Shown here: piece by piece, positions 1 to 64,000 of the stretch
Layout of the letters: each line of letters starts with the position of its first letter
Position numbering within the stretch: the stretch's first letter is position 1
Position numbers and translations under genes: made by a program
NCBI RefSeq assembly: GCF_000190435.1
Contig: NC_015152.1
Span: forward strand, 1,618,458-1,682,457
DNA from: Sphaerochaeta globosa str. Buddy
Lineage (GTDB): Bacteria; Spirochaetota; Spirochaetia; Sphaerochaetales; Sphaerochaetaceae
Length of the DNA: 64,000 nucleotides
Direction of reading: 5' to 3'
The notes under the pieces: model-generated
What the model saw: only the letters and a program-made list of their open reading frames with translations
Database searches by the model: none
Told to the model about the DNA's origin: nothing

Positions 1-74
1 CCATAAAAACCCGCCAGGTTCCGAATCAGGATACTTGGTCTGATACCAATACTGGCTACAATGCAAAGCGAATC

Positions 75-290
75 TTAGTTTGTCAAGAAATCCAGAATAT
101 TCCACCCGGTCTGTTCACTCTGCTTGAACAATTCAGTATAACCGCATTGTTGGCAGGAGATGGTAACAAACCGCTTGTTCTGCACATCGAAAATCTTGGC
201 AAAATTGCCTCCGGTAGCTTGAAACCGGTCGCTCTCATAGTGGGTGCAACCGCATTTTGGACATACGTACTGCTGTTTTTCCATGGCCAC
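75..290 (-). CDS. Small zinc-ribbon protein, nucleic-acid-binding type
   Basis: Small protein of about 71 residues with two Cys pairs: CPKCGC near residues 10-15 and CQQCGY near 46-51. This is the four-cysteine pattern of a zinc ribbon. The family (zinc-ribbon proteins formerly DUF2082) is thought to bind nucleic acid, but no role is established. It reads away from the tRNA gene. GTG at 290 lies six bases after a TATGGT box and has no Shine-Dalgarno, suggesting leaderless start; ATG at 284 is the alternative. The family is fairly sure; the function is unknown. Confidence 0.75.
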   Translation of the reverse strand: MAMEKQQYVCPKCGCTHYESDRFQATGGNFAKIFDVQNKRFVTISCQQCGYTELFKQSEQTGWNILDFLTN

Positions 291-296
291 TACTCT

Positions 297-302
297 ACCA
301 TA
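297..302 (-). promoter_or_regulatory. -10 box six bases before GTG start
   Basis: TATGGT on the minus strand, then six bases, then GTG at 290. No Shine-Dalgarno is present, so a leaderless transcript is likely. No good -35 is visible. Confidence 0.45.
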
Positions 303-335
303 GTTTCATCACAGAAAAAAGGGATAAAAACCCTC

Positions 336-365
336 TTGACTAAACCAAACGCCTTTAGTTATAGT
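336..365 (+). promoter_or_regulatory. Promoter of tRNA-Met
   Basis: TTGACT (336-341), an 18-base spacer and TATAGT (360-365). Transcription would begin about 8 bases before the tRNA 5' end. Confidence 0.65.
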
Positions 366-379
366 GTCAGAGTTGTTAT

Positions 380-452
380 GGCGGCATAGCTCAGTTGGTA
401 GAGCAAACGGCTCATATCCGTTCGGTCAGGGGTCCGAGTCCCTTTGCCGCTA
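380..452 (+). tRNA. tRNA-Met (anticodon CAT)
   Basis: A full cloverleaf can be drawn: acceptor GGCGGCA/TGCCGCT, D stem GCTC/GAGC, anticodon stem AACGG/CCGTT with loop CTCATAT (anticodon CAT at 413-415), T stem AGGGG/CCCTT with loop TCCGAGT, discriminator A. The acceptor begins with a G:T pair rather than the C:A mismatch of initiator tRNA, so this is an elongator tRNA. It resembles elongator Met. A lysidine-modified tRNA-Ile2 shares the CAT anticodon and cannot be fully excluded. CCA is not encoded. Confidence 0.9.
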
Positions 453-458
453 GTGTAA

Positions 459-493
459 AGACCTCCTTGGAAATCCAGGGAGGTCTCGTTTTA
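459..493 (+). terminator. Terminator after tRNA-Met
   Basis: Twelve-base stem AGACCTCCTTGG / CCAGGGAGGTCT with one T:G wobble and loop AAAT, followed by CGTTTTA. It lies 6 bases after the tRNA. Confidence 0.85.
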
Positions 494-532
494 TCTGCAT
501 GGTATCGTATGGATTTCCCCCAGCCCAAAACG

Positions 533-538
533 TATAGT
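533..538 (+). promoter_or_regulatory. -10 box six bases before thpR ATG
   Basis: TATAGT followed by six bases and ATG at 545. TGGATT lies 17 bases upstream as a weak -35. The spacing fits leaderless initiation. Confidence 0.5.
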
Positions 539-544
539 ATGCCT

Positions 545-1066
545 ATGAGACTTTTCTATGCCCTTACGTTTGACGAACAAACCCTCCGTTCACTGAGCCA
601 GATTCAGGACACACTACAGCCTTTGCTTCTCAAAGGAAGAAGGACTGCTATCAACAATCTGCACCTCACCCTCAGCTTTCTGGGTGAGCAGGACCCTCGG
701 CTGCTTGCCAATCTAACCAAGGGACTCCAAAAGCTTCCCTGCGACCCTATTTCGCTTGAGTTCTCACAGCTTGGCATGTTTACCAAGCCCGGGGGAAACA
801 TTATTTGGCTTGGCATAACCAAAAGTCAGCAACTACGCACTTTACAATCCTACTTGGTTTCGATGTTGAAGGAACTTCCCGTACAATTCACCGATTCTCC
901 GTTTACAGAGCATGTTACGCTGTTTCGCAACGCACACCTGGTCAGCCTTCCAGAGACTACAAGATTGAACTGTTCCATCCAAGCAATCAGGCTCATGCAC
1001 TCCCACCAAGTACAGGGAGTGCTTACCTATACGCCAATTTCTTCTAACTATTTATCAGAAAAATAG
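545..1066 (+). CDS. thpR: RNA 2',3'-cyclic phosphodiesterase (ThpR/LigT family)
   Basis: A 2H-phosphoesterase of about 173 residues. It shows both catalytic His-x-Thr motifs of the family: HLTLSFLG near residue 40 and HVTLFR near residue 125. Family members hydrolyse RNA 2',3'-cyclic phosphates to 2'-phosphates or ligate tRNA halves in vitro; the physiological role is unsettled. The N-terminus MRLFYALTFD is typical of the family. I chose ATG 545, six bases after TATAGT; ATG 539 would overlap the -10 box. Reading further upstream would run through the tRNA terminator, so longer forms are unlikely. Confidence 0.85.
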   Translation: MRLFYALTFDEQTLRSLSQIQDTLQPLLLKGRRTAINNLHLTLSFLGEQDPRLLANLTKGLQKLPCDPISLEFSQLGMFTKPGGNIIWLGITKSQQLRTLQSYLVSMLKELPVQFTDSPFTEHVTLFRNAHLVSLPETTRLNCSIQAIRLMHSHQVQGVLTYTPISSNYLSEK

Positions 1067-1081
1067 TTGGTTTTTCCATAA

Positions 1082-1110
1082 TTGCATCGAATGTGTTTGT
1101 ATGCTATGGT
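1082..1110 (+). promoter_or_regulatory. Promoter ending six bases before ATG 1117
   Basis: TTGCAT (1082-1087), a 17-base spacer, TATGGT (1105-1110), then six bases to ATG. The same architecture, with an identical -35, occurs at 44660-44688. Confidence 0.6.
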
Positions 1111-1116
1111 CAGACC

Positions 1117-1890
1117 ATGGATACGTACGTAGAACAGAATGCTAAAGCATGGGACTGGGAAGTCGGTCGCAATAATATATGGACTGATGGTTGCACACAA
1201 GAACAAATCGACAAAGCCCGCAAAGGCGAACTCGATATGGTTCTCTCTCCTTTTAAGAAAGTACCTGCTTCATGGGTCTCGGACATTGCCGGCAAAAAAG
1301 TCTTGGCTCTTGCTTCAGGTGGCGGGCAGCAAGCAGTACTCCTTGCTTTAGCAGGTGCCCAGGTAACTGTTTTCGATGTTTCAAAGAAGCAATTGGCCCA
1401 AGATGCCTCATATGCTGAGAAACTCAACTTGGATATTCAATTGGTTCGTGGGGATATGCGTGATCTCTCCTGCTTTGAGGATGCTTCTTTCGACCTCATC
1501 TACAATCCCACCTCATCCTGTTTCATTGACGATGTAAAAGCCATGTACAGTCACTGCTATAGGATTTTACGGACCAAAGGCTATTTCCTTACATCGATAA
1601 CCAATCCAGTACTCTATATGTTTGACGAGAAACGTGCATTGAAAAACAAACTGCGTGTCAAATACACACTTCCCTACTCCGATCTGAACAGTCTGAGTGC
1701 CAAACAATTGGAGAAGCGAATGAAAAACCATGATACCGTCGAGTTCAGCCATACGCTTGAGGATTTGCTTGGAGGAGTTACCGACTGCGGTTTTCACATT
1801 ACCGATCTCTATACCGATACAGCCGGTTGCATGATGATGGATAGTTATGTACACGATTGTTATCTTGCACTCAGGGCCTGCAAAAACTGA
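1117..1890 (+). CDS. Class I SAM-dependent methyltransferase
   Basis: About 257 residues. The SAM-binding region is seen as VLALASGGGQQAVLLALAGA (motif I, near residues 63-82), the acidic end of strand 2 in VTVFDVSKKQL, and a later GDMRDL. The pattern is that of Methyltransf_11/25 proteins, whose substrates are mostly unknown. The N-terminus MDTYVEQNAKAWDWEV is characteristic of a conserved bacterial subfamily. ATG 1117 is preferred over the upstream ATG 1093 because a good promoter ends six bases before it. Cytoplasmic; no neighbour indicates a substrate. Confidence 0.8.
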   Translation: MDTYVEQNAKAWDWEVGRNNIWTDGCTQEQIDKARKGELDMVLSPFKKVPASWVSDIAGKKVLALASGGGQQAVLLALAGAQVTVFDVSKKQLAQDASYAEKLNLDIQLVRGDMRDLSCFEDASFDLIYNPTSSCFIDDVKAMYSHCYRILRTKGYFLTSITNPVLYMFDEKRALKNKLRVKYTLPYSDLNSLSAKQLEKRMKNHDTVEFSHTLEDLLGGVTDCGFHITDLYTDTAGCMMMDSYVHDCYLALRACKN

Positions 1891-1897
1891 CAAACGC

Positions 1898-1927
1898 TTG
1901 TTGATTGACCTGCAAGCTGTGTATACT
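1898..1927 (+). promoter_or_regulatory. Promoter ending six bases before ATG 1934
   Basis: TTGTTG (1898-1903), an 18-base spacer, TATACT (1922-1927), six bases, ATG. No Shine-Dalgarno lies between. Confidence 0.55.
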
Positions 1928-1933
1928 TGTTGT

Positions 1934-2761
1934 ATGGAAAACTACTTTGCACGACTTTTGTTGACGAGTGAACTCGACGATCCCATCTACTTTGCCAAGA
2001 TCCACCAGCAGATAGCAGATCTTGAGAAGCAGCGTATCGCCCACTTCAACGAACATGGACCGATGAACCCCCAATATGTCGTGGTGATGAGTGAGTTGAA
2101 TATGGCGTATCTACAGGCCCGTGATACCTCCAGTGAATTGGAAATCGCCCAACAAATTTATCAGACCAGCCTTTCACTGTACGACCAGGAAGATGAACGA
2201 ACCCTCGAGGCACTACTTGCCCTCGGCCTTTCCTATCTTGATGATAATCAACTGGATGAGGCACTGGGCATCGCTACTTCGCTGCTCGCCCTTCCATGGT
2301 CACAGGATAGTGGAAGCAGATATGACCTATATATCGATGCCTTGTGTTTCCAAGCGGATATTCAGCATGCCAAACAACTCTACTCCCAGGAATTGGTGAT
2401 CAGAAAGCATGTTCTTTCCCTTCTGGAAGAGTTGGCGGGTTCTGTTTCCAGCCAGGCAGTCATGGCCCGTTGCGGCCTCGCTTTCTGCCTGGAGAAAATG
2501 AAAAAGTATCGACAGGCCCTCGACCACTACTTGGTAGTACGCTCCTATCTTGATAGCGAGGAGCAATTTGCCACGGAAGCTGAAAAAATCGGCCTTTTGG
2601 TACATATCGGACGCTGTTATCGAAAACTGGGTAACTTTGATGACGCTACGGTTTTATATCACTGGGCCCACAATCAGGCGACCAAACATTTTGGCGCTGC
2701 ATCGACCTTGGCCCAAAAAATGAAAAAGCTGGTGGGAGTAATCGATACTACCCAGCCTTAA
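1934..2761 (+). CDS. TPR-repeat protein
   Basis: About 275 residues, almost wholly helical, with tetratricopeptide-like units such as the segment ending YLDDNQLDEAL and the one containing GRCYRKLGNFDDATVLYHWA. No signal peptide or enzymatic motif is visible, so it is probably a cytoplasmic protein-protein scaffold. The partner is unknown. Its own promoter precedes it and no co-transcribed neighbour is evident. Confidence 0.6.
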   Translation: MENYFARLLLTSELDDPIYFAKIHQQIADLEKQRIAHFNEHGPMNPQYVVVMSELNMAYLQARDTSSELEIAQQIYQTSLSLYDQEDERTLEALLALGLSYLDDNQLDEALGIATSLLALPWSQDSGSRYDLYIDALCFQADIQHAKQLYSQELVIRKHVLSLLEELAGSVSSQAVMARCGLAFCLEKMKKYRQALDHYLVVRSYLDSEEQFATEAEKIGLLVHIGRCYRKLGNFDDATVLYHWAHNQATKHFGAASTLAQKMKKLVGVIDTTQP

Positions 2762-2782
2762 TTCCTACTATATTTATAGGTA

Positions 2783-2812
2783 TTGACCAAATCCTTTCTT
2801 TTGTGTTCTACT
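2783..2812 (+). promoter_or_regulatory. Promoter of the DUF3793-flavodoxin pair
   Basis: TTGACC (2783-2788), then a 17-18 base spacer to TTCTAC/TCTACT (2806-2812). The -35 is good and the -10 is poor, as is common for regulated promoters. The palindrome at 2821-2836 would cover the start of transcription. Confidence 0.5.
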
Positions 2813-2820
2813 ATGCAAGA

Positions 2821-2836
2821 GTTAGCATATGCTAAC
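2821..2836. promoter_or_regulatory. Perfect 16-bp palindrome over the start codon
   Basis: GTTAGCATATGCTAAC is identical to its reverse complement, and the ATG of the DUF3793 gene lies inside it (2829-2831). Half-sites of TTAG and CTAA recall DtxR/IdeR/MntR-type metal repressor operators. The position, just downstream of the promoter, suits repression. The identity of the repressor is inference. Confidence 0.6.
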
Positions 2837-3419
2837 CTACTATACATTGAGGAAAGCCGTGTCAGACGAACTTATCATACGTTTTGCATCTCCTACCTTG
2901 GCCGCGCTCAAGGTAGGTAGTTTAATCAGTTACCGCACTACAGATTTTGAAGCTTTGCATACGACCGTTGAGCAGTGGAACATTAAATTGAATCCTAAAG
3001 GCGTTGTTGTAACACTCCTGCAGCAAAAAAAAGATTTGTATTTGATGTATGTACATCGGCCCAACCTCTTGGAACACAAGTTGAAGCAGAAGGAAGTACA
3101 ACACATTCTCTGTCCCTTGGGGTATCCGATTTGTCCGCTCGCGGATTCAATTGAGCATCTCATGCACCGCTTGGACCATGAAGAACAGTTTCCCCATGAA
3201 ATCGGTCTCTTTTTGGGGTATCCGGCATCTGATGTACAAGCTTTTATCCGTAATAAGGGGTGTGACGGTAAATGTGATGGATGTTGGAAAGTGTATACGG
3301 ATGTCCAACAAGCAAAAAAGGTGTTCGCACAATATAAGAAATGTACCCGTCTCTACCTTGAGTTGCACCAGAAAGGAAAAAAACTAGAGGATTTGACGGT
3401 TCAAAGGAAACATATATGA
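2829..3419 (+). CDS. DUF3793 family protein
   Basis: 196 residues. The diagnostic region FPHEIGLFLGYPASDVQAFI (near 119-138), followed by a Gly/Cys segment and WKVY, matches DUF3793. This family is often found next to flavodoxins and iron or heme genes in anaerobes; its biochemical function is unknown. The C-terminal cysteines (CDGKCDGC) could hold a metal. It overlaps the flavodoxin start by 4 bases (ATGA), so the two are translationally coupled. The palindrome over its start codon suggests metal-dependent repression. Confidence 0.75.
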   Translation: MLTYYTLRKAVSDELIIRFASPTLAALKVGSLISYRTTDFEALHTTVEQWNIKLNPKGVVVTLLQQKKDLYLMYVHRPNLLEHKLKQKEVQHILCPLGYPICPLADSIEHLMHRLDHEEQFPHEIGLFLGYPASDVQAFIRNKGCDGKCDGCWKVYTDVQQAKKVFAQYKKCTRLYLELHQKGKKLEDLTVQRKHI

Positions 3420-3841
3420 AACAGATTGCAGTTGTCTATTATAGTGGAACAGGGAATACACAGGCGTTGGCCGATGCCGTTATCGAGGGTGTACGGGAAG
3501 CTGGAGCCTTTGCAAAAGTCATCAGCGCCGGTATGTTTTCAGCAGATATGCTGGACAGTTACGACGCCTTTGCCTTTGGGTGTCCTGCCATGGGCAGTGA
3601 AAGCTTGGAGGACGAGGTGTTTGAGCCGATGTTTGAATCGTTGTTGCCTCATCTCAGCGGAAAAACCGTCGCCCTGTTTGGTTCGTATGGCTGGGGTGAT
3701 GGTCAGTGGATGCGAGAGTGGCAGGAAACCACCCGTAAAAGCGGTGCGCTGCTGGCAGCAGAACCTGTAATTGCCGAGGACACTCCCGACCAAACAGCCT
3801 TGGCCGAGGCAAAAGCCTTAGGAGTTGCGCTTGGCCGCTAA
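3416..3841 (+). CDS. Flavodoxin
   Basis: 141 residues, a typical short-chain flavodoxin. The FMN phosphate loop is seen as YYSGTGNTQALA (near 8-19), with later FMN-contacting loops FGCPAMGSESLEDEVFEP and FGSYGWGDGQWM. It would carry electrons in place of ferredoxin, often when iron is short. AAAGGA precedes the ATG. It is coupled to DUF3793 upstream, which supports an iron-response unit. Its 3' end overlaps the convergent agmatinase gene by 24 bases. Confidence 0.9.
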   Translation: MKQIAVVYYSGTGNTQALADAVIEGVREAGAFAKVISAGMFSADMLDSYDAFAFGCPAMGSESLEDEVFEPMFESLLPHLSGKTVALFGSYGWGDGQWMREWQETTRKSGALLAAEPVIAEDTPDQTALAEAKALGVALGR

Positions 3842-4675
3842 GCCCATCAGGAAGTAGACGAGTTTACCAGCTGTATAGCTTGGGTGGTGGAGTTGATTGG
3901 GTGCAAGCTCCACCACATCCATGCCGATAATCGTCCTACCCTCGGTCAAGCTTTCCAACAGCGTGATGGCATCCCACCAGGATAGTCCACCTGGATCGGG
4001 GGTGCCGGTTGCGCTCATCAGCGAGGCGTCAAAACCATCCACATCGAAGGTTATATAGAGCTTTTTCGGGAACGTCGCAGGAAGCTGTAGCGTAGAGAGA
4101 TCCTTACAGCGATAGAGGTAGGATGCATCGTAATGCCCTACCTGATAGCGTTCTCTTGCGGCAAGGTCCTCTTCACTGAAATTCCTGATGCCTACCTGAA
4201 AAAGGGGTATACCCTTCTCCACCACCCTACGCATAACACAGGCGTGGCTGAGTTTACTCTCTTCATATGTATCGCGTAAATCCATATGGGCATCGAACTG
4301 CAATACCCCAACATCTTCATAGGAAAGCAGTAAATCGATGGCGGCATTGGTCACCGAATGCTCCCCACCCAAGAGAACAGGAATAGCATTACAGGTACGT
4401 GCATTGAGCATTGCCTTGCTTGCCCGCTCGATGGAGTCCTCACCGTTTTCACTCATTTCTACATTGAGGGTTGTATGAATGCCAAGCAGTCCCGGATTGC
4501 CGTAGCCTTCCACCAGTTGCTCCAATTGTCCGGAAGCCTCAATAATGGCAGATGGACCATGTTTGGTTCCACCCATGTAGGAGACAGTCTCCTCCAAGGG
4601 AAAAGGAATGACATGAAAGTGTGCCTTTTGGGGATCAGCATTGGGAAATTCCGAGTCAAGAAACCAATGTTCCAT
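3818..4675 (-). CDS. speB: Agmatinase (ureohydrolase family)
   Basis: 285 residues with the manganese-binding signatures of the arginase/agmatinase family: GGEHS, FDAHMDLRD and FDVDGFDAS. It would hydrolyse agmatine to putrescine and urea. Agmatinase rather than arginase is inferred from its place as last gene in an operon with arginine decarboxylase, carboxynorspermidine dehydrogenase and decarboxylase. GGAG lies before the ATG, and the gene starts 8 bases after nspC ends. Confidence 0.88.
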   Translation of the reverse strand: MEHWFLDSEFPNADPQKAHFHVIPFPLEETVSYMGGTKHGPSAIIEASGQLEQLVEGYGNPGLLGIHTTLNVEMSENGEDSIERASKAMLNARTCNAIPVLLGGEHSVTNAAIDLLLSYEDVGVLQFDAHMDLRDTYEESKLSHACVMRRVVEKGIPLFQVGIRNFSEEDLAARERYQVGHYDASYLYRCKDLSTLQLPATFPKKLYITFDVDGFDASLMSATGTPDPGGLSWWDAITLLESLTEGRTIIGMDVVELAPNQLHHPSYTAGKLVYFLMGLAAKRNS

Positions 4676-4683
4676 ACATTCTC

Positions 4684-5799
4684 CTACGATAATCGTCTTT
4701 GATAGTCATCAAAGCTGAACGTTTTGACAATCTGGTACAGCCCGTCTCGAACCATGCCGATGTCAGCAAGTGCAATACCGTTGAACATGGTAGTTTTTAC
4801 CATGGTGTAGTGCATCATGTCACACAAAAGAAGCGTATCACCTACTTTGGGTTGTTTCTTGAAGCGATACGAACCTACCCAATCGCCTGCCAGGCAGCTA
4901 CAGCCTCCCAGGCGGTACCCTCCCTCTTGGACGATTTCAGCTCCTACCACCTGAGGAGCATACGGCATTTCCAAACAATCGGGCATATGGGTGGCAAACG
5001 AGGTATCAAGCATCAGTGTGGTGATGCCTTGATTTTGTACGATATCAAGAATTCTGGTAGCCAAGTACCCTGTTTCCCAGACAAACGCCGCCCCGGGTTC
5101 CAGATACAGCTGAATATGGGGATGACGCATACAGAAGGATGAGAGGACGGCCTTGAACAGCTCAAGGTCATAGCCCTTTTTGGTTACCAGATGCCCGCCA
5201 CCAAGGTTGAGCCAAGAAATGGAAGGAAGCAAATGCCCATAGTGTTTTTCGATGGAAACCAGGGTTTGCTCAAGATCATGCGCCGTGCTCTCACAAAGGT
5301 TGTGTGAATGCAGGCCGCTCAAGCCTTCAGGGAGTGTCGGCAACGCTTGGGGAAGGACACCCAGGCGTGAACCGATCGCACAGGGGTCGTAAAGTTCTGT
5401 TTCAACTGCAGAATACAGTGGATTGATTCTCAGACCTTTGCTGGCTCTTGGGCAGTCTTTCGTATGTTTCTCATACTCATTGAGGGAATTGAAGGTAATA
5501 TGCTTGGCAATCCTGGCAATGGTCTCGAACTCACGGTCTTGATACACCGGAGCATACGCATGCACTTCTGAAAAGTAAGGAGAAGCGAGGAGAGCCTCAT
5601 TGAGTGAGGATATGGTTGCCCCGCATGCAGAAGCCGCCAGCTCTGGAAAAACAGAGTGCATGGCAAAACCCTTGAGTGCGAAGAGAAATTTGACCGGCAC
5701 CTGATCTTGCAGTTGCTTGATAAGGGCAAGGTTTTTTTGTAAGGCTTCATACTCCAGCACAAAGGCTGGAGTATGGGATATCTGCTTGGTATCGATCAT
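4684..5799 (-). CDS. nspC: Carboxy(nor)spermidine decarboxylase
   Basis: 371 residues, fold III PLP-dependent decarboxylase. The PLP lysine is in FALKGF (near residue 44), the glycine loop is LNLGGGHLV, and the C-terminal Cys-box reads GCSCLAGD, typical of NspC. It decarboxylates carboxyspermidine to spermidine, or carboxynorspermidine to norspermidine. With agmatinase making putrescine in the same operon, spermidine is the likelier product. It starts 4 bases after the dehydrogenase gene stops. Confidence 0.9.
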   Translation of the reverse strand: MIDTKQISHTPAFVLEYEALQKNLALIKQLQDQVPVKFLFALKGFAMHSVFPELAASACGATISSLNEALLASPYFSEVHAYAPVYQDREFETIARIAKHITFNSLNEYEKHTKDCPRASKGLRINPLYSAVETELYDPCAIGSRLGVLPQALPTLPEGLSGLHSHNLCESTAHDLEQTLVSIEKHYGHLLPSISWLNLGGGHLVTKKGYDLELFKAVLSSFCMRHPHIQLYLEPGAAFVWETGYLATRILDIVQNQGITTLMLDTSFATHMPDCLEMPYAPQVVGAEIVQEGGYRLGGCSCLAGDWVGSYRFKKQPKVGDTLLLCDMMHYTMVKTTMFNGIALADIGMVRDGLYQIVKTFSFDDYQRRLS

Positions 5800-5802
5800 G
5801 CT

Positions 5803-7008
5803 CTATTTTCCAAAGGCAAGCTTGCCATCTACAACGACTTCCCAGGGAAGACCCATTTTCCCGAGTTCTGCAAGGAACGGGTCGGGGTCAAACTGCTCCA
5901 TGTTCCATACCCCTGGTGCATTCCAAATTCCTCTTGCAACCAAACTGGCACCAAGGGCTGCAGGAACTCCTGTGGTATAGGAGACTGCCTGTGCTTTGGT
6001 ATCCTGATAAGCCATCTGATGACTGCAGTTGTTGAAAATAAAAAAGGTGCGTTCCTTTCCATCCTTCACTCCCCTGATCTGACAACCGATGGAAGTCTGG
6101 CCTTGATAGTTGGGGCCAAGCGAGGAAGGCTCGGGAAGCACTGCCTTCAGGAACTGAAGAGGTTGTATTTCCATACCCTGATACTCGATCGGTTTGATAC
6201 TAGTCATGCCGACCTCCTCAAGGACCCTCAAAAAGGTGATGTATTGCTGACTGAACGTCATCCAGAAGCGGGCACGCTTGAGGGTGGGGTAATGCATCAC
6301 CAGTGATTCCAGTTCTTCGTGGAAGAGGAGATAGCTCTCCTTCGAACCTACCCGCGGATAGTCTACATTCTGGTGAATTTCTAGCGGTTCTGTTTCCAGC
6401 CACTCACCCTTCTCATAATACTTTCCGTTCTGGGTAATTTCCCGTATATTTATTTCTGGATTGAAGTTGGTTGCAAAACTCTTGCCATGGTCGCCGGCAT
6501 TGCAATCTACAATATCAAGATAGTGCATCTCGTCAAAGTAATGCTTGGCGGCATACGAGGTAAACACATTGGTTACCCCGGGGTCGAAACCCGAGCCAAG
6601 CAGAGCGGTCAAGCCGGCCTTTTCAAATTTTTCCCTGAATGCCCATTGCCACGAGTATTCAAAATGCGCCACATCTTTGGGTTCGTAGTTTGCAGTATCC
6701 ACATAGTGCACTCCACACTCCAGGCAGGCCTGCATAATAGTAAGGTCCTGATACGGAAGGGCTACATTGAGCAATACATCCGCCTTGAAATTCCTGATAA
6801 GGGAAACAAGGGCTTGCACATCGTCTGCATCCACCTCTGCTGTGCGGATGGGAACAGGTCCTGCTTCCTTGGCGATGGCGTCACACTTTGCCTTGGTTCT
6901 GCTGGCGAGCAATATCTCTTCATAGAGGTCTTCCATGCGTGCGGACTTGCGCACTGCAACATTGCCAACTCCCCCAGCACCAATAATTATCAATCGTTTC
7001 TTGTTCAT
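5803..7008 (-). CDS. Carboxy(nor)spermidine dehydrogenase (saccharopine dehydrogenase family)
   Basis: 401 residues. The Rossmann motif GAGGVGNVAV is at residues 10-19, followed by the saccharopine dehydrogenase-like segment GSGFDPGVTNVFTSYA near residue 138. The enzyme condenses putrescine (or diaminopropane) with aspartate semialdehyde and reduces the imine with NADPH. Function is assigned from family and from position directly before nspC. AGGAG precedes the ATG and the gene begins 4 bases after speA ends. Confidence 0.88.
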   Translation of the reverse strand: MNKKRLIIIGAGGVGNVAVRKSARMEDLYEEILLASRTKAKCDAIAKEAGPVPIRTAEVDADDVQALVSLIRNFKADVLLNVALPYQDLTIMQACLECGVHYVDTANYEPKDVAHFEYSWQWAFREKFEKAGLTALLGSGFDPGVTNVFTSYAAKHYFDEMHYLDIVDCNAGDHGKSFATNFNPEINIREITQNGKYYEKGEWLETEPLEIHQNVDYPRVGSKESYLLFHEELESLVMHYPTLKRARFWMTFSQQYITFLRVLEEVGMTSIKPIEYQGMEIQPLQFLKAVLPEPSSLGPNYQGQTSIGCQIRGVKDGKERTFFIFNNCSHQMAYQDTKAQAVSYTTGVPAALGASLVARGIWNAPGVWNMEQFDPDPFLAELGKMGLPWEVVVDGKLAFGK

Positions 7009-7011
7009 CCC

Positions 7012-8925
7012 TTACTCCTCTTGGTCGGTCTCGTAATAGGTATACCCCCTCAAGCCAGCAGTATAGGCTGAGATGATCCGTCTTCTTTCCTGTACCGTAA
7101 TCCTACCCTCTTGTACTGCCTTTTCCGCCTTGGTACGAATCATGGCCTCAAGGCGTTTCGGCTCATACTCCACGTAGCTGAGCACATCGGCAACCGTATC
7201 CCCTTCCAGCTCATTGTGCAAACTGAATGTTCCATCGTCATCATACGTGATGGAAACTACATTGGTATCCCCAAGCAGGTTGTGCAAATCCCCTAAAGTC
7301 TCCTGATAAGCCCCCACCAAGAAAACACCTAGAATGTAATCCTCATCTTCTGTCAGGCTGTGAAGCGGCAAGGTGTTGGAGACGCCTGAGCTGGTAATGA
7401 ACTTGTCGATTTTTCCTTCGCTATCACAGGTGATATCGGACAATACCGCCTTGCGTTCCGGTTTGGTATCCAAACGATGGATCGGCATAATGGGAAACAT
7501 CTGGTCGATGGCCCATACATCGGGAAGCGATTGGAACAAGCTGAAATTCCCGTAATAGATATCGGAAAGTTGGTGCTCCAGCTTCTGTATTTCGGAAGAG
7601 TGAATATCGCCATACTTTTGCTGGATCTCAGCGATGATCGACCAATATACATGTTCTGCAGCGGCCCGCTCGCGCATGTTCACCTTGCCGTACAAAAATT
7701 TATTGCGATTTTCCTCGCGATAATAATTCAAGTCATTCAGACATTCCTGGGCATTCTTTTCGTTGAGCATGGTCCGTACATACAAGAGGTTCTCCAAGGC
7801 GGGCATCATAGCATCGTCGTAGACATCCTCTTCGCTGTTCTTCCCATCCCAGAATACATTGGTATCGAGAATGTTCATCAACAGAACCGAATAGTAGGAG
7901 ACAAGAGCCCTTCCCGACTCACTGATGAGCGTTGGATGGGGAATGTTTTCTTCCTTGCAGATGGTCATGATTTCCTCAACCACGTCATCACAATACTCTT
8001 TGGTTGAATAGTTTCGACTGTTTGAACTGTTTGAGTGACTGCCATCATAATCGATGGCCAAGCCGCCTCCCATATCCAACAATCCCATGGCAGCACCTTC
8101 GTGTACCAACCCTGCATAGAACCGAGCGGCTTCGGTTGCGCCGACACGAATATCGTGAATGTTGGGAATTTGGCTTCCCAGATGGTAGTGCAACAGTTTC
8201 AGGCAATCCAACATATTCTCTTTGCGAAGCCGGTCTACAACTTGGACGACCTGCGTGGTATTCAGTCCGAAAACGCTGCGGTCCCCACCGCTGTCCGTCC
8301 AATGGCCGCTTGCCATGGTTGAGGGTTTCATACGTAGGCCGATGTTCGGCTTAATACCCAACGCCCGTGATCGCTGGAGGATGATCCCGACTTCTCCGGG
8401 CATTTCCACAACCAGCACAGTCTGAATACCCAGTTGCAATCCTTTGAGCGCAAGATCTATATACTCTTCATCCTTATACCCATTGCAAATGACATACGCC
8501 TCAGGATCATCAATATGGGCCAAGGCTATAATGAGTTCGGCTTTGCTGCCGGTTTCCAACCCATGATGGTACTGCTGCCCATATTTGCAAATTTCCTCGA
8601 CTACCTGTTGTTGTTGGTTCACCTTTATCGGATACACACCGCGATAGGTTCCCTGGTATCCGGCATCCTTGATTGCATTCAGGAAACTCTCATTGATATG
8701 CTGGATGCGGTCATCCAAAATATTGGAAAAACGAAGGAGAACGGGAAGTTTCATCCCTCGTTCCTGCAGCCCCTTGGCGATGGAGAGCAAGCTTATGGAG
8801 GACTGTGGTGACTTGTCCTTCAACCTTACTTCTACTTCCCCGGTATCTGCTATATGGAAATAGCCGTTTCCCCAATCATTGATTCGGTATAGCTTTTCTG
8901 CATCTTTGATTTTCCAGTTCTGCAT
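7012..8925 (-). CDS. speA: Biosynthetic arginine decarboxylase
   Basis: 637 residues, the usual length of SpeA. The PLP-lysine segment GVYPIKVNQQQQVVEEI is near residues 98-114, followed by LLHYHLGSQIPNI, the glycine-rich LLDMGGGLAIDYDGS and a late SESGRALVS. It converts arginine to agmatine in the cytoplasm. First gene of a four-gene operon that continues with carboxynorspermidine dehydrogenase, nspC and agmatinase. AGGGAG lies 6 bases before the ATG, and an extended -10 promoter lies upstream. Confidence 0.95.
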   Translation of the reverse strand: MQNWKIKDAEKLYRINDWGNGYFHIADTGEVEVRLKDKSPQSSISLLSIAKGLQERGMKLPVLLRFSNILDDRIQHINESFLNAIKDAGYQGTYRGVYPIKVNQQQQVVEEICKYGQQYHHGLETGSKAELIIALAHIDDPEAYVICNGYKDEEYIDLALKGLQLGIQTVLVVEMPGEVGIILQRSRALGIKPNIGLRMKPSTMASGHWTDSGGDRSVFGLNTTQVVQVVDRLRKENMLDCLKLLHYHLGSQIPNIHDIRVGATEAARFYAGLVHEGAAMGLLDMGGGLAIDYDGSHSNSSNSRNYSTKEYCDDVVEEIMTICKEENIPHPTLISESGRALVSYYSVLLMNILDTNVFWDGKNSEEDVYDDAMMPALENLLYVRTMLNEKNAQECLNDLNYYREENRNKFLYGKVNMRERAAAEHVYWSIIAEIQQKYGDIHSSEIQKLEHQLSDIYYGNFSLFQSLPDVWAIDQMFPIMPIHRLDTKPERKAVLSDITCDSEGKIDKFITSSGVSNTLPLHSLTEDEDYILGVFLVGAYQETLGDLHNLLGDTNVVSITYDDDGTFSLHNELEGDTVADVLSYVEYEPKRLEAMIRTKAEKAVQEGRITVQERRRIISAYTAGLRGYTYYETDQEE

Positions 8926-8953
8926 AGGCGCTCCCTTATTGCTAGTATGTCAT

Positions 8954-8962
8954 AGTATAGCA
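8954..8962 (-). promoter_or_regulatory. Extended -10 promoter of the polyamine operon
   Basis: TGCTATACT on the minus strand, about 30 bases before the speA ATG. The -35 region is weak (GTGCAA-like), as is usual for extended -10 promoters. Confidence 0.55.
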
Positions 8963-9132
8963 GAAAAAGGGAGGATTGCACACAGAACCTAGCACTTTAC
9001 TAGGAATGATGTAGCAAGTATGTTCCCTGTAAAAAAATATCCCTTTGTTTGTATGGTAATTCTAGCAAAATGAATATCTTTTAATAAAGTTCATACATAC
9101 CTAGTACACGCATGAAAAAGTGAATGCTCGGC

Positions 9133-9161
9133 TTGACAAAACAACACAAACGTAGGAATAT
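9133..9161 (+). promoter_or_regulatory. Promoter of the SPFH-Arc pair
   Basis: Consensus -35 TTGACA (9133-9138), a 17-base spacer, and GAATAT (9156-9161). Two GATATC palindromes (9169-9184 region) follow and could be regulatory. Confidence 0.6.
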
Positions 9162-9211
9162 CTAGATGATATCGTTTTGATATCTTTATGAATCATTTTG
9201 GAGGCATTCGT

Positions 9212-10216
9212 ATGAATGAACCTGTCTACTCCCAAGAAAAGATCTTGACCAGTGTGGCGAATGGTTTTGCATTCCTTCTGCTCAACACTGCCCTGATTCT
9301 TGCATGCTGTGTGTTCTTTGTCATAGGCTTTGTTGCCGACATGCCTGCTCTCCTACGCTTTCTTGTGGTGGTAGTGAGTGCTCTCTATGGTTTCGTCGTT
9401 GGACCCATTCTTTATGCCGGACTGAAAATTGTAAAGCCCAATGAAGCATTGGTACTCACCCTGTTCGGCAAGTACTACGGGACGCTCAAGAAAGAAGGGT
9501 TCTTCTGGGTCAATCCGTTTGTAAGTGCGGTTAATCCAATTACCAATACCGATACAGCATCTTCCACTTCAAAGCCTGAATCAAAAACCGAACCGGGTAA
9601 AATGTCTACTACCTATACCATCCAATTCCCCAAGAAAAAGATTTCCCTCAAGGCGCTGACACTGAACAATGACAAGCAAAAAGTGAACGATGCCCTGGGA
9701 AATCCGATTATTATCGGTGTTGTAGTCATTTGGAAGGTTGTTGATACGGCAAAGGCTGTCTTCAGCGTAGACAACTATGTAGAATACTTATCCATCCAAT
9801 GTGACTCTGCCCTTCGCAACGTAGTAAGACTTTTCCCCTACGACTCCGAAGAGGATGAGAAATCACTACGTGGAAGCAGCACAGAGGTCGCCCAGGATTT
9901 GCAGCGTGAGTTGCAGTCGAAGGTTGAGGTAGCAGGATTGCAAATACTCGAAGCCAGGATCACCCACCTCTCGTATGCCCCCGAGATTGCTGCAGCCATG
10001 TTGCAACGACAGCAAGCATCCGCCATTATTGCTGCACGCCAGAAAATTGTTGAAGGTGCAGTAGGCATGGTGGAAATGGCTCTCGATCAGCTGAATAAAA
10101 ATGGTATTGTAACCCTTGATGAAGAGCGTAAGGCTTCGATGGTGAGCAACCTGATGGTAGTCCTATGCGGCAACCGTGATGTCCAGCCGATCGTAAACAG
10201 CGGATCACTCTATTAA
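9212..10216 (+). CDS. SPFH/Band 7 domain membrane protein
   Basis: About 334 residues. Two N-terminal hydrophobic segments (near 18-68) are followed by the SPFH start [22 protein letters not shown] and a coiled, Ala/Gln-rich C-terminal part ([20 protein letters not shown]). SPFH proteins form ring-like oligomers in membrane microdomains; the substrate here is unknown. TTGGAGG seven bases before ATG 9212 decides the start. The small Arc-like protein that follows is a recurrent partner of this subfamily. Confidence 0.85.
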
Positions 10217-10235
10217 CACGAAAGGAAGATGACGT

Positions 10236-10424
10236 ATGGAGGCAAAGGATAAAGCTAAAAAACAAGTATTACTGCGTCTATCGTCGTCGCTGTGGGAAGA
10301 GTTGGCCCGTTGGGCTGATGACGATTTTCGCTCAATCAATGGGCAGATTGAATACTTGCTTACCGATTGTGTAAGAAAACGTAGGAACAAGTCATTTGAG
10401 GATGAAAGTTCTGAGTTAGAATAA
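10236..10424 (+). CDS. Arc-like ribbon-helix-helix protein
   Basis: 62 residues. KKQVLLRLSSSLWEELARWA, followed by a helix containing RSINGQIEYLLTDCV, fits the ribbon-helix-helix fold of Arc-type DNA-binding proteins. It starts 19 bases after the SPFH gene behind AAAGGAAG, so the two are co-transcribed. It may be an autoregulator or may only help assemble the SPFH protein. Confidence 0.75.
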   Translation: MEAKDKAKKQVLLRLSSSLWEELARWADDDFRSINGQIEYLLTDCVRKRRNKSFEDESSELE

Positions 10425-10445
10425 GCTCACGTGAGTAATGCTGCC

Positions 10446-10476
10446 AACCCTCGTCCTTTTGGATGGGGGTTTTTCT
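10446..10476 (+). terminator. Terminator after the SPFH-Arc pair
   Basis: Stem AACCCTCGTCC / GGATGGGGGTT (11 pairs, two wobbles), loop TTTT, tail TTTTTC. Confidence 0.85.
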
Positions 10477-10524
10477 TGCTCCATAGGCAATCCATAGTGT
10501 ACTATACATGCGTGGAGTATTTAC

Positions 10525-11427
10525 ATGCATGACATTTGGAACCCTTGGCATGGATGCATCAAATGCAGTGAAGGCTGTCAGAATTGCTATATGTATGCCC
10601 TTGACCGTAAGCGTGGTATGGACGGTAGGGACATTTTCCGTACAAAAGCCGGCTTTACCTACCCTTTACATCAGGATAGAAAAGGCAGATATACCGTACA
10701 GTCCGGGGAGATGCTTCGCGTCTGTATGACCAGCGACTTCTTTCTCGAGCAAGCTGACGCATGGAGGGATGAGGCATGGCGTCTCATCCGACAACGCAGG
10801 GATGTAAAATTTTTCTTGTTAACCAAAAGGCCTGAACGGGTTTCAACATGTCTTCCCTCAGATTGGAACGACGGGTGGGACCATGTTATGTTCAACGTCA
10901 CCTGTGAGAACCAAAAAAGGGCTGATCAGCGTATTCCTCTCTTGCTCGACCTTCCTTTCAAGCACAAGGGAATCATGTGCGCTCCCCTTTTGGGTCCCAT
11001 CGACATCTCTGCTTATCTGGCTACGAACCAGATTGAGCAAGTACTCGTCGGAGGGGAGAACTACGACAATCCCCGCCCCTGTGACATCGATTGGGTCAAA
11101 GGCCTTCACCAAGCCTGTGTACAGTCAGACATTACGTTTTGTTTCATTGAAACAGGAACCTACCTGATCAAGGATGGGAAAACCTATCACCTCAAGTCAA
11201 AACGATTACAAAGCAGTATGGCATGCAAATCAGGCTTACAGCATGTAGGCAAGCCGATGCATTTCGACCTTGTCGATGAATACGGCCCGATAGAGAAAGA
11301 ACTCTTATACAAACCGCACTTCAGAACGTGTTGTGAGCAATGCGGCAGCCGTCTCATCTGCAATGGTTGTAGTGCATGCAGCACATGCATGCAAGAAAGA
11401 GGTGGCATTGCTGCCACCTCCGAATAA
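10525..11427 (+). CDS. DUF5131 / phage Gp37-Gp68-like cysteine-motif protein
   Basis: 300 residues. The N-terminus IWNPWHGCIKCSEGCQNCYMY carries a Cys cluster resembling an Fe-S site of radical-SAM-like proteins, followed by LLTKRPERV and GGENYDNPRPCD, both typical of DUF5131 (once called phage protein Gp37/Gp68). The C-terminus has a second Cys-rich segment (CCEQCGSRLICNGC). The function is unknown. The family occurs in phages and in chromosomes; no other phage gene is nearby. GGAG lies before the ATG. Confidence 0.75.
   Translation: MHDIWNPWHGCIKCSEGCQNCYMYALDRKRGMDGRDIFRTKAGFTYPLHQDRKGRYTVQSGEMLRVCMTSDFFLEQADAWRDEAWRLIRQRRDVKFFLLTKRPERVSTCLPSDWNDGWDHVMFNVTCENQKRADQRIPLLLDLPFKHKGIMCAPLLGPIDISAYLATNQIEQVLVGGENYDNPRPCDIDWVKGLHQACVQSDITFCFIETGTYLIKDGKTYHLKSKRLQSSMACKSGLQHVGKPMHFDLVDEYGPIEKELLYKPHFRTCCEQCGSRLICNGCSACSTCMQERGGIAATSE
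11393..11420 (-). terminator. Terminator of the 5'-nucleotidase, inside the DUF5131 3' end
   Basis: Read on the minus strand, a perfect 9-bp stem GAGGTGGCA/TGCCACCTC with a 4-base loop is followed by TTTCTT. It lies 25 bases beyond the nucleotidase stop and within the last codons of the convergent gene. Its core matches the terminator at 23888-23913. Confidence 0.65.
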
Positions 11428-11444
11428 CCAATCAATTTTCTTAC

Positions 11445-13229
11445 TTACTTGATAATGCCTTGTTTCTTAAGCTCATCAACATTCAAGGCCTTCGCATAGG
11501 GAACTTCCAATTTTCCCTCGTTCACCAGCTTGACCACTGCATCTCGATAGGGTGAAGCAAGGTTGACTCCCACGATCTTCCAGTTGTTGTCAACCTTTGG
11601 AACAATGGTTTTCTGGGCTTTTATGTACTCTACCAGCATGTCGCGGATCGAGTTGGGACTCTCCCATTCCTTGGTTCCTGCAACCAACTTTTGGGCCTTG
11701 AGGGCAGAAGAATACCGGTAGTTGTTCACAGCAAGGGTGAGCCGTTGATCGTTTGCAAGCGGTTTGCCCTTGAACATTACATTGCGGATGCGCTGTCCGA
11801 CCGGCTTTGAAAGGTCGATCTCATAATCCACACCGGCAAACATATCGTACAGGTATCCAGGTTTCTCCGGATTGAAGCTGATGGACATGTCTCCGCTCTT
11901 GTATTGATTGTAACAAGCTGCCGACCATTCCATATACGCCTTTAATTCCGATCCGGTAACCTCAACACGATACAGCGTATTGTCATACTTGTAGATGCCA
12001 AAGATTGTACCGTAGTTGATATCACCTTTGGGAATGTTGCTGGTATCGGCAAATAGAGCTGCTGCCGACACATCGGCACCACTATTGAGCAATTGCACCT
12101 CATTGATCAAATCCATGACGGCGGTATCACGTAGCTTGCCCTCAGGTATGCCAAGAATCTCATTCTTGGGCTGGAAATCCACTGATGCTTGGCCAAAAAT
12201 GCCTCCGCTGCTCTTCCCATCGGCTGAAGGTGCACCACCGCTGATGAAGTCGCGGGTTGCTTTGTGCGCTTCGGCAATGAATGCATTCTTGCGGATAAGA
12301 TCGCTTGGCTCATAGTTTGCCATATCCACGAGTTCAACCTTGCGATCGATTATCTCTTTATTCTCATTCAATGCAAGATCGATACGGATGACTTCCCGAC
12401 CGAGGTTCCTTGCCCCGCCGATGACGGTTGTTCCCCGAATTTCCTTGATTGCATTGTGGTCGTGACCAACGATCAATACATCGACTTCAGGACAGAGCTC
12501 AAGGATTGATTTTGCACCGTCACTGCCGCCTTCCTCATCGTACTCGGGATAGATGCCGACATGGGAAGTTACGATGATCACATCGACCTTATCCTTGATG
12601 ATGTCAACCACCTTGCGTACTGCAGGACCCACCGGTGCGTATACAAAAGGATCGGTCTTCTCGCCATCCCAGCGTGGTGCATTGGGGTTGGTTACCCCGA
12701 TGATGCCGATTTTTATGCCGGAACGCTCGATAATTGTATACGGCTCGGCCCCCATGGTTCCATCGATGCGTGCCATATTTGCAGCAAGGATGGGGAAATT
12801 GGCAAGCATCTGAAGGCGACTGATGAGATTCTGACCAAAGTTGAACTCATGGTTTCCCAGTGTCATGCTGTCATACGCAAGAATGTTCATCGCCCGCATC
12901 ACCGGATGTTCACCTTCTCGTTTGTTGTACAAATCATCGGTCATGATGTTGCCTTGGATGGTATCACCATTATCCACCAGCACAACGTTGTTCTCTTCAC
13001 GTCGCACTTTCTCTACATAGGTGGCGATCCTGGCCATACCGGTATTGGTGGTATCCTTGTCGTTCTCATAGCTGAAACCCCACACATTACCATGTAAATC
13101 CGTAGTACCCAGAATAACGAGGTTCTGTGCGCTGGGGATCTCAAGGGTGGGTTGAGAAGCCAAGAAATTCACCGAAAGGCAGAACAGCAGCAACAATACA
13201 ATCGTTGTTTTCAATCCTTTCTTGTACAT
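11445..13229 (-). CDS. 5'-nucleotidase / 2',3'-cyclic-nucleotide phosphodiesterase, secreted
   Basis: About 594 residues with a signal peptide (MYKKGLKTTIVLLLLFCLSV). The metallophosphoesterase motifs are present: TTDLHG, GDTIQGN, GNHEFNFG, VTSHVGIYP and GHDHN. The C-terminal 5'-nucleotidase domain covers roughly residues 340-550. It would act in the periplasm, stripping phosphate from nucleotides and feeding nucleoside uptake. AAGGAG before ATG 13229 sets the start. A 7-bp hairpin lies just upstream. It is last in a run of minus-strand genes. Confidence 0.88.
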   Translation of the reverse strand: MYKKGLKTTIVLLLLFCLSVNFLASQPTLEIPSAQNLVILGTTDLHGNVWGFSYENDKDTTNTGMARIATYVEKVRREENNVVLVDNGDTIQGNIMTDDLYNKREGEHPVMRAMNILAYDSMTLGNHEFNFGQNLISRLQMLANFPILAANMARIDGTMGAEPYTIIERSGIKIGIIGVTNPNAPRWDGEKTDPFVYAPVGPAVRKVVDIIKDKVDVIIVTSHVGIYPEYDEEGGSDGAKSILELCPEVDVLIVGHDHNAIKEIRGTTVIGGARNLGREVIRIDLALNENKEIIDRKVELVDMANYEPSDLIRKNAFIAEAHKATRDFISGGAPSADGKSSGGIFGQASVDFQPKNEILGIPEGKLRDTAVMDLINEVQLLNSGADVSAAALFADTSNIPKGDINYGTIFGIYKYDNTLYRVEVTGSELKAYMEWSAACYNQYKSGDMSISFNPEKPGYLYDMFAGVDYEIDLSKPVGQRIRNVMFKGKPLANDQRLTLAVNNYRYSSALKAQKLVAGTKEWESPNSIRDMLVEYIKAQKTIVPKVDNNWKIVGVNLASPYRDAVVKLVNEGKLEVPYAKALNVDELKKQGIIK

Positions 13230-13244
13230 AATGCACTCCTTTTT

Positions 13245-13263
13245 CCGGTTGTCCTCCAACCGG
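13245..13263 (-). promoter_or_regulatory. Hairpin just upstream of the nucleotidase ribosome-binding site
   Basis: Perfect inverted repeat CCGGTTG-TCCTC-CAACCGG ending 5 bases before the AGGAG of the nucleotidase. On the mRNA its loop would be GAGGA, itself Shine-Dalgarno-like. It could be a 5' stabiliser, an operator or a weak attenuator; it has no T-run. Confidence 0.4.
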
Positions 13264-13302
13264 TTTGTGTGATTCTGCAGTCCTTACTGCGTGAAAACCA
13301 AA

Positions 13303-13593
13303 TTAGTGATACAGGCGTTTCGAAACTTCCTTCCCCTCTTCGAAATGAGCCTCGTACTCCAAGGCGCCAACCTTGCTGTACCGTACCCAGGAACCATGTT
13401 TTACCCCTTTTTTGAAGTTTCCCACCTGCCAGATCATTCCATTCTCCCGATAAAAGTTCCATTGTCCGTCCATCAAATTATCCTTCAGGGGACCTTGGGC
13501 TTTGATGATGCCAGTCTTGAAATAGTGGGTCAGCGTATTTCCAGTCTGACTTTGTTGGACTTGGCCATTTGCATACCGGTTATCTGTCTCCAT
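13303..13593 (-). CDS. MORN-repeat protein
   Basis: 96 residues built from MORN-like repeats: YFKTGIIKAQGPLKDNLMDGQWNFY, then ENGMIWQVGNFKKGVKHGSW, then ALEYEAHFEEGK. Such repeats form beta-hairpins, and the bacterial variant family is poorly understood. No signal peptide is seen. GGAGGG precedes the ATG. It begins 11 bases after phzF-like gene end, so it belongs to the same transcript. Confidence 0.75.
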   Translation of the reverse strand: METDNRYANGQVQQSQTGNTLTHYFKTGIIKAQGPLKDNLMDGQWNFYRENGMIWQVGNFKKGVKHGSWVRYSKVGALEYEAHFEEGKEVSKRLYH

Positions 13594-13604
13594 ATTCGTC
13601 CCTC

Positions 13605-14480
13605 CTATACATTCAGCATCGCTTCGAACACGGTGCAGGCCTGTCCAAGCACCGTGGCACGGTTTTGGTTTACTTGCACGATAACCAATCCTGTTCTCTT
13701 TATTGCCTCACCTTGCATGAATATCGCCTTCCCTTGATGGATACGGTTAGTATACTGTTGCAGATACAACGCCAAAGCTCCGGCTGCATTGCCGGTTACC
13801 GGGTCCTCTTCAACTCCGCTTCCCGGACTGAACATGCGCGTATGGGCGACTACCTCGCCCTCAGCCTGGTCGAACGTATACAGATAGAAGCCCGGGACTC
13901 CGAGCTCAGATCCCAATGCGATCAAAAGGTCCCGTTGTACAAAAAGGGTATCCAGTGTCTGTTTGCTCTTCAGTCCAACCAAGACTTTTGCATTTCCGGT
14001 TGAGACAATCTGCAACGGCAAATCCTCGTACAGAGCTGAAGCCGACAACCGTAAGGCCGAAAGAAGTTGCTGTTTCTGCTGTTCTGAGAGTATCGGCCCA
14101 AACAAGCCTTCTTTTTGAGTAATATATATAGTTGGATGTTCAGTTTCATATTCTATGGTAATAGGAAGCAATCCTGCCTCGCAGAGCATCTGGTGAGAAC
14201 CTGGGGGAAGTCCCAATTCGGTTGCAAGAATGTGGTAGCTTGCCACACTTGCATGGGTGCAAAGGGGTACTTCCTGTTTGGGAGTAAAGAAACGTATATG
14301 TTGGACGTCAGCGTCCTCCCATTGGTAGATGAACGCCGTTTCACTATTGTTCAATTCTCTGCTTATCCTCAGCATCATCTCCTGGCTAAGGCCATCAGAG
14401 GGATAGACAACCCCTGCAGGGTTGCCCGAAAAGGCTTGCGTGGTAAAGGCATCAACCTGCCATAGCCTTCGCATTTGCAT
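13605..14480 (-). CDS. PhzF-family isomerase/epimerase
   Basis: About 291 residues. VDAFTTQAFSGNPAGVV at the N-terminus, the catalytic Glu in NNSETAFIY (near residue 47) and the C-terminal EEDPVTGNAAGALA are the hallmarks of PhzF-like proteins with a diaminopimelate-epimerase fold. The physiological substrate is unknown; phenazine genes are absent. GGAGG before ATG 14480 decides the start. It begins 2 bases after the dioxygenase gene ends. Confidence 0.88.
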   Translation of the reverse strand: MQMRRLWQVDAFTTQAFSGNPAGVVYPSDGLSQEMMLRISRELNNSETAFIYQWEDADVQHIRFFTPKQEVPLCTHASVASYHILATELGLPPGSHQMLCEAGLLPITIEYETEHPTIYITQKEGLFGPILSEQQKQQLLSALRLSASALYEDLPLQIVSTGNAKVLVGLKSKQTLDTLFVQRDLLIALGSELGVPGFYLYTFDQAEGEVVAHTRMFSPGSGVEEDPVTGNAAGALALYLQQYTNRIHQGKAIFMQGEAIKRTGLVIVQVNQNRATVLGQACTVFEAMLNV

Positions 14481-14482
14481 AC

Positions 14483-15247
14483 TTACCTCCAAAGGAACCC
14501 CACCGACCTACGCATAAGTATCTCATCATCGAAAACCAACTGTGCTGTTTTCTGAGCGAGGGAACAGCAGATGTGCAACGGCAGAAGATGCTCTTCCCGG
14601 GGATGGCAATGCCGGGCGAAAGGTGCCTGCTGCCAACCCACCAAGGCTTCCTTTCGCTTTTCAAGAGGAAGGTCAGTAGCACAAGTGTGTATCAGAAACT
14701 CCTGGAATGCTTGATTTTGCTTGTCATCCTGCTGATAAAACAGTCGCATATTATGAAAACTGAAGCCCGATCCTATAAACAAAATATTCTGATCCAGCAA
14801 GGGCCTGAGCGCTTCTCCCAAGTTCCAATGATCAAGGCTTGAAAGGGAAGAGAGCAATGAAAGCTGGATGGTTGGTATGCCTGCATCGGGATACATCAGG
14901 CTCAGGGGAATGAACATGCCATGGTCGAAACCCCTCTTCTCATCTACATCCCCTGCTAGTAAGGTGGCAATCGTACGGGCCAATTCAGGATCACCGGGTG
15001 CCGGATAGGTAATCTGATAGGCTTCTCTGGGAAAACCGTAATAGTCATACAACAAACCAGGATTCTCATTGCTGAGCAAAGTCGGCCTAGCCATTTCCCA
15101 ATGGGCGCTGATGACTACAATTGCATCGGGCCGTACCAATTTGGTGTTCAGATCCTGCATGAATGCAACCATGTTCTGATGGTATTGGTCGCCAAGCAAC
15201 GGAAGGGGGCCTCCTCCATGGGAAATGTACAGTATTTGCGCTTTCAT
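14483..15247 (-). CDS. DODA-type extradiol ring-cleavage dioxygenase (YgiD-like)
   Basis: About 254 residues. ISHGGGPLPLLGD near residue 8, VVISAHWE near 46 and the segment GFDHGMFIPLSLMYPDAGIP are the metal-site motifs of class III extradiol dioxygenases related to DOPA dioxygenase. It should bind Fe(II) or Zn; the natural aromatic substrate is unknown. It overlaps the upstream M28-like gene by 4 bases, so translation is coupled. GGAGGT lies before ATG 15247. Confidence 0.85.
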   Translation of the reverse strand: MKAQILYISHGGGPLPLLGDQYHQNMVAFMQDLNTKLVRPDAIVVISAHWEMARPTLLSNENPGLLYDYYGFPREAYQITYPAPGDPELARTIATLLAGDVDEKRGFDHGMFIPLSLMYPDAGIPTIQLSLLSSLSSLDHWNLGEALRPLLDQNILFIGSGFSFHNMRLFYQQDDKQNQAFQEFLIHTCATDLPLEKRKEALVGWQQAPFARHCHPREEHLLPLHICCSLAQKTAQLVFDDEILMRRSVGFLWR

Positions 15248-16338
15248 CGAGACCTCCATGCGGTAAGTAGTTCGCCCAATTGTTGAGCTTGGTTTGTGAG
15301 TATTTGCATATCCACAGCTTGCAAGGTATCGAGCTGCGTATCAGCCACCCGTGCAAGCATGCTCTGATTCGATGAAGAAACCAGGAGCTCTGGTAGGACG
15401 CAAGAGAATCGGTCCTTACCAAGCTGCATCTCTTGCACCCCTCTCTTTCGCAAGAGCGGAGCAAGCGTTGAACTAAAATCTTGGAACGCAAGCGTTGATT
15501 GTTTGCATCCCAAGCCCGTCAATCTGACGACTTCTGTAATGGGAAAGGTGTTGAAGTGCTGGAACGTCGTATACCCGATTCCTTGGTCGTATGCTTGGCC
15601 GTTGGTAAGCAGAAAAGCAATCGAGGAGTCAATTTTTTGCTGCATAAGAGAGAGGAGCGTTGCCACAGAACTTGCATGATGCAAGGCTCCCTGCGTGCCA
15701 TACTTGCAGTCCATCTGTGCTGTCACCATTAAGGTGGGGTTACAAGAGGGAACAGTGATGAGCAACTGCCTGCTTTCTTTTTGCTTTACATCGCAAAATA
15801 GCTGAAGCGGAACAGAAAGCCTGTCCTCCTTTGCTTGCAGAAGCGATTCAATGAGCGAGGATGGCGCATAACAGCTGGGGATGGAAAAAGAGGCACTTGT
15901 AATGAGGGGGAAAGGAGAGAGGCCGGTCGAATCATGCATACCGGTCAGGCATATGATGGCTTTGGCCTTGGTGTGAGAAAGCAAGCCAAGCAGCTCAGAA
16001 TCCCGCATCGGTTCCTTAGCCAACGAGCCGTGTACAACCAGAATGGAAGCAGATGCATCAAGCCCTGTCAGCGTTGCCTTTTGAGAGGCAAAAACCAATG
16101 GAGCAGAAACCTGGCAGGGTGGAGAAAAAGGTGAAGGCAGAACAGTACAACTCTCTTCCGATAGCCTAAGAAATGAGAGAGATCCACTCCAGATAGGGGA
16201 GGGAAAATTCTGGCTTTGCACCTCATAGCCTAAAGAGGACGCAAAATTTTCACAAAGAGAGAGGAGCTGGTCGTTCTCTTTCGATCCGACACTTCGCTTG
16301 ATGGCTACGGTTGCAAGCAGGTTCTCGATGGACTGCAT
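15244..16338 (-). CDS. Degenerate M28-like peptidase homologue (probably non-catalytic)
   Basis: 364 residues without a signal peptide. The order of elements resembles M28/PA-domain aminopeptidases, but the metal sites are gone. Where the family has HxD and GAxDNxSGxA, this protein has QMD (208-210) and GALHHASSVA (217-226); the usual Glu-Glu pair appears as Gln-Ala (248-249). It is therefore unlikely to be an active zinc peptidase. AGGAGG precedes the ATG and the gene overlaps the dioxygenase gene by 4 bases. The assignment rests on pattern, not a search. Confidence 0.5.
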   Translation of the reverse strand: MQSIENLLATVAIKRSVGSKENDQLLSLCENFASSLGYEVQSQNFPSPIWSGSLSFLRLSEESCTVLPSPFSPPCQVSAPLVFASQKATLTGLDASASILVVHGSLAKEPMRDSELLGLLSHTKAKAIICLTGMHDSTGLSPFPLITSASFSIPSCYAPSSLIESLLQAKEDRLSVPLQLFCDVKQKESRQLLITVPSCNPTLMVTAQMDCKYGTQGALHHASSVATLLSLMQQKIDSSIAFLLTNGQAYDQGIGYTTFQHFNTFPITEVVRLTGLGCKQSTLAFQDFSSTLAPLLRKRGVQEMQLGKDRFSCVLPELLVSSSNQSMLARVADTQLDTLQAVDMQILTNQAQQLGELLTAWRSR

Positions 16339-16380
16339 CCCTGCCTCCTCTTTTCGTCTTTTACCCTATCACACAAATAC

Positions 16381-17229
16381 TCATTCGTACACACCTCCAA
16401 GGTAGGCTATGAGCTTTTCGATGGTCATCGGAGCACTTCCCTCGTAGTGATTATTCACATTGATGTACACCACCCTGCCCTCTTTGGCAAGCGCAACAAT
16501 TTTGGGTGCGATACTTGCCAATTCATCATCCTTGTTCTTGACAATACGGTTCCAGATTCCCCCGGTTTCCTGTTCAATTCCAGAACGGTCATCACCATGA
16601 AGTCGGATGCACAGCGTATCCCCTTTTGATTGTTCAAACAGCTGCAAGGTTGTAAGCGGGTTCTCCATCCAATATCCGGATAAAAGCACAGGAGCAATCT
16701 TCTGCGTGTGAAGAAATTCAAACCACGATGAATCGATCCAGTTGGGATTGCGTATCTCTACGGCATACGCAAGGGAATCAGGGAGCATGCCTAGGAATGT
16801 CTGTAGCTTCTGCTCGAACACCTTTCGCTCATGGATGGCTTTTTGATTGAGGTAAGCAAACTGGAACATGAAGAGCCCCACTTTCGAAACCAAGGGGCCC
16901 AAGCGTTCAAGAAAGCGATAAAATACCTCTGCATCCAAAAACCATGGGTTCATCGCTTCTGTTGATCCATAGGCGAACGGCAATGTCAGTGCGTTGGGGC
17001 ATTTGATGGTGAAACGAAATTGTTCTGGGGTAGCTTGGTCATAGCTAAGAACAGTTGCCGGGTCAGGCAAGCCGTAACTTTGCTTTCCCAGAGACCAGAA
17101 CCATTGGTCGACTTCAACAGAACGGTAGTGTTTTGCATACTGGGCAAGCAGGTCTTCGTTGCTGAACGAATCATAGACCATGCCTTCCCAACTGGTATAT
17201 TTCCATGAACAGGTACCAATATAGATCAT
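16381..17229 (-). CDS. DUF72 (YecE-like) protein
   Basis: 282 residues. IYIGTCSWKYTSWEGMVYD at the N-terminus, YAVEIRNPNW in the middle and LCIRLHGDD later are DUF72 hallmarks (TIM-barrel fold, function unknown). A second DUF72 gene sits at 35127 beside DNA-damage genes; the two are divergent in sequence. TACAGT lies five bases before the start codon and there is no Shine-Dalgarno. Confidence 0.85.
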   Translation of the reverse strand: MIYIGTCSWKYTSWEGMVYDSFSNEDLLAQYAKHYRSVEVDQWFWSLGKQSYGLPDPATVLSYDQATPEQFRFTIKCPNALTLPFAYGSTEAMNPWFLDAEVFYRFLERLGPLVSKVGLFMFQFAYLNQKAIHERKVFEQKLQTFLGMLPDSLAYAVEIRNPNWIDSSWFEFLHTQKIAPVLLSGYWMENPLTTLQLFEQSKGDTLCIRLHGDDRSGIEQETGGIWNRIVKNKDDELASIAPKIVALAKEGRVVYINVNNHYEGSAPMTIEKLIAYLGGVYE

Positions 17230-17234
17230 ACGCT

Positions 17235-17240
17235 ACTGTA
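17235..17240 (-). promoter_or_regulatory. -10 box five bases before the DUF72 start
   Basis: TACAGT on the minus strand, then five bases, then ATG 17229. Possible leaderless start. Confidence 0.35.
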
Positions 17241-17256
17241 GCAAGAGTTGCCTGTA

Positions 17257-17290
17257 TAAAACAAGGTCGGCCCCAAAAGGTCCGACCTTG
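17257..17290 (-). terminator. Terminator of the maltodextrin operon
   Basis: Nine-base stem CAAGGTCGG / CCGACCTTG around an 11-base loop. On the minus strand it is followed by TTTTATA. It lies 40 bases after the malQ stop. Confidence 0.8.
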
Positions 17291-17329
17291 AAAAGGAAGG
17301 AACATGATCATCACCCTGGGGCGATGGTA

Positions 17330-18868
17330 TCAAGCATCTTCTGCCAGCTTGCCGGTCCTGGCCGAGAGCATGACCAAATGTGCAAGCTTTTGTGCTACCT
17401 CTTGGGTACACTCCTCCTGGAGGACTCTCCAACTCCAGTTCCGATCGTTGCAAGACGAGGGATAATTGAATCGTGCCTGAGCATCTTTTTCGAGCAGGTC
17501 CTGCATCGGGATGATTGCAGTACGAGCATGACTAAGCATAAGTTGACGTATCATCGACCAGACCACCTCATCCTTTGAGCAATTCAAGTAGGAAAGCACC
17601 ATGTGCTTTGTCTGTTCATCGAGGGAGGAAAACCACCCCAAAGTCGTGTTGTTGTCATGGGTTCCCGTATACGCTACGAAGTTCTCAGCCCAGTTATGCA
17701 CTAAGAAATCATCATAGTAATTGGGTTTTCCCGCTCTATCCATCCCGAATCCAAACTGAAAAATCTTCATGCCCGCAAAGCCGTTTGTATCACGCAAGGC
17801 TTCTACGGATGGCGTCATCAAGCCCAAATCTTCTGCAATAATGGGTACTTCCCCAAAATGATCGTGCACTGCTCTAAAGAAATCCTTGCCTCCCGCCTCA
17901 ACCCATTTTCCCCGTTCGGCAGTTGTATCTCCTGCAGGAATTTCATAATAGGCATCAAAACCCCTGAAATGGTCGATCCTCAAAATGTCGGTCATGGCAA
18001 AAAGACGCTGTAGGCGCTTGATCCACCATGCATAGCCATCCTGTTTCAGTACGTTCCAATCATACACGGGATTTCCCCACAGCTGTCCCGTTGCAGAGAA
18101 AATATCCGGGGGAACACCGCTGACTGCACTGAATCGTCCTTTTGCATCAGTTTTGAACAAGTGTAGATTACTCCAGGTATCAGAACTGTCCGCAGCAACA
18201 AAAATGGGAGCATCCCCAACCAACTTGAGGTTTTTTGCATTGACGTAGTGCTTGAAAGCATTGAATTGCATCTCAAAGAAGAATTGGAGCACTTTCCAGA
18301 CTGCTATTTCCTCACCATGCTCCGCTTTGAAGGCACCAAGGGCTTTTTCATTCCGTTTAGCCAAATCCTCAGGCCAGTGGCTGAACCACCTGGCATCACC
18401 AAATTTCTCATATATGACCATGAATGCGGCATACTCTTCCAGCCAAAATTCCTGCTGTTTGCAGAACGTTTCAAACGCTTCCTTCTGGTGTTGTTTGACG
18501 AAAAGAAAGGTTTTCGCTGCTTTTTTAAGAAGAGGAAGTTTCCAAGTTTGGACTGTATCAAAATCGACATGATCACGTGAAAAGACAGGATGCTGCTCCA
18601 AATCCTTGCTGCTGAGCAACCCTTCATAGACGAGTTGCTCTACGCTGATAAGCAGTTCATTACCCGCAAAGGTCGATCTGGGGGCATAGGGAGAATTGCC
18701 AAACCCTGTTGGGCCGAGGGGCAATACCTGCCAGAGGCCCACACCGGTAGAAGCTATCCAGTCAGCCATGCGATAGGCTTGTTTTCCCAGATCCCCGATA
18801 CCATAGTCCGAGCTCAGGCTGGTGAGGTGCAAAAGTATTCCTGCAGTGCGAATATGCTTGCTGTTCAT
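17330..18868 (-). CDS. malQ: 4-alpha-glucanotransferase (amylomaltase)
   Basis: 512 residues, GH77 family. Catalytic regions are visible: LRIDHFRGFDAYYEIP with the nucleophile Asp, IIAEDLG with the acid/base Glu, and TGTHDNNTTLGW. It disproportionates maltodextrins in the cytoplasm. It starts 7 bases after the second permease gene of a sugar ABC transporter, which points to maltose/maltodextrin as the transported sugar. Confidence 0.95.
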   Translation of the reverse strand: MNSKHIRTAGILLHLTSLSSDYGIGDLGKQAYRMADWIASTGVGLWQVLPLGPTGFGNSPYAPRSTFAGNELLISVEQLVYEGLLSSKDLEQHPVFSRDHVDFDTVQTWKLPLLKKAAKTFLFVKQHQKEAFETFCKQQEFWLEEYAAFMVIYEKFGDARWFSHWPEDLAKRNEKALGAFKAEHGEEIAVWKVLQFFFEMQFNAFKHYVNAKNLKLVGDAPIFVAADSSDTWSNLHLFKTDAKGRFSAVSGVPPDIFSATGQLWGNPVYDWNVLKQDGYAWWIKRLQRLFAMTDILRIDHFRGFDAYYEIPAGDTTAERGKWVEAGGKDFFRAVHDHFGEVPIIAEDLGLMTPSVEALRDTNGFAGMKIFQFGFGMDRAGKPNYYDDFLVHNWAENFVAYTGTHDNNTTLGWFSSLDEQTKHMVLSYLNCSKDEVVWSMIRQLMLSHARTAIIPMQDLLEKDAQARFNYPSSCNDRNWSWRVLQEECTQEVAQKLAHLVMLSARTGKLAEDA

Positions 18869-18875
18869 ACGTGCA

Positions 18876-19718
18876 TCAACCCTTTACTGCGCCGGCAACT
18901 ACACCACGGATAATGTATTTCTGAGCCGACAGATAAAAGACAATAATGGGAATCATTGCCAAAACAAGCATGGCCATCATGGCTCCCATATCAACGGCTC
19001 CATATCCACCTCTGAGGTACTGGATGGCAACAGGAATGGTCTTGTATTCGGTTCCAATCGTCAGATAGGGTAAAAGGTAGTCATTCCATACCCACATGGT
19101 ATTCAGAATGGCCACGGTAATTGCGGTGGGCTTGAGGATGGGAAACACAATAAGAAAGAACGTTTTCACCGGTCCGGCACCATCGATCATGGCAGCTTCT
19201 TCCAAACTGAGAGGAATGCTCTTGATAAACCCGCTGAACATAAAGGTTCCAAGTCCTGCACCAAAGCCTATGTACAAAACCAGTATACCGATGGGATTGT
19301 CCAGATGCAGCATATTGGCCGTTTTACTCATCGTAAACATAACCATCTGGAACGGTACTATCATGGAGAATACCAGCAGGTAGTATACAAAGCTTGTGAA
19401 CTTTGTTTTTACCCGCGTAAGGTACCAAGCAAGCATGCTGGTCACCAATGAAATACCGATTACCGAGAATACTGTGATGAATAAGGAATACCCGAAAGCG
19501 TTGAAGAATTTGATTTTCTGCGACCCGCTGAGGTAGTTTTCACTTCCACTGAACGTGTCTGATCTCGGAAAGGAAAACGGTTCATTCGAGATGAACAGTT
19601 TTGACTTGAAGGAATTCATGAAAACGATAAGTATGGGGGAGAGAAAGAACATAGCAAGCAAGGCAAGAATGATGGTCAAAATCAGGGTATTGCGTTTCTC
19701 ATTATTCTTTGGGCTCAT
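18876..19718 (-). CDS. Sugar ABC transporter permease, MalG type
   Basis: 280 residues with about six membrane segments and the EAA loop EEAAMIDGAGPVKTFFLIVFP that docks to the ATPase. It forms the membrane channel with the MalF-type permease. The start codon overlaps the previous gene by 4 bases. No ATPase gene is in the operon, so a shared MsmK/MalK-type ATPase elsewhere is expected. Confidence 0.9.
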   Translation of the reverse strand: MSPKNNEKRNTLILTIILALLAMFFLSPILIVFMNSFKSKLFISNEPFSFPRSDTFSGSENYLSGSQKIKFFNAFGYSLFITVFSVIGISLVTSMLAWYLTRVKTKFTSFVYYLLVFSMIVPFQMVMFTMSKTANMLHLDNPIGILVLYIGFGAGLGTFMFSGFIKSIPLSLEEAAMIDGAGPVKTFFLIVFPILKPTAITVAILNTMWVWNDYLLPYLTIGTEYKTIPVAIQYLRGGYGAVDMGAMMAMLVLAMIPIIVFYLSAQKYIIRGVVAGAVKG

Positions 19719-20557
19719 GCTTGTACCTCCTTGCTACGGGTAAGGCGTAGCTGAGTAAGCGCAATAAAGGCTACCAGCAGGGTAAAGAGAACAGCTTTAG
19801 CCTGGCCTACCCCTTCAAAGCCGCTACGACCATAGAAGGTGTTGAAAATGTTCAGAGCCAACATCTCAGTCTGTTTTCCCGGGTCCCCAGCGGTCAAGGC
19901 CAGGTTCTGGTCGAACAGCTTGAAACCGTTGGTAAGGGTGAGGAAGGAGCAAATGGTGATGGAAGGCATAATGGAAGGAAGAATGACTGATCGAAGCATA
20001 GCCACCTTCCCCGCCCCGTCAATCTGGGCTGCCTCAATCAGGTCATGCGGTATATTTTGGATTCCGGCGATATAAATAACCATCATATAGCCGATATTCT
20101 GCCAATTCATGAGAACAATCAAACCCCAGAAGCCATACTTGGGGTCGCTTACGATTGTCACTCCCCGAGGGAGTAATACGCCATTGATGATCACTTGCCA
20201 GATCCAACCAAGCACGATGCCGCCGATCAGGTTGGGCATGAAGAAAATGGTTCTGAATGCATTGGTTCCCCGTATGCCCCGTGTTAAAAGCATAGCAAGG
20301 GTGAAAGCCCCAAGGTTGATGGTAATCACCGAAACAATAGTAAACCGGGCGGTGAACCAAAGGGCGCTGGTGAAATCATTGTTGATAAAGATGCGCTTAT
20401 AATTTTCAAATCCGATGAAGGTTCCATCGGTAACGGTGGTGAACTTAAAAAATGAGAGGACTACGCCCATCACCATGGGAATCAGGAATGCGATGGCAAA
20501 ACAGATAAGTCCAGGTAGGGCAAAGAGCGCAAAATATTTCTGAATGGATTTTTGCAT
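19715..20557 (-). CDS. Sugar ABC transporter permease, MalF type
   Basis: About 280 residues with six membrane segments and the EAA loop IEAAQIDGAGKVAMLRSVILP. The length matches the short MalF/UgpA-like class (no large periplasmic loop). GGGGAG before ATG 20557 favours this start over one 15 codons upstream. Second gene of the SBP-permease-permease-malQ operon. Confidence 0.9.
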   Translation of the reverse strand: MQKSIQKYFALFALPGLICFAIAFLIPMVMGVVLSFFKFTTVTDGTFIGFENYKRIFINNDFTSALWFTARFTIVSVITINLGAFTLAMLLTRGIRGTNAFRTIFFMPNLIGGIVLGWIWQVIINGVLLPRGVTIVSDPKYGFWGLIVLMNWQNIGYMMVIYIAGIQNIPHDLIEAAQIDGAGKVAMLRSVILPSIMPSITICSFLTLTNGFKLFDQNLALTAGDPGKQTEMLALNIFNTFYGRSGFEGVGQAKAVLFTLLVAFIALTQLRLTRSKEVQA

Positions 20558-20628
20558 AGCAGACTCCCCAAGAAAATGGATAATCCGCCTAGCCTGAGGC
20601 AAGGCGGATAACCCGAGCGAATAGGTGC

Positions 20629-21972
20629 CTAGTTGGTGAGCTTGAATTCAGTCTTCCAAGCATCAACAGCTACTTTCTCAACTTCGTTCCACGTCTTTCT
20701 GCCTACGCTGTAATCAGCAAGTGCAGCACCGAACTGGTTCTTCCATTCTTCGGAGGGGATCATGGAGAAAGCCCAAGGAAGGGAGGACACACCAGGCTTG
20801 TTCATCCAACGGATGACATCCTTGGCCAGCGGATCGGTAGGAAGTTCGTTGTCCTTGAATGTATTAAACGGAGTGATGAACATCAGGTCGTTCTTAACAA
20901 ATTGCTTGCCGGTTTCACTTGCAAAGAGCCAGGTGAGGAACTGGTCTGCCATTTTCTGCTGCTCGGCACTTACGTTGCTGTTGATACAGAGGTAGTTCTC
21001 GGTTCCTACATTGAGGCCGTACTTCTCTTCACCTGCTACGCCGGTATAGATGGGCATGAACTTAATGTCGGCATCGCTGACTTTGTTGCCCTTGACACCA
21101 AGAATCTGGCCAGCACCCCAGTTGCCGTTCTGAACCATGGCAACTTGTCCCAGAGCGAACTCTGCCATGGAGTCATCCACACTCTTTCCTCCGAGCAATC
21201 CGGCTGCGGTTGCACTGTTGTTCAGGTACAGGTCCCAAATGTTCTTCATGTTTGCACTGTAGGTGAACTTGATTTCAGGGACTTTACTTCCCATTGCAAT
21301 GTTGGCGTCCCGTACTTCAAAGTACAGAGGAACGTTTGCAAGGTGGGTCTGCCATCTCCACTGGTTGCCTGCAGCAAGACTGGTTGAAGCAAACACTCCC
21401 TGGATGCCCAGAGCGGCTTTATTCTTGGTCATATCCTCGACTACTGCTTTGAGGGTTGCGAAGTTGGTGATCTCATCGGCACTCTTGATGGAAACAGCTT
21501 TGTTGGGAAGAGCGAAATACTTTCTCATAATGGCATCGTTGTAAATAATACCGTAGCCTTCCACTGCATAGGGGATAGCCAGTACTTTGGTGCCATCGCC
21601 GAGAGCCATGGACTTGTCGCTGAGGATTTTGTAGAACTCGGTGTTCTTCAGGTCCGCAGTATAATTTTTGCTATCTGCCAGTCCGATCGGGCCGTTGGTC
21701 TGGAAAATTACCGGAGGATTGCTCTTGGCAATTTCACTTTTAAGCGTCTGGGCATAGGTTCCGCTAGCTGCGGTTACCACTTTCAGCTTAATACCGGTTT
21801 CTTTTTCGAAAGCGGGAGCAATCTTGGTTTCATAGACATCGGCAATCTCTGGTTTGAAGTTCAAAAAATACACTTCCTTCGCTGCTGCAGTTTCCTGAGC
21901 ACCGGAAGCGAAGACAACCGAGCTCATTGCCAACAGGACAATCAACAGGGCGATAAACAGGTTCTTTTTCAT
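20629..21972 (-). CDS. Sugar-binding protein of the maltodextrin-type ABC transporter
   Basis: 447 residues, family 1 solute-binding protein. The signal peptide ends near FASGAQE. Typical features include AIPYAVEGYGIIYNDAIM, the segment GQVAMVQNGNWG and a C-terminal ligand-site Trp-rich region. Maltose or maltodextrin is inferred from malQ in the same operon. AGGAG precedes the ATG, and the promoter at 22041-22069 carries an operator. Confidence 0.85.
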   Translation of the reverse strand: MKKNLFIALLIVLLAMSSVVFASGAQETAAAKEVYFLNFKPEIADVYETKIAPAFEKETGIKLKVVTAASGTYAQTLKSEIAKSNPPVIFQTNGPIGLADSKNYTADLKNTEFYKILSDKSMALGDGTKVLAIPYAVEGYGIIYNDAIMRKYFALPNKAVSIKSADEITNFATLKAVVEDMTKNKAALGIQGVFASTSLAAGNQWRWQTHLANVPLYFEVRDANIAMGSKVPEIKFTYSANMKNIWDLYLNNSATAAGLLGGKSVDDSMAEFALGQVAMVQNGNWGAGQILGVKGNKVSDADIKFMPIYTGVAGEEKYGLNVGTENYLCINSNVSAEQQKMADQFLTWLFASETGKQFVKNDLMFITPFNTFKDNELPTDPLAKDVIRWMNKPGVSSLPWAFSMIPSEEWKNQFGAALADYSVGRKTWNEVEKVAVDAWKTEFKLTN

Positions 21973-22040
21973 GGATTCGTTCTCCTTGTTTGTTACCGTT
22001 CATTGGGCACATACACCCAATTTTCAATCAGTACATAGTT

Positions 22041-22069
22041 ATACTAAACCGGTTTTATAAACCGGTCAA
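22041..22069 (-). promoter_or_regulatory. Promoter of the maltodextrin operon
   Basis: On the minus strand: TTGACC (22064-22069), a 17-base spacer and TAGTAT (22041-22046). The spacer is almost filled by the palindrome described separately. The 21973-22324 gap (about 350 bases) otherwise holds the promoter of the next plus-strand gene and AT-rich DNA with nothing else recognisable. Confidence 0.75.
22048..22066. promoter_or_regulatory. Palindromic operator within the maltodextrin promoter
   Basis: ACCGGTTTTATAAACCGGT: 8-bp half-sites ACCGGTTT and AAACCGGT around a 3-base centre. It sits in the spacer and touches the -35, so a bound protein would block RNA polymerase. A LacI/MalR- or ROK-type sugar repressor is likely by context; none is encoded in this window. 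Confidence 0.7.
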
Positions 22070-22227
22070 CTAATTTTATTAATAACCTTTAGAATATATA
22101 TATCACTCATTGTATATTTTTATACCAACCTATGTTTTTTTGAAAACAAATGTGTTTTTTACCTTACAAGTCGTTTAAAACTTCCATACAGGTTGCTCCC
22201 CTGTTCAGTATCTTTTTATCAGGTTTA

Positions 22228-22256
22228 TTGCCTATCTATGAGAGAGGGTTTATACT
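22228..22256 (+). promoter_or_regulatory. Promoter of the 22325 gene
   Basis: TTGCCT (22228-22233), a 17-base spacer and TATACT (22251-22256), leaving a leader of about 60 bases before the start codon. Confidence 0.65.
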
Positions 22257-22324
22257 TGTAACAACGACGTGATTTAGTACCAACTTGCAGCGTCGCAAAA
22301 CAACTTGCTAAAAGGAGTCCAGGT

Positions 22325-22729
22325 ATGCAGTACACACTCATGTATATCCAGAAAGGGCATCGTATCACCGAAACCTATGAGGTTGAAGGTGTCACCTATT
22401 ACGCTGAATTGAATGTTTTGAACCAAGGCTTTGCCCTTGGGATGGCCGGGTATGATCCTATTGCTGTGGACATATCGCTGACCAATGAAAGAAATCCCAC
22501 TACAATCGAACACTTTTCTGCTGTATTTCCCAAAATCAAGGCTTCAGAATGTACTTGTGAAGACAGGTATCTAGTGAAAGACAAGAAAGACGCCGATTTG
22601 TATCGCTTCACTTCCAAAGGTGAGCAAGCAATTGAGCAAGCGATATTGCAGTACCTCAATGAAGTATTACTGTATCAGACAATTAATCGAAAGCCTAATC
22701 GGTATGTCGCTCACATTAATCAGGTGTAG
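22325..22729 (+). CDS. Unknown 134-residue protein
   Basis: I do not recognise this protein. It has no signal peptide or membrane segment and a mixed alpha/beta composition; the middle (ASECTCEDRYLVKDKKDADLYRF) is charged. AAGGAG lies before the ATG and a clear promoter lies upstream, so it is a real gene. It stands alone, overlapping the end of the convergent GGDEF gene by 10 bases. Confidence 0.6.
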   Translation: MQYTLMYIQKGHRITETYEVEGVTYYAELNVLNQGFALGMAGYDPIAVDISLTNERNPTTIEHFSAVFPKIKASECTCEDRYLVKDKKDADLYRFTSKGEQAIEQAILQYLNEVLLYQTINRKPNRYVAHINQV

Positions 22730-23682
22730 ACAACCCTGTTCCGTCCCTGCAACTTAGCCGTATAGAGATTTTGGTCAATAGTACTGATCAAGGCTTGTAC
22801 ACTCTGGTGTTGATTACACTTGGCAACACCAAAACTTGCAGTTATGGTGATACCCTTGGCAAATTGATATGCGGCGATCACTTCTCGAAGATTTTGGGCA
22901 ACCGCATACCCTTCACGATGGGTGAGGATGAGAAACTCCTCGCCTCCCCATCGACCTACCACTTCATCTGGTAAAACCAACGACTGCGCTAAGTCAGCCA
23001 GCTCTTTGAGTACCTGGTCACCTTTTTGATGTCCATAGGTGTCATTGATTGTCTTGAAGTGGTCGAGGTCGAAGAGTATCGCAGAGGTAAACGAGTCTTT
23101 ATTGAGCAGATACCTATCGAGTTTCCTGCGGTTGTAAAGGCCGGTAAGCCAATCGTGTTCACTGATGAAGGTCAATTGCTTGTTTTGTACTTCAATCAGC
23201 AAGCGTTGGTTCTCAGTTCGAAGAAACCGGTTATACGTAACTGCTGACACTGCCCATGCAATAGCACCGTTAATCAAAAAATCAGCAGCAAAGGGTATGG
23301 AAGGATCGGTTGGAATTATTCTTCCTACACTAAAGATGGATATGCAAAGTATGATTCCATAGAGTAATGCACTCTGAAGATACGACAAGAGAAATATGAC
23401 CGACCCGCAATACAGGATAGCAAGGTACACAGTTGGAATATTGAAGAAACTCGTGGAAACTGAGATCATTCTCACATACGCAATTCCCATTCCGATGCCA
23501 AGTGGGAGGATGTCCAGTAGTGAATAGACCAGACTCGTTTTGTTCTTAAGTAATACTGGGATCACCGAACTGAAGACAAAAAGAAAACCAATTACAGCAG
23601 CACTGACAAAATAGAGTGTCTGTAATTCAGAATTATTCTCTGCAATGAGCAGACCGTAGACTGCCTGCTCAATACAAAGCAC
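22720..23682 (-). CDS. Membrane GGDEF protein (diguanylate cyclase), 5' end uncertain
   Basis: At least 320 residues: several membrane segments, then a GGDEF domain with the active site GRWGGEEFL. No RxxD inhibitory site is seen before it. The first usable start in frame is GTG 23682, which has no Shine-Dalgarno and cuts into the first membrane helix. Coding-like sequence (INEEIAIRKHLRNIKATR) continues upstream in the same frame. An ATG at 23771 would join this frame if the GGGG run just after it were one base longer. It may be frameshifted, use an unusual start, or contain a sequencing error. Confidence 0.7.
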   Translation of the reverse strand: MLCIEQAVYGLLIAENNSELQTLYFVSAAVIGFLFVFSSVIPVLLKNKTSLVYSLLDILPLGIGMGIAYVRMISVSTSFFNIPTVYLAILYCGSVIFLLSYLQSALLYGIILCISIFSVGRIIPTDPSIPFAADFLINGAIAWAVSAVTYNRFLRTENQRLLIEVQNKQLTFISEHDWLTGLYNRRKLDRYLLNKDSFTSAILFDLDHFKTINDTYGHQKGDQVLKELADLAQSLVLPDEVVGRWGGEEFLILTHREGYAVAQNLREVIAAYQFAKGITITASFGVAKCNQHQSVQALISTIDQNLYTAKLQGRNRVVYT

Positions 23683-23887
23683 AAAACTTATGATTCTGGT
23701 AGCCTTGATATTTCGTAGGTGTTTCCTGATTGCTATCTCTTCGTTGATTATTGTGTAGTGTTGTACCCCATCACAGGGAAAGTGTCAGTACCAAAGAGAG
23801 GCTATATACGTAAGTTTTGTGGGTGTACCAAGGTAGAACTTCAGAGAATATGGCAAACCTACAGGTATTTACAGCAATCGCTTATAC

Positions 23888-23913
23888 TGAAAAACGGGGG
23901 CATTGCTGCCCCC
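23888..23913 (-). terminator. Terminator of the second sugar ABC operon
   Basis: On the minus strand GGGGGCA-GCAA-TGCCCCC, a perfect 7-bp stem, followed by GTTTTT. It lies about 20 bases after the binding-protein stop. Confidence 0.9.
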
Positions 23914-23933
23914 TATCACACAAGAAATGATGC

Positions 23934-25214
23934 TTACTTGGCGATCAAGCGAAGCAGAAGCTCATATACCTGCTGGCCACCCTGTGCCGGGGTGATCTGG
24001 CCAAAGGCAACTCTCTGATAAATCAAGAAGAGTGTGCTGTTGAACTCAGTGTCGTTGGGCACGTGGTCGGTCTCGGCAGATGAGTGAGGACCTGCAACCT
24101 GCATGTAGTCAAGAATCTTCTGGTCAACCGGGGAGGAAGAACCAGCAGCACGGGCGGAAGCCGAAGCCGAAGTTCCACGGTTGCTGCCAAGAATACGGGC
24201 AGCTTCCGGATCGTTGACCAGGAAGTTGATGAACTTAACCGTCTCTTCAGCATTCTTGGAATCCTTGTTGACGGTATAGAACTGACTGGGAGCCTGCCAC
24301 AAAGCCTTGGTAGCTGCAGCACCGGGGAACTCAATAAGGGCAAGTTCGTCGGTGGTTGCTGCCTGATAACCGCTCAGCTGGTTGGTGTACAAATACCCAA
24401 TCGCAACTTTGCCTGCAATAAGGGCTGAAGAGTCAGCATTGCTCTCTGCATAGCCTGCGGCAACATCCGGTGGGGGAATAAGGCCGTTCTTGCGGAAATC
24501 GGCAAAGAGTTCCAAATACTTCTGGGCATCTTTTGCGGTAACTGCAGTAGAAGCTGTGGCAGCTGTATACAGCGGGGTCCCGTTGAAACGACTCCAGTAA
24601 CCGAATGGTGTGGAGTTGGTAGACATAACACCAATATCCTGCATCGGATAGACACCGGAAGGCAGCTTGCCTTTCAGTACCATCAAATATGCACGGAATT
24701 CATCATAGGTCATGGAAGTCTTCGGCAACGGAGCACCGACTCGTTCAATCAAGGACTTGTTGTAAACCAATGCGGGCATGGTTACACCGGTGGATACGCC
24801 AAGCAGCTTGCCGCCGATGGTTCCACTAGCTACTGCACTGGGGTCGATGACTGCAGTGTTCAGCAGGTTGCCTGCATACGAGTCCAAAGGAAGCAGTACG
24901 CTGGCATAGTCAGGAATGTTTCCACCCATCTGGATGATGTCCGGACCATCGCCACCCGCGAGCTGGGTGTCAACCTTTACAAAATGATCGCCTGCTCCAC
25001 CGGATACTTCAGGGTTCACCTTCACACCGGGATTGCGGGATTCATACAGTTCAATCGCCTTTTGGCTGATCGTTACTCGCTCTCCACTTCCCCAGTAAGC
25101 CCAACGAATCGTCTTCGGGCCAGCAGCAGTTGCAGCCTCTTCCTTGGTTCCTGCACCAAAGACCAGGGATACACCGAGTGCCACGAAAAGCAAAACCAAC
25201 ATGGTTCTTTTCAT
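23934..25214 (-). CDS. Sugar-binding protein of a second ABC transporter
   Basis: About 426 residues, family 1 solute-binding protein with signal peptide MKRTMLVLLFVALGVSLVFG. The start of the mature part reads TIRWAYWGSGERVTISQKAIELY, typical of UgpB/MalE-like sugar receptors. The sugar is unknown. AGGAGG before ATG 25214 decides the start. Here the receptor is last in the operon, after both permeases. Confidence 0.85.
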   Translation of the reverse strand: MKRTMLVLLFVALGVSLVFGAGTKEEAATAAGPKTIRWAYWGSGERVTISQKAIELYESRNPGVKVNPEVSGGAGDHFVKVDTQLAGGDGPDIIQMGGNIPDYASVLLPLDSYAGNLLNTAVIDPSAVASGTIGGKLLGVSTGVTMPALVYNKSLIERVGAPLPKTSMTYDEFRAYLMVLKGKLPSGVYPMQDIGVMSTNSTPFGYWSRFNGTPLYTAATASTAVTAKDAQKYLELFADFRKNGLIPPPDVAAGYAESNADSSALIAGKVAIGYLYTNQLSGYQAATTDELALIEFPGAAATKALWQAPSQFYTVNKDSKNAEETVKFINFLVNDPEAARILGSNRGTSASASARAAGSSSPVDQKILDYMQVAGPHSSAETDHVPNDTEFNSTLFLIYQRVAFGQITPAQGGQQVYELLLRLIAK

Positions 25215-25245
25215 AGAAATCCTCCTAATTCTTAAGGGATAGTAC

Positions 25246-26091
25246 TTATCCCTTGATTCCCGTAGTAGCGATACCTCGGACAAAATACTTTTGCAGGGAG
25301 AAGAACAGGGTGAATGCCGGGATCAGCGACAGCACTGACATGGCAAACATCGGTCCCCACGAAGACATACCCGAGGAGTCCAAAAACAACCTAAGTCCCA
25401 TAGGGACGGTATACCTATTCGGACTGGTGAGATAGAGCAGCTGGTTGAAGAAGTCATCCCACGTCCAAAGAAACGAGAAAAGCAAGGTCGTGATCAAAGC
25501 CGGTACAGTCAAGGGCATGATAATCCGTGTATAAATACCGAACTTGCTGCAGCCGTCGATGAGTGCTGACTCATCGATATCACGGGGCAGGCCTCTGATG
25601 AACTGCACCAACAGAAAGATGAAAAAGGCATCAGTGGCAAAGAACTTGGGCACAATGATCGGCAGGAACGTGTTGATCCAACCGAAATTGCGGAACATGA
25701 TGTAACGGGGAATGGTAGTGACGTGGGAAGGAAGCATGAGGGTGATCATCATGATTGCAAACCAAAACTTCTTCCCGACAAACCGCAACCTTGCAAATGC
25801 ATAGGCTGTCAGCGAGCAGAACATTGCGTTGGCAAAGGCGCTGAGCAGGCAAATGATGAAAGAATTCTTGAAGAACGTGTTGAACCCTACGATACCGATA
25901 CCCTTCCAACCCTCTCGGTAATTCTGAGAGGTAAAAACCTTCGGCCAAATGCCGGGGTCGGTGAAAATCATATTACTGGGTTTGAAGGATGCTCCGATAA
26001 GCCAGAGAATGGGATACAGCATGCCAAGACCCAGGGCAATGATGAAAGCATTGAGCAAGAGATGATTGAATAGCGTTTTCTTGGTTTGCAT
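25246..26091 (-). CDS. Sugar ABC transporter permease, MalG type (second system)
   Basis: 281 residues, about six membrane segments, EAA loop DESALIDGCSKFGIYTRIIMP (Glu-Ser in place of Glu-Ala). It starts 3 bases after the MalF-type gene ends, so translation is coupled. It pairs with that permease to form the channel. The substrate is unknown, and no ATPase is encoded here. Confidence 0.9.
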   Translation of the reverse strand: MQTKKTLFNHLLLNAFIIALGLGMLYPILWLIGASFKPSNMIFTDPGIWPKVFTSQNYREGWKGIGIVGFNTFFKNSFIICLLSAFANAMFCSLTAYAFARLRFVGKKFWFAIMMITLMLPSHVTTIPRYIMFRNFGWINTFLPIIVPKFFATDAFFIFLLVQFIRGLPRDIDESALIDGCSKFGIYTRIIMPLTVPALITTLLFSFLWTWDDFFNQLLYLTSPNRYTVPMGLRLFLDSSGMSSWGPMFAMSVLSLIPAFTLFFSLQKYFVRGIATTGIKG

Positions 26092-26094
26092 AGC

Positions 26095-27024
26095 TTACTC
26101 CCCGCTTCCATAGGAAACCAAGTTTCCAGAGGCTTTAAAGGAAACGGCTGTCAAGCCTGCAATAATAAGCAGCAAGACCCATGCCATGGCTGCTGCATAT
26201 CCCATCTCTGAGAAGCCAAAGCCTTTGATATACAAGTACAGACTATAGAACATAGTGGAGTCCAAAGGACCTCCGGAACCGCCGCTGACGATGAAAGCCT
26301 GGGTGAAGGATTGGAAAGCACTAATCATCTGCATGACAAAGTTGAAGAAAATGATTGGTGAAAGCGAAGGCAGGGTGATTGCAAGGAATTGGCGTACCTT
26401 GCCGGCCCCATCAACACTTGATGCTTCATAGTACTCACGGGGAATCTGTTGCAGACCCGCAAGGAAAATAATCATAGGAGAGCCGAATTGCCACACGGCA
26501 AGCAGAATAAGCGTATACAGCGAGTAGGTCGGGTTGGAAATCCAAGCCGGCAAGTTTTCCAGTCCAAAGACTCCCCGTAAGATCATGTTGATCAAACCAT
26601 CGCCTGCAAACAATCGTCTCCAGAGCACAGCGATAGCAACCGATCCTCCAAGCAACGTTGGAATATAGTACAGGGCACGATATAATCCAATCATTTTGAG
26701 TTTCTTGTTCATCAGCATAGCTACAGCCAAAGCAAAAATCAGCTTAAGCGGCACGGAGATGAACACAAACTTGAAGGTTACAAACACTGAGTTTAAGAAC
26801 CGCTCATCCATGGGAATTGCATCGGTTCCTGCAAACATCACCAGATAATTGCGCAATCCGATCCACACAGGTGGGGTACGGATATTGAATTTCGTAAACG
26901 AAAGGTAGAGCGAATACATCATGGGATAGAGAGTTAAAACCAAAAATCCCAGCAGCCAAGGTACTAAAAAGGCATAGGAACTGAGGTTTTCCTTCCAAAC
27001 CTTCTTTCGGTGCAAATCAACCAT
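26095..27024 (-). CDS. Sugar ABC transporter permease, MalF type (second system)
   Basis: 309 residues, six membrane segments, EAA loop YEASSVDGAGKVRQFLAITLP. First gene of the operon, followed by the MalG-type permease and the receptor. GGGGGAG precedes the ATG and a promoter lies about 45 bases upstream. Confidence 0.9.
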   Translation of the reverse strand: MVDLHRKKVWKENLSSYAFLVPWLLGFLVLTLYPMMYSLYLSFTKFNIRTPPVWIGLRNYLVMFAGTDAIPMDERFLNSVFVTFKFVFISVPLKLIFALAVAMLMNKKLKMIGLYRALYYIPTLLGGSVAIAVLWRRLFAGDGLINMILRGVFGLENLPAWISNPTYSLYTLILLAVWQFGSPMIIFLAGLQQIPREYYEASSVDGAGKVRQFLAITLPSLSPIIFFNFVMQMISAFQSFTQAFIVSGGSGGPLDSTMFYSLYLYIKGFGFSEMGYAAAMAWVLLLIIAGLTAVSFKASGNLVSYGSGE

Positions 27025-27066
27025 GCAAGAATCTCCCCCGTAGGAAACAAGCGATATTTCATTTTC

Positions 27067-27094
27067 ATACTATCACAACTTTACCAAAATACAA
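27067..27094 (-). promoter_or_regulatory. Promoter of the second sugar ABC operon
   Basis: On the minus strand TTGTAT (27089-27094), a 16-base spacer and TAGTAT (27067-27072). A partial dyad TGTG-N6-CACA lies just upstream of the -35 and could be a regulator site. Confidence 0.5.
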
Positions 27095-27167
27095 GTGATT
27101 GTGCTCGGACACATACAAATTTTAAACAAAGTATAAACTCTATATAATTGCTTGGTTTTGCTAACGA

Positions 27168-30005
27168 TTAGTTTGAAATAGCGCCAAATCGATGGATTGT
27201 TGCCAAAAATACTTCTGTAATGGCGGGATCATAATGGGTTCCTGAGCAATTTCTAATCTCTTCAATAGCCTCCTCGCTGGACAGCGGTTTCTTGTAGGAC
27301 CTTTCACTGGTCATGGCATCGTAGGAGTCGGCAATCATAATAATTCTCGCTTGCTTGGAAATATGTTCCCCTTTCAAGCCTCTGGGGTAGCCTCTTCCAT
27401 CCCAACGCTCATGATGTTCCAGAATTGCTACTGAAAGGTCATTGAATTCACTGGAAGCCGAAAGGATTCGGTATCCGATCTCCGGATGCCGCTTCATGAC
27501 TTCCCATTCTTCTTTCGTAAGACTGTCCGGCTTGTTCAGAATAGCCTCTTCCACCCCGATTTTCCCGATATCGTGCATAAGACCCGCAACGCGCATGCGG
27601 TTGACCTCCCGTTCGGGAAGCCCAAGCTGCTCGGCTAAGAAGGCACACAGCGAGCTGACACGCCGTGAATGTGCCGATTCTCGATTGCTTTTGGCAAACA
27701 GGGAGTTGATGACAAGGCCGATGGACTTGTTTTTTGCACTGCTGCTCTCATAGAGCTTGTTGCGGTTCATCATGTCCTCGGCTCGCTTCATCACCAGTTG
27801 CACATCCTCAGAGAGGGAAGACCGGGTGGCATAGCCATAGGAAAGTGAGAGGTGGAAGGATTCGATGGCTACTTGCTTTGCAGCATTCTCAAGGTTGCGG
27901 ATAAACCTCTCCGCTTCATCGGCAGTTTTGTCTTCAAGCAAAAAAACAAACTCATCACCGCCATACCGGGCGACAACACTATCGTTGCTGCATAACTGGC
28001 TCAAGAGCTGCGCAGTCTTTCTCAGCACTGCATCACCCATTTCATGACCAAGCGAGTCATTTACCAGCTTCAAGCCATTGATGTCAACAATAAGCAGGGT
28101 AAAAGGAACTTTGTTTCGCAGATTCTTCAATGCTGCCTCAAAATATACTCTGCTATATAAACCAGTCAGGAAGTCGTGGTTTCGCTGGAACAAAAGTTTC
28201 TGCTCATAAGCTTTTTCTTCAGTAATATCCCTGCAAACAACAACAGCACCCAGGAGTGTTTGCTTCGTGTCATAAATGGGGGCAAAACTATAGCTGCCAA
28301 CCCAACGTTCAGCAGTGGCTATTTTATAGACTGAGTACTCAGTAGTTCCCGACTGACCCTGCAAAGCCCTAAAGCCCGACCACTGCTGGGTATCCAGCTT
28401 TTTGCCATTCTCGGTATAAGCCTCAAACAAAAGCTTGAAGGAAGAAAGGTCTGGCGGACATTCATCGCGAGAAGAGAATCGATAGTAGGCAAGGAAAGCC
28501 TTATTGACCAGTATGAAATGGCTCTGGACATCGATAATGAACACAGCATCAATCATGGAATTAATGGCGGCATCGAGCGTCGCACTGCTACGCATCAGTG
28601 ATTGATGCAACAGCGTTTGGTCCTCCAGGGCGCTGAGCACAATTTGGCGGCTGTGTTCTGCTTCCTGATGCAAATGCCTTACCTCTTCAAGGGCGAGCTT
28701 TCTTTCAGAAATATCGAAAAACGTAACAAGAATACTATCGGAAAATATCGTTCCAGAAACTTCCATGGTATGGGAAACGCCTTTCTGTGTAGTGATGATG
28801 CATTCTAGCGGTGGAATTAAAGAGCTTACGGCACTTTTGGCTTTCTCAATCGATTCGTCCCATTGTTTTTTGATGGAATTACGATAGGTACTGTCTGGAT
28901 ACACTGTATCATACCAAGTCGATACATGATTGATACTGGAACCTTGAAAACCAAACACCGAATACCATTGTTTGTTGACCGCTATGACTGAGCCTTCAAA
29001 ACCAATAAGGGCCAATGGCATAGGCGCGTTGGAGAAAAGCTGCTCAAACTTTTGTTGGCTTGTTTCTTTCTCTGTTTCAGCCTTCTCCCTCCCCCTGATT
29101 TCGCGAACCAACGTCCATATCCAAAAAACCAGGATGAGAATCAGAAATACGGATATCGCAATGAGCCATTGCACGGTAGCAGGAGCAATGGCCTTCTTAT
29201 ACTGCAGAGGCAGATTGTTTTCATACATCTCTTGACGTACTTCAGGTGCAATAGACTGAATAGCCTTGTCCAGGATCGACGACAGTGGTGCTACATTGTT
29301 ATGAACGCCCATAGAAAGTGCATGAATATAGGGAGTATTGCCAACAACCTTAATTTCGTAGTTCAAGCCAAGGTTCGTACTATAGTGGTTGATCACCAGA
29401 AGGTTTTCCACCATGCAATATGCCTCGCCCTTCTGTACCATTCGTAAGCCCTGCTCTACGGTGCCTACAGAAATAAAGTCGAGCGTTGGATAGTCGGTCC
29501 TTAACCATTCTTCGCTGGAGTACCCCTGTACAACGACTACTTTACGTCCTTGCAGCTCATGTAGGTTACCGATATATCCTGCATCCTGGCGGGCAACAAT
29601 GACCAAAGGAGCACTCAGATACGGGTCTGTGAATACCAAATGCTTTCGGCGTTCAGCGGTTGAACTGAGTGAGGCGGTCATATCGATATCGCCGCCCAAC
29701 AATTTTTGATACCCTTGTTGCCAGTCCAAAGAACTATCAATTTCAAAGGTAAGTCCAGTAATGTCTGAAATTCTGTCCAAATATTCCTTGGACATGCCAG
29801 CAGGCTTGCCATCGATGTCCAGGTATTCCAGGGGTGCCCAAGCAGGATCGTAGAGGACAGAGACAACTGGATGGGAAACCAGAAAGTTTTTTTCACTCTC
29901 ATCCAAGAGTGCAAGGAATGCCGTACTGCCGACTCCAGCGGTCAAGGTAGTACTCAGAATGAGCAGGATTACTGAAGCGATGAGGGTTTGTATCAGCCTA
30001 CGCAT
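27168..30005 (-). CDS. SBP3-PAS-GGDEF-HD-GYP sensor, c-di-GMP turnover
   Basis: About 945 residues. Order: signal/anchor segment; periplasmic family-3 binding domain (residues about 35-265, for example GDIDMTASLSSTAERR); membrane helix near 275-300; two PAS domains; GGDEF domain with an intact RYGGDEF; HD-GYP domain with HDIGKIG and HHERWDGRGYP. It could both make and degrade c-di-GMP in response to a small ligand such as an amino acid. GGAGG before ATG 30005 decides the start. It overlaps the upstream PAS gene by 8 bases. Confidence 0.88.
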   Translation of the reverse strand: MRRLIQTLIASVILLILSTTLTAGVGSTAFLALLDESEKNFLVSHPVVSVLYDPAWAPLEYLDIDGKPAGMSKEYLDRISDITGLTFEIDSSLDWQQGYQKLLGGDIDMTASLSSTAERRKHLVFTDPYLSAPLVIVARQDAGYIGNLHELQGRKVVVVQGYSSEEWLRTDYPTLDFISVGTVEQGLRMVQKGEAYCMVENLLVINHYSTNLGLNYEIKVVGNTPYIHALSMGVHNNVAPLSSILDKAIQSIAPEVRQEMYENNLPLQYKKAIAPATVQWLIAISVFLILILVFWIWTLVREIRGREKAETEKETSQQKFEQLFSNAPMPLALIGFEGSVIAVNKQWYSVFGFQGSSINHVSTWYDTVYPDSTYRNSIKKQWDESIEKAKSAVSSLIPPLECIITTQKGVSHTMEVSGTIFSDSILVTFFDISERKLALEEVRHLHQEAEHSRQIVLSALEDQTLLHQSLMRSSATLDAAINSMIDAVFIIDVQSHFILVNKAFLAYYRFSSRDECPPDLSSFKLLFEAYTENGKKLDTQQWSGFRALQGQSGTTEYSVYKIATAERWVGSYSFAPIYDTKQTLLGAVVVCRDITEEKAYEQKLLFQRNHDFLTGLYSRVYFEAALKNLRNKVPFTLLIVDINGLKLVNDSLGHEMGDAVLRKTAQLLSQLCSNDSVVARYGGDEFVFLLEDKTADEAERFIRNLENAAKQVAIESFHLSLSYGYATRSSLSEDVQLVMKRAEDMMNRNKLYESSSAKNKSIGLVINSLFAKSNRESAHSRRVSSLCAFLAEQLGLPEREVNRMRVAGLMHDIGKIGVEEAILNKPDSLTKEEWEVMKRHPEIGYRILSASSEFNDLSVAILEHHERWDGRGYPRGLKGEHISKQARIIMIADSYDAMTSERSYKKPLSSEEAIEEIRNCSGTHYDPAITEVFLATIHRFGAISN

Positions 30006-31356
30006 TCGGGCTTTCCTCCACTGCAGCATACCGAATCGGTGTTCCTTCTTTTTTCAGGAGCGCATTCACTTCTCGTTTCAACTCCATAATTCTGTCTTCA
30101 CGATGCGTCATCACTGCATACCAACGCTTAAGCTGGGCCAACTGCTGGGCATTCTCCTGCTCAATCTGTTTTCGTTGTGTAATGTCCTGCCCCTGTGCAA
30201 TCGTAGCTACCAACTCGCCGCTAGTGGGATTGAATATGGGGCTTGCGTTCCAGAGATACGTTTTAATGCTCCCATCCTTTTGCAGCATAGCAAGTTCTGA
30301 AGATGTAATTTCGAGGTTTTCATCCAACTGCCGAAAGAGATCAATCCGAAACTCTTCTGGGATATGCTTTGCATATTCAGTAAGTTTTTTACCGAGTACC
30401 TCGTTGACATGTTGCTCGAACATGGATGCAAACGACTGATTGGCCAAGGTAATGGTAAATGCTGCATCCCACACAACAATGGGAGCATTCGCATGCGTCA
30501 GCAGGGCTTCGAGATAATTCTTTGCTTCTCTGAGCTCGTTCTCAATGTTCTTTTGCTTGGTTATCATTTCCGTGTAAATGATAATGCCCCCGATCGCACC
30601 TTCCTGCGAATACCAAGGACGACACTCCCATCGCGTATATTCTACATTTCCATCGGCTCGAACATAGGGATCGTCCTCTGCACTGACAACTTCTCCAGCC
30701 AAAGCCCTTTTATGAACATCCCTCCACTTTTGTGGCAGATCGGGCAGCACCTCATAGTGATGTCGGCCGATAATCGACGCAGCATCCTTCAGTCCATATT
30801 CGTCCAAGTATTTCTGACTTACATACAGATAGTTCAAATCCTTGTCATGAATGGCAATTGCGCTTTTGGTGTGCTCGATGACGTAGCGTAACAAATCGGT
30901 ATAATATTTTTGTGAAAGCTCGGACTGTTTGCGTAAGGAAATATCGCGATAGAAACACATAAAAGCAGGGGATTTCTCTCCTAGGGAGGTAACCGATACT
31001 TCAAACGGTAAGAAAGCACCACCCTTACAGCGATGCTCCGTTTCCATGAGTACTGATTTCTGCATCTCAACAGTCTTCAATTGTGAGACAAGAGTCTCCT
31101 TTCGCGTAGGGGAAAATAAAATATCCAGGCTCTTTCCGATCAAATCACTTTTCTTGTACCCGGTCATCGTTAGGTAGGTTTCGTTGACTTCCCGAATTAC
31201 CCCATGCGCATCCAAACCGATATATCCTTCAGGCATGTATCGCAACAAAGTAGCAACTTGATTCTCATCAGAAGGGTGATCAGTCTTTTTCCTGAGAAAC
31301 AGTACAAAGCCTACACAGCTTATCAGAAAAAGAATGGCGATAAGCAATACGTACAT
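29998..31356 (-). CDS. Membrane-anchored triple-PAS protein without output domain
   Basis: About 452 residues: one N-terminal membrane helix (MYVLLIAILFLISCVGFVLF), then three PAS domains (near 35-145, 160-275, 285-400), and a C-terminal coiled coil (RWYAVMTHREDRIMELKREV). No kinase, GGDEF or HD domain follows. The 8-base overlap with the c-di-GMP enzyme suggests the two act together, this one perhaps as a sensory partner. ATG 31356 has GAGG upstream; GTG 31395 lies directly on an AAGGA sequence and is less likely. Confidence 0.75.
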   Translation of the reverse strand: MYVLLIAILFLISCVGFVLFLRKKTDHPSDENQVATLLRYMPEGYIGLDAHGVIREVNETYLTMTGYKKSDLIGKSLDILFSPTRKETLVSQLKTVEMQKSVLMETEHRCKGGAFLPFEVSVTSLGEKSPAFMCFYRDISLRKQSELSQKYYTDLLRYVIEHTKSAIAIHDKDLNYLYVSQKYLDEYGLKDAASIIGRHHYEVLPDLPQKWRDVHKRALAGEVVSAEDDPYVRADGNVEYTRWECRPWYSQEGAIGGIIIYTEMITKQKNIENELREAKNYLEALLTHANAPIVVWDAAFTITLANQSFASMFEQHVNEVLGKKLTEYAKHIPEEFRIDLFRQLDENLEITSSELAMLQKDGSIKTYLWNASPIFNPTSGELVATIAQGQDITQRKQIEQENAQQLAQLKRWYAVMTHREDRIMELKREVNALLKKEGTPIRYAAVEESPNA

Positions 31357-31478
31357 TGTACCCTCGGTAAAACAGGGGATGAGCACCTGTGCCACTCCTT
31401 TATCAAAAGGTATACCTTACGATAGCATAGCCACAACAAACTCGCTAGATTTTTAGCTTTCAGACAATTGATTTTTCA

Positions 31479-32258
31479 TTATTGCAACAAAATTGCGTTC
31501 ACAGTACCCACTACATCATGACAATGTTCGAATTCCTGTGCTTTCAGTGTCTCGTGGGCGGTGCCCATCAGATACCCCTTTCCGGCTGCACCGAGCATGG
31601 GAATATCGTTCTCATCATCACCGAAGGCATAAGTATTCTGTCGAGAAAGGCCGAAATACGAGCTGATGGCAAGAAGCGATTCCCCCTTGCTGGTAGGACA
31701 AATATCGAAGAGTTCCTTGCCGGTGGTTACCACATGGTAACGAGCTGCCCAAGTCTTACGACTTTGATTCAGGATTGCAGCCTTATTCTGCCTGCAGACT
31801 CCCGTTATTTGGAGAATCTCATCATCAATATCAGAGAAGGCATCGAAAGTCTGGGTAAACCCCTTGGATAGATATCCCTTGCTTTTCTCCTGCTCCAATG
31901 CAGAAAAAGGCAGATGGATGGCTTTTTTGCCCGAGAGCAGAGGGATTGCACCAAGAGAGAGCAAGTCGTTGGTTATTTGGCGGGCATCTGAAGTTTGGAT
32001 GGTATGGTTGGGTAGCAACTCCTGACCTTGGTACAAGATCCTGCAGCCATTGGAAGCGGAAAAGACCACTTCGTCCTTGACTTGCTCAAAGAGGGGAAGC
32101 AAGGAAAGGTGAAACCGTCCGCTGGAAATGCAGAACAGGTACCCTTTCTTCTTCGCTTCATGAACCAAGGAGAAAAAATCCGACGAAACCTCACGCTGGC
32201 CATGAGGAAGGATGGTACCATCCACATCACAGAAAAACATGCCTGCATACAAACTCAC
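31479..32258 (-). CDS. HAD-superfamily phosphatase, Cof type
   Basis: About 259 residues. Motif I is FFCDVDGTILPHG, motif II is CISSGR, and the C-terminal motif IV is YAFGDDENDIPML, typical of Cof/YidA sugar-phosphate phosphatases (HAD class IIB). GTG 32258 has a strong GGAGG five bases upstream and is preferred over the ATG six codons further in. The substrate is unknown. Confidence 0.85.
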   Translation of the reverse strand: MSLYAGMFFCDVDGTILPHGQREVSSDFFSLVHEAKKKGYLFCISSGRFHLSLLPLFEQVKDEVVFSASNGCRILYQGQELLPNHTIQTSDARQITNDLLSLGAIPLLSGKKAIHLPFSALEQEKSKGYLSKGFTQTFDAFSDIDDEILQITGVCRQNKAAILNQSRKTWAARYHVVTTGKELFDICPTSKGESLLAISSYFGLSRQNTYAFGDDENDIPMLGAAGKGYLMGTAHETLKAQEFEHCHDVVGTVNAILLQ

Positions 32259-32317
32259 ACCTACCTCCGCCCAATTTGCAAATAGTATGACAAAGAATAG
32301 TAGTTGGTACAAGCAAT

Positions 32318-32348
32318 TATCCTGCAGTACAGAATAGACTGCAGGATA
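32318..32348. terminator. Strong hairpin between catalase and HAD genes
   Basis: Perfect 11-bp stem TATCCTGCAGT / ACTGCAGGATA with a 9-base loop, 26 bases after the catalase stop. Neither side has a good T-run, so it may be a stabiliser or weak terminator. Confidence 0.5.
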
Positions 32349-32373
32349 GGAAAACGAGAACAAGGGAGAAAAA

Positions 32374-33882
32374 TCAACCTCGGGCTCCGTAAGTATCCTT
32401 CATGTCGACCTCGGAAATTGAAAGGCCCAATGCCAACGCCACACCTTCCCCGTAAGAAGGATCGGCGAGGTAGCAGTGCCTGATATGCCGCTTTTGCACC
32501 AAGAGTGTAGTTCCTTGCATGTTTCGTGCAGTATTTTCAAAGAGGCGTTGCTTTTCATCCGCTTTCATAAGAGCAAACAATTTACCACTCTGTTCGTAAT
32601 AATTGTCATCGTCCTCACGATAGTCATAGTGATCGACAGGCCCTCCCCCGTCATAGGCAGGTTCGGTGAGGGCATTCTGATCCTTATACATCCCATACGA
32701 ATTTGGGCTGTAGTGAACACTGCCACCGAAGTTCCCATCCATACGCATCGCGCCATCGCGATGGAAGTGATTGGTATCCACCTTGCTGCGGTTGACAGGA
32801 ATCTGGTAATGGTTCACCCCCAACCTGTAGCGCTGGGCATCGCCGTAGGAGAAAAGACGGCCTTGCAACATACGGTCCGGAGAATAGCCGATGCCCGGAA
32901 CGCTGTTGGCAGGATTGAAAGCAGCCTGCTCGACATCCTGAAAATAGTTTTCCGGGTTTCTGTTGAGTTCAAGCACCCCTACTTCATGCAGGGGATACTG
33001 GTCATGGTACCAGACCTTGGTGAGGTCGAAAGGGTTGTCCGGATGCTTTGCAGCCTGTTCTTCGGTCATAATCTGCACAGACATCGTCCAACGGGGGAAT
33101 TTGCCTTGCTCGATGGATTCAAACAAATCCCTCTGATTACTCTCCCGGTCATTGGCAACAACTGCTGCAGCTTCTGCATCAGTAAGGAACTCAATGCCTT
33201 GTTGGGTTTTTAGGGTGAACTTGACCCAAACTCGTTCATTCTTTGCATTGATGAAAGAGTATGTGTGAGAGCCAAACCCATCCATATGCCGAAAACTCTT
33301 GGGGATGCCTCGGTCTCCCATGGTTATGGTCACCTGATGCAGCGCCTCAGGAAGAGCTGACCAGAAATCCCAGTTGTTCTGCGCCGATCGCATATTGGTT
33401 CTGGGGTCGCGCTTCACTGCATGGTTGAGGTCGGGGAAAAGCATCGGGTCGCGAAAGAAAAATACAGGGGTATTGTTTCCAACCAGATCCCAGTTCCCTT
33501 CCTCGGTGTAATACTTCATGGCAAAGCCGCGGATGTCGCGCTCTGCATCGGCAGCACCACGTTCGCCTGCAACTGTAGAGAAACGAACGAATACTTCAGT
33601 TTTTTTACCCACCTCACTAAAAATATTTGCCTTGGTCCAATGCGTAATATCCTTGGTTACGGTAAATGTACCGAAGGCACCGCTACCCTTGGCATGCATA
33701 CGTCTCTCGGGAATGACCTCACGGTCAAAGTGTGCCAACTTTTCCAAATACCAGGTATCCTGCAAAGTCGCCGGACCTCGCTTGCCTGCTGTCTGGATAT
33801 TCTCATTCTGTGCAATAGGACGGCCACTGATTGAAGTCAACGGTTTCTTTTTCGAATCATCACGCCCATCTCGATCTGCCAT
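32374..33882 (-). CDS. katA: Catalase, small-subunit haem type (clade 3)
   Basis: 502 residues, close to the usual length of clade 3 catalases. The catalytic His is in RRMHAKGSG, the distal Asn in VGNNTPVFF and the proximal haem Tyr in [14 protein letters not shown]. It removes hydrogen peroxide in the cytoplasm. AAGGAGG precedes the ATG and a promoter lies about 50 bases upstream. Catalase fits an anaerobe that tolerates oxygen. Confidence 0.96.
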
Positions 33883-33930
33883 ACTTTGTCCTCCTTATTT
33901 CTTTTTAAAACAATAGTTTCTCATGTACTC

Positions 33931-33958
33931 AGTATAGTGTAGACAACGGGGAATACAA
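33931..33958 (-). promoter_or_regulatory. Catalase promoter
   Basis: On the minus strand TTGTAT (33953-33958), a 16-base spacer and TATACT (33931-33936). An AT-rich stretch with the 10-bp palindrome TATTATAATA (about 33986-33995) lies upstream and could be a PerR/Fur-like site. Confidence 0.6.
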
Positions 33959-34062
33959 GTAAAATGAATACTTATTGATATTTTGTATTATAATAACCTT
34001 CTCTTTGAATCTAGGTGAAATGCGTATGTCGTGATAGTATTGCAACAAGAGAGGATGAGCTC

Positions 34063-35085
34063 ATGCAGGACAATACGCTTGATCTCCGACCTAAACTGCT
34101 GAAGAAACTGCACCCCTTCATGCTGGGTATCGTGCTCATCGCTTTGCTTGCAGTACTGGCTCCTGTCTCGTATCATAACCCTGACAAGAAAGCCTACACC
34201 CTTCTTCTGGCGTTTCTCTTCATCCTGTTGCTTGTCTCCCTGTTTGTATTACGCAAGGGGTACTACCTGTTCAGTGCCTTTTTAATTGTAGCAGTTGCCT
34301 TTATCGGTACCTGGGCTTCCTTCCTGATTAACAGCAGGGCAGTCCTTTGCGATTTTTTCCCGCTGGTTTACATAACCGGCTCAATCATTCTATCCAGCCT
34401 CTTTCTTCCCATTGCGGCCACGTTTGCCGTTATTGCCTCTCACGCAGTACTTTTGGTACTTGTCGTGCTGAAAACCCCAATCCTTCAGACACAGAACTGG
34501 CCGAGTTTTTTCATATTCATTCTCTTTGTTTCCTTACTGAGCACGATCGCTAACCACCTTATCAAGACACAGATCAACCAGTTGCAGGAAAGTTCCATCC
34601 GCGACCACCTTACCGGCCTGTTCAACCGACGGTACTTCGAGGAAACCCTGAAAAACAAGCTGAAGCGGGTACAATCGGTAAATTACTCATTGGGCATTCT
34701 CCTGCTCGACGTGGATTACTTCAAGCGTTTCAACGACACCTACGGCCATGACGCCGGCGATGCCGTACTCATAGAACTTTCCAATATAATGCTTCATCAC
34801 TTCGACATCTCCATCAGTATTTGCCGCTATGGCGGTGATGAGTTTGCAATCCTCCTACCCAAAACGCAGAAAGAGGAACTCATGCTTCTTGCAGAGACCT
34901 TGGTTAAGAAGGTACGCAACCATGTGGTGATGTACAAGGGCAAATCGCTTGGAAGCATGACCATCTCCTGCGGTTGTGCAATCTATAACCATACCACAGA
35001 GGATATTACTGAGTTCATCAAGCGAGCAGACCAAGCCCTCTATCAGGCAAAAGAGAAGGGAAAAGACCAAGTATCTGGTTACTAG
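34063..35085 (+). CDS. Membrane GGDEF protein (diguanylate cyclase)
   Basis: About 340 residues: five to six membrane segments (near 20-175), then a GGDEF domain beginning IRDHLTGLFNRRYFEETL with the intact active site CRYGGDEFAILL. It should synthesise c-di-GMP. The N-terminal membrane part is of no recognised sensor type. GAGGA lies before ATG 34063. Divergent from catalase across about 180 bases. Confidence 0.9.
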   Translation: MQDNTLDLRPKLLKKLHPFMLGIVLIALLAVLAPVSYHNPDKKAYTLLLAFLFILLLVSLFVLRKGYYLFSAFLIVAVAFIGTWASFLINSRAVLCDFFPLVYITGSIILSSLFLPIAATFAVIASHAVLLVLVVLKTPILQTQNWPSFFIFILFVSLLSTIANHLIKTQINQLQESSIRDHLTGLFNRRYFEETLKNKLKRVQSVNYSLGILLLDVDYFKRFNDTYGHDAGDAVLIELSNIMLHHFDISISICRYGGDEFAILLPKTQKEELMLLAETLVKKVRNHVVMYKGKSLGSMTISCGCAIYNHTTEDITEFIKRADQALYQAKEKGKDQVSGY

Positions 35086-35114
35086 TTCCTCTTGATTACT
35101 TAACATATATATAG

Positions 35115-35120
35115 TATATC
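35115..35120 (+). promoter_or_regulatory. Possible -10 box six bases before the DUF72 start
   Basis: TATATC, then six bases, then ATG 35127. TAGTAT three bases earlier is an alternative -10. No Shine-Dalgarno is present. Confidence 0.35.
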
Positions 35121-35126
35121 TGAAGT

Positions 35127-35954
35127 ATGAGTACGATTCTGATAGGAACTTCAGGCTACAGCTATACCGAGTGGGTAGGCCCCGTGTATCCCAAGGGCAC
35201 CAAGAGTGAGGAGTTTCTCAGCTGCTATGCACAGCTATTTCCTACTGTGGAGCTGAACTTCAGCTACTACCGCATGCCCGAAGCCGCCCAACTTGCCTTG
35301 ATGCACCAAGGGGCTCCCTCTCTCAGGTTTTCCATCAAGGCCCATCAAAGTCTCACCCATGTCATCGATTCCCAACAGTGGAAAGAGATGGCAAGTTTGT
35401 TCCGCCGTTCTTTGGAGCCGTTGCTTACAAGCAATGTCCTGGACGCTGTACTCTTGCAGTTCCCTTCCTCCTTCCATTATGAAATCGATCAGAGAAAATA
35501 TTTGGACTCGTTACTCAGAGTCCTTTCTCCCCTACCCTTGGCGGTGGAATTTCGTAACAGCCAGTGGTACAACAACCGCACCCTGGATTCCCTACGCGAG
35601 AGGCAGGTCTCGTTTGTCTCTCTCGACCTTCCCCAAATCCAGGGTAATCCCCCGGTTATGGATGTCCCCACCTCATCGCTTGCCTACCTACGCCTGCATG
35701 GGAGAAACAAGGAGACCTGGTGGGGTTCCGATGCAGCAAGCAGATATGACTACCTGTACAGTGACAGTGAGTTGAAAGCCGTGCTGGAGCGGGTGCTCTC
35801 ACTGACGGTAGGAGCCAACAAAATCCTGGTGTACTTCAACAACCATCGCAGGGGACAGGCGGTTGCCAATGCCAAACGGCTCAGGGAACTGCTTGGTGCA
35901 AGCGGAGGTGAGGCATGCATGAGCGCGAAGCAAGCATTGTCCACATCAACATAA
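35127..35954 (+). CDS. DUF72 (YecE-like) protein, first gene of the mutasome-like cassette
   Basis: 275 residues. ILIGTSGYSYTEWVGPVYP, LAVEFRNSQWY and YLRLHGRN are DUF72 hallmarks. The fold resembles TIM-barrel enzymes, and the function is unknown. It overlaps the ImuB-like gene by 40 bases, so it is tied to the polymerase genes that follow. Its place at the head of the cassette, where other bacteria often have imuA, suggests a role in DNA damage tolerance. Confidence 0.87.
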   Translation: MSTILIGTSGYSYTEWVGPVYPKGTKSEEFLSCYAQLFPTVELNFSYYRMPEAAQLALMHQGAPSLRFSIKAHQSLTHVIDSQQWKEMASLFRRSLEPLLTSNVLDAVLLQFPSSFHYEIDQRKYLDSLLRVLSPLPLAVEFRNSQWYNNRTLDSLRERQVSFVSLDLPQIQGNPPVMDVPTSSLAYLRLHGRNKETWWGSDAASRYDYLYSDSELKAVLERVLSLTVGANKILVYFNNHRRGQAVANAKRLRELLGASGGEACMSAKQALSTST

Positions 35955-37093
35955 CCGACTTTGCAGCAGCGGTTGCGATTGCAAAGCAGCCGCGTCTTGC
36001 AAGCCGCCCGTTTGCGATCGCCCTTGAGGGTTCTGCAAGGCGGGTGATCATCACAGCTTCCCGCAAGGCTTGGGAAGAGGGAATCCGTGTCGGCATGCCG
36101 GTCAGTACAGCCCAACGCATGCTCCCCTCTTTGGAAGTGTTGCCTCCCGACCTCCAATCTGCGGCCAAGGCAGACAGTGCCATAGCCTCGCTGGTAGCAT
36201 CCTATTCACCTGATATCCAATGTGACAGGGGCGGGCATGTCTACCTCGATATGAAGGGAACGGGCCGCCTTTTCGGTCCGGTGGTGGACAGTGCCCTGCG
36301 TATCCGCAAAGAAATCCGCGAACAGCTTGGTCTTGAAGGAGCCGTTGCTGTTGCCTCCAACAAGCTGGTGGCAAAAATCGGAACCAGGGCGATAAGACCC
36401 TGCGGCCTTGCCCAAATCAGAGAGGGCGAGGAAGCTTCCTTTTTGGCCAGTCAGGATGTCAGTCTTCTGTCGGGGGTGGGAAATGCCATCGGGAGAATCC
36501 TGTCGGTTGCAGGTATCACCCAAATTGGGCAGATAGCCGCTTTGGACGACAATCAGGTCATCGCTTTCTTGGGCAGACGGGGCCTTGCACTGCGGGATGC
36601 CGCCCGGGGACTAGACACCTCTTCGCTGCAAAAAGGGGCGATGAACAAGCGCTGTTTCACCAGAAAGGTCAATTTTGCAGAGCCAATTCTCAATCTTGAG
36701 GAACTCAAGGCTGCCCTTGTCGCCTCAGCCGAGGATGCAGCCTTGCAGATGCGGCAAGAAGCCATGGGTTGCCAAGCAGTCCAGGTTATTCTTTTCTGGA
36801 GCGACGGACGAACAAGTGAGGCCACCAAACGTACCAAGGGCCAGTGGCTGTACGACCATGAGATCGAGAGCGAGCTCTTCGGCGCTGCACTACAGGCGCT
36901 GGGACGCAGAGTCAGGCTTTTGGCCTTCACCATCAAGCTCTTCGACATAAGCCCTGCACTAAAGCAGACCGATTTGTTCATACCCGAGATTTTGCACAAG
37001 AGAGAATCACTGCAACACACAATCGACGAGGTACGCCAGAAGTTCGGACCGGGCATCCTCACCCATGCAACGGCGCTGTATCATGGAAACTAG
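35915..37093 (+). CDS. ImuB-like Y-family polymerase homologue, catalytically dead
   Basis: 392 residues with Y-family architecture. All three catalytic acids are replaced: where active enzymes have HIDMDAFF the protein has HINITDF (Asn12, Thr14), and where they have IDEAYLD it has GGHVYLD (Gly107, His108). This matches ImuB, a non-catalytic scaffold of the ImuB-DnaE2 mutasome. QTDLF (351-355) is a canonical beta-clamp binding pentapeptide. GGAGG lies six bases before the ATG. It overlaps the dnaE2-like gene by 11 bases. Confidence 0.85.
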   Translation: MHEREASIVHINITDFAAAVAIAKQPRLASRPFAIALEGSARRVIITASRKAWEEGIRVGMPVSTAQRMLPSLEVLPPDLQSAAKADSAIASLVASYSPDIQCDRGGHVYLDMKGTGRLFGPVVDSALRIRKEIREQLGLEGAVAVASNKLVAKIGTRAIRPCGLAQIREGEEASFLASQDVSLLSGVGNAIGRILSVAGITQIGQIAALDDNQVIAFLGRRGLALRDAARGLDTSSLQKGAMNKRCFTRKVNFAEPILNLEELKAALVASAEDAALQMRQEAMGCQAVQVILFWSDGRTSEATKRTKGQWLYDHEIESELFGAALQALGRRVRLLAFTIKLFDISPALKQTDLFIPEILHKRESLQHTIDEVRQKFGPGILTHATALYHGN

Positions 37094-39995
37094 ACTCGCC
37101 TTGACTACCAGCTATTCCCTGCTCTGGGGCACCATGCAGCCGAATAGGCTTTTCGACCAACTCAAGCAGTGGAATGTAGGCAAAGTAGCCATCACCGACC
37201 GGGACAGCCTGTGCGGCTATCCGGCATGTAGGGAAGAAGCACAACGATGCAACATAGAGTTAATCTGTGCTGCCTGCCTGACACAGGGAAGCGACACCCT
37301 CTACGCCTTTGTGCAAAGCCAGAAGGGGTATGAGAAACTCTGCCTGCTGCTTACCCAGCGGGCACAAGACCCTTCTTTTTCGTACCTTCCTTCCCTGCTC
37401 AGAGAAAGCGACGGCCTAGTTCTTGCCACCACCAGTGCTGTTCTGCTCCATGCCTTTGCCCAAAAGAACCTGTTGGTGTATGCAGCCATAACCCCTTCCT
37501 GTCTCAAAGCCGTGCAGACTGCACGCCACCTTGCGCTTCCCCTTCTTGCCTGCGACGATGCACTCTTGTTGGAAAAAGAGGACAAGGAAGTCCATCGCAT
37601 CCTGCGTTGCATGGATTTGCACAAGACCGTGGGATCACTGCAGGAAGAGGATTGTGCAGCACAATGCAATGTCCTGCTCGATCCTGATCAATGGAATCAG
37701 GCTTTTTCCTGCTGGCCTGAGGCGGTGGATAACACAAACCTCCTTCAAGCGTACGACCCCTTCCCCTCTTCTCTCATTTTCCCCGAGTATCCGGTTGAGG
37801 ATGCGGCAAAGGAGCTGGAAGCACGAGTCCTGAAAGGGGCGGAAGTACGGTATGGGGAAGTAAACGACGCCATTATGGAGCGTATCACCTATGAGCTTGC
37901 CATCATCAGGGACAAGGGGTTTGCTCCCTACTTTTTGGTCATGCACGATATTGTACAAATGAGCAGCCGCACCTGTGGTCGCGGTTCGGGTGCCGCCTCC
38001 ATCGTTTCCTACTGCCTGTTCATTACCAATGTAGACCCTCTGGCCTACCACCTCTACTTTGAACGTTTTCTCTCCCCTTCCCGCCTCGACCCCCCGGATA
38101 TCGATGTCGATTTTGCCTGGGATGAGCGCGATGGTGTCTTTGCAGCGGTATTCGAACGCTTTGGGATTGACCACTGTGCACGGGTGGCCAATCACAACTG
38201 CTTCAGGCTGCGCGGGGCTGTCAGGGAAACCGGCCGTTGCTACGGTCTCAGTGACACACAAATCACCGAGGCCGAGAAGAAGCTGTTCATCAGCGGACAA
38301 AAAGACCTCGACGACCCCTTGTGGCAGACTATCTGCCGTATAGCAACAAAGCTTGAAGGCTTACCCAAGGAAATATCCATGCATTGCGGAGGATTGGTCA
38401 TCACACCTAAACCCGTACACTGTTATGCACCGCTGAGGCTCAGCAGTGATGGGTATCCCTTGCTTGCCTGGGAGAAGGAAGGAACCGAAATGGCAGGGTT
38501 TGTCAAAATCGACCTGCTGGGAAACCGCTCCCTTGCCGTCATCCGCGACACCCTGGAAAATCTTAAGGAAGAGGAACTCTCTATTGACCAGCGGCTGTGG
38601 CATCCCACTGAGGATGGGCCTACTATCGCAGCCCTAGAAAAAGGGGACTCGATGGGAGTTTTTTACATTGAATCGCCTGCGATGCGGCAGCTGCAGAAAA
38701 AGACCGGCCGTGGTGATTTCGAACATATTGTCATCCACTCCTCAATCATCCGTCCTGCGGCGAACAAGTTCATTGCCGAGTATGTTGAGCGCCTCAGGGG
38801 AAAAAAGTGGGAACCACTGCATCCAAGGCTCAGCTATATTCTGGATGAGACATACGGCATTCTCTGCTACCAGGAGGACGTATCCAAGACAGCAGTGGCC
38901 CTTGCCGGCTTCAATGAAGCCGATGCGGACAAACTGCGCAAAGTCATCGCCAAGAAAGCCGGCGGGGAGAAACTGCGTGTCTACCGCAAGCAGTTCTTCG
39001 ACGGCTGCAAGGCCAATGCCGTGAGTGAGCAAACAACCCAACAGATCTGGGAAATGATGCTCAGCTTCGACGGCTACTCTTTTTGCAAACCTCACTCAGC
39101 CTCCTATGCCATGGTCTCCTTTCAGAGTGCTTACCTCAGGGTTCACCACCCTTCCCATTTCATGGCCGCCGTTTTGTCCAACCAAGGCGGGTACTACCGT
39201 AGTCAAGCATATATAAGCGAGGCACGGAGAATGGGAATCAACGTTGAGGGACCCGATATCAATACGAGCAGGATCTGCTACCATGCCCAAGGTAACACCC
39301 TGTTCATCGGCCTGATGGCAATCGCAAACCTGAAGGAGCAGACTCGAATGCAGATACTGGCAGAAAGACGGAAAGGAGGATTGTTCTTTGACCTCAAGGA
39401 CGCTTCCACCCGATTGGACTTGTGCCGTGAGGATTGGGTATCCTTGGTGGAAAGTGGATGCTGCGACAGCCTTGGCCGTCAGTACCGGCGCAGTGAACAA
39501 TTGAGAATTTTGCTTACCAATGCAGAGCGAACGACACGTTCCGATCAGTTGGAGCTCTTTGCCCCTGAGAAACACATTCCTGGGCAAACACGCTCACTGG
39601 TACAGGTCAAACATACCGAGGACGAACTGCACCGAGAGTTTTCCGCTCTTGGTTTTTTGCGCTCCTACCACCCACTACTGCTTTGGTCGTCGTACCTGCA
39701 AGGTCTCAAACGTGTCAGGGCATCGGAACTGAGTCAGTATGTCGGACGCTATGTGAATCTAATCGGGTATCAGATCACCCAAAAACAGGTTATGACCAAA
39801 ACAGGAGAGAGCATGAGCTTTGTTTCCTTCGAGGATGAGACAGCGTTGTATGAAACGGTTCTCTTTCCCGACCTCTATCAACGCTTCTACCCCTTGCTTT
39901 CATCGCTGTGGCCTTTGGTGGTTTTTGGGTTAGTTCAGGACGACCAAGGCGCCTTGATCGTGGAAGTCCAGCACCTCAAGAAAGTTGGGAGTTGA
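37083..39995 (+). CDS. dnaE2: DnaE2-like error-prone DNA polymerase III alpha
   Basis: About 970 residues, C-family polymerase. Catalytic Asps are intact: PDIDVDF (Asp341, Asp343) and VKIDLLG (Asp477). GRGSGAASIVSY and KPHSASYAMVSFQSAYL are also typical. The PHP domain is degenerate, with no His-x-His at the N-terminus (LALTTSYSLLWG). A clamp motif QLELF is at 822-826 and an OB-fold region at the C-terminus. Its length and pairing with the ImuB-like protein mark it as the translesion DnaE2 form, not the replicative enzyme. The last 20 bases overlap the convergent photolyase. Confidence 0.87.
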   Translation: METRLALTTSYSLLWGTMQPNRLFDQLKQWNVGKVAITDRDSLCGYPACREEAQRCNIELICAACLTQGSDTLYAFVQSQKGYEKLCLLLTQRAQDPSFSYLPSLLRESDGLVLATTSAVLLHAFAQKNLLVYAAITPSCLKAVQTARHLALPLLACDDALLLEKEDKEVHRILRCMDLHKTVGSLQEEDCAAQCNVLLDPDQWNQAFSCWPEAVDNTNLLQAYDPFPSSLIFPEYPVEDAAKELEARVLKGAEVRYGEVNDAIMERITYELAIIRDKGFAPYFLVMHDIVQMSSRTCGRGSGAASIVSYCLFITNVDPLAYHLYFERFLSPSRLDPPDIDVDFAWDERDGVFAAVFERFGIDHCARVANHNCFRLRGAVRETGRCYGLSDTQITEAEKKLFISGQKDLDDPLWQTICRIATKLEGLPKEISMHCGGLVITPKPVHCYAPLRLSSDGYPLLAWEKEGTEMAGFVKIDLLGNRSLAVIRDTLENLKEEELSIDQRLWHPTEDGPTIAALEKGDSMGVFYIESPAMRQLQKKTGRGDFEHIVIHSSIIRPAANKFIAEYVERLRGKKWEPLHPRLSYILDETYGILCYQEDVSKTAVALAGFNEADADKLRKVIAKKAGGEKLRVYRKQFFDGCKANAVSEQTTQQIWEMMLSFDGYSFCKPHSASYAMVSFQSAYLRVHHPSHFMAAVLSNQGGYYRSQAYISEARRMGINVEGPDINTSRICYHAQGNTLFIGLMAIANLKEQTRMQILAERRKGGLFFDLKDASTRLDLCREDWVSLVESGCCDSLGRQYRRSEQLRILLTNAERTTRSDQLELFAPEKHIPGQTRSLVQVKHTEDELHREFSALGFLRSYHPLLLWSSYLQGLKRVRASELSQYVGRYVNLIGYQITQKQVMTKTGESMSFVSFEDETALYETVLFPDLYQRFYPLLSSLWPLVVFGLVQDDQGALIVEVQHLKKVGS

Positions 39996-41355
39996 GTCCT
40001 ATTTCCTTTTCGATGCGTGCAAGATAGCCACTCATGTTGAACTTTCGTTCCAAGCCCTTGTCGTTCATGTAGCGGATATTGCCGAAGATCGGGCGTTCAG
40101 CCCATGGCCGGTCATGCTTGCCGAAGCACCAGGCGACTCCTGCATAACCATTGGGATCGCGTCCGTCCATCTGATAGGTGTTGTTCAGAGCCAAGGCACG
40201 CATGAAGGCTTCCTTGGGGGAAGGGCTCCATTCAAGAATTTTCTTTCCCCAGTACATACGCAGATAATTGTGCATGGTACCCAGTTCAGTGAGTTCCTTC
40301 TGGGCTGCATTCCAATACGGGTCGTGTGTTTGAGCCTGTTCCAGTTCTGCGAAGGAATACAGAATTGGGCGTCTGTCCTGTTCGTGGAAGGCAAGGCTCT
40401 TCTGTGCCCAGGAGGGCAACCCCTCATAGGCATCATACAGGGGATTGAACCAAACAAAGTTATAGGCGAGTTCCCGCCTCACAATGAGTTCCTCCAAAAA
40501 GACGGGGACGTCCTCAACCTCGATTTCCCTCACAGCGTGGTAGATATCGATTGCGCTTATCTGTCCAAAGTGCAGATAGGGGCTGAGACCGGAACTGAAT
40601 TGCTGTGAAGGATCATTACGGTGTATTGCGTAACCACTCAGTTTTGACTCAATGAACTGGGAAAGTTTTTGATGGGCTTGGATTTCTCCCCCGACCAAGT
40701 GAGGACATACACCGCCCATCTTGCCTAAAGCAAGTGCTTTCAACACCATGGCGGTGTCACCAAGGTTGACACAGGCGAACAGGGGTTCCTCAGACAGTCC
40801 ATCCACCAGAGGCTTTTGGATTGCAACAATCTGGGCGAAGTATGCGATCATGCTCTCAATCTTGCGCCTGAGCGTTGCAGCCGAATATTCCTCTTTGTCC
40901 GAAACAGCTTCAAGAGGGACTATTACATTGGTCTCGACTTCATAGAAAGGACAGGAAACAAACGAAGCAACTTGTTTGCGCCACTGCCGCTCGACTCTGG
41001 TATAGGCCCGGTCGGTCACCAATACACTGATAAAGGGTACGAGTTTAGCAAGGCCTGGTATGATTCCATCACCATGCACCCAAAGGGGAATGCCCAGCAA
41101 ACGCAGTTGCTGCTGTACTTCAGCAAGTCCTTCAAGCATGAACCGATAGTGCCGCTCTTGTGCACCGGCAAAGCTTCGTTCCAACCCGAAAAAGACTACC
41201 AGGGGTTTGCCCAATGCATTGGCTTGCTCGATTGCGAATGCAAGTGCTTCGTTCTGCCTTACGCGCTGGGCGGCTTGCATCCAGTACACGACAAAAGAGC
41301 CAGCTTTATTGACCGGCATAGAAGACAACAAGGTAATTCTTTGGGACTCGATCAT
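39976..41355 (-). CDS. phr: Class II CPD photolyase
   Basis: 459 residues. MHNYLRMYWGKKILEW and NNTYQMDGRDPNGYAGVAW in the C-terminal FAD domain are diagnostic of class II photolyases. It splits UV-induced cyclobutane dimers using light and FADH-. It faces the dnaE2-like gene, making a DNA-damage block. The start ATG is six bases after TGGTATGCT (extended -10) with no Shine-Dalgarno. A start 12 codons further in (MPVNKAGS) is possible. Confidence 0.93.
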   Translation of the reverse strand: MIESQRITLLSSMPVNKAGSFVVYWMQAAQRVRQNEALAFAIEQANALGKPLVVFFGLERSFAGAQERHYRFMLEGLAEVQQQLRLLGIPLWVHGDGIIPGLAKLVPFISVLVTDRAYTRVERQWRKQVASFVSCPFYEVETNVIVPLEAVSDKEEYSAATLRRKIESMIAYFAQIVAIQKPLVDGLSEEPLFACVNLGDTAMVLKALALGKMGGVCPHLVGGEIQAHQKLSQFIESKLSGYAIHRNDPSQQFSSGLSPYLHFGQISAIDIYHAVREIEVEDVPVFLEELIVRRELAYNFVWFNPLYDAYEGLPSWAQKSLAFHEQDRRPILYSFAELEQAQTHDPYWNAAQKELTELGTMHNYLRMYWGKKILEWSPSPKEAFMRALALNNTYQMDGRDPNGYAGVAWCFGKHDRPWAERPIFGNIRYMNDKGLERKFNMSGYLARIEKEIGLNSQLS

Positions 41356-41361
41356 ACCAAG

Positions 41362-41370
41362 AGCATACCA
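41362..41370 (-). promoter_or_regulatory. Extended -10 six bases before the photolyase start
   Basis: TGGTATGCT on the minus strand, then six bases, then ATG 41355. Leaderless start likely. Confidence 0.5.
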
Positions 41371-41390
41371 CGGATTATTGCAGAAAACAG

Positions 41391-41768
41391 CTACAAGGAG
41401 TGTTCAAGATAGGAAAGTATGGCTTCTTCGTCTCCAAGCGAGTCGTAATCACCGATAAGCTGACCTTCGTAGTGATAGAGCACTCCCAGCTCTTCATTAC
41501 GAGCAAGCACTTGCAGTAAGGTAGACTCAGGATGACGCTGCAAAAAGGTTGCGAAGGCTCGAATCCGCTCTTTTGCAAACATGGGTGTATCACAAGGGAA
41601 ATCGGGGCATTGCCAACAACCGGAAAAGCCCTGTTCCTTGCAACAGGTATAGTGCTTGCACCAATCATTGCCGGTACATCCATCATTTCTACAGCCAGGG
41701 CATGATGCATTCTCACTGCACAGGCAGCATGCAAGGCCGCAATAGGCAAATCCTTTTTCATGTTCCAT
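41391..41768 (-). CDS. DUF3795 cysteine-rich protein
   Basis: 125 residues with twelve cysteines in the first 60: CGLACCLC, CPGCRNDGC, CKHYTCC and CWQCPDFPC. This is the DUF3795 pattern, probably binding zinc or iron-sulfur. The function is unknown. The start codon lies seven bases after TATCTT with no Shine-Dalgarno. The 34-base gap to the FAD oxidoreductase gene holds this promoter. Confidence 0.75.
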   Translation of the reverse strand: MEHEKGFAYCGLACCLCSENASCPGCRNDGCTGNDWCKHYTCCKEQGFSGCWQCPDFPCDTPMFAKERIRAFATFLQRHPESTLLQVLARNEELGVLYHYEGQLIGDYDSLGDEEAILSYLEHSL

Positions 41769-41775
41769 AAGGCCA

Positions 41776-41781
41776 AAGATA
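41776..41781 (-). promoter_or_regulatory. -10 box seven bases before the DUF3795 start
   Basis: TATCTT on the minus strand, then seven bases, then ATG 41768. Possible leaderless start. Confidence 0.35.
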
Positions 41782-41801
41782 CACCCACAAGCGCAATCGT
41801 G

Positions 41802-43376
41802 CTAGAGTCGCCCTCTTTTTGCTGCTTTAATAGCCTGCTCTGCTGCAAGCTTTCCTGTCATAATGGAAATTGGCAAACCCGAGGGGCTGAACGTCCATTG
41901 GCCTGCTTGCAGAACATGCTCAATTTCAGTATGTACTGATTTGGTTATCCGCTTCAGTGAATGAACCACAGGCACCTCACCTTCGGTGAAGGCCCATCCG
42001 GTTATGGCTCCCTCGCTGTTCGCCGTCAATCGGGATAATGTGAGCGGAGTTGCGCTGAATTCCTCCAGCACATGGTCGGATAGGCAGGGATACATTCCGC
42101 TATGCAAGACTGTACGCATGCAATCTTGCATGAAGAGTTTGGCCTCTTCATACCAGCCATCCTTTTCAATTTTTGAAAACAGTTGATAGGAGGCAAGGGT
42201 ACTTACTATCAAGGCTGTTTTACCTTCGGGGGCAAGCGAACTATCGCGCAGCACCGGAATCGAAATTTCGTAGGTGGTGGCAGCACAATAGGCCTGCAAA
42301 TACTGCTTAATCATCGCCTTGTCATGACAGGTTTCCTCCAAGGCTGTTTGGTCTACGGTGCTTTGTCCAACCATCGAGGGAGTATAAAAGAGATGCGGTG
42401 TTGAAAGTGCACTGAAGTAAGTGGGAGGAAGGTCTACAGCTATGTAATAGGTAAAAATCGAATCCCCACCATGCTTTGTTTCCAACGTTTGTTTGTGTCT
42501 GTTTGCCTTAAGAGAAAGCTGTTTTTCATCCACACTGCGATACAGCGCCTTCAAGTTAGCAGCCCAAATGAGTGTACCATAGCTGATGTCCTCAAGAAGC
42601 CTGCGATTTTCTGCATCAAATGAGGTGACTTGGCAATTGAGCCTAATGTCAACATTATGATGCTGCAAGTAGGTATGCAAAGCTTCTGTCAGCTTTCCGG
42701 TACCGCCCATTGGATATTGGTATTCACAGTATAGGCCAAAATAGCTCAGGGCGAAGAAGGTGGGTGTATCGGCAAAGAAGTGCTGGCTGATGATGTCGAT
42801 CAGAACCTGATTCTTGGTGAACTTGCCTAAATAGGAAACAACCGGTTCATTCAATTTCCCGATTTTCCCGATGGTTCTTAGATATTTGAACAGCCAGGGC
42901 AACAGAGTCTTCCTTACATAGCCAAGGTCCTGATAATTGTCCAAAAACAGCGGGTTGTCGATACCGTAGAGTACGTCCATATAGGTTGTGATTTTCCTGA
43001 TTTCAGCCATGATCAGGGCAATATCACCCACATTCTCTGGAAATAGTTCTTCAAGCATCCGTTGGTACACATCCAGACTTGCCGTGTCTTGTACTGCTAC
43101 TTTTTTCTCAGCTAGTGCGAGGGTGACCAGACTGCGGACCCAGGAGAGTTCAATGCCCAATTGTTTGAGCATGGGAAATACAATGCCTGAATTCTCAATG
43201 GCACGGATACCTTGGTCATAAACAAAGCCGTTTCTGCTAAAGGAATGGACAAGCCCGCCTATGCGGTCCTGCTTTTCGCACAGTAATACGGAAAGTCCTG
43301 CACGAGCACAATAAGCGGCTGCAGTAAGACCTGCAATGCCACCTCCTACCACCACTACATCATATGCCTTCTTCAT
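41802..43376 (-). CDS. FAD-dependent oxidoreductase, phytoene desaturase-like
   Basis: About 524 residues. The FAD-binding motif VVVVGGGIAGLTAAAYCARAG lies at residues 7-27, followed by ASLDVYQ-type linkers, and the C-terminal segment WTFSPSGLPISIMTGKLAAEQA is typical of the CrtI/carotenoid isomerase-like class. No carotenoid genes are nearby, so the substrate is unknown. ATG 43376 puts the Rossmann motif at the usual distance from the start. Confidence 0.8.
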   Translation of the reverse strand: MKKAYDVVVVGGGIAGLTAAAYCARAGLSVLLCEKQDRIGGLVHSFSRNGFVYDQGIRAIENSGIVFPMLKQLGIELSWVRSLVTLALAEKKVAVQDTASLDVYQRMLEELFPENVGDIALIMAEIRKITTYMDVLYGIDNPLFLDNYQDLGYVRKTLLPWLFKYLRTIGKIGKLNEPVVSYLGKFTKNQVLIDIISQHFFADTPTFFALSYFGLYCEYQYPMGGTGKLTEALHTYLQHHNVDIRLNCQVTSFDAENRRLLEDISYGTLIWAANLKALYRSVDEKQLSLKANRHKQTLETKHGGDSIFTYYIAVDLPPTYFSALSTPHLFYTPSMVGQSTVDQTALEETCHDKAMIKQYLQAYCAATTYEISIPVLRDSSLAPEGKTALIVSTLASYQLFSKIEKDGWYEEAKLFMQDCMRTVLHSGMYPCLSDHVLEEFSATPLTLSRLTANSEGAITGWAFTEGEVPVVHSLKRITKSVHTEIEHVLQAGQWTFSPSGLPISIMTGKLAAEQAIKAAKRGRL

Positions 43377-43513
43377 ACCTTTCTTCCCTATCGAACATTC
43401 AAGAAGACTCTTCTTCAGGAAACCTACGAGCCACACCCCAGGTTACCTGCTTTTCAATACTTTATCATGGGATTACAAAAACTTGATAATGAATTCGTGC
43501 AGCTACATGACCA

Positions 43514-44485
43514 TTAAAAACCCTGGTTGTTCGGAGTATTTTTTCGGATATACTTCTTATTTTTTCCTCGCCCAATTCCATCCAACAGCCCCATATCCAC
43601 CATCTGCTTGGCAACCAGATAGGCACGTGTTCGTTTTATGCCAAGCAAGTTCATCAAAAGCTCTTCATTGCATTCGCTGTTCTGAGTCAAGTAATCGAGT
43701 ACTTTGTGCATTTGGTCGGTAATATAGATTGTTTTGTTCGATGCGTTATCGGATACTTCTTCAGCATGTTCTGCACGCTTTTTCGCAAGATTCATGTTTG
43801 GCAATGTTATCCGAAAGGAGTTCTCTGTCACCGCTATGGATGGTTTGGCAGAACAATCACGGTAGAGGTCAAAGATTCTGCGAAGGCCCGTCCCATATGC
43901 TTCAATATGCTTTAAACGAAAGAAAACCTGAGCAAGCTGAGGATTTCTAGGCAGAGAGATACCATTTACAATATCATCTTTAGTCAATCCATGAGGAAGG
44001 CCACCCAACGATATAAACTCCATTCGTTCTGCGTTGATATTGATGATGCTACTGCCGCTGAAACTATAATCCCTATGGATGAGTGCATTCAACAAAGCTT
44101 CGCGAATCGCCTCAGGAGGATATTCCATACTATCAACACGGAGTAGACCCGTAATTACAGATTCAGTTTTATTATTGAGCATGATATAGGTATACGCATC
44201 GTTCAGTTGTTTGAAAATCGAACCGCTGAATTCACGTCTGTCTATAAAAATAGTATTACTGATGTCACTAAATACTGCTATTTTGACAGAATGCATACAT
44301 TGATCAGATACAATGAACGCAAGATTTGTGTACAAGCCTTTTGCCGGATCACGTAAAAACAATGCACGATACTTGTCTTGTGTGAAAGCAATATTTCTAT
44401 TCTTGAACTCTACTTCAGCAGTATCAAATGTCAAATCCTGCAATACACTTCTTTTTAGTTCAAATGATTCGCTCTCATACAGCAT
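43514..44485 (-). CDS. AlbA_2/HATPase_c_4-type transcriptional regulator with internal deletion
   Basis: About 323 residues. The core (SMEYPPEAIREALLNALIHRDYSFSG, then FFRLKHIEAYGTGLRRI) is the ATP-binding domain of RecG-like regulators of COG2865, with a C-terminal winged-helix-like part (LLGIKRTRAYLVAKQMVDMG). Full-length relatives of about 450 residues have an AlbA_2 domain after an N-terminus like ESESFELKR. Here ESESFELKR runs directly into SVLQDLTF, which normally follows that domain, so about 120 residues appear deleted in frame. Function may be altered. Three palindromic operators lie upstream. GGAGG precedes the ATG. Confidence 0.75.
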   Translation of the reverse strand: MLYESESFELKRSVLQDLTFDTAEVEFKNRNIAFTQDKYRALFLRDPAKGLYTNLAFIVSDQCMHSVKIAVFSDISNTIFIDRREFSGSIFKQLNDAYTYIMLNNKTESVITGLLRVDSMEYPPEAIREALLNALIHRDYSFSGSSIININAERMEFISLGGLPHGLTKDDIVNGISLPRNPQLAQVFFRLKHIEAYGTGLRRIFDLYRDCSAKPSIAVTENSFRITLPNMNLAKKRAEHAEEVSDNASNKTIYITDQMHKVLDYLTQNSECNEELLMNLLGIKRTRAYLVAKQMVDMGLLDGIGRGKNKKYIRKNTPNNQGF

Positions 44486-44534
44486 TGGAAAGCCTCCTGT
44501 CACACATACTTTTCATGGTAAAAACAGGATACTA

Positions 44535-44584
44535 TGAATATTCACGTGATACAAGTGAATATTCAGTATTACAGTGAATATTCA
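44535..44584. promoter_or_regulatory. Three-copy palindrome array TGAATATTCA
   Basis: TGAATATTCA occurs at 44535-44544, 44556-44565 and 44575-44584, with starts 21 and 19 bases apart, about two helical turns. Each copy is a perfect 10-bp palindrome; copy 3 extends to GTGAATATTCAC. They cover the promoter region (TAGTAT at 44529-44534, minus strand) of the regulator gene, suggesting cooperative autoregulation. Confidence 0.75.
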
Positions 44585-44659
44585 CTATTACCTACGCACA
44601 TATTTCAGTTCATGTTCTGTAAAATGCTGCTCGCTTAGGGATTAATTGTCATTGCAAAT

Positions 44660-44688
44660 TTGCATGTGCATTTTTTCTGGTATAGAAT
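44660..44688 (+). promoter_or_regulatory. Promoter ending six bases before the NUDIX ATG
   Basis: TTGCAT (44660-44665), a 17-base spacer, TAGAAT (44683-44688), six bases, ATG 44695. It has the same -35 and the same spacing as the promoter at 1082-1110. Confidence 0.6.
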
Positions 44689-44694
44689 GAGCCT

Positions 44695-45141
44695 ATGAAA
44701 CGATTACACCCCTATCATGGAGCAGGCATTATTTTCTGGACCCAAACTGAACGTGGAGAGCGCTCCATTCTCATGGGAAAGCGCAACATGAGACCACAGA
44801 ATCATCGCTGGTCGTTTCCTGGTGGAGGTTGGGAACCTAGAGATGGGCGTATGCGTGACGGCAAGGTGAATTACCAGGCTGCCGCAATACGAGAGTCCAA
44901 AGAAGAAATGGGAATGCAGGTGGACAAGCCCGATCGCTTGGCTTTAGTTTGGACGCTACACCTACCCTATTTCCACTACAACGTTTTTGGATATTATGTG
45001 AAAACGAGAATTAAACCACCCTTTGTGGACGAATTCTCTGAGTATACGTGGTGTACTTTGGATTCACTTCCCAAACCCATGGTGGTGTTTGTGCCGTCGC
45101 AGGTACGGCAATTGAAGAAGGTGAGAAGCCCCCTCCCCTAA
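44695..45141 (+). CDS. NUDIX hydrolase
   Basis: 148 residues. The Nudix helix is RESKEEMGM, but the preceding loop is longer than usual (PGGGWEPRDGRMRDGKVNYQ), so the first Glu of the box is displaced. Nudix enzymes cleave nucleoside diphosphate derivatives; the substrate here is unknown. No Shine-Dalgarno; a complete promoter ends six bases before the ATG. Convergent with the AraC gene, with a shared terminator. Confidence 0.85.
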   Translation: MKRLHPYHGAGIIFWTQTERGERSILMGKRNMRPQNHRWSFPGGGWEPRDGRMRDGKVNYQAAAIRESKEEMGMQVDKPDRLALVWTLHLPYFHYNVFGYYVKTRIKPPFVDEFSEYTWCTLDSLPKPMVVFVPSQVRQLKKVRSPLP

Positions 45142-45163
45142 TCGGGAAAGGGGCTAGGTAGTT
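45127..45163 (+). terminator. Terminator between NUDIX and AraC genes
   Basis: AGCCCC (45127-45132) pairs with GGGGCT (45150-45155), and further inner pairs CCC/GGG are possible. A run of T follows after 7 bases. The stem includes the NUDIX stop codon. Confidence 0.65.
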
Positions 45164-45165
45164 TT

Positions 45166-46038
45166 TTACGCTTTGTTTACCGGTCGTACAGGGCGAGCCT
45201 CGATATACCCACGGTATCCCATGGGAGCGAGTTGGAAACGGGGACCATCCTCGTCAGCGAACTGATACCCATACAAGGTGGGGTCGTAGGTCTTCATCAA
45301 CTCCCAAAGAGTATTGATCGCATTCTCGAATTGCTCTTCATCGAAGGGAGGGCCTTGGAATACCATCATCGAGCAGGAAGGCAAGGTGATGATGTCAAAG
45401 CCTTCAGGAATGGGACCGGTAAACGAAAGAGGCACTTCCACCCCCTGCAGATATTCCGAAGTTCCCAACTTCCTGAGATTCTCGGGCATCCACATCCCGA
45501 TCGGTTCAAACAATGCACCGTCGATGGAACCAAGGGTATCCCAAACGTCACACCCAACTTCCTCGCAATATGCAAAGTAGTGCGTTGCCTTATGGGCAAA
45601 CTTCACCACAGCCTTCCGTTCGGGTCGCTGTACAACCTGGACAAATACAGTTTCCATACGTGTTTCTCCTTCACTGAGTGTTGTAAGAGCCGATTTCTGA
45701 TGGTAGGCAGCGAGAGCTTTGCGGAATGCAGAGGGAGTCATACCGAACTGCTTGGTGAAGGCACGCGTGAATCCTTCATGTGAGTCAAATACAAACTCCA
45801 AAGCTACATCGACAATACTCTTCTTACTCGTACCCAAAACATGGGCAGCACTTGCAAGCCTTCTGCTTCGCAGGTACGAGAAGGGAGTACATCCTGTGGC
45901 ATCCTTGAAAAGTCGCTGTGCATGCCACGGGGAATACGTTGCAACCGAGGCCAGTTCCCTTTGGGTGATGGGATCGTCAAGATGTTCCTCAATGTAGGCC
46001 AGCATCCGCATTACCGCATGCTTCTGATACTCATCCAT
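45166..46038 (-). CDS. AraC-family regulator with GyrI-like effector domain
   Basis: About 290 residues. Two helix-turn-helix units of the AraC type lie at the N-terminus (ITQRELASVATYSPWHAQRLFK and VDVALEFVFDSHEGFTRAFTKQFG), followed by a GyrI-like small-molecule-binding domain (near 130-285). This is the Rob/BmrR-like layout of multidrug-sensing activators. ATG 46038 is chosen; TTG 46044 is closer to AAAGGA and is possible. The target genes are unknown. Confidence 0.87.
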   Translation of the reverse strand: MDEYQKHAVMRMLAYIEEHLDDPITQRELASVATYSPWHAQRLFKDATGCTPFSYLRSRRLASAAHVLGTSKKSIVDVALEFVFDSHEGFTRAFTKQFGMTPSAFRKALAAYHQKSALTTLSEGETRMETVFVQVVQRPERKAVVKFAHKATHYFAYCEEVGCDVWDTLGSIDGALFEPIGMWMPENLRKLGTSEYLQGVEVPLSFTGPIPEGFDIITLPSCSMMVFQGPPFDEEQFENAINTLWELMKTYDPTLYGYQFADEDGPRFQLAPMGYRGYIEARPVRPVNKA

Positions 46039-46203
46039 CGTCAATATCGTCCTTTAGCTTGATAGTACTAGAGAAAAGCCCACTGTTCTTGACCGTCCTT
46101 GCTATTATCGCATCGACTAAGACATTTTTACAGCTCTGGTTAATCATCTACGATTACATATTTGTTCACATTTTTATCACATTATTTCATTTTTTGATTT
46201 TTC

Positions 46204-46232
46204 TAGACATCTCAATAATTCAATGCTAGAGT
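46204..46232 (+). promoter_or_regulatory. Promoter of the 46274 gene
   Basis: TAGACA (46204-46209), a 17-base spacer and TAGAGT (46227-46232). Confidence 0.5.
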
Positions 46233-46273
46233 GAAAGCATCACATACGTGGGGTGATACACAAGGAGTTAAAA

Positions 46274-47509
46274 ATGAAAAAGTATTCACTGTTGGTAGGC
46301 ATGCTGCTTATAGCAGCCTTGCTGTTCGGTGCTGGGATCAGCGAAGAAACACAGTTTGCCGATCCAGGTAATGCTGCATATCTGGAGCATTATTTCCAGA
46401 TAACCCTAGGATCGGGGGGCTTGGATGCTGCACAATTTGGTTCAGCACTCAGCTCCATAACCGGTAAGCCAGTTACCCTCAAGGCTTCTAGTGATATCTT
46501 CCAAGCCCTTGTAGAGGCAGCCGACCTTAGGGAGTTGGCCTTGACATACAGCAATAAGAAGACAGCTGAACGCCTCTCCTATTATGGCATCACCGAAGCT
46601 GTTCCCTCTGATTTGCAGCGCTATGTCGCTTGCTCTCTCGATGCCCATCTATTGCCTGTATCGGTAGCCAAGGAATTGTTATCCTCAAGCTATATTGATT
46701 CTGAAACAGCTGCAAACTTACTGATGAGTGTAGCAAATGCCAAGGGAGCAAGCCGCAATTATATCGGTAATGTCAGTGACAGTAATATTCTGATGCGTAT
46801 CTCTAATGCCTTTGATGGTTACACGCTGTTCAGCGACGGCAACCTGGACGAAATTGGGGCATTGACTGTTCAACAGCGAGCCTCAACCGGATACAACCTC
46901 AAAAAGGATGCTGATGAAGCACAGTTCCTCCCCTCCCGCACCATCCAATATGGGCACAGTGATGAAACCCACCTCAAACAATTGACCGTGCTGCTCAATA
47001 GCGAAGGTATTGATGCCAAACTGCAGATTGAACCCAAAGTATCCATCTACGAGTACCTCCTCGACTGGGGTCCGGTGCCCGCACCCAGTCCCTACTATAT
47101 GGTTCTTGCGTTTGGAGAAAACTTCTATCTGGCCTATGCTGTAGAATACGATGCAAAGTTTGAGTTCAGCTCAAACGAGGACCTGCTCAAGTTTGATGCA
47201 CTCATCAACACCTATGCCAAGAAAAATGATGCCAACCAAGCCAAGGACAGTAAGACTGCCCTGCTTAAGGGCGCATGGTGGCAACCACTGTATAGCACAA
47301 CCTTCCAAGCCGACGAGAGCGCATATCAGGAAATCGTCGATTGCGTTCTCCAGGAGAACAGCTACTCCATCCATCCCTTCTCTTTGCTTGAGAACAAACA
47401 AAACTTGATCGATGTACTTCAGAATCTCAGTGGTCTTGAAGTTCAGGAACGCTCTTTGTTCGTAAACAATGCCTTTCATCGCTATCTTACCGGTTCCGAT
47501 TATCAGTAA
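46274..47509 (+). CDS. Unknown secreted protein
   Basis: About 411 residues with a signal peptide (MKKYSLLVGMLLIAALLFGAG). I do not recognise the mature part. It is rich in helix, with one predicted beta region (IYEYLLDWGPVPAPSPYYMVLAFGENFYLAYAVEY split over two strands). No catalytic motif is seen. AAGGAG precedes ATG 46274. It has its own promoter and terminator, so it is a single-gene unit, probably periplasmic. Confidence 0.65.
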   Translation: MKKYSLLVGMLLIAALLFGAGISEETQFADPGNAAYLEHYFQITLGSGGLDAAQFGSALSSITGKPVTLKASSDIFQALVEAADLRELALTYSNKKTAERLSYYGITEAVPSDLQRYVACSLDAHLLPVSVAKELLSSSYIDSETAANLLMSVANAKGASRNYIGNVSDSNILMRISNAFDGYTLFSDGNLDEIGALTVQQRASTGYNLKKDADEAQFLPSRTIQYGHSDETHLKQLTVLLNSEGIDAKLQIEPKVSIYEYLLDWGPVPAPSPYYMVLAFGENFYLAYAVEYDAKFEFSSNEDLLKFDALINTYAKKNDANQAKDSKTALLKGAWWQPLYSTTFQADESAYQEIVDCVLQENSYSIHPFSLLENKQNLIDVLQNLSGLEVQERSLFVNNAFHRYLTGSDYQ

Positions 47510-47519
47510 GTCGTTTTCC

Positions 47520-47553
47520 AAGTCAGGCAGCGTTGCTCGTTGCCTGACTTTAT
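47520..47553 (+). terminator. Terminator after the 46274 gene
   Basis: Perfect 10-bp stem AAGTCAGGCA / TGCCTGACTT around an 11-base loop, then TTATC (the last stem bases are T). Confidence 0.75.
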
Positions 47554-47580
47554 CGGTAAAACCTGCACACATGAGTCAGT

Positions 47581-47596
47581 TTATGTTGTACCATAA
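47581..47596. promoter_or_regulatory. Possible operator before the DeoR-type gene
   Basis: TTATG-TTGTAC-CATAA, an inverted repeat of 5-bp half-sites, 30 bases before the regulator's start codon. A site for autoregulation is plausible but unproven. Confidence 0.35.
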
Positions 47597-47626
47597 GAGA
47601 CCTATTCATAAGGGGAAACCTATAGC

Positions 47627-48379
47627 ATGATTCCATACGTCCGCCAAAGTCAGATATATTCGTACATTAAAATGAAACAGATTGCCTATATCGACGACCT
47701 GCTGGACTTGACCAAGGTATCACTTCCGACTGTGCGTCGTGACCTCAAGAAACTGGAAGAGGAAGGGAAAATCATTCTGCTCAACGGCGGAGGAGTCAGA
47801 CTTACCGAGGAGGCGGAACACTCGGTTGTCGCTCGACTTGAAGTGAACTCCGATGAGAAGTATCTGATTTGCAGCAAAGCAGCCTCGTTTATTGAGAACA
47901 ATGAATTCATCTATGTAGGTCCTGGTACTACCGAGGACTATTTGATCGGCTTTCTTGCTGGAAAGAATGTTACTGTTGTTACCAACGGCATCTACCATGT
48001 GTCGAAATTACTGGAGTATAAGATCAAGACCATTGTGATCGGAGGACAGTTGGATCACAACTATGGCATCACCCACGGTCCTGAGGTACTGGAAGAAATC
48101 GATCGAATGAATTTTTCCACCTGCCTGATCGGAGCAAGTTCCGTAGCGTTGACAGGGGTCTCCTCATTCGACCGTGATGTATCGGTTATCAACCGTAAGG
48201 TTATCAGCCGGTCACAGAAACGCATTCTCATTGCCGATTCCACCAAATTCGCTGCCTTCTCTCCTCATGTGTTTGCCAAGATTGAGGATTTTAATCATAT
48301 CATCACTACTGCCAAGGCAGGTATTCAAGCCAAGGATATGCCAAACCTTATTATCGCCGATACCTCTGATCTTTCATAG
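47627..48379 (+). CDS. DeoR-family transcriptional regulator
   Basis: 250 residues. The N-terminal helix-turn-helix reads YIDDLLDLTKVSLPTVRRDLKKLEEEGKI and ends in LNGGGVRL, as in DeoR repressors. The C-terminal sugar-phosphate sensor (DeoRC) has VTNGIYHVSKLLEY, IGGQLDHNYGITHGP and ILIADSTKF. It lies 15 bases before the phosphorylase gene and probably controls the salvage and uptake genes downstream, perhaps sensing methylthioribose 1-phosphate or a related ester (inference). Confidence 0.88.
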   Translation: MIPYVRQSQIYSYIKMKQIAYIDDLLDLTKVSLPTVRRDLKKLEEEGKIILLNGGGVRLTEEAEHSVVARLEVNSDEKYLICSKAASFIENNEFIYVGPGTTEDYLIGFLAGKNVTVVTNGIYHVSKLLEYKIKTIVIGGQLDHNYGITHGPEVLEEIDRMNFSTCLIGASSVALTGVSSFDRDVSVINRKVISRSQKRILIADSTKFAAFSPHVFAKIEDFNHIITTAKAGIQAKDMPNLIIADTSDLS

Positions 48380-48394
48380 TACAAAGGAAATTAC

Positions 48395-49168
48395 ATGAAT
48401 AAAGCCATTATCGGAGGGACTGGAGTTGGTTCCTTACCCAACACAAGCGGCCCTTATACCATGAGAACAAAGTATGGGGAGGTTGAAACCTATCGTTGCC
48501 TGATAGGAACCGAAGAAGTTCTCTTTCTTCCCAGACACGGAAGCCACCATACCACGCCCCCCCATGCCATCAATTACCGGGCCCAAATGACTGCTCTGAA
48601 GATGGAAGGCATCAGCTATGCATATGCCCTTGCAACCAGTGGTTCGATGGAGAGCTCAATCACTGAAGGTTCTCTTGTGGTAATCGAGGACTTTCTCGAC
48701 TTTACGACAAGCCGCATCAAAACATTCTTCGATGGTTCTGACCAAAGGGTAGCCCATACTGATATGAGCGACCCCTATTGCAGAACCCTGCGAGATCTTT
48801 TTGTACAGACTGCAAAGCAACAAGGAGTCGGCATACACACCGGCGGAGTCTACGTCTGTACCGAAGGGCCTCGCTTTGAAGGTAAGGCCGAAATTGCCAT
48901 GTTGCAAAAAATGGGAGGAACGCTCGTCGGCATGACCGGCATTCCCGAGGTTTTTTTGGCCAAGGAGCTTGGCATTTGCTATGCTGCCATCGGTCTGATT
49001 TCCAATATGGCTTGTGGAATACGTGGCGAAAACCTTGCACAAATTGACCATGGCAAGCGTGTCGCAGAGGCAAAAGAAACAGCAATGCACATTATTTCAC
49101 ACATATTCCGCTCACAAGAACTCACCCAAGAACGGTGTGACTGCTCCAAGGCAGTTCTTTATTTATAA
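48395..49168 (+). CDS. mtnP: Methylthio-purine nucleoside phosphorylase (MTA/MTI phosphorylase family)
   Basis: 257 residues of the PNP/MTAP family. IIGGTG at the N-terminus, PRHGSHHTTPPHAINYRA (phosphate and ribose sites) and GMTGIPEVFLAKE are typical. At the purine-selecting position it has Asn204 (LISNMACG), where adenine-specific MTA phosphorylases have Asp (TDYD). Asn is found in enzymes acting on 6-oxopurines, including methylthioinosine phosphorylase. It may therefore prefer methylthioinosine or inosine/guanosine. The next gene, mtnA, supports a methylthio-sugar product. AAAGGA precedes the ATG. Confidence 0.8.
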   Translation: MNKAIIGGTGVGSLPNTSGPYTMRTKYGEVETYRCLIGTEEVLFLPRHGSHHTTPPHAINYRAQMTALKMEGISYAYALATSGSMESSITEGSLVVIEDFLDFTTSRIKTFFDGSDQRVAHTDMSDPYCRTLRDLFVQTAKQQGVGIHTGGVYVCTEGPRFEGKAEIAMLQKMGGTLVGMTGIPEVFLAKELGICYAAIGLISNMACGIRGENLAQIDHGKRVAEAKETAMHIISHIFRSQELTQERCDCSKAVLYL

Positions 49169-49182
49169 ACCAGGAGACGTAC

Positions 49183-50256
49183 ATGCATACCACTATTCCC
49201 GTCAGCTTACAGCATGATCCAGTAAAGCTGATACTGCTCGACCAGACCAGACTACCCGAAGAGGAGCTTTTCTTGCATTTGGATAGTCGAGACTCAATCT
49301 ATGAGGCAATTAAGAAACTTCGGGTACGGGGAGCCCCGGCGATCGGCATTGCCGCAGCATACGGCATGTATGTGTGCCTAGCTCAACAGAGCTACCCGAG
49401 CCTTACTGCTATGAAGCTCGATTTTGCTGAACTGAAGCAATATTTTGCCTCCAGCCGCCCCACTGCGGTAAATTTGTTCTGGGCTTTGCAGCGGATGCAA
49501 ATCAGGTTTGACACTGTATTGAGTAATCCCCAGGCCAGGCAGCAAGACGTCCTATTGGCTCTTTTGGATGAAAGCACAGCCATTTTCGAAGAAGATCAGG
49601 CCATGAGCAAGGCAATTGGGGAGCACGGACTGACACTGTTTGACAAGACCAAGACGTGGGGCGTAATGACACACTGCAATGCAGGAGGCTTGGCCACCAG
49701 CGGCTATGGGACTGCTCTTGCCCCGCTGTATCTGGGTCATGAAAGGGGCTATCACTTTTCTGTCTACTCAAATGAGACCAGACCCTTGTTGCAGGGCAGC
49801 CGTCTTACCGCCTATGAGCTGAACAAAGGAGGCCTCGATGTCACCATTCTCTGTGACAACATGGCTTCCTTGGTCATGAAGGAAGGAAAAATCGATGCTG
49901 TCATCGTGGGGGCCGACCGTATCGCCGCCAATGGTGATGCTGCTAACAAAATTGGTACCAGCGGGGTGGCAATTCTTGCCAAGTATTACAACATTCCGTT
50001 CTATGTAGCTGCTCCTAGTTCCACCTTTGACCTGAAAACCGCCCATGGCTCGGATATTGTCATAGAAAAACGGGACGGGGAAGAGGTAGTAAATGGCTTT
50101 GGCAAACGCACCGGCCCCAAGGATGTGAAGGTCTACAACCCTGCCTTTGATGTGACCGATGCTTCCTTGATCACAGCCATCATCACTGAAAAAGGACGTA
50201 TTGAGCATCCCACCACCGAGAAGGTACGTAAGCATCTGGAAATGGGGAGTGTTTGA
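49183..50256 (+). CDS. mtnA: S-methyl-5-thioribose-1-phosphate isomerase
   Basis: 357 residues. KKLRVRGAPAIGIAAAYG, MTHCNAGGLATSGYGTAL (catalytic Cys), VGADRIAANGDAANKIGT and FYVAAPSSTFD are the conserved MtnA blocks. It isomerises methylthioribose 1-phosphate to methylthioribulose 1-phosphate. Starts 14 bases after mtnP with AGGAG. Later steps (mtnB and onward, or a shunt aldolase) are not in this window. Confidence 0.92.
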   Translation: MHTTIPVSLQHDPVKLILLDQTRLPEEELFLHLDSRDSIYEAIKKLRVRGAPAIGIAAAYGMYVCLAQQSYPSLTAMKLDFAELKQYFASSRPTAVNLFWALQRMQIRFDTVLSNPQARQQDVLLALLDESTAIFEEDQAMSKAIGEHGLTLFDKTKTWGVMTHCNAGGLATSGYGTALAPLYLGHERGYHFSVYSNETRPLLQGSRLTAYELNKGGLDVTILCDNMASLVMKEGKIDAVIVGADRIAANGDAANKIGTSGVAILAKYYNIPFYVAAPSSTFDLKTAHGSDIVIEKRDGEEVVNGFGKRTGPKDVKVYNPAFDVTDASLITAIITEKGRIEHPTTEKVRKHLEMGSV

Positions 50257-50267
50257 AATATTGCGCT

Positions 50268-50296
50268 TTGTAAAACCTACTACCATCTTTTATAAT
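50268..50296 (+). promoter_or_regulatory. Internal promoter of the nucleoside transporter genes
   Basis: TTGTAA (50268-50273), a 17-base spacer and consensus TATAAT (50291-50296), 33 bases before the binding-protein start. It would allow transport genes to be expressed apart from mtnPA. Confidence 0.7.
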
Positions 50297-50329
50297 GGTT
50301 TAGGGTATTTCATAGGTAAGGAGAAGGTT

Positions 50330-51454
50330 ATGAAGAGAGTATTTGGATTCATCGCACTGGTTCTGATCACCGGTTTGCTCTTCGCAGCGGGTGCTGCAGA
50401 AAAGCAGCCTCTAGCCGAAGCTGGCTTGAATATCGCCATTATCACCACACCATCGGGTGTCGATGACGGTTCATTCAATCAGGACAATTACAACGGGATT
50501 CTTGCATTTGTAAAGAATCATCCTACTGCAAAAGTAACGGCCATTCGTGAACCCAGCGGTGACGTTGCAGCAGCTCTGAAGGCAGCAGCCGATGTCGTAG
50601 CTGAGTACGATGTCCTGGTCTGTACCGGTTTCCAGTTTGCTGGAATCGGCGAACTTGCCATGGAAAACCCCAACACCAAGTTCATTCTTGTTGACACCTA
50701 CCCCACCGATGCAAAGGGCAACAGCGTTGAGCTTCCGAACGTGTACGCAATGACCTTTGCCGAGCAGGAATCAGGCTTCTTCGCCGGTGTTGCCGCCGCT
50801 CTCGAAACCAAAACCAACAAGGTTGCAGTTGTCAACGGCGTAGCCTACCCCTCCAATGTCAACTATCAGTATGGCTTTGAGACCGGTGTCATCTATGCAA
50901 ACCAGAAACTCGGCACAAACGTACAGGTACTTGAGCTTGCTTCACGTGCCGGTACCGATGTAACGGGGGCCAATGTCGGCGGAAACTATGCCGGCTCATT
51001 TGCTGACGAAGCAACCGGCAAGGTCATCGGTCAGCAATTGTTTGCCCAAGGTGCCGATATCATTTTTGTGGCAGCCGGTGCAACCGGAAACGGTGTATTC
51101 ACTGCAGCAAAAGAGAGCAACGGAAAGCTGAAGGTAATCGGTTGTGACGTTGACCAATGGGACGATGGAACAGTCGGTAGTGGCAACATTATCCTTACCA
51201 GCGTTCTCAAGGTCATGAGCCTCAACGTTGAGCGCGTGCTGAATCAGATTCAGGATGGAACGTTCAAGGGAGCAAACATGCTCTTGAAGGCTGATACCGA
51301 TTCCACCGGCTTCGTAAAGAAGGGCGGACGCAATCAGCTGTCTACTTCTACAATCCAGAAGCTTGACGAATCGTATGCCTTAGTCCAGAAGGGAACGATT
51401 GTTCCTGCTTCCAACTTTGGCGGTTTCACCCCTGAACAGTTCAAGGTGAACTGA
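50330..51454 (+). CDS. BMP-family purine nucleoside-binding protein (PnrA/TmpC-like)
   Basis: About 374 residues with a signal peptide ending near LLFAAGAAEK; no lipobox Cys is seen. GVDDGSFNQDNYNGI near residue 43 and the C-terminal VIGCDVDQWDDG are typical of the basic membrane protein family, whose treponemal member PnrA binds purine nucleosides. It is the receptor for the ABC transporter encoded downstream. AAGGAG precedes ATG 50330. Position after mtnPA suggests methylthio- or other purine nucleosides as ligand. Confidence 0.88.
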   Translation: MKRVFGFIALVLITGLLFAAGAAEKQPLAEAGLNIAIITTPSGVDDGSFNQDNYNGILAFVKNHPTAKVTAIREPSGDVAAALKAAADVVAEYDVLVCTGFQFAGIGELAMENPNTKFILVDTYPTDAKGNSVELPNVYAMTFAEQESGFFAGVAAALETKTNKVAVVNGVAYPSNVNYQYGFETGVIYANQKLGTNVQVLELASRAGTDVTGANVGGNYAGSFADEATGKVIGQQLFAQGADIIFVAAGATGNGVFTAAKESNGKLKVIGCDVDQWDDGTVGSGNIILTSVLKVMSLNVERVLNQIQDGTFKGANMLLKADTDSTGFVKKGGRNQLSTSTIQKLDESYALVQKGTIVPASNFGGFTPEQFKVN

Positions 51455-51469
51455 GAACCTGTGTGCTAT

Positions 51470-51499
51470 CACCCGTGCCTGAAAAGGGCACGGGTGTTT
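51470..51499 (+). terminator. Hairpin between receptor and ATPase genes
   Basis: Stem CACCCGTGCC / GGCACGGGTG, 7-base loop, then TTTATC. The short T-run suggests partial termination or mRNA protection, giving more receptor than transporter. Confidence 0.7.
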
Positions 51500-51520
51500 A
51501 TCTGAGAGAGGTAGACCGAC

Positions 51521-53059
51521 GTGGAGAACCTTGTAGAATTTCGGCATATAACCAAACGATTTCCCGGCATTGTTGCGAATGATGACATCTCCCTTTCAGT
51601 ACACAAGGGTGAGATTCTTGCCATCCTTGGCGAGAATGGAGCGGGAAAAAGCACACTGATGAGCATGCTTTTTGGCATGTATACCCCTGATGAAGGGGAG
51701 ATTTTCGTCCGTGGAAAAAAAGAGGTTATCACCAGTCCCTTGGTGGCCAACTCATTGAACATTGGAATGGTTCACCAGCACTTCATGCTTGTCGAGAACC
51801 AGAGTATCACTGAAAACATTATTATGGGCATCGAACCGAAGAAACGTAAATTCGGCTTGTTTCCCGTCGTAGATCTCGAGGCTTCCCACGAAAAGGTTCG
51901 TCAGTTATCCCTTCACTACCAGCTTGAGGTCAATCCTAAGGAAATCATTGAGAACGTTCCTGTTTCTACTCGGCAACGGGTGGAAATCTTGAAAATGCTG
52001 TATCGTAACGCTGAAATTCTCATTTTCGATGAACCAACAGCTGTTCTCACTCCTCAAGAAATAGAATCATTGCTGCAAATTATCAATACACTTCGGCAGA
52101 GCGGGAAAACCGTAATTCTTATCACACACAAACTCGATGAAATCAAGAAAATCGCAGACCGATGTGCTATCTTATGTAAGGGAAAGCTCATCGATGTCCT
52201 GGATGTTGCTTCGACTTCGGTCCAGCATATGTCTGCCTTGATGGTTGGTCGCGAGGTCTCTCTCACGTTGGAAAAAGAAGAGCATGAGAGAGGATCAGAA
52301 GTTCTGAAGGTGGAGAACCTGAGTGTAGTTTCTCAGGACCACATCACCTTGGTGGATTCAGTAAGCTTTTGCGTACATGAGGGTGAAATACTGGCGATTG
52401 CCGGGGTGTCCGGCAATGGCCAAGTAGAGATCGCCGACGCAATTGCAGGGCTTATCCCCATCAAGGGGGGGACCATTCAACTGCAGGAAAAGGACATCAC
52501 CAATGCACAGGTTCGCGAGCGCATTGAGGCAGGCCTCAGCTACATTCCTGAAGACCGTCATGCCGTCGGCTTGATCCTTGACTTTCCGCTCAAGGAGAAC
52601 CTCTGTCTGAAACAGTATTACCGCCCGCCCTATAGCAGCAAGGGAGGGATACTGCAGTATGAGGCTATGGAGGATTTGGGAAAATCCCTGATCGAAGCGT
52701 TTGACATACGAACCAGCAAGGGCAACGACACGCTGGTGCGCAGCATGAGCGGAGGCAACCAGCAAAAGGCGATTATTGCCCGGGAGATCAATCTCGACTC
52801 CAAGCTGATTATGTTCGTCCAGCCAACCCGTGGCTTGGATGTAGGTGCCATTGAAGCCATTCATACCCGTATCAACACCCTTCGAAAAGAAGGCAAAGCC
52901 ATTTTGCTGATTTCCTTGGAGCTGGACGAGGTCCTACAGTTAGCCGATACCATTCTGGTCATGTACAACGGCAAGGTACAGACCATACGCAAAGCGAATG
53001 AACTGACAAAACTTCAGGTCGGTGAATATATGATGGGGGTACACGTTGAAAAAAACTAA
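51521..53059 (+). CDS. Nucleoside ABC transporter ATPase, two fused domains
   Basis: 512 residues with two nucleotide-binding domains in the RbsA/NupO layout. Domain 1 has GENGAGKST and IFDEPTAVLT. Domain 2 has the relaxed P-loop AGVSGNGQVE, SMSGGNQQK and VQPTRGLD. It powers uptake through the two permeases that follow. The start is GTG 51521 with AGAGAGG upstream. It overlaps the next gene by 14 bases. Confidence 0.92.
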   Translation: MENLVEFRHITKRFPGIVANDDISLSVHKGEILAILGENGAGKSTLMSMLFGMYTPDEGEIFVRGKKEVITSPLVANSLNIGMVHQHFMLVENQSITENIIMGIEPKKRKFGLFPVVDLEASHEKVRQLSLHYQLEVNPKEIIENVPVSTRQRVEILKMLYRNAEILIFDEPTAVLTPQEIESLLQIINTLRQSGKTVILITHKLDEIKKIADRCAILCKGKLIDVLDVASTSVQHMSALMVGREVSLTLEKEEHERGSEVLKVENLSVVSQDHITLVDSVSFCVHEGEILAIAGVSGNGQVEIADAIAGLIPIKGGTIQLQEKDITNAQVRERIEAGLSYIPEDRHAVGLILDFPLKENLCLKQYYRPPYSSKGGILQYEAMEDLGKSLIEAFDIRTSKGNDTLVRSMSGGNQQKAIIAREINLDSKLIMFVQPTRGLDVGAIEAIHTRINTLRKEGKAILLISLELDEVLQLADTILVMYNGKVQTIRKANELTKLQVGEYMMGVHVEKN

Positions 53060-54173
53060 CCTGATCAAGCGTCTGTTCATCCTTTGTTGCGGCAAGGGCA
53101 GGCATCAACTTTTGAGAACCTCCTTGTTCTGCATTTTTCTGAGCCTGCTTGCAGGAATACTGCTCTTGCTTTTGCTGGGAAAAAATCCATTGGAAGCATA
53201 CAGAAGCATTCTCCAGGGAGCAGGCATCCTGCCCAAGCCCCGCTATGCAGGAAGAAAGAACCAGCTCACCGACTTCATGAGTCTGCTCAACTACACGACC
53301 CCCATGGTGTTTGCAGCCTTGTCGGTTGCCGTCGCCCTGAAGTGTGGGATATTCAACATCTGTGTTTCAGGTATTATGGTATTCTCAGCTTTCATGGCTA
53401 CCGTACTGGTCGGGTATTCCGATCTGAATCCTTTGGTGGCAAAAATCCTGGTAGTCCTTGTTGGTGCTCTTTCGGGTGCCTTGGTCGGCATTCTCATTGG
53501 ATATCTCAAACATCGCTTCAATATGAATGAGGTTGTGGTAGCCATTATGCTGAATTACATTATCAGCTATGTGGTGAGTTTCTTCATACAAACCCGGTTC
53601 ATCGACCCGATCACCCGCCAGTCGGTGGCAGTCGGCCAGAATGCCCGCCTTACCCTCTTCGACTATCCGGTGGGAAATCTGAAAATGGAGATCGCTTTGG
53701 TCTTTCCGCTAGCTTTGTTGGCAGTGTTTGCTCTTAAGTTCATGCTCGACCGAACCCGATTCGGTTTCGAGCTGAAAGCGGTGGGAAGCAACAGCAAAGC
53801 CAGCAACTATGCAGGAATTCAGGTAGGAAGGGCTGTTGTATGTACCATGCTCATCAGTGGGGCGTTGGCCGGTTTGGCAGGAGTTTCCTACTACCTGGGA
53901 AGCAATGCATCCATACAGCCCAGAGTACTTCCTGCATTGGGCTTTGACGCCATCGCCGTTGCATTACTGGGTAATACAAGCGCCATCGGCAGCCTATTTG
54001 CTTCCCTTTTGGTTATGATTTTTGATTGTGGTACTACCTATATGTCATCCCGCATGCAAGTTCTCAGAGAAATTGCCGCCCTGATCACCAGTATTTTGCT
54101 GCTGTTCAGTGCAATCGGCATATTCTTCAGAAACCTTGCAGATCGATTCCAACAAGAAGCAGAGGAGGTGTAG
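53046..54173 (+). CDS. Nucleoside ABC transporter permease 1
   Basis: 375 residues with about nine membrane segments, BPD_transp_2 family (NupP/YufP-like). NMNEVVVAIMLNYI and LPALGFDAIAVALLGNTSAIG are typical. The start is TTG 53046, inside the ATPase gene, with GGGGG just upstream. Forms the channel with permease 2. Confidence 0.88.
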   Translation: MKKTNLIKRLFILCCGKGRHQLLRTSLFCIFLSLLAGILLLLLLGKNPLEAYRSILQGAGILPKPRYAGRKNQLTDFMSLLNYTTPMVFAALSVAVALKCGIFNICVSGIMVFSAFMATVLVGYSDLNPLVAKILVVLVGALSGALVGILIGYLKHRFNMNEVVVAIMLNYIISYVVSFFIQTRFIDPITRQSVAVGQNARLTLFDYPVGNLKMEIALVFPLALLAVFALKFMLDRTRFGFELKAVGSNSKASNYAGIQVGRAVVCTMLISGALAGLAGVSYYLGSNASIQPRVLPALGFDAIAVALLGNTSAIGSLFASLLVMIFDCGTTYMSSRMQVLREIAALITSILLLFSAIGIFFRNLADRFQQEAEEV

Positions 54174-54177
54174 GCGT

Positions 54178-55137
54178 ATGAATACCATCATTATTGAAGG
54201 ACTTTCCTTCTCACTTCCCCTCTTCATCATCGCCATAGGCGGCATCTATAGCGAAGGCAGCGGTATTACCAACCTGGCCTTGGAAGGTTTGCTGGGGTTT
54301 GGGGCATTCTTCGGCGGTCTCAGCTATGCAATTCTGAGTAGAACCTTCGGCGGCGATCCCACCATTCTCATCTATGCCTCCCTTGGTTTTGCCATGGTCG
54401 GAGGAGCATTGCTAGCCCTGCTGCATGCCCTGATGTGCATCAAGTTCAAAGCGAACCAGGTTATCAGCGGTGTGGTGATCAACATGCTCAGCGTTGCCCT
54501 GACTGCATTTCTGGCCAACCAGATCAACGCCTCATTCTTCGGGCAACCCTCCAACAAGTTCTTGTTGGAAGTCTTTCCCAAAGCTACCATCCCACTACTC
54601 TCTCGTATTCCCCTAATTGGGGCGGTGTTCACTGACTTTTATATCTTCGAGTTGATCATCATTGCGGTAGCCTTGTTCATGGCATATCTGCTCTACAAGA
54701 CACCGGCAGGAATGCATATCCGAGCATGTGGCGACAATCCTCATGCGTTGGCTGCCGCTGGAGGAAATGTACAGAAGGTACGCTTTTGGTCGGTTATTAC
54801 CAGCGGGGCGTTGTCGGGTTTGGGAGGCATGTGCTTTGCCTATTCCATTTCCACCACATTCTCACCAAACATCTATATGGGTTTCGGTTACCTTGCTATA
54901 GCAGCATACATTTTTGGGTCCTGGAAAATCGGACCAACCTTCCTTGCCTGTATCCTTTTCGGTTTTGCCCGCAGCGGTGGCTATGTCCTCGTACAGAAAC
55001 TCAAATTGCCTTCTTCCTATGGTGATTTGGTGCTAACCCTGCCGTACATTGTTACGTTGGTCTTACTGCTCTTCTTCTCTTCTACCAATAAACCGCCACG
55101 TGCCCTCGGTGAGGTATACGACCAAGCGAAGCGATAG
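54178..55137 (+). CDS. Nucleoside ABC transporter permease 2
   Basis: About 319 residues with eight to nine membrane segments (NupQ/YufQ-like). GSGITNLALEGLLGFGAFFG near the N-terminus and GFGYLAIAAYIFGSW near the C-terminus are family landmarks. GGAGGTG lies before ATG 54178, four bases after permease 1 ends. Last clear member of the transporter operon. Confidence 0.9.
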   Translation: MNTIIIEGLSFSLPLFIIAIGGIYSEGSGITNLALEGLLGFGAFFGGLSYAILSRTFGGDPTILIYASLGFAMVGGALLALLHALMCIKFKANQVISGVVINMLSVALTAFLANQINASFFGQPSNKFLLEVFPKATIPLLSRIPLIGAVFTDFYIFELIIIAVALFMAYLLYKTPAGMHIRACGDNPHALAAAGGNVQKVRFWSVITSGALSGLGGMCFAYSISTTFSPNIYMGFGYLAIAAYIFGSWKIGPTFLACILFGFARSGGYVLVQKLKLPSSYGDLVLTLPYIVTLVLLLFFSSTNKPPRALGEVYDQAKR

Positions 55138-55205
55138 AACGTTGTATGCCTCCCCTCTTGCAAGAACTGACAAGTCAGAGCATGCTTGAGACGGGAGGAC
55201 AGAAT

Positions 55206-55688
55206 ATGACCGATGAAAAGCGTTTGGATGCTGTCAATGAAACAATTGGGGAAGTAGCAACCGAGATAGCGCAAGCCTATGCTGAGTATGGCGATTTGAC
55301 CAGCATGTATTTGGGACAGACCTCCTCTACCCTGCAATTGCGCCTATTCAGGCCACTTGCCTTGGAAACTTCACTCTATATGAGTTTTTTGTTGGTTGAT
55401 TCCAACAAGAGTTTGGCTGAGCAGGTGCTGGAGGATACCGAAGCATATGCTGTAGAGTTAGGCAAGCAAGAGCACACATTCGTCAATGAAGGTCTGCTTG
55501 CCTATACGAAAAGCTCTGACAAGCTTACCCACTTTATCGAGCGCTGCCAGGGGGTGGTTGCTGGCGATGCAGTATGGTTGAGCACGCAAAGACAGGATAC
55601 CCAGCCCCAGATTTCCATTAGTGACAAAGGCTATGTCGCCATCCACAAAGGTGCAGAGAGGTTGGAAAAACTGGCAACACTGCTCTAG
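55206..55688 (+). CDS. Unknown 160-residue protein, possible end of the nucleoside operon
   Basis: I do not recognise this protein. It looks mostly helical, with no signal peptide or membrane segment. GGAGG seven bases before ATG 55206 decides the start. It follows the second permease by 68 bases with no terminator between, so it may belong to the nucleoside operon. The stop overlaps the convergent S41 gene by 4 bases. Confidence 0.6.
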   Translation: MTDEKRLDAVNETIGEVATEIAQAYAEYGDLTSMYLGQTSSTLQLRLFRPLALETSLYMSFLLVDSNKSLAEQVLEDTEAYAVELGKQEHTFVNEGLLAYTKSSDKLTHFIERCQGVVAGDAVWLSTQRQDTQPQISISDKGYVAIHKGAERLEKLATLL

Positions 55689-56938
55689 TAGGAATGAAGA
55701 AGCGTTTCCACCACGGTATCTTTTCCTAGCAGAATATCCTCAACGGTTTGTTCGATGACTACATCCGGGACAAGAGAGGTTCCCTTGTAGTTTCGATCCA
55801 TCACAAAATGCTTGGTTGAGTAGGATACTGCGATGTCGCTGTTGGGCAGTGTAAAATGTGCTGTCTCTCCATAATGATTCAGACTACCACCTGTAGGAGT
55901 GCCTACCAGGCGAGCTTGGGTCCTCTGTCGAAAGTGCATCGCATTCATCAGAGCCGAAGAGAACGTGCCCTCCCCGATCAGAACATCGAGTGCAAACCCT
56001 TGTTCGGTCTGTAATGCTGCAAGCCCGTCGACCATGGGCTCAAACAGCCGAGAGTCACCGCCACTGTTGTACCGCAAGTCAACGATCACACGACCAAATG
56101 ATTTCGATGTGACCAAGGATACTATTTCATCGATGAATGATTGCAGAGGGTATTCTTCATAGGACATACACACATTGTATTGCACAAAGAGGGTGTTGTT
56201 TTCTTCAAGCAGCAATGCCCGATAGGGGGCGTTGCTTGCACCCGTTTCAGGATGGGCCTGATACCACGTTGCAAAGCTCAACATACCATACTCCTTGGCC
56301 GAAACGGGAGTAAGGGTAATCGTATGGATTTGGTCTGTACTGCGTTGTTTCAGCGTAAGGTTTACAGAAAGTGAGGGAGAGTCAGCAATACCTATATACG
56401 TATAGAGGTTGGTCAGATTGAATTGCTGGGAGAGGTAGTACCGCAGCCATACTTCATTGTCATGGCTGAACAACGGCGAGGCACGTCTCTGTACTTCCTC
56501 GATCGGCACGTCGTTGATGGCAATGATTTCACTGCCCAACAAGTGTGCATGGCTTCGCTCTACCACCCCAAGGCGCCAAGCGCCCTGTACATAGGAGAAC
56601 TGGGCGGGTATCGCTGAAAGCTGTGCAACAAAACCTTCGGTAAGGCCGACAGCGGTATGAGAGTCTTGTGCATACCCGACCAACTCCCTGAGGGAGAAAT
56701 AGAAGTCGAGATCCGATGCCGACTCAGCATTTTCCATCGCTTTGTGGTAGGCTTTGCTAAAGTCTGCCTTCGATGTCGCATGATAAAAATCCACATGCAA
56801 CCGAGGTAGCTTTTCATACAGGTACGTAATATCGGCCTGCATTGGATTGTTCACCTCAAGCTTGGTTGTACAACCTGCAAGCAATAAGAGAACAGCCAGA
56901 CAAAAAGAGAGCAATATAAGAGAAAAACGCGTTTTCAT
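55685..56938 (-). CDS. S41-like peptidase, lipoprotein
   Basis: About 417 residues. A lipobox (LLLLAGC, Cys near residue 22) indicates a membrane-anchored lipoprotein. The C-terminal half has the S41 (tail-specific protease) core: FGRVIVDLRYNSGGDSRLF, GEGTFSSALMNAM with the likely catalytic Ser, and VGTPTGGSLNHYG. No clear PDZ domain is seen. The target is unknown. The start codon follows TGCTATAGT by seven bases with no Shine-Dalgarno. Confidence 0.8.
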   Translation of the reverse strand: MKTRFSLILLSFCLAVLLLLAGCTTKLEVNNPMQADITYLYEKLPRLHVDFYHATSKADFSKAYHKAMENAESASDLDFYFSLRELVGYAQDSHTAVGLTEGFVAQLSAIPAQFSYVQGAWRLGVVERSHAHLLGSEIIAINDVPIEEVQRRASPLFSHDNEVWLRYYLSQQFNLTNLYTYIGIADSPSLSVNLTLKQRSTDQIHTITLTPVSAKEYGMLSFATWYQAHPETGASNAPYRALLLEENNTLFVQYNVCMSYEEYPLQSFIDEIVSLVTSKSFGRVIVDLRYNSGGDSRLFEPMVDGLAALQTEQGFALDVLIGEGTFSSALMNAMHFRQRTQARLVGTPTGGSLNHYGETAHFTLPNSDIAVSYSTKHFVMDRNYKGTSLVPDVVIEQTVEDILLGKDTVVETLLHSY

Positions 56939-56945
56939 ACACGCT

Positions 56946-56954
56946 ACTATAGCA
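56946..56954 (-). promoter_or_regulatory. Extended -10 seven bases before the S41 start
   Basis: TGCTATAGT on the minus strand, then seven bases, then ATG 56938. Confidence 0.5.
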
Positions 56955-57038
56955 TAAACCCACATTACTTTCATTGGCATTGCCTGTAATTCACCGATGT
57001 TTTTCAGACAATTGAGTTACAATTCAGATTACCTTAAA

Positions 57039-57731
57039 TTAGAAATAGACTGAAGCACCTATCTTCATTCCAAGCTGTGAGGCCTGCATACCGGGAACGA
57101 ATGCTACACTGATAGACAAGGCATCGCTTCCATCTTTAGAGACACCCAGGCCATTACGTAACGTCTTATTGTATCTCGCTCCATAGGGAATGGGTAATAC
57201 TGCTTGAATCACCCGTTCAGTGAGGAGAAAGATTGCTCCCACCGCCATGGTGCCCACAGCAAAATCCTGCAGGGGATCATCAAAATTTGATGATGCTGCA
57301 AAGAGCTGAATGAAAAAGAGATCGATCAGATAGGTACCCAACCCTACCCCGATGGTGGTTGCAGCAGTCCAATCGGCAATCTGACCAAACAGTTGACCAC
57401 CAAGGTCGCCTTGGAGTTTGGACCCACTCCCAAAACCTGCCAAAAGGTTTTTGAAGGCCGGCCAAGCAATGGAGATCTGTGCCTGTTCATAAAGTGCCAG
57501 TCGTTGGTCAAATGGTAGCTGCCCGAAGTCATGGTTCTTCAACGTTCTTTTCAAGGAGCCAAGGGTCGATCCGCCCAGATATACCCGTTCTCCTTCGATC
57601 TCAACAGGTATCCCATCCTGTGTGTCCATGGCATCCAAACCCGTACCCACCAACGACAACAAAAGAGACTGTGCACAAAGGGGAACAACAAGAAAGAAAA
57701 GAACCAATGAACACATGAGAAAGCGTTTCAT
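57039..57731 (-). CDS. Unknown exported protein
   Basis: 230 residues with a signal peptide (MKRFLMCSLVLFFLVVPLCAQS) and several hydrophobic segments in the mature part (AATTIGVGLGTYLIDLFFIQ and VGTMAVGAIFLL). The C-terminus SQLGMKIGASVYF ends in Phe, as do many outer-membrane proteins. The function is unknown. AAGGAG precedes the ATG. Confidence 0.65.
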   Translation of the reverse strand: MKRFLMCSLVLFFLVVPLCAQSLLLSLVGTGLDAMDTQDGIPVEIEGERVYLGGSTLGSLKRTLKNHDFGQLPFDQRLALYEQAQISIAWPAFKNLLAGFGSGSKLQGDLGGQLFGQIADWTAATTIGVGLGTYLIDLFFIQLFAASSNFDDPLQDFAVGTMAVGAIFLLTERVIQAVLPIPYGARYNKTLRNGLGVSKDGSDALSISVAFVPGMQASQLGMKIGASVYF

Positions 57732-58035
57732 ACCCTTACTCCTTGAAAACAGTTCTTCTAGTGTACCATAGAAAGCCCTGTACCCATGGAAATATTTTTA
57801 ATATATGGAAATAGCGGGACGTTGAAAAATTACAATTTCCTCTGTTCAATCCCCAGTATTTCAGTTCTTTGTAAAATCCCTTCTTATAAAGATTCTGTCC
57901 TTATTTACGGATAGAAACTACTAAATCCTTGTACTTTACCTACCAATCGAAACGTTTAATTCTTTCTTTTAAAAAGCTTTATCTACTTGACGAATCAATA
58001 TTTATGTTCAATTACTATTGATGAAGGAGCAAATT
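57732..58035. other. Intergenic region with possible regulator site
   Basis: About 300 AT-rich bases between divergent genes. It holds an 8-bp palindrome AAACGTTT with central CG (57950-57957), like LacI-family operators, and TTGACG (57987-57992) as a possible -35 for the lipoprotein gene. No clear -10 with correct spacing is seen and no gene is present. Confidence 0.4.
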
Positions 58036-60867
58036 ATGGACAGGTATGCACACACAAAGGCAAAGGCCTTTCTCGTGTTCACACTCCTGTTGTTGCTGTT
58101 CTTAACATCCTGCTCACATACACAACAAGAGACTGATGTAGCGCTGTCGTACTCACCAACGTTCAACGAATTGGCGACATCACCACTTTCCTTGCAACCT
58201 GATGCTACAGGATATGGCAGGGAATACGAAGTCCTGGGCGTGGAAACATTCAATACGGTATTTCGCGGCCCCTCACAAGGTTTCATGGCAGGAAAAGCGG
58301 GAAGCTACCCTACACAGGATGGGGATATTTGGATTACCGGGACACACCCCGGGGGCCAAATGTATATCGACTTCCTTAAAACCAATCCACAAGTACTTCA
58401 CTTGCGACCCTATGGTCGGTACGAAGTACGGTATGATTACAAAGTCCTGGAAGCATCCCGTGAAGGATTCGAGACCATTTTCTTCTCCCAGACAGGAGCC
58501 AACCAAAACAACTGGGTTGAACAGAGCCTGTATTTCAAGGAGCCGACAGGCAGTACCGGTACCGCTGCTTTCACTGCCACATTGAAGCAATATGACGACT
58601 ACCAGCTCTTGATGAATCTGGTCAGCAATGGTTCGTTGGCTGTGACCAATATTCAGATCAAGGACTTGGATAGCGGCCTTATTGTTGCCAATGAGGATGG
58701 AAAGGGCAACGTGCACACCCATGCTCCTTTCTTGCATAGCGAAGGTAATTTCACCATTGCCCCTTCAAGCAGTGTGAATGGTGGCTTCAGCATGATTACC
58801 AATGGGTTTGCCAAGTTGTGGACAGATTCACAACGTGTACAATTCCCCTCCGATACCAACATTATCATTGATTTTGATTACAAGGTTTTGAACAACCCAA
58901 AACAGGAAGAAATTATTGGTTGGATACGCCTGTATTCGGGTAGTAAACCACATTTGGAACGTAGGGCTGTCAGCATGTCCGGCTATGAGGTGAAAGAAGG
59001 CCACTATACCGGAGGTGTTAAAACAGGCTCACAGGACGACATCTATATTCTTGAGGTTGCCTTCAACCAAGAGGTCAAGCTGGAAATCAGTAATATCCAG
59101 CTCTCAAAGCAAGTAACCGTTGAGCAGAAACTTACGGATGTTCATCCTCTTACTGAGGCGCCTTTTCCAAGACTGGGAAACAATTTTACGGTGTATGGGG
59201 AATGGACTGCCCACAATGGAAGTGGCAGCGCACAAGGCTCAACTCCCCTGATAAGCCTGGTTGAACTTGAAAATCAACTGGCCCTCAGCGATATAATCAC
59301 CAGCCTTCATCCTCTGTATCTCTTTAATGACCCTGCCCTCTCAAAAAGGCTGAAGGCCATCAATCCCAACATAGTGCTCTTACCCACAACACAGACGCAC
59401 AATGTCAACCTTCCTAAAGAAATGCGAAACCTTGCATACAATCCGTGGTTGAATGCTGAAGAGCAGTATGTACAAGGTATTTCCAAGGATTGGTTCTTGA
59501 AGAATTCCAAAGCTGAGGTGATCAACGACAATGAAGAATGGGCACAAATCCCACTCAATGTATCCGCTTTCTGTCCCTATAACGATACAGGCAAGACCTA
59601 CCTCCAATATTGGACAGAGACAACCATCGACCAAAAGCTTAAGGACGGTACATGGGATGGAGTGTTCCTGGAAGAACCGCTTACTGTGGGTAACTGGAGA
59701 ATACCTGGCATGTTCACCAAGAAACGTGTCGATGCAGACTACAATCGAAACCTGAAAAAGGATGAGACTCCGCTGTGGATTGTTGAAATGACAGCTTCAG
59801 CTAGTCTTACGATGTTGAGAAGCATCAGAGAGCAAGTCGGTTGGAATGAAATTCTTCTTACCGGAAATGGACTCGACCCTGTTATTGCACCGTTTACCAA
59901 TGGTGCACTTATACCAAACTATAACTATGCGTGGTATCTGGAGTATGATCAGAACAAATTCAATGAAAGCCAGTGGGGATCCTTCATCAATACGTATGAA
60001 AACGTAAAGAACCTCTACCACCAACCCTCGGCTGTAGTGCTGGAAGGCACCCCAGTGTATAAGGATTGGGTGCTTCCAAATGATAAACGTGAAGCTACAG
60101 AGTCAGATATGGCATTCCATCGCTTCGCTTTGGGAACAGCCTTGTTGACCGATGCATTCTATGAATTTGCACTGGTAGATGGCAGAAGTGCCCCTTTCAT
60201 CTTCGATGAGATGTTAGTAGACAAGCAGGGCTGGAGCACCACCGATGCCGCCAATAAGGGATGGTTGGGAAAACCCCTTACCATGAGCGAGCATCTGGTA
60301 AGCAATAAGGAAGAGGTGTATCAGCAAGCCAAACCAATCGTACTGGGCAATCGCTCAACCAAGTGGTTCAAACTCTATGAAGGCAGCAACAAAACCAGTG
60401 AAAGCCGTCAGATTATTCTCGAGTTTGACTGGAAGAACCTTTCTACTGCTACAGATTTTGCCACTGTAAGTTTTGCGGTCAATGATGAATGGATGGGTAA
60501 CTACAATCTGAGTTCAAATATGGAAGGAAGTAGTGGAAGTGCTACCTACCATACCACGGTGAAAAGTAAGGGCTCGGTCATGTACCATCTGAATGTTGCA
60601 AAATTCGGTACGGTGGAATTGAGCAATCTGAGAATTTCCACTGCTGATTGCGGGGTATATCGACGTGATTTTGAACATGGAATTGTTCTGGTTAATGCTT
60701 CAAACGAGGAGAAAACGCTCAGCTTGAGTGAAATCAAGGGAAGTATGAACAGGACCAATATCAGACGCATCAGGGGCCGTTATGATACACAGACCAATTC
60801 GGGAACCCTGGTTACCGATTCGTTGGTTCTTAAGGCTCATGACGCCATTGTGTTGCTTGCAGACTAA
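58036..60867 (+). CDS. Large lipoprotein, putative glycoside hydrolase (GHL15-like)
   Basis: About 943 residues. The signal peptide ends in a lipobox (LFLTSC, Cys near residue 26). Residues about 60-370 look like repeated beta-sandwich, carbohydrate-binding-like modules. Residues about 400-740 resemble the hypothetical glycosyl hydrolase family 15 (GHL15): WDGVFLEEPLT holds acidic residues at a barrel strand end, and SFINTYENVKNLY follows. The C-terminus has another beta module. It probably degrades a polysaccharide at the cell surface; the substrate is unknown. AAGGAG before ATG 58036 decides the start. Confidence 0.6.
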   Translation: MDRYAHTKAKAFLVFTLLLLLFLTSCSHTQQETDVALSYSPTFNELATSPLSLQPDATGYGREYEVLGVETFNTVFRGPSQGFMAGKAGSYPTQDGDIWITGTHPGGQMYIDFLKTNPQVLHLRPYGRYEVRYDYKVLEASREGFETIFFSQTGANQNNWVEQSLYFKEPTGSTGTAAFTATLKQYDDYQLLMNLVSNGSLAVTNIQIKDLDSGLIVANEDGKGNVHTHAPFLHSEGNFTIAPSSSVNGGFSMITNGFAKLWTDSQRVQFPSDTNIIIDFDYKVLNNPKQEEIIGWIRLYSGSKPHLERRAVSMSGYEVKEGHYTGGVKTGSQDDIYILEVAFNQEVKLEISNIQLSKQVTVEQKLTDVHPLTEAPFPRLGNNFTVYGEWTAHNGSGSAQGSTPLISLVELENQLALSDIITSLHPLYLFNDPALSKRLKAINPNIVLLPTTQTHNVNLPKEMRNLAYNPWLNAEEQYVQGISKDWFLKNSKAEVINDNEEWAQIPLNVSAFCPYNDTGKTYLQYWTETTIDQKLKDGTWDGVFLEEPLTVGNWRIPGMFTKKRVDADYNRNLKKDETPLWIVEMTASASLTMLRSIREQVGWNEILLTGNGLDPVIAPFTNGALIPNYNYAWYLEYDQNKFNESQWGSFINTYENVKNLYHQPSAVVLEGTPVYKDWVLPNDKREATESDMAFHRFALGTALLTDAFYEFALVDGRSAPFIFDEMLVDKQGWSTTDAANKGWLGKPLTMSEHLVSNKEEVYQQAKPIVLGNRSTKWFKLYEGSNKTSESRQIILEFDWKNLSTATDFATVSFAVNDEWMGNYNLSSNMEGSSGSATYHTTVKSKGSVMYHLNVAKFGTVELSNLRISTADCGVYRRDFEHGIVLVNASNEEKTLSLSEIKGSMNRTNIRRIRGRYDTQTNSGTLVTDSLVLKAHDAIVLLAD

Positions 60868-60874
60868 TCAAAGA

Positions 60875-60908
60875 CCCTTCAGGCAGTTACTGCCTGGAGG
60901 GATTGTTT
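60875..60908 (+). terminator. Terminator after the large lipoprotein
   Basis: Twelve-base stem CCCTTCAGGCAG / CTGCCTGGAGGG (one T:G wobble), loop TTA, tail ATTGTTTT. Confidence 0.92.
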
Positions 60909-60998
60909 TGTGGTGGTAGCAGAGTACCACTTCTTCTATAACCTTCAAGAAAAGTATTTTCTCTACGTGATTAATTAATTTCTTTTCCACACCTATGC

Positions 60999-61742
60999 TT
61001 ATTTTTGAAGTATATACCGGGCAGTAAGCACGCTCCTCTCGTCTTTTTGGTCCTCCATATACAAGGTTCTGCAGTATTTGGTGGTTGCGTGTTCTAAGGC
61101 CAGCTCCAGGAACAGCAGAAAGATTCCGATATCCATGCTTTGATAATAGGAAACCAATGAGGGAGGTATAATCCCTCGTTTACGAAACACCCGATGCACG
61201 AGTAAAACATCCCCCTGTTGCACCATCAGCCATGGCTGGGTATTGCAGGCACTGGGGGCCAACCGCACTACGCAAGCGAGGTCACCCCGACCCTCGCCTT
61301 CCCACATTTCCGGTATTTCCAACCTGTTCAGGCTATTCTCTTTTGTACGAAAGCTATCCCCATCCTGATTGGCTATACAGAGCATGCAGACAAAATGCAA
61401 CCCTTCATACTCGCGTTCTTTCGGCCTACCCATACCATACCAGCAAGCGCCGATATTTTCTTTGGCTAGAAAAAGGTCCAACTGCTCGCCGATGTAGCCG
61501 ATATTCTGTGCATACCCTTGCTTGCGCTCACTATACAACAACAGGGCATATTCACCTTGCCTGCAGGAAGTCTGACTGATGGGAACAATGCGCAGCAGTG
61601 TTCTGATATCTTCGACTAATGGTTTAACGGTTGAAAAGCATAGCTCGATTTGTGCCAATTGTTCGGCTGTCAAACTCTTGAATGGTTTTGTGAACCGGTG
61701 AAAGGATTTCCGTCTGAAGATCTGATCGTAGTATTCCTGCAT
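60999..61742 (-). CDS. Nitroreductase-family protein
   Basis: About 247 residues. RRKSFHRFT at the N-terminus and APSACNTQPW in the middle are nitroreductase hallmarks for FMN binding; the duplicated-domain layout resembles TM1586-like proteins. The substrate is unknown. GAGG lies before ATG 61742, which also places RRKS at the expected distance. Confidence 0.8.
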   Translation of the reverse strand: MQEYYDQIFRRKSFHRFTKPFKSLTAEQLAQIELCFSTVKPLVEDIRTLLRIVPISQTSCRQGEYALLLYSERKQGYAQNIGYIGEQLDLFLAKENIGACWYGMGRPKEREYEGLHFVCMLCIANQDGDSFRTKENSLNRLEIPEMWEGEGRGDLACVVRLAPSACNTQPWLMVQQGDVLLVHRVFRKRGIIPPSLVSYYQSMDIGIFLLFLELALEHATTKYCRTLYMEDQKDERSVLTARYILQK

Positions 61743-61857
61743 GGGTACCTCACGTATTCTCTCTATCATATACAAAAGCGGTTGGCCACAAAAATGTTAA
61801 AATCTCTGAATTGTAGGCCCTGCTATCACAGCCAAAACAAGATTTCAGCTGTTTTTC

Positions 61858-61885
61858 TTGACTGTAGGTTATACTCATATATACT
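61858..61885 (+). promoter_or_regulatory. Promoter of the 61907 gene
   Basis: TTGACT (61858-61863), a 16-base spacer and TATACT (61880-61885). The leader would be about 15 bases with no Shine-Dalgarno. Confidence 0.6.
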
Positions 61886-61906
61886 GACAATCACAGAAAA
61901 CACACT

Positions 61907-62638
61907 ATGCAAACAAGAGTAATTGGACACCAATCAAATTTGCAATCCCTGCGCTACACGTATGTGTTGTTCCTCTTGTTGCTGGTCTTTCCCTGTGTTT
62001 CAGCTTTTTCATCACCGCTAGCCATACAAACCATCACAGTGGGTGTTGGAAGGCATGACTTTGTTGTTAAGGAGCGTACACTAGCGCTCTCTGCTGTTCT
62101 CACCCTCGAAAATGAAGCCTATACACTGGATATCGGATACAGAAATCGAGAACCGGTACAAGATATAAGTCTGTATGTACACCACAAGCTTGCCGAAGGC
62201 ATAGGAGTCGTATCGTACTTCCATTCTTCCCTTGGCACAGCCGACTCCATCCTAACGGATCTGGTACTAGGGTATGAGCAGGTATTCACGCTTAGAAAGG
62301 CATCATTCACCTTTGGCTTCGGCATTCAGGGGAGTGCTTCATGTTTCCCTTTTCTTGAGAAACCTCTTTTCAATGCCAGTCCGTACCTTAAGGCAAAGCT
62401 TGGCTACAACTTCTTCGATCGGTGCTACCTGACGCTCTTTAGTACCACAAACACCTTGTTCAATTATGCTTGCCAGTCGATCAGCCCCATAGTGGGAGCT
62501 GAACTTGCCTTGCAACTCAGTAAGGAGATTACCGTAGGAGGAAATTTCCACGTACAACTTTCCGATGTAAGCCCTGAGGCGGTTCTTATCACTTCCAAGG
62601 AGGTAGGTGTCTATGGCATGTACAAACCGAAGAAGTAA
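61907..62638 (+). CDS. Unknown exported beta-strand-rich protein
   Basis: 243 residues with a signal peptide (hydrophobic core YVLFLLLLVFPCVSAF) and alternating beta-strand patterns such as YTLDIGYRNREP and FTFGFGIQGSASC, suggesting an outer-membrane beta-barrel. The function is unknown. It overlaps the lipoprotein phosphoesterase gene by 26 bases. Confidence 0.6.
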   Translation: MQTRVIGHQSNLQSLRYTYVLFLLLLVFPCVSAFSSPLAIQTITVGVGRHDFVVKERTLALSAVLTLENEAYTLDIGYRNREPVQDISLYVHHKLAEGIGVVSYFHSSLGTADSILTDLVLGYEQVFTLRKASFTFGFGIQGSASCFPFLEKPLFNASPYLKAKLGYNFFDRCYLTLFSTTNTLFNYACQSISPIVGAELALQLSKEITVGGNFHVQLSDVSPEAVLITSKEVGVYGMYKPKK

Positions 62639-63539
62639 TACGAACCGTATTCTATTTCTTCTCATCACCAGCCTCCTGTTCTGCACCAGTTGCTCACAGA
62701 ACCTGTTTTCCAGAATCGAGTTCAATCATCCGGGAGGTTCTTTCGACCAACCCATCAATACGACAGAAGAAAGACAATCATTCTCATTCCTGTTGTTCAG
62801 TGACCTGCATGTAGGAAGGGCCGAGGACGGTGTCTATTGGGATTTCGATGCGTTCTATGCATGGCTGGATGCCTATCCCGGAACGCTTGATTTTGCCCTG
62901 CACCTAGGCGATGGTACCGCCGATTCAACTGAGTCGGAGTATCGCCAGTATGCCGCTTTCCTGCAATCACTGACTGATCGTTCACTGCCAAACCATGCAG
63001 TACTGGGCAATCATGATGTACGAAGCGATGGCCGCTCTCTGTTCAGTCAGTATATCAATGACCTCACTGCCCGCCGTTTCAGCCATAAGGGATTCTCCTT
63101 CTACCTCTTGGACACCGGTAACGCAAGTTTGGGCAAAACTCAGCTGGATAACCTGATGGAAGCAGTAGCTGCTGATCCGAATCCAAAACTATTCTGCGCC
63201 CATGTCCCACTCTACGCCGGTCCTGACATGTTCTATTTCTCCCTCAAGGATCCCCTTGAACGGGCCCTCATCGTACAGACGATGGTAAAGAACAAGGTCG
63301 GACTCTATGTAGGAGGACATTTACATATTGACAGTAAGCTCTATGCATATACCGATACCACCCACGAATTTGTCAGTGAGTCGTTTCATGGGCGTGACAG
63401 CCTTATTGAAAACACCCTCCCCGTCTGGTATGTGCTCACCTATGATGTTGTGAGTAACAGCATTACCATCGTAAAATATGCAAGCAAGCGGGACAACACG
63501 ATAGCTGAAGAAGTCGTTGCAACGATCGGCATGCCATAA
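62613..63539 (+). CDS. Calcineurin-like metallophosphoesterase, lipoprotein
   Basis: About 308 residues. The lipobox (LLFCTSC, Cys near residue 27) indicates a lipoprotein. Metal-site motifs are FSDLHVG, HLGDGTAD, LGNHDVR and a later GGHLHID. It acts outside the cytoplasm on an unknown phosphoester. AAGGAGG lies nine bases before ATG 62613; GTG 62607 is too close to it. Confidence 0.85.
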   Translation: MACTNRRSNTNRILFLLITSLLFCTSCSQNLFSRIEFNHPGGSFDQPINTTEERQSFSFLLFSDLHVGRAEDGVYWDFDAFYAWLDAYPGTLDFALHLGDGTADSTESEYRQYAAFLQSLTDRSLPNHAVLGNHDVRSDGRSLFSQYINDLTARRFSHKGFSFYLLDTGNASLGKTQLDNLMEAVAADPNPKLFCAHVPLYAGPDMFYFSLKDPLERALIVQTMVKNKVGLYVGGHLHIDSKLYAYTDTTHEFVSESFHGRDSLIENTLPVWYVLTYDVVSNSITIVKYASKRDNTIAEEVVATIGMP

Positions 63540-63564
63540 GCTTACGGTATAGTCAATTCTGGTA

Positions 63565-63570
63565 TATGCT
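63565..63570 (+). promoter_or_regulatory. -10 box seven bases before ATG 63578
   Basis: TATGCT, then seven bases, then ATG 63578, with TTACGG 17 bases upstream as a weak -35. Possible leaderless start. Confidence 0.4.
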
Positions 63571-63577
63571 TACGACT

Positions 63578-64000
63578 ATGAATCAAGTCCTTTCATGGCT
63601 GCTTCAAGGCGATGTCTCAATCCAATACCAGACCCAGCGATACCTGCTGCAAGCTGAGAGCATGCTTCTTGAGCAACTGCAGAAGAGAATCGAAACAGAG
63701 GGGTTTGGTGCTCAGCTGCTTTCTGCAAGAAATGAGAATGGGTATTGGGGAATCTGGTATTATCAACCCAAGTGGACGTGCACCCATTATACTCTTTGCG
63801 ACCTAAAAGGACTTGGCCTTGCACCATCCAATCCAATTGCAAAAGAAATGGTTGAAAGAGCCCTCACCGAGTGCCAGCTTAAAGACGGCGGATTGAACTT
63901 TGCAAAAAGTGACATTCCCTCTGACATTGCCATCAACGGGATGTTTTTAGCGTATGCCAGCTACTTTTGTCCGAAGGATGCACGTCTGGCTGCTCTTGAC
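63578..64000 (+). CDS. Prenyltransferase/squalene-cyclase-repeat-like protein, 3' truncated by the window
   Basis: The frame stays open to the window end (141 codons). Its start MNQVLSWLLQGDVSIQYQTQ, then ENGYWGIWYYQPKWTCTHYT and LKDGGLNFAKSDIPSDIAIN, match the alpha-alpha-barrel repeats of a conserved bacterial prenyltransferase-like family. The function is unknown. The start codon lies seven bases after TATGCT with no Shine-Dalgarno. Confidence 0.7.
   Translation, partial: MNQVLSWLLQGDVSIQYQTQRYLLQAESMLLEQLQKRIETEGFGAQLLSARNENGYWGIWYYQPKWTCTHYTLCDLKGLGLAPSNPIAKEMVERALTECQLKDGGLNFAKSDIPSDIAINGMFLAYASYFCPKDARLAALD

Follow-up and report, generated by a model that had tools for sequence, protein, structure and literature searches.

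A conserved GTTAGN6CTAAC palindrome in the leader of a DUF3793-flavodoxin operon is a predicted DtxR/MntR-family operator of an iron-starvation regulon

The stretch of Sphaerochaeta globosa str. Buddy DNA analyzed here (the window; 64,000 nucleotides) carries a gene of the DUF3793 family followed by a gene for a short-chain flavodoxin (fld) (Table 1). Because the flavodoxin gene overlaps the DUF3793 stop codon, the two genes probably form one operon; matches of the flavodoxin gene to NF004049 and TIGR01753 fall below the cut-offs of those models. A polyamine-like cluster adjoins the operon on the minus strand (positions 3818-8925), and its ORFs were named by reading as agmatinase-like, carboxynorspermidine-decarboxylase-like, dehydrogenase, and arginine-decarboxylase-like; similar ORFs lie beside the operon in three other genomes (G055, G086, and G002).

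Upstream of both genes lies GTTAGCATATGCTAAC, which an initial annotation of this DNA had described as a perfect 16-bp palindrome. The symmetry is indeed exact, the sequence occurs once in the window, and the window holds no other perfect 16-bp palindrome of whatever sequence. In 60 runs of a first-order Markov model of the same composition, perfect 16-bp palindromes arose at a mean of 0.78 per 64 kb (maximum, 4). Since about 0.8 are expected per 64 kb, the symmetry by itself does not exceed chance, and the significance of the element therefore depends on comparison between loci.

Table 1. Features of the DUF3793-flavodoxin operon and its leader (positions in the window)
Feature	Position	Strand	Basis or remark
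Imperfect inverted repeat CCTACTATATTTATAGG	2764..2780	.	Directly upstream of the -35 element; sequence comparison
-35 element TTGACC	2783..2788	+	Best promoter match by script; TTGACC also in the G049, G002, and G083 orthologues
-10 element TCTACT, 18-bp spacer, weak	2807..2812	+	Unlisted by a stricter promoter scan
Alternative -10 element TACTAT	2809-2814	+	
Predicted operator GTTAGCATATGCTAAC, consensus GTTAGN6CTAAC	2821..2836	.	Predicted DtxR/MntR-family repressor site; overlies the expected transcription start
Shine-Dalgarno-like GAGGA, 5 nt before GTG	2849..2853	+	Sequence; shared by four species of the genus
DUF3793 gene, likely start GTG 2859, not ATG 2829	2859..3419	+	PF12672, E=4.9e-53
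Short-chain flavodoxin gene	3416..3841	+	PF00258, E=4.1e-14

The palindrome contains an ATG (2829-2831) in frame with DUF3793, and the initial annotation took it to span the start codon, with the operator forming part of the coding sequence. Comparison of the leaders of four species of the genus rules out a coding operator. In G049, TGG takes the place of the ATG; in two other species the palindrome and the GTG are separated by an in-frame TAA, which lies 27 nt (G002) or 15 nt (G083) upstream of the GTG. In all four species, GTGTCAGA and GAGGAA are identical, and a GTG that is preceded by GAGGAA and opens GTG-TCA-GA follows the first base of the site by 38 to 40 nt. In the ATG-initiated ORF, the Pfam domain begins at residue 16, which is residue 6 counted from the GTG. 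Since orthologues have in-frame stops or lack the ATG, GTG 2859 is the likely start of DUF3793, and the predicted operator lies in the leader, outside the coding sequence.

The palindrome was also said to sit just after a promoter, which is plausible: TTGACC, an 18-bp spacer, and TCTACT precede it, and 8 bp separate the -10 element from its first base. The match of this promoter is weak (9/12); orthologous DUF3793 promoters score 9 to 10, and the feoA promoters of the genus, which are considered below, score 11/12. At the promoters of DUF3793 and feoA in the genus, the site lies 6 to 10 bp past the -10 element, and at fld-only promoters 12 to 13 bp past it. By promoter matching, no clear promoter was found before the feoB sites, and the sites between dtxR and feoAB have a spacing to the promoter unlike that at the DUF3793 and feoA sites. 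The inverted repeat CCTACTATATTTATAGG has a near-identical counterpart in G049 (CCTACTATTATTATAGG) and none in G083; it may bind a second regulator or serve as an AT-rich upstream element.

We next consider conservation upstream of DUF3793. In the family to which S. globosa belongs, 39 of 100 genomes encode DUF3793, and 30 loci were examined. Exact GTTAGN6CTAAC lies no more than 400 bp upstream of the gene at 27 of these loci, and at 29 when one mismatch is allowed. The phylum sample comprised 296 genomes, 68 of them with DUF3793; 63 of the places read in it lie outside the family set, and the exact site is present in 38 of these (26/27 in family f24, 11/31 in f3, 1/1 in f30, 0/3 in f10, and 0/1 in G022 of the S. 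globosa family). This count leaves out five loci of the S. globosa family that belong to the family set, takes once a genome present twice (G364; L143 and L237), and scores as misses a fragment (L238) and a gene copy with stop codons (L236); the sites of two loci whose gene starts were misplaced at a contig end (L157 and L160) are counted in the family and phylum readings. The copy in L236 (G182:C8) contains four stop codons, and the copies of its relatives are open. Absence of the palindrome from orthologous loci, which the initial annotation had set against its own proposal, is therefore not what we find, although exact sites are sparse in f3.

Beyond the phylum, a genome scan yielded 581 loci, of which the best 80 were read; 79 of these are not labelled spirochaetal and most are, by title, from Clostridia, Lachnospiraceae, Oscillospiraceae, or Ruminococcus. 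The exact site stands within 400 bp in 58 of these best 80 loci and, with one mismatch, in 66, compared with 22 (exact) and 42 (one mismatch) of 1,383 control windows from the same loci. The remaining 14 were read to 900 bp, where 3 loci carry exact and 4 carry one-mismatch sites; sites between 400 and 900 bp were not counted because one-mismatch sites occur in 176 of 1,600 random 520-bp windows. A plasmid search returned no match.

When half-sites of all palindromes of the form 5-6-5 were tallied over 139 DUF3793 loci (omitting L157, at a contig end), GTTAG was present in 111 and the runner-up in 19, and GTTAG/CTAAC at other gaps from 0 to 14 bp appeared in at most 4. The ten arm bases keep their identity across two phyla and the middle six vary; the commonest one-mismatch form at loci without an exact site is GTTAGN6CTAAT. 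At many loci the site is present twice, the second copy being some 30 to 110 bp further from the gene than the first, and in many there are further copies about 100 to 400 bp upstream of the gene. These sequence comparisons show that the palindrome is genuine and is conserved widely as a DNA site.

The initial annotation had placed the palindrome in an iron context and advised a search for it before iron genes. Both suggestions are borne out by the S. globosa genome, in which the three exact sites precede feoA and feoB (of one feoAAB operon) and DUF3793-fld. Across seven genomes of the genus, every one of the 20 sites considered lies before feoA, feoB, DUF3793, fld, or an ABC transporter gene; the three unannotated sites of G059 are outside this count, and the first feoA of L070, L072, L073, and L078, hidden by a longer overlapping ORF, was read from context. 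The ABC transporter gene preceded by the G086 site adjoins a ZIP transporter gene. The number of sites carries no signal: the eight genomes hold 23 in total versus 49 for a reversed-pattern control, and a scan of the S. globosa genome for near matches to TTAGCATATGCTAA with three mismatches was too noisy, with 87 sites versus 144 in the control. The signal is the position of the sites. In three genomes with no match to DUF3793 (G055, G086, and G037), the site is retained upstream of fld; it is thus tied to the operon rather than to its first gene. The gene content of the best 80 of the 581 scanned loci includes flavodoxin in 55, feoB in 20, DtxR in 11, and Fur in 1. The noisy scan for near matches also gave a two-mismatch site in L004 that, by reading of the sequence, lies across the boundary between feoA and feoB in the second feo operon.

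Exact sites were also observed before ABC transporter genes that encode membrane and ATPase parts in one chain, in genomes of the family and in treponeme-like genomes; three were confirmed by Pfam (L354, L357, and L074) and two were identified by reading (L356, with a TetR gene close by, and L360). These ABC transporter genes are probable further members of the predicted regulon. In G264, whose genus lacks the site upstream of DUF3793, three exact sites were found, and every one of them precedes an ABC-transporter-like ORF; two of these ORFs are Pfam confirmed. At positions 1171-1221 of L362 (G007), two tandem exact sites precede a methyltransferase gene, and a TetR gene adjoins it.

To identify candidate regulators, we searched for the PF01325 (DtxR) and PF01475 (Fur) families. 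The half-sites had been likened to DtxR/IdeR/MntR operators, with the advice to look for a DtxR-family gene, and S. globosa encodes one such protein over the cut-off, as well as two Fur-family genes. An operator-like site served by a DtxR/MntR-type regulator is supported by gene order. In S. globosa, dtxR and a second feoAB operon diverge, and the region between them, like that in other species of the genus, contains a one-mismatch site (GTTTGN6CTAAC when read towards feoA). Among the 31 dtxR loci examined (30 among the matches listed for the search, plus that of S. globosa), 16 carry, in the 350 bp upstream, a site with no more than one mismatch (exact in 1), and 13 of these have feoAB beside it. 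DtxR without detected Fur occurs in nine family genomes, five of which (G006 to G010) were scanned; in four of them the exact site stands before feoAAB, and in three of those four it lies between feoAAB and a divergent dtxR. The fifth, G010, had no site in the genome scan. L348, a locus labelled Clostridia, runs feoB-feoA-feoA, two sites, dtxR, two sites, DUF3793. We name DtxR rather than Fur mainly because this adjacency of dtxR, site, and feo genes recurs in separate lineages.

The mere presence of either regulator does not discriminate between them at the scale of the phylum. DtxR is found in the genomes of 37 of the 38 phylum places with an exact site, and Fur-family genes in all 38. One genome (G250, 88% complete) has the site and Fur with no detected DtxR, and in one of the family (G072, 63% complete) that has the site, neither regulator was found. 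DtxR was not detected in nine family genomes, of which the three scanned (G012, G013, and G030) contain 0, 0, and 1 sites, the one being inside an ORF; this is weak evidence, because these three may lack feo genes. The E-value limit of 1e-80 in the FeoB search missed FeoB also in G006, G008, and G009, which do encode it. The HMMs for both regulators derive from spirochaete sequences, and clostridial genes for either may escape them.

Taking together its conservation, its position relative to promoters, its target genes, and its co-location with dtxR and not with fur, we consider it likely that the palindrome is the operator of a metal-activated repressor of the DtxR/MntR family that governs an iron-starvation regulon. 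From these observations, we infer binding by the DtxR protein, repression, and the identity of the metal.

Operation of the site by a Fur-family repressor (Fur, PerR, or Zur) is unlikely. One report describes fldX and feo of Clostridioides difficile as Fur regulated (PMC6311696), and the two S. globosa Fur genes, the Fur-family genes in 88 of the 100 family genomes and in the genomes of every exact-site phylum place, and five g24 genomes in which DtxR but not Fur was detected and DUF3793 is not preceded by an exact site would all fit such a repressor. A Fur regulon would pair the site with fur genes and lose it where Fur is missing; however, the site was found at none of 32 fur loci (30 among the matches listed, plus those of S. 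globosa), feo genes adjoin fur at none of these, and four of the five Fur-undetected genomes described above (G006 to G009) carry the site before feoAAB. Fur boxes are built on GATAAT repeats, unlike GTTAG, which also counts against this reading. Even in L309, the one clostridial-type locus with a Fur gene near DUF3793, the operon, which there begins with fld, is preceded by a one-mismatch GTTAG site, and a Fur-box match with up to 4 mismatches was not found. A different dimeric regulator (of the MarR, Rrf2, or another family) that shares the iron regulon would be compatible with a regulator search confined to two Pfam families; yet the order dtxR-site-feoAAB, repeated in separate genera and in a clostridial locus, points to DtxR, and we regard such a regulator as quite improbable.

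Two further readings dispense with a repressor. Placed 22 nt ahead of the start codon, in what is presumed to be the 5' untranslated region, the palindrome could form a short stem and act at the mRNA level, as a hairpin in the leader close to the ribosome-binding site. A stem would not account for ten arm bases conserved in identity over two phyla around six variable ones, and copies located far upstream of the gene or between divergent genes are those expected of a DNA site, so this reading is very doubtful. That the palindrome is a chance occurrence without function is hardly credible: one is expected about as often as it is seen in 64 kb, but the same ten bases at the same gap recur in 111 of 139 DUF3793 loci from two phyla. 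It is this between-locus comparison, and not symmetry, that disposes of chance.

The predicted repressor of the DtxR/MntR family (G000:C1:1012769-1012930) is 125 aa long and matches PF01325, the DNA-binding domain at the N terminus (E=3.6e-13), and PF02742, the domain for metal binding and dimerization (E=1.7e-15), both over the cut-off, with no domain of the DtxR type beyond these two. Alignment to MntR places metal ligands at D7, E10, H76, C99, E102, and H103; the positions of MntR D8, E11, H77, E99, E102, and H103 are thus all occupied by ligands, with Cys replacing Glu99. According to PMC2628430, C102 of DtxR aligns to this C99, where the manganese-sensing MntR has Glu, and DtxR has Met where MntR and the present regulator have Asp. 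The C..EH signature is found in 29 of the 32 DtxR ORFs of the dtxR loci. Among solved and named relatives, the regulator is closest to MntR (2h09, E=6.1e-15), with scores that remain below the NCBIfam MntR cut-offs (NF008273, 101.4 bits versus 153; NF003025, 70.9 versus 138). Because of the target genes and the Cys, Fe2+ is favored as the metal sensed; Mn2+ is possible because of the Asp at the MntR D8 position and a sequence nearer to MntR than to DtxR.

We propose the following switch. At abundant Fe2+ (possibly Mn2+), a repressor dimer carrying the metal would occupy GTTAGN6CTAAC directly downstream of the -10 element and block RNA polymerase. Under iron shortage, the repressor would release the site, and the FeoAAB ferrous-iron importer, flavodoxin, and DUF3793 would be made; flavodoxin could then replace ferredoxin. 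In C. difficile, flavodoxin is described in two reports as strongly induced by iron shortage and has been proposed to replace ferredoxin (PMC10913485, PMC6311696).

The conserved site most likely ties DUF3793 to the iron-shortage response in two bacterial phyla. On balance, and with more reserve than for the operator itself, we favor a broader picture in which Spirochaetota and Clostridia share a DtxR-family iron regulon that does the usual job of Fur, with an operator class of its own (GTTAG-N6-CTAAC), short proteins with hybrid MntR/DtxR metal sites, and DUF3793 as a core member and iron-starvation partner of flavodoxin. The predicted structure of DUF3793 is of high confidence (pLDDT 95.8, pTM 0.90), but no function follows from the fold, as there is no clear match among solved structures (no Foldseek match at E 0.001; no VIA-align 2 Z above 5.0). 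Invariant in 41 sequences are PHE, GxFLGYP, GxWK, and one Cys. This family without a known role thereby gains a testable physiological setting, iron shortage beside flavodoxin, and GTTAGN6CTAAC provides a ready search pattern for the iron regulon in many gut anaerobes and spirochaetes. In a search of openly accessible literature, no paper linking DUF3793 with iron was found, the sole paper with the DUF3793 name concerning a fungus; the GTTAG-N6-CTAAC motif, in four spellings, was not found in print in the same literature. Apart from those on TroR, no title among the matches listed concerns a regulon of this kind in either spirochaetes or Clostridia.

TroR of Treponema denticola and Treponema pallidum comes from the same phylum and belongs to the same regulator family. 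It is described as a metal-dependent repressor that acts over a dyad-symmetric, 18-bp operator and controls troABCDR (PMC2628430). We compared the two by residues and targets; TroR has Asn and Glu where the regulator described here has Asp and Cys. MntR supplies the closest solved and named relatives and shares the short form and the Asp at the D8 position, whereas the present regulator has Cys for Glu99, iron-gene neighbors, and scores below the MntR cut-offs. The C. difficile fldX and feo genes resemble the operons studied here in that flavodoxin and Feo are made under iron shortage, but the regulator there is Fur and the operator a Fur box (PMC6311696, PMC10913485). A flavodoxin is also paired with a small protein of unknown function in the fldA-DUF2023 operon of Bacteroidota, for which one report describes strong induction by iron shortage (PMC10434189); the partner family there is DUF2023, and here it is DUF3793.

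Another parallel in protein family and mode of action is with actinobacterial DtxR/IdeR (Corynebacterium and Mycobacterium), which are metal-activated repressors of the same family with Cys at the C102 position. Their targets and form differ from those found here, where the predicted regulon comprises feoAAB and DUF3793-fld and the protein has 125 aa and no domain beyond PF01325 and PF02742. The actinobacterial 19-bp DtxR box holds GTTAG and CTAAC arms one base apart. In the 16-bp site described here, the arms are 6 bp apart, a gap found in 111 of 139 loci, while the 1-bp gap is found in none. Because the arms are common to both and the spacing differs, we set this predicted operator apart from the actinobacterial DtxR box.

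Follow-up and report, generated by a model that had tools for sequence, protein, structure and literature searches.

Conserved DUF72–iPolY–DnaE cassette of Sphaerochaeta globosa and a predicted role of DUF72 in lesion handling

In Sphaerochaeta globosa Buddy, the genes encoding a DUF72 protein, an inactive Y-family protein (iPolY) and a DnaE2-type polymerase form a mutasome-like cassette, which is conserved and has DUF72 as a regular member. We consider it probable, with reasonable confidence, that this is a RecA-dependent accessory translesion cassette, in which DUF72 is predicted to be a recurrent lesion-handling accessory. The original prediction had assigned to DUF72 the place of ImuA in the imuA-imuB-dnaE2 mutasome; DUF72 is, however, most likely an addition to the published type of systems combining an inactive PolY, DnaE2 and RecA, and not a stand-in for ImuA. 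As DUF72 (PF01904) is a widespread family without an assigned function, its fixed place in translesion operons across phyla provides a testable lead.

Gene arrangement and upstream region

The analysed window, that is, the whole stretch of 64,000 nucleotides, comes from a genome assembled as a single contig of 3.3 Mb. The cassette lies on the forward strand and comprises the DUF72 gene (35127..35954; 275 aa; PF01904 match with E 7e-59 and a score of 199.9 bits against the cutoff of 25.3), the iPolY gene (35915..37093; 392 aa; Pol IV-like, PF00817 with E 4e-28 and a weak IMS_C match) and the gene of the DnaE2-type C-family polymerase (37083..39995; 970 aa if counted from Met7, or 976 aa from the ATG at 37065). 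Both the open reading frame calls and the domain matches bear out the three genes, their families and their order as originally predicted. The DUF72 and iPolY genes overlap by exactly 40 bases, and the overlap between iPolY and dnaE is either 11 bases (ATG at 37083) or 29 bases (ATG at 37065). Since Met7, encoded by the ATG at 37083, is nearly invariant among the relatives, and two of them (L042 and L045) have no ATG at the upstream start position, the previously suggested overlap of 11 bases is probably the correct reading. The gene order is conserved at protein identities as low as 44–60% within the family, and also across phyla; thus, the three-gene arrangement is not a matter of chance.

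Upstream of the DUF72 gene, conservation points to a candidate promoter (35092..35120, forward strand) consisting of TTGATT (35092–35097), a 17-base spacer and TATATC (35115–35120). This promoter-like block is kept in all 11 relatives that could be read; a scan with the sigma-70 consensus did not report it as a site. The ATG of DUF72 is situated only 6 bases past the putative −10 hexamer, suggesting a leaderless message, and hence the DUF72 start is likely leaderless. The promoter spacer is filled by a conserved operator-like dyad of 18 bases, ACTTAACATATATATAGT (35098..35115, forward strand), which in related genera becomes a perfect palindrome, ACTATAC-N4-GTATAGT. The dyad pattern occurs once in the S. 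globosa Buddy genome, and in nine of ten related genomes one of the at most three dyad sites stands before the cassette. The dyad was not found before recA or lexA of this genome, and with up to four mismatches allowed, no operator shared by the cassette with either of these genes turned up close to their starts. In the cassettes of Desulfobacterota the first gene is lexA, and many of the upstream regions contain ACATT direct repeats. For the S. globosa cassette, induction by damage is a prediction.

Proteins of the cassette

The Asp, Asp and Asp-Glu of active Pol IV proteins are replaced in iPolY by Asn12, Thr14 and Gly107-His108. The loss of the catalytic acids, noted in the original prediction, extends to the relatives: all 11 have Asn12, Gly107 and His108, and 10 of the 11 have Thr14. 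The two clamp-like motifs are likewise present, QTDLF in iPolY (aa 352–356; almost all relatives retain xDLF) and QLELF in the polymerase. In the structural model, iPolY has all Y-family domains, followed by one short helix after the little finger and the clamp motif. This C-terminal helix (approximately aa 358–380) resembles RecA-NT, a motif reported from Y-family proteins that partner RecA (PMC6511836). A RecA-NT-like tail is present in every full-length iPolY, being clear by position and statistically weak when the proteins are taken one by one: in the shuffling analysis it was significant for the S. globosa protein and for those of L095 and L134, and not for most other iPolYs. The model shows no ImuB-C domain in the 392 aa of iPolY. 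The similarity of iPolY to the genome's own Pol IV (E 1e-30) may be compared with its weak similarity to four annotated ImuB proteins of 482–505 aa (E from 2e-9 to 8e-3), and by this measure iPolY is nearer to Pol IV than to ImuB. Hence, the earlier description of the protein as ImuB-like stands as far as the inactive Y-family site is concerned, but the protein is not a strict ImuB, given the missing ImuB-C domain and the greater closeness to Pol IV.

The cassette polymerase comprises the PHP, pol3_alpha, finger and HhH domains and a weak OB match, and the domain search found no CTD. Its three catalytic Asps (D347, D349 and D483), noted in the original prediction, are invariant among the relatives. 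The PHP domain starts with TRLALTTSYSLLWG, compared to HLHNHTDFSLLDG in DnaE1 of the same genome; the PHP histidines are lost, and the PHP metal site is degenerate. The genome has two C-family polymerase genes, and the cassette polymerase, being second to DnaE1, devoid of the CTD, with a degenerate PHP domain and with the catalytic Asps kept, fits DnaE2. In the phylogenetic tree, the cassette DnaEs form one clade (support 99) apart from both DnaE1 and the ImuABC-type DnaE2; thus, the tree does not group the cassette polymerase with the latter (DnaE2A).

The AlphaFold model of DUF72 is a confident TIM barrel (pLDDT 93). The best Foldseek match is 1vpq (TM1631; E 6e-26, 38% identity), with a structural similarity of Z 32.8. 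The invariant residues of the family are intact (G7, Y21, E42, Y48, K71, T77, H78, Q111, E141, R143, W147, R189, H191, Y211, N238 and N239), and these 16 residues are common to the cassette and non-cassette family members. In the model, the cassette-invariant residues E42, K71, Q111, E141, D167, R189/H191 and N238/N239 are localized at or just past the strand ends, which is the arrangement expected if the barrel has a working active site. The nearest folds outside the family include UV-damage endonuclease (Z 14.5) and endonuclease IV (Z 13.5); however, the methanobactin enzyme MbnB (Z 15.4) and sugar isomerases match as closely as the repair enzymes, and hence the fold does not establish a DNA substrate. 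The prediction that DUF72 is most likely a DNA-binding or lesion-processing TIM-barrel enzyme comes from its genomic context. A Schiff-base role of the invariant K71, for example at abasic sites, is a speculation.

Distribution of the cassette and of DUF72 genes

Among 61 Sphaerochaetales genomes, iPolY and the cassette-type DUF72 were found in the same 13 genomes, and in 13 of these 13 the genes are arranged in the order DUF72-iPolY-DnaE. An unlinked paralogue, DUF72b, is likewise present in exactly these 13 genomes; lifestyle could thus account for the co-occurrence taken by itself. The iPolY alignment was compared with the genomes of 84,980 species, and 80 loci were kept, which are mutually related and so do not represent 80 independent events. 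In 54 of them DUF72 is directly upstream of the Y protein, whose site is inactivated in all 54 cases; DnaE follows downstream in 50, while four contigs show no DnaE. At 20 loci the Y-family site is intact; DUF72 is absent from all of these, and DnaE is present at only one. The other inactive-site loci comprise three with DnaE and without DUF72, and three with neither.

The DUF72-iPolY cassettes were observed in Spirochaetota, Desulfobacterota and Planctomycetota, with one further cassette on a plasmid of Desulfosarcina ovata. Counting the Desulfosarcina plasmid, there are 31 cassettes from outside the spirochaetes; lexA is directly upstream in 29 of them, and in the two exceptions (L105 and L107) the contig extends little or not at all on that side. 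The survey of gene order suggested with the original prediction thus found the link not in one strain only, but recurring across phyla. For a check with a starting point other than the cassette, 40 Desulfobacteria genomes were evenly sampled: 16 genomes contain 21 DUF72 genes, of which nine directly adjoin a Y-family gene in the same orientation; in one more case about 2.5 kb and two genes lie between DUF72 and the Y-family gene. The genome scan and this even sample together rule out a single-strain artefact or chance at the level of a phylum.

Not all cassettes retain DUF72. Three further Desulfobacteria genomes (L225, L226 and L227) have lexA-iPolY-dnaE without it. Vice versa, DUF72 also occurs without adjacent polymerase genes, beside lexA (L229) or beside a lexA remnant (L228). 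In the polymerase tree, the DUF72-less loci L121 and L225–L227 appear at separate places among the Desulfobacteria within the cassette clade (support 99), so DUF72 has probably been lost from cassettes several times and hence would not be an essential subunit. The two deepest branches (L109 and L113) also have no DUF72. In the DUF72 tree, the cassette proteins group together (support 94/90).

Relatives of the cassette also occur on predicted viral contigs. These and the plasmid, together with one copy that is broken and lies beside a transposase (L087), could be taken as signs of a non-functional relic that has decayed or descends from a prophage. We find this scarcely credible, as all three genes are intact in S. 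globosa and in 12 relatives, the catalytic residues persist in proteins of only about 50% identity, and the promoter block is conserved. An iPolY profile search of IMG/VR yielded nothing that was confirmed by tblastn, and it missed some cases, namely iPolY genes that neighbour DUF72 on contigs retrieved with DUF72. PADLOC gave no match for the cassette, and a role in anti-phage defence was rejected on this basis.

DUF72 genes are also found beside other translesion systems. On two Paraburkholderia plasmids, the operon is imuA-imuB-dnaE2-DUF72, with DUF72 starting 10–19 bases after dnaE2. The Paraburkholderia proteins are separate from the cassette proteins in the DUF72 tree, and thus the pairing with ImuABC arose separately. 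One metagenomic viral contig (L200) carries consecutive genes for a UmuD-like S24 peptidase, UmuC and DUF72, with 13 bases before DUF72; a search for further viral contigs of this kind, or with a Paraburkholderia-like DUF72, returned only L200 itself. In both archaea and bacteria, DUF72 has also been reported as enriched to some degree in the vicinity of polB2 (PMC11791011). In Rhizobium phages, one DUF72 gene overlaps another whose annotation is recombination mediator, and some sampled DUF72 genes have Ku, LigD or a DNA ligase at a distance of a few kb. Others are beside unrelated genes, such as sufB, and DUF72 is present in 9 of 14 control genomes, including E. coli and B. subtilis. As several sampled copies have no polymerase neighbour, a link to translesion synthesis does not hold for the entire family, contrary to what had been suggested for DUF72 proteins in general; a role in lesion handling is where the recurrent pairing with translesion polymerases points, but not for the family at large.

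Role of DUF72 and relation to known systems

If DUF72 were a functional substitute of ImuA, it would bind the Y protein and be needed for the assembly of the mutasome. DUF72 is indeed the first gene in the cassette, its translation looks coupled to that of iPolY because of the 40-base overlap, and S. globosa encodes no ImuA: the search for the RecA family (PF00154) in this genome yielded RecA and, apart from it, only a RadA-like protein that scored below the cutoff, and the ImuA model scored above cutoff in none of the 61 Sphaerochaetales genomes. An imuA gene elsewhere in the genome, which would have counted against the original prediction, was thus not found. However, DUF72 coexists with ImuA in the Paraburkholderia operons, whereas the sister lexA-iPolY-dnaE cassettes, nested in the same clade, have neither DUF72 nor a neighbouring ImuA-like gene, and on these two observations we reject the substitution. 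In addition, the TIM barrel is unrelated to the RecA fold, and iPolY ends in a RecA-NT-like tail, which suggests RecA as its partner (PMC6511836). We therefore hold the substitution to be very improbable. In ImuA-less systems with an inactive PolY, RecA itself is expected in the position of ImuA (PMC6511836, PMC12926913). With no ImuA in the genome and a RecA-NT-like tail on iPolY, the cassette probably fits the published type with an inactive PolY, DnaE2 and RecA.

Another possibility is that DUF72 is just a co-regulated neighbour, a general stress or metabolic enzyme that stays in an operon under LexA control without contributing directly to lesion bypass. This would agree with the loss of DUF72 from cassettes where the polymerase genes stay, with the survival of the lexA-DUF72 pairs at L228 and L229 without adjacent polymerase genes, with the several DUF72 genes that have no repair neighbours, and with a fold common to sugar isomerases. 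On the other hand, co-regulation would not readily explain why DUF72 pairs with iPolY-DnaE, ImuABC and UmuDC, which are unrelated systems, and also with PolB2 (PMC11791011), and the gene order is kept across phyla. On balance, we regard mere co-regulation as rather unlikely.

We favour instead an accessory, probably damage-inducible translesion synthesis system with DUF72 as a lesion-handling member. In this system iPolY would be the scaffold, binding the sliding clamp with its clamp-like motif and chromosomal RecA with its RecA-NT-like tail, and recruiting the DnaE2-type polymerase for bypass synthesis. The polymerase, with the catalytic Asps kept and the PHP metal site lost, would have no proofreading by the PHP domain. 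RecA, and not DUF72, would take the role that ImuA has in imuA-imuB-dnaE2. DUF72 would be an ancestral but dispensable accessory of the cassette, acting on the lesion, the gap or the primer end before or during bypass. Both the binding of RecA and of the clamp by iPolY and any activity of DUF72 are what we infer. A broader idea, which we put forward tentatively and at somewhat less than even chances, is that translesion polymerases in general use DUF72 as a modular partner, which the iPolY-DnaE2, ImuABC, UmuDC and PolB2 systems would each have taken up on their own, and that it is a lesion-processing enzyme making the damaged site ready for bypass. If so, a widespread family would gain a function; the separate pairings with two other translesion systems strengthen the same lead.

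The type with an inactive PolY and DnaE2 (PMC12926913, PMC6511836) and the vicinity of DUF72 to polB2 (PMC11791011) are already known; no earlier report of a DUF72-iPolY-dnaE cassette was found in the open-licence literature. The cassette shares with the DnaE2B-iPolY-RecA systems (gbDinB2-type; PMC12926913, PMC6511836) an inactive Y protein linked to a DnaE2-type polymerase, the clamp motif on the Y protein, and the lack of both ImuA and ImuB-C, and its Y protein has a tail that resembles RecA-NT by position; but it has DUF72, which is absent from the main text of these papers. Thus, ImuA-less mutasomes can carry an extra accessory missing from the published classification. The imuA-imuB-dnaE2 mutasome similarly combines, in an often lexA-linked operon, a dead Y-family protein with an accessory DnaE; it has ImuA and ImuB-C, whereas the cassette has neither, its polymerase belongs to a different clade, and DUF72 is added. 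Near polB2, a DUF72 gene also neighbours a translesion polymerase, but this polymerase is of the B family, and DUF72 is not described there as a fixed operon member (PMC11791011), unlike in the cassette. The likeness of DUF72 to endonuclease IV and UVDE is in the fold only. TM1631, the DUF72 protein of Thermotoga maritima, has the same family and fold as the cassette protein and was proposed computationally to be an endonuclease IV-like DNA-binding enzyme (PMC3828134); it was described without a polymerase context, whereas the cassette DUF72 adjoins polymerase genes.

Genes near the cassette in Sphaerochaetales

A class II-type photolyase gene (39976-41355 of the window, minus strand) is convergent with dnaE, the DnaE2-type polymerase gene of the cassette, and overlaps its 3' end by 20 bases; this neighbourhood is common to most of the genus. 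We also observed a distant second DUF72 paralogue in the window (16381-17229, minus strand), located approximately 18 kb from the cassette. Both DUF72 copies are present in the same 13 Sphaerochaetales genomes, with a spacing between the two that is often 6-25 kb.

Contig L069 and a broken cassette

Contig L069, labelled as a Burkholderiaceae MAG, is probably mis-binned, because its proteins are 99-100% identical to those of the Sphaerochaeta-group genome G036. Locus L087 (approximately 6200-7070) is a broken cassette: the gene of iPolY, the inactive Y-family protein, is 5'-truncated and abutted by a transposase-like reading frame, and DUF72 is missing.

DUF72 on viral and phage contigs

On three predicted viral contigs from IMG/VR (L197, L198 and L201), cassette-type DUF72 is divergent from an HTH-S24 repressor; it is accompanied by iPolY and DnaE in L197 and L198, and contig L201 is cut. 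On the metagenomic viral contig L200, the genes of a UmuD-like peptidase, UmuC and DUF72 form a single apparent operon (4215-6792). In a Rhizobium phage (L202, 5001-6258), DUF72 overlaps a gene that carries the annotation DNA recombination-mediator protein.

Repeats upstream of lexA in Desulfobacterota

In many of the Desulfobacterota lexA-DUF72-iPolY-dnaE operons (loci L095-L134), we observed ACATT direct repeats (TTTACATTGACATTTACATT) 5' of lexA, which do not resemble a palindromic LexA box.
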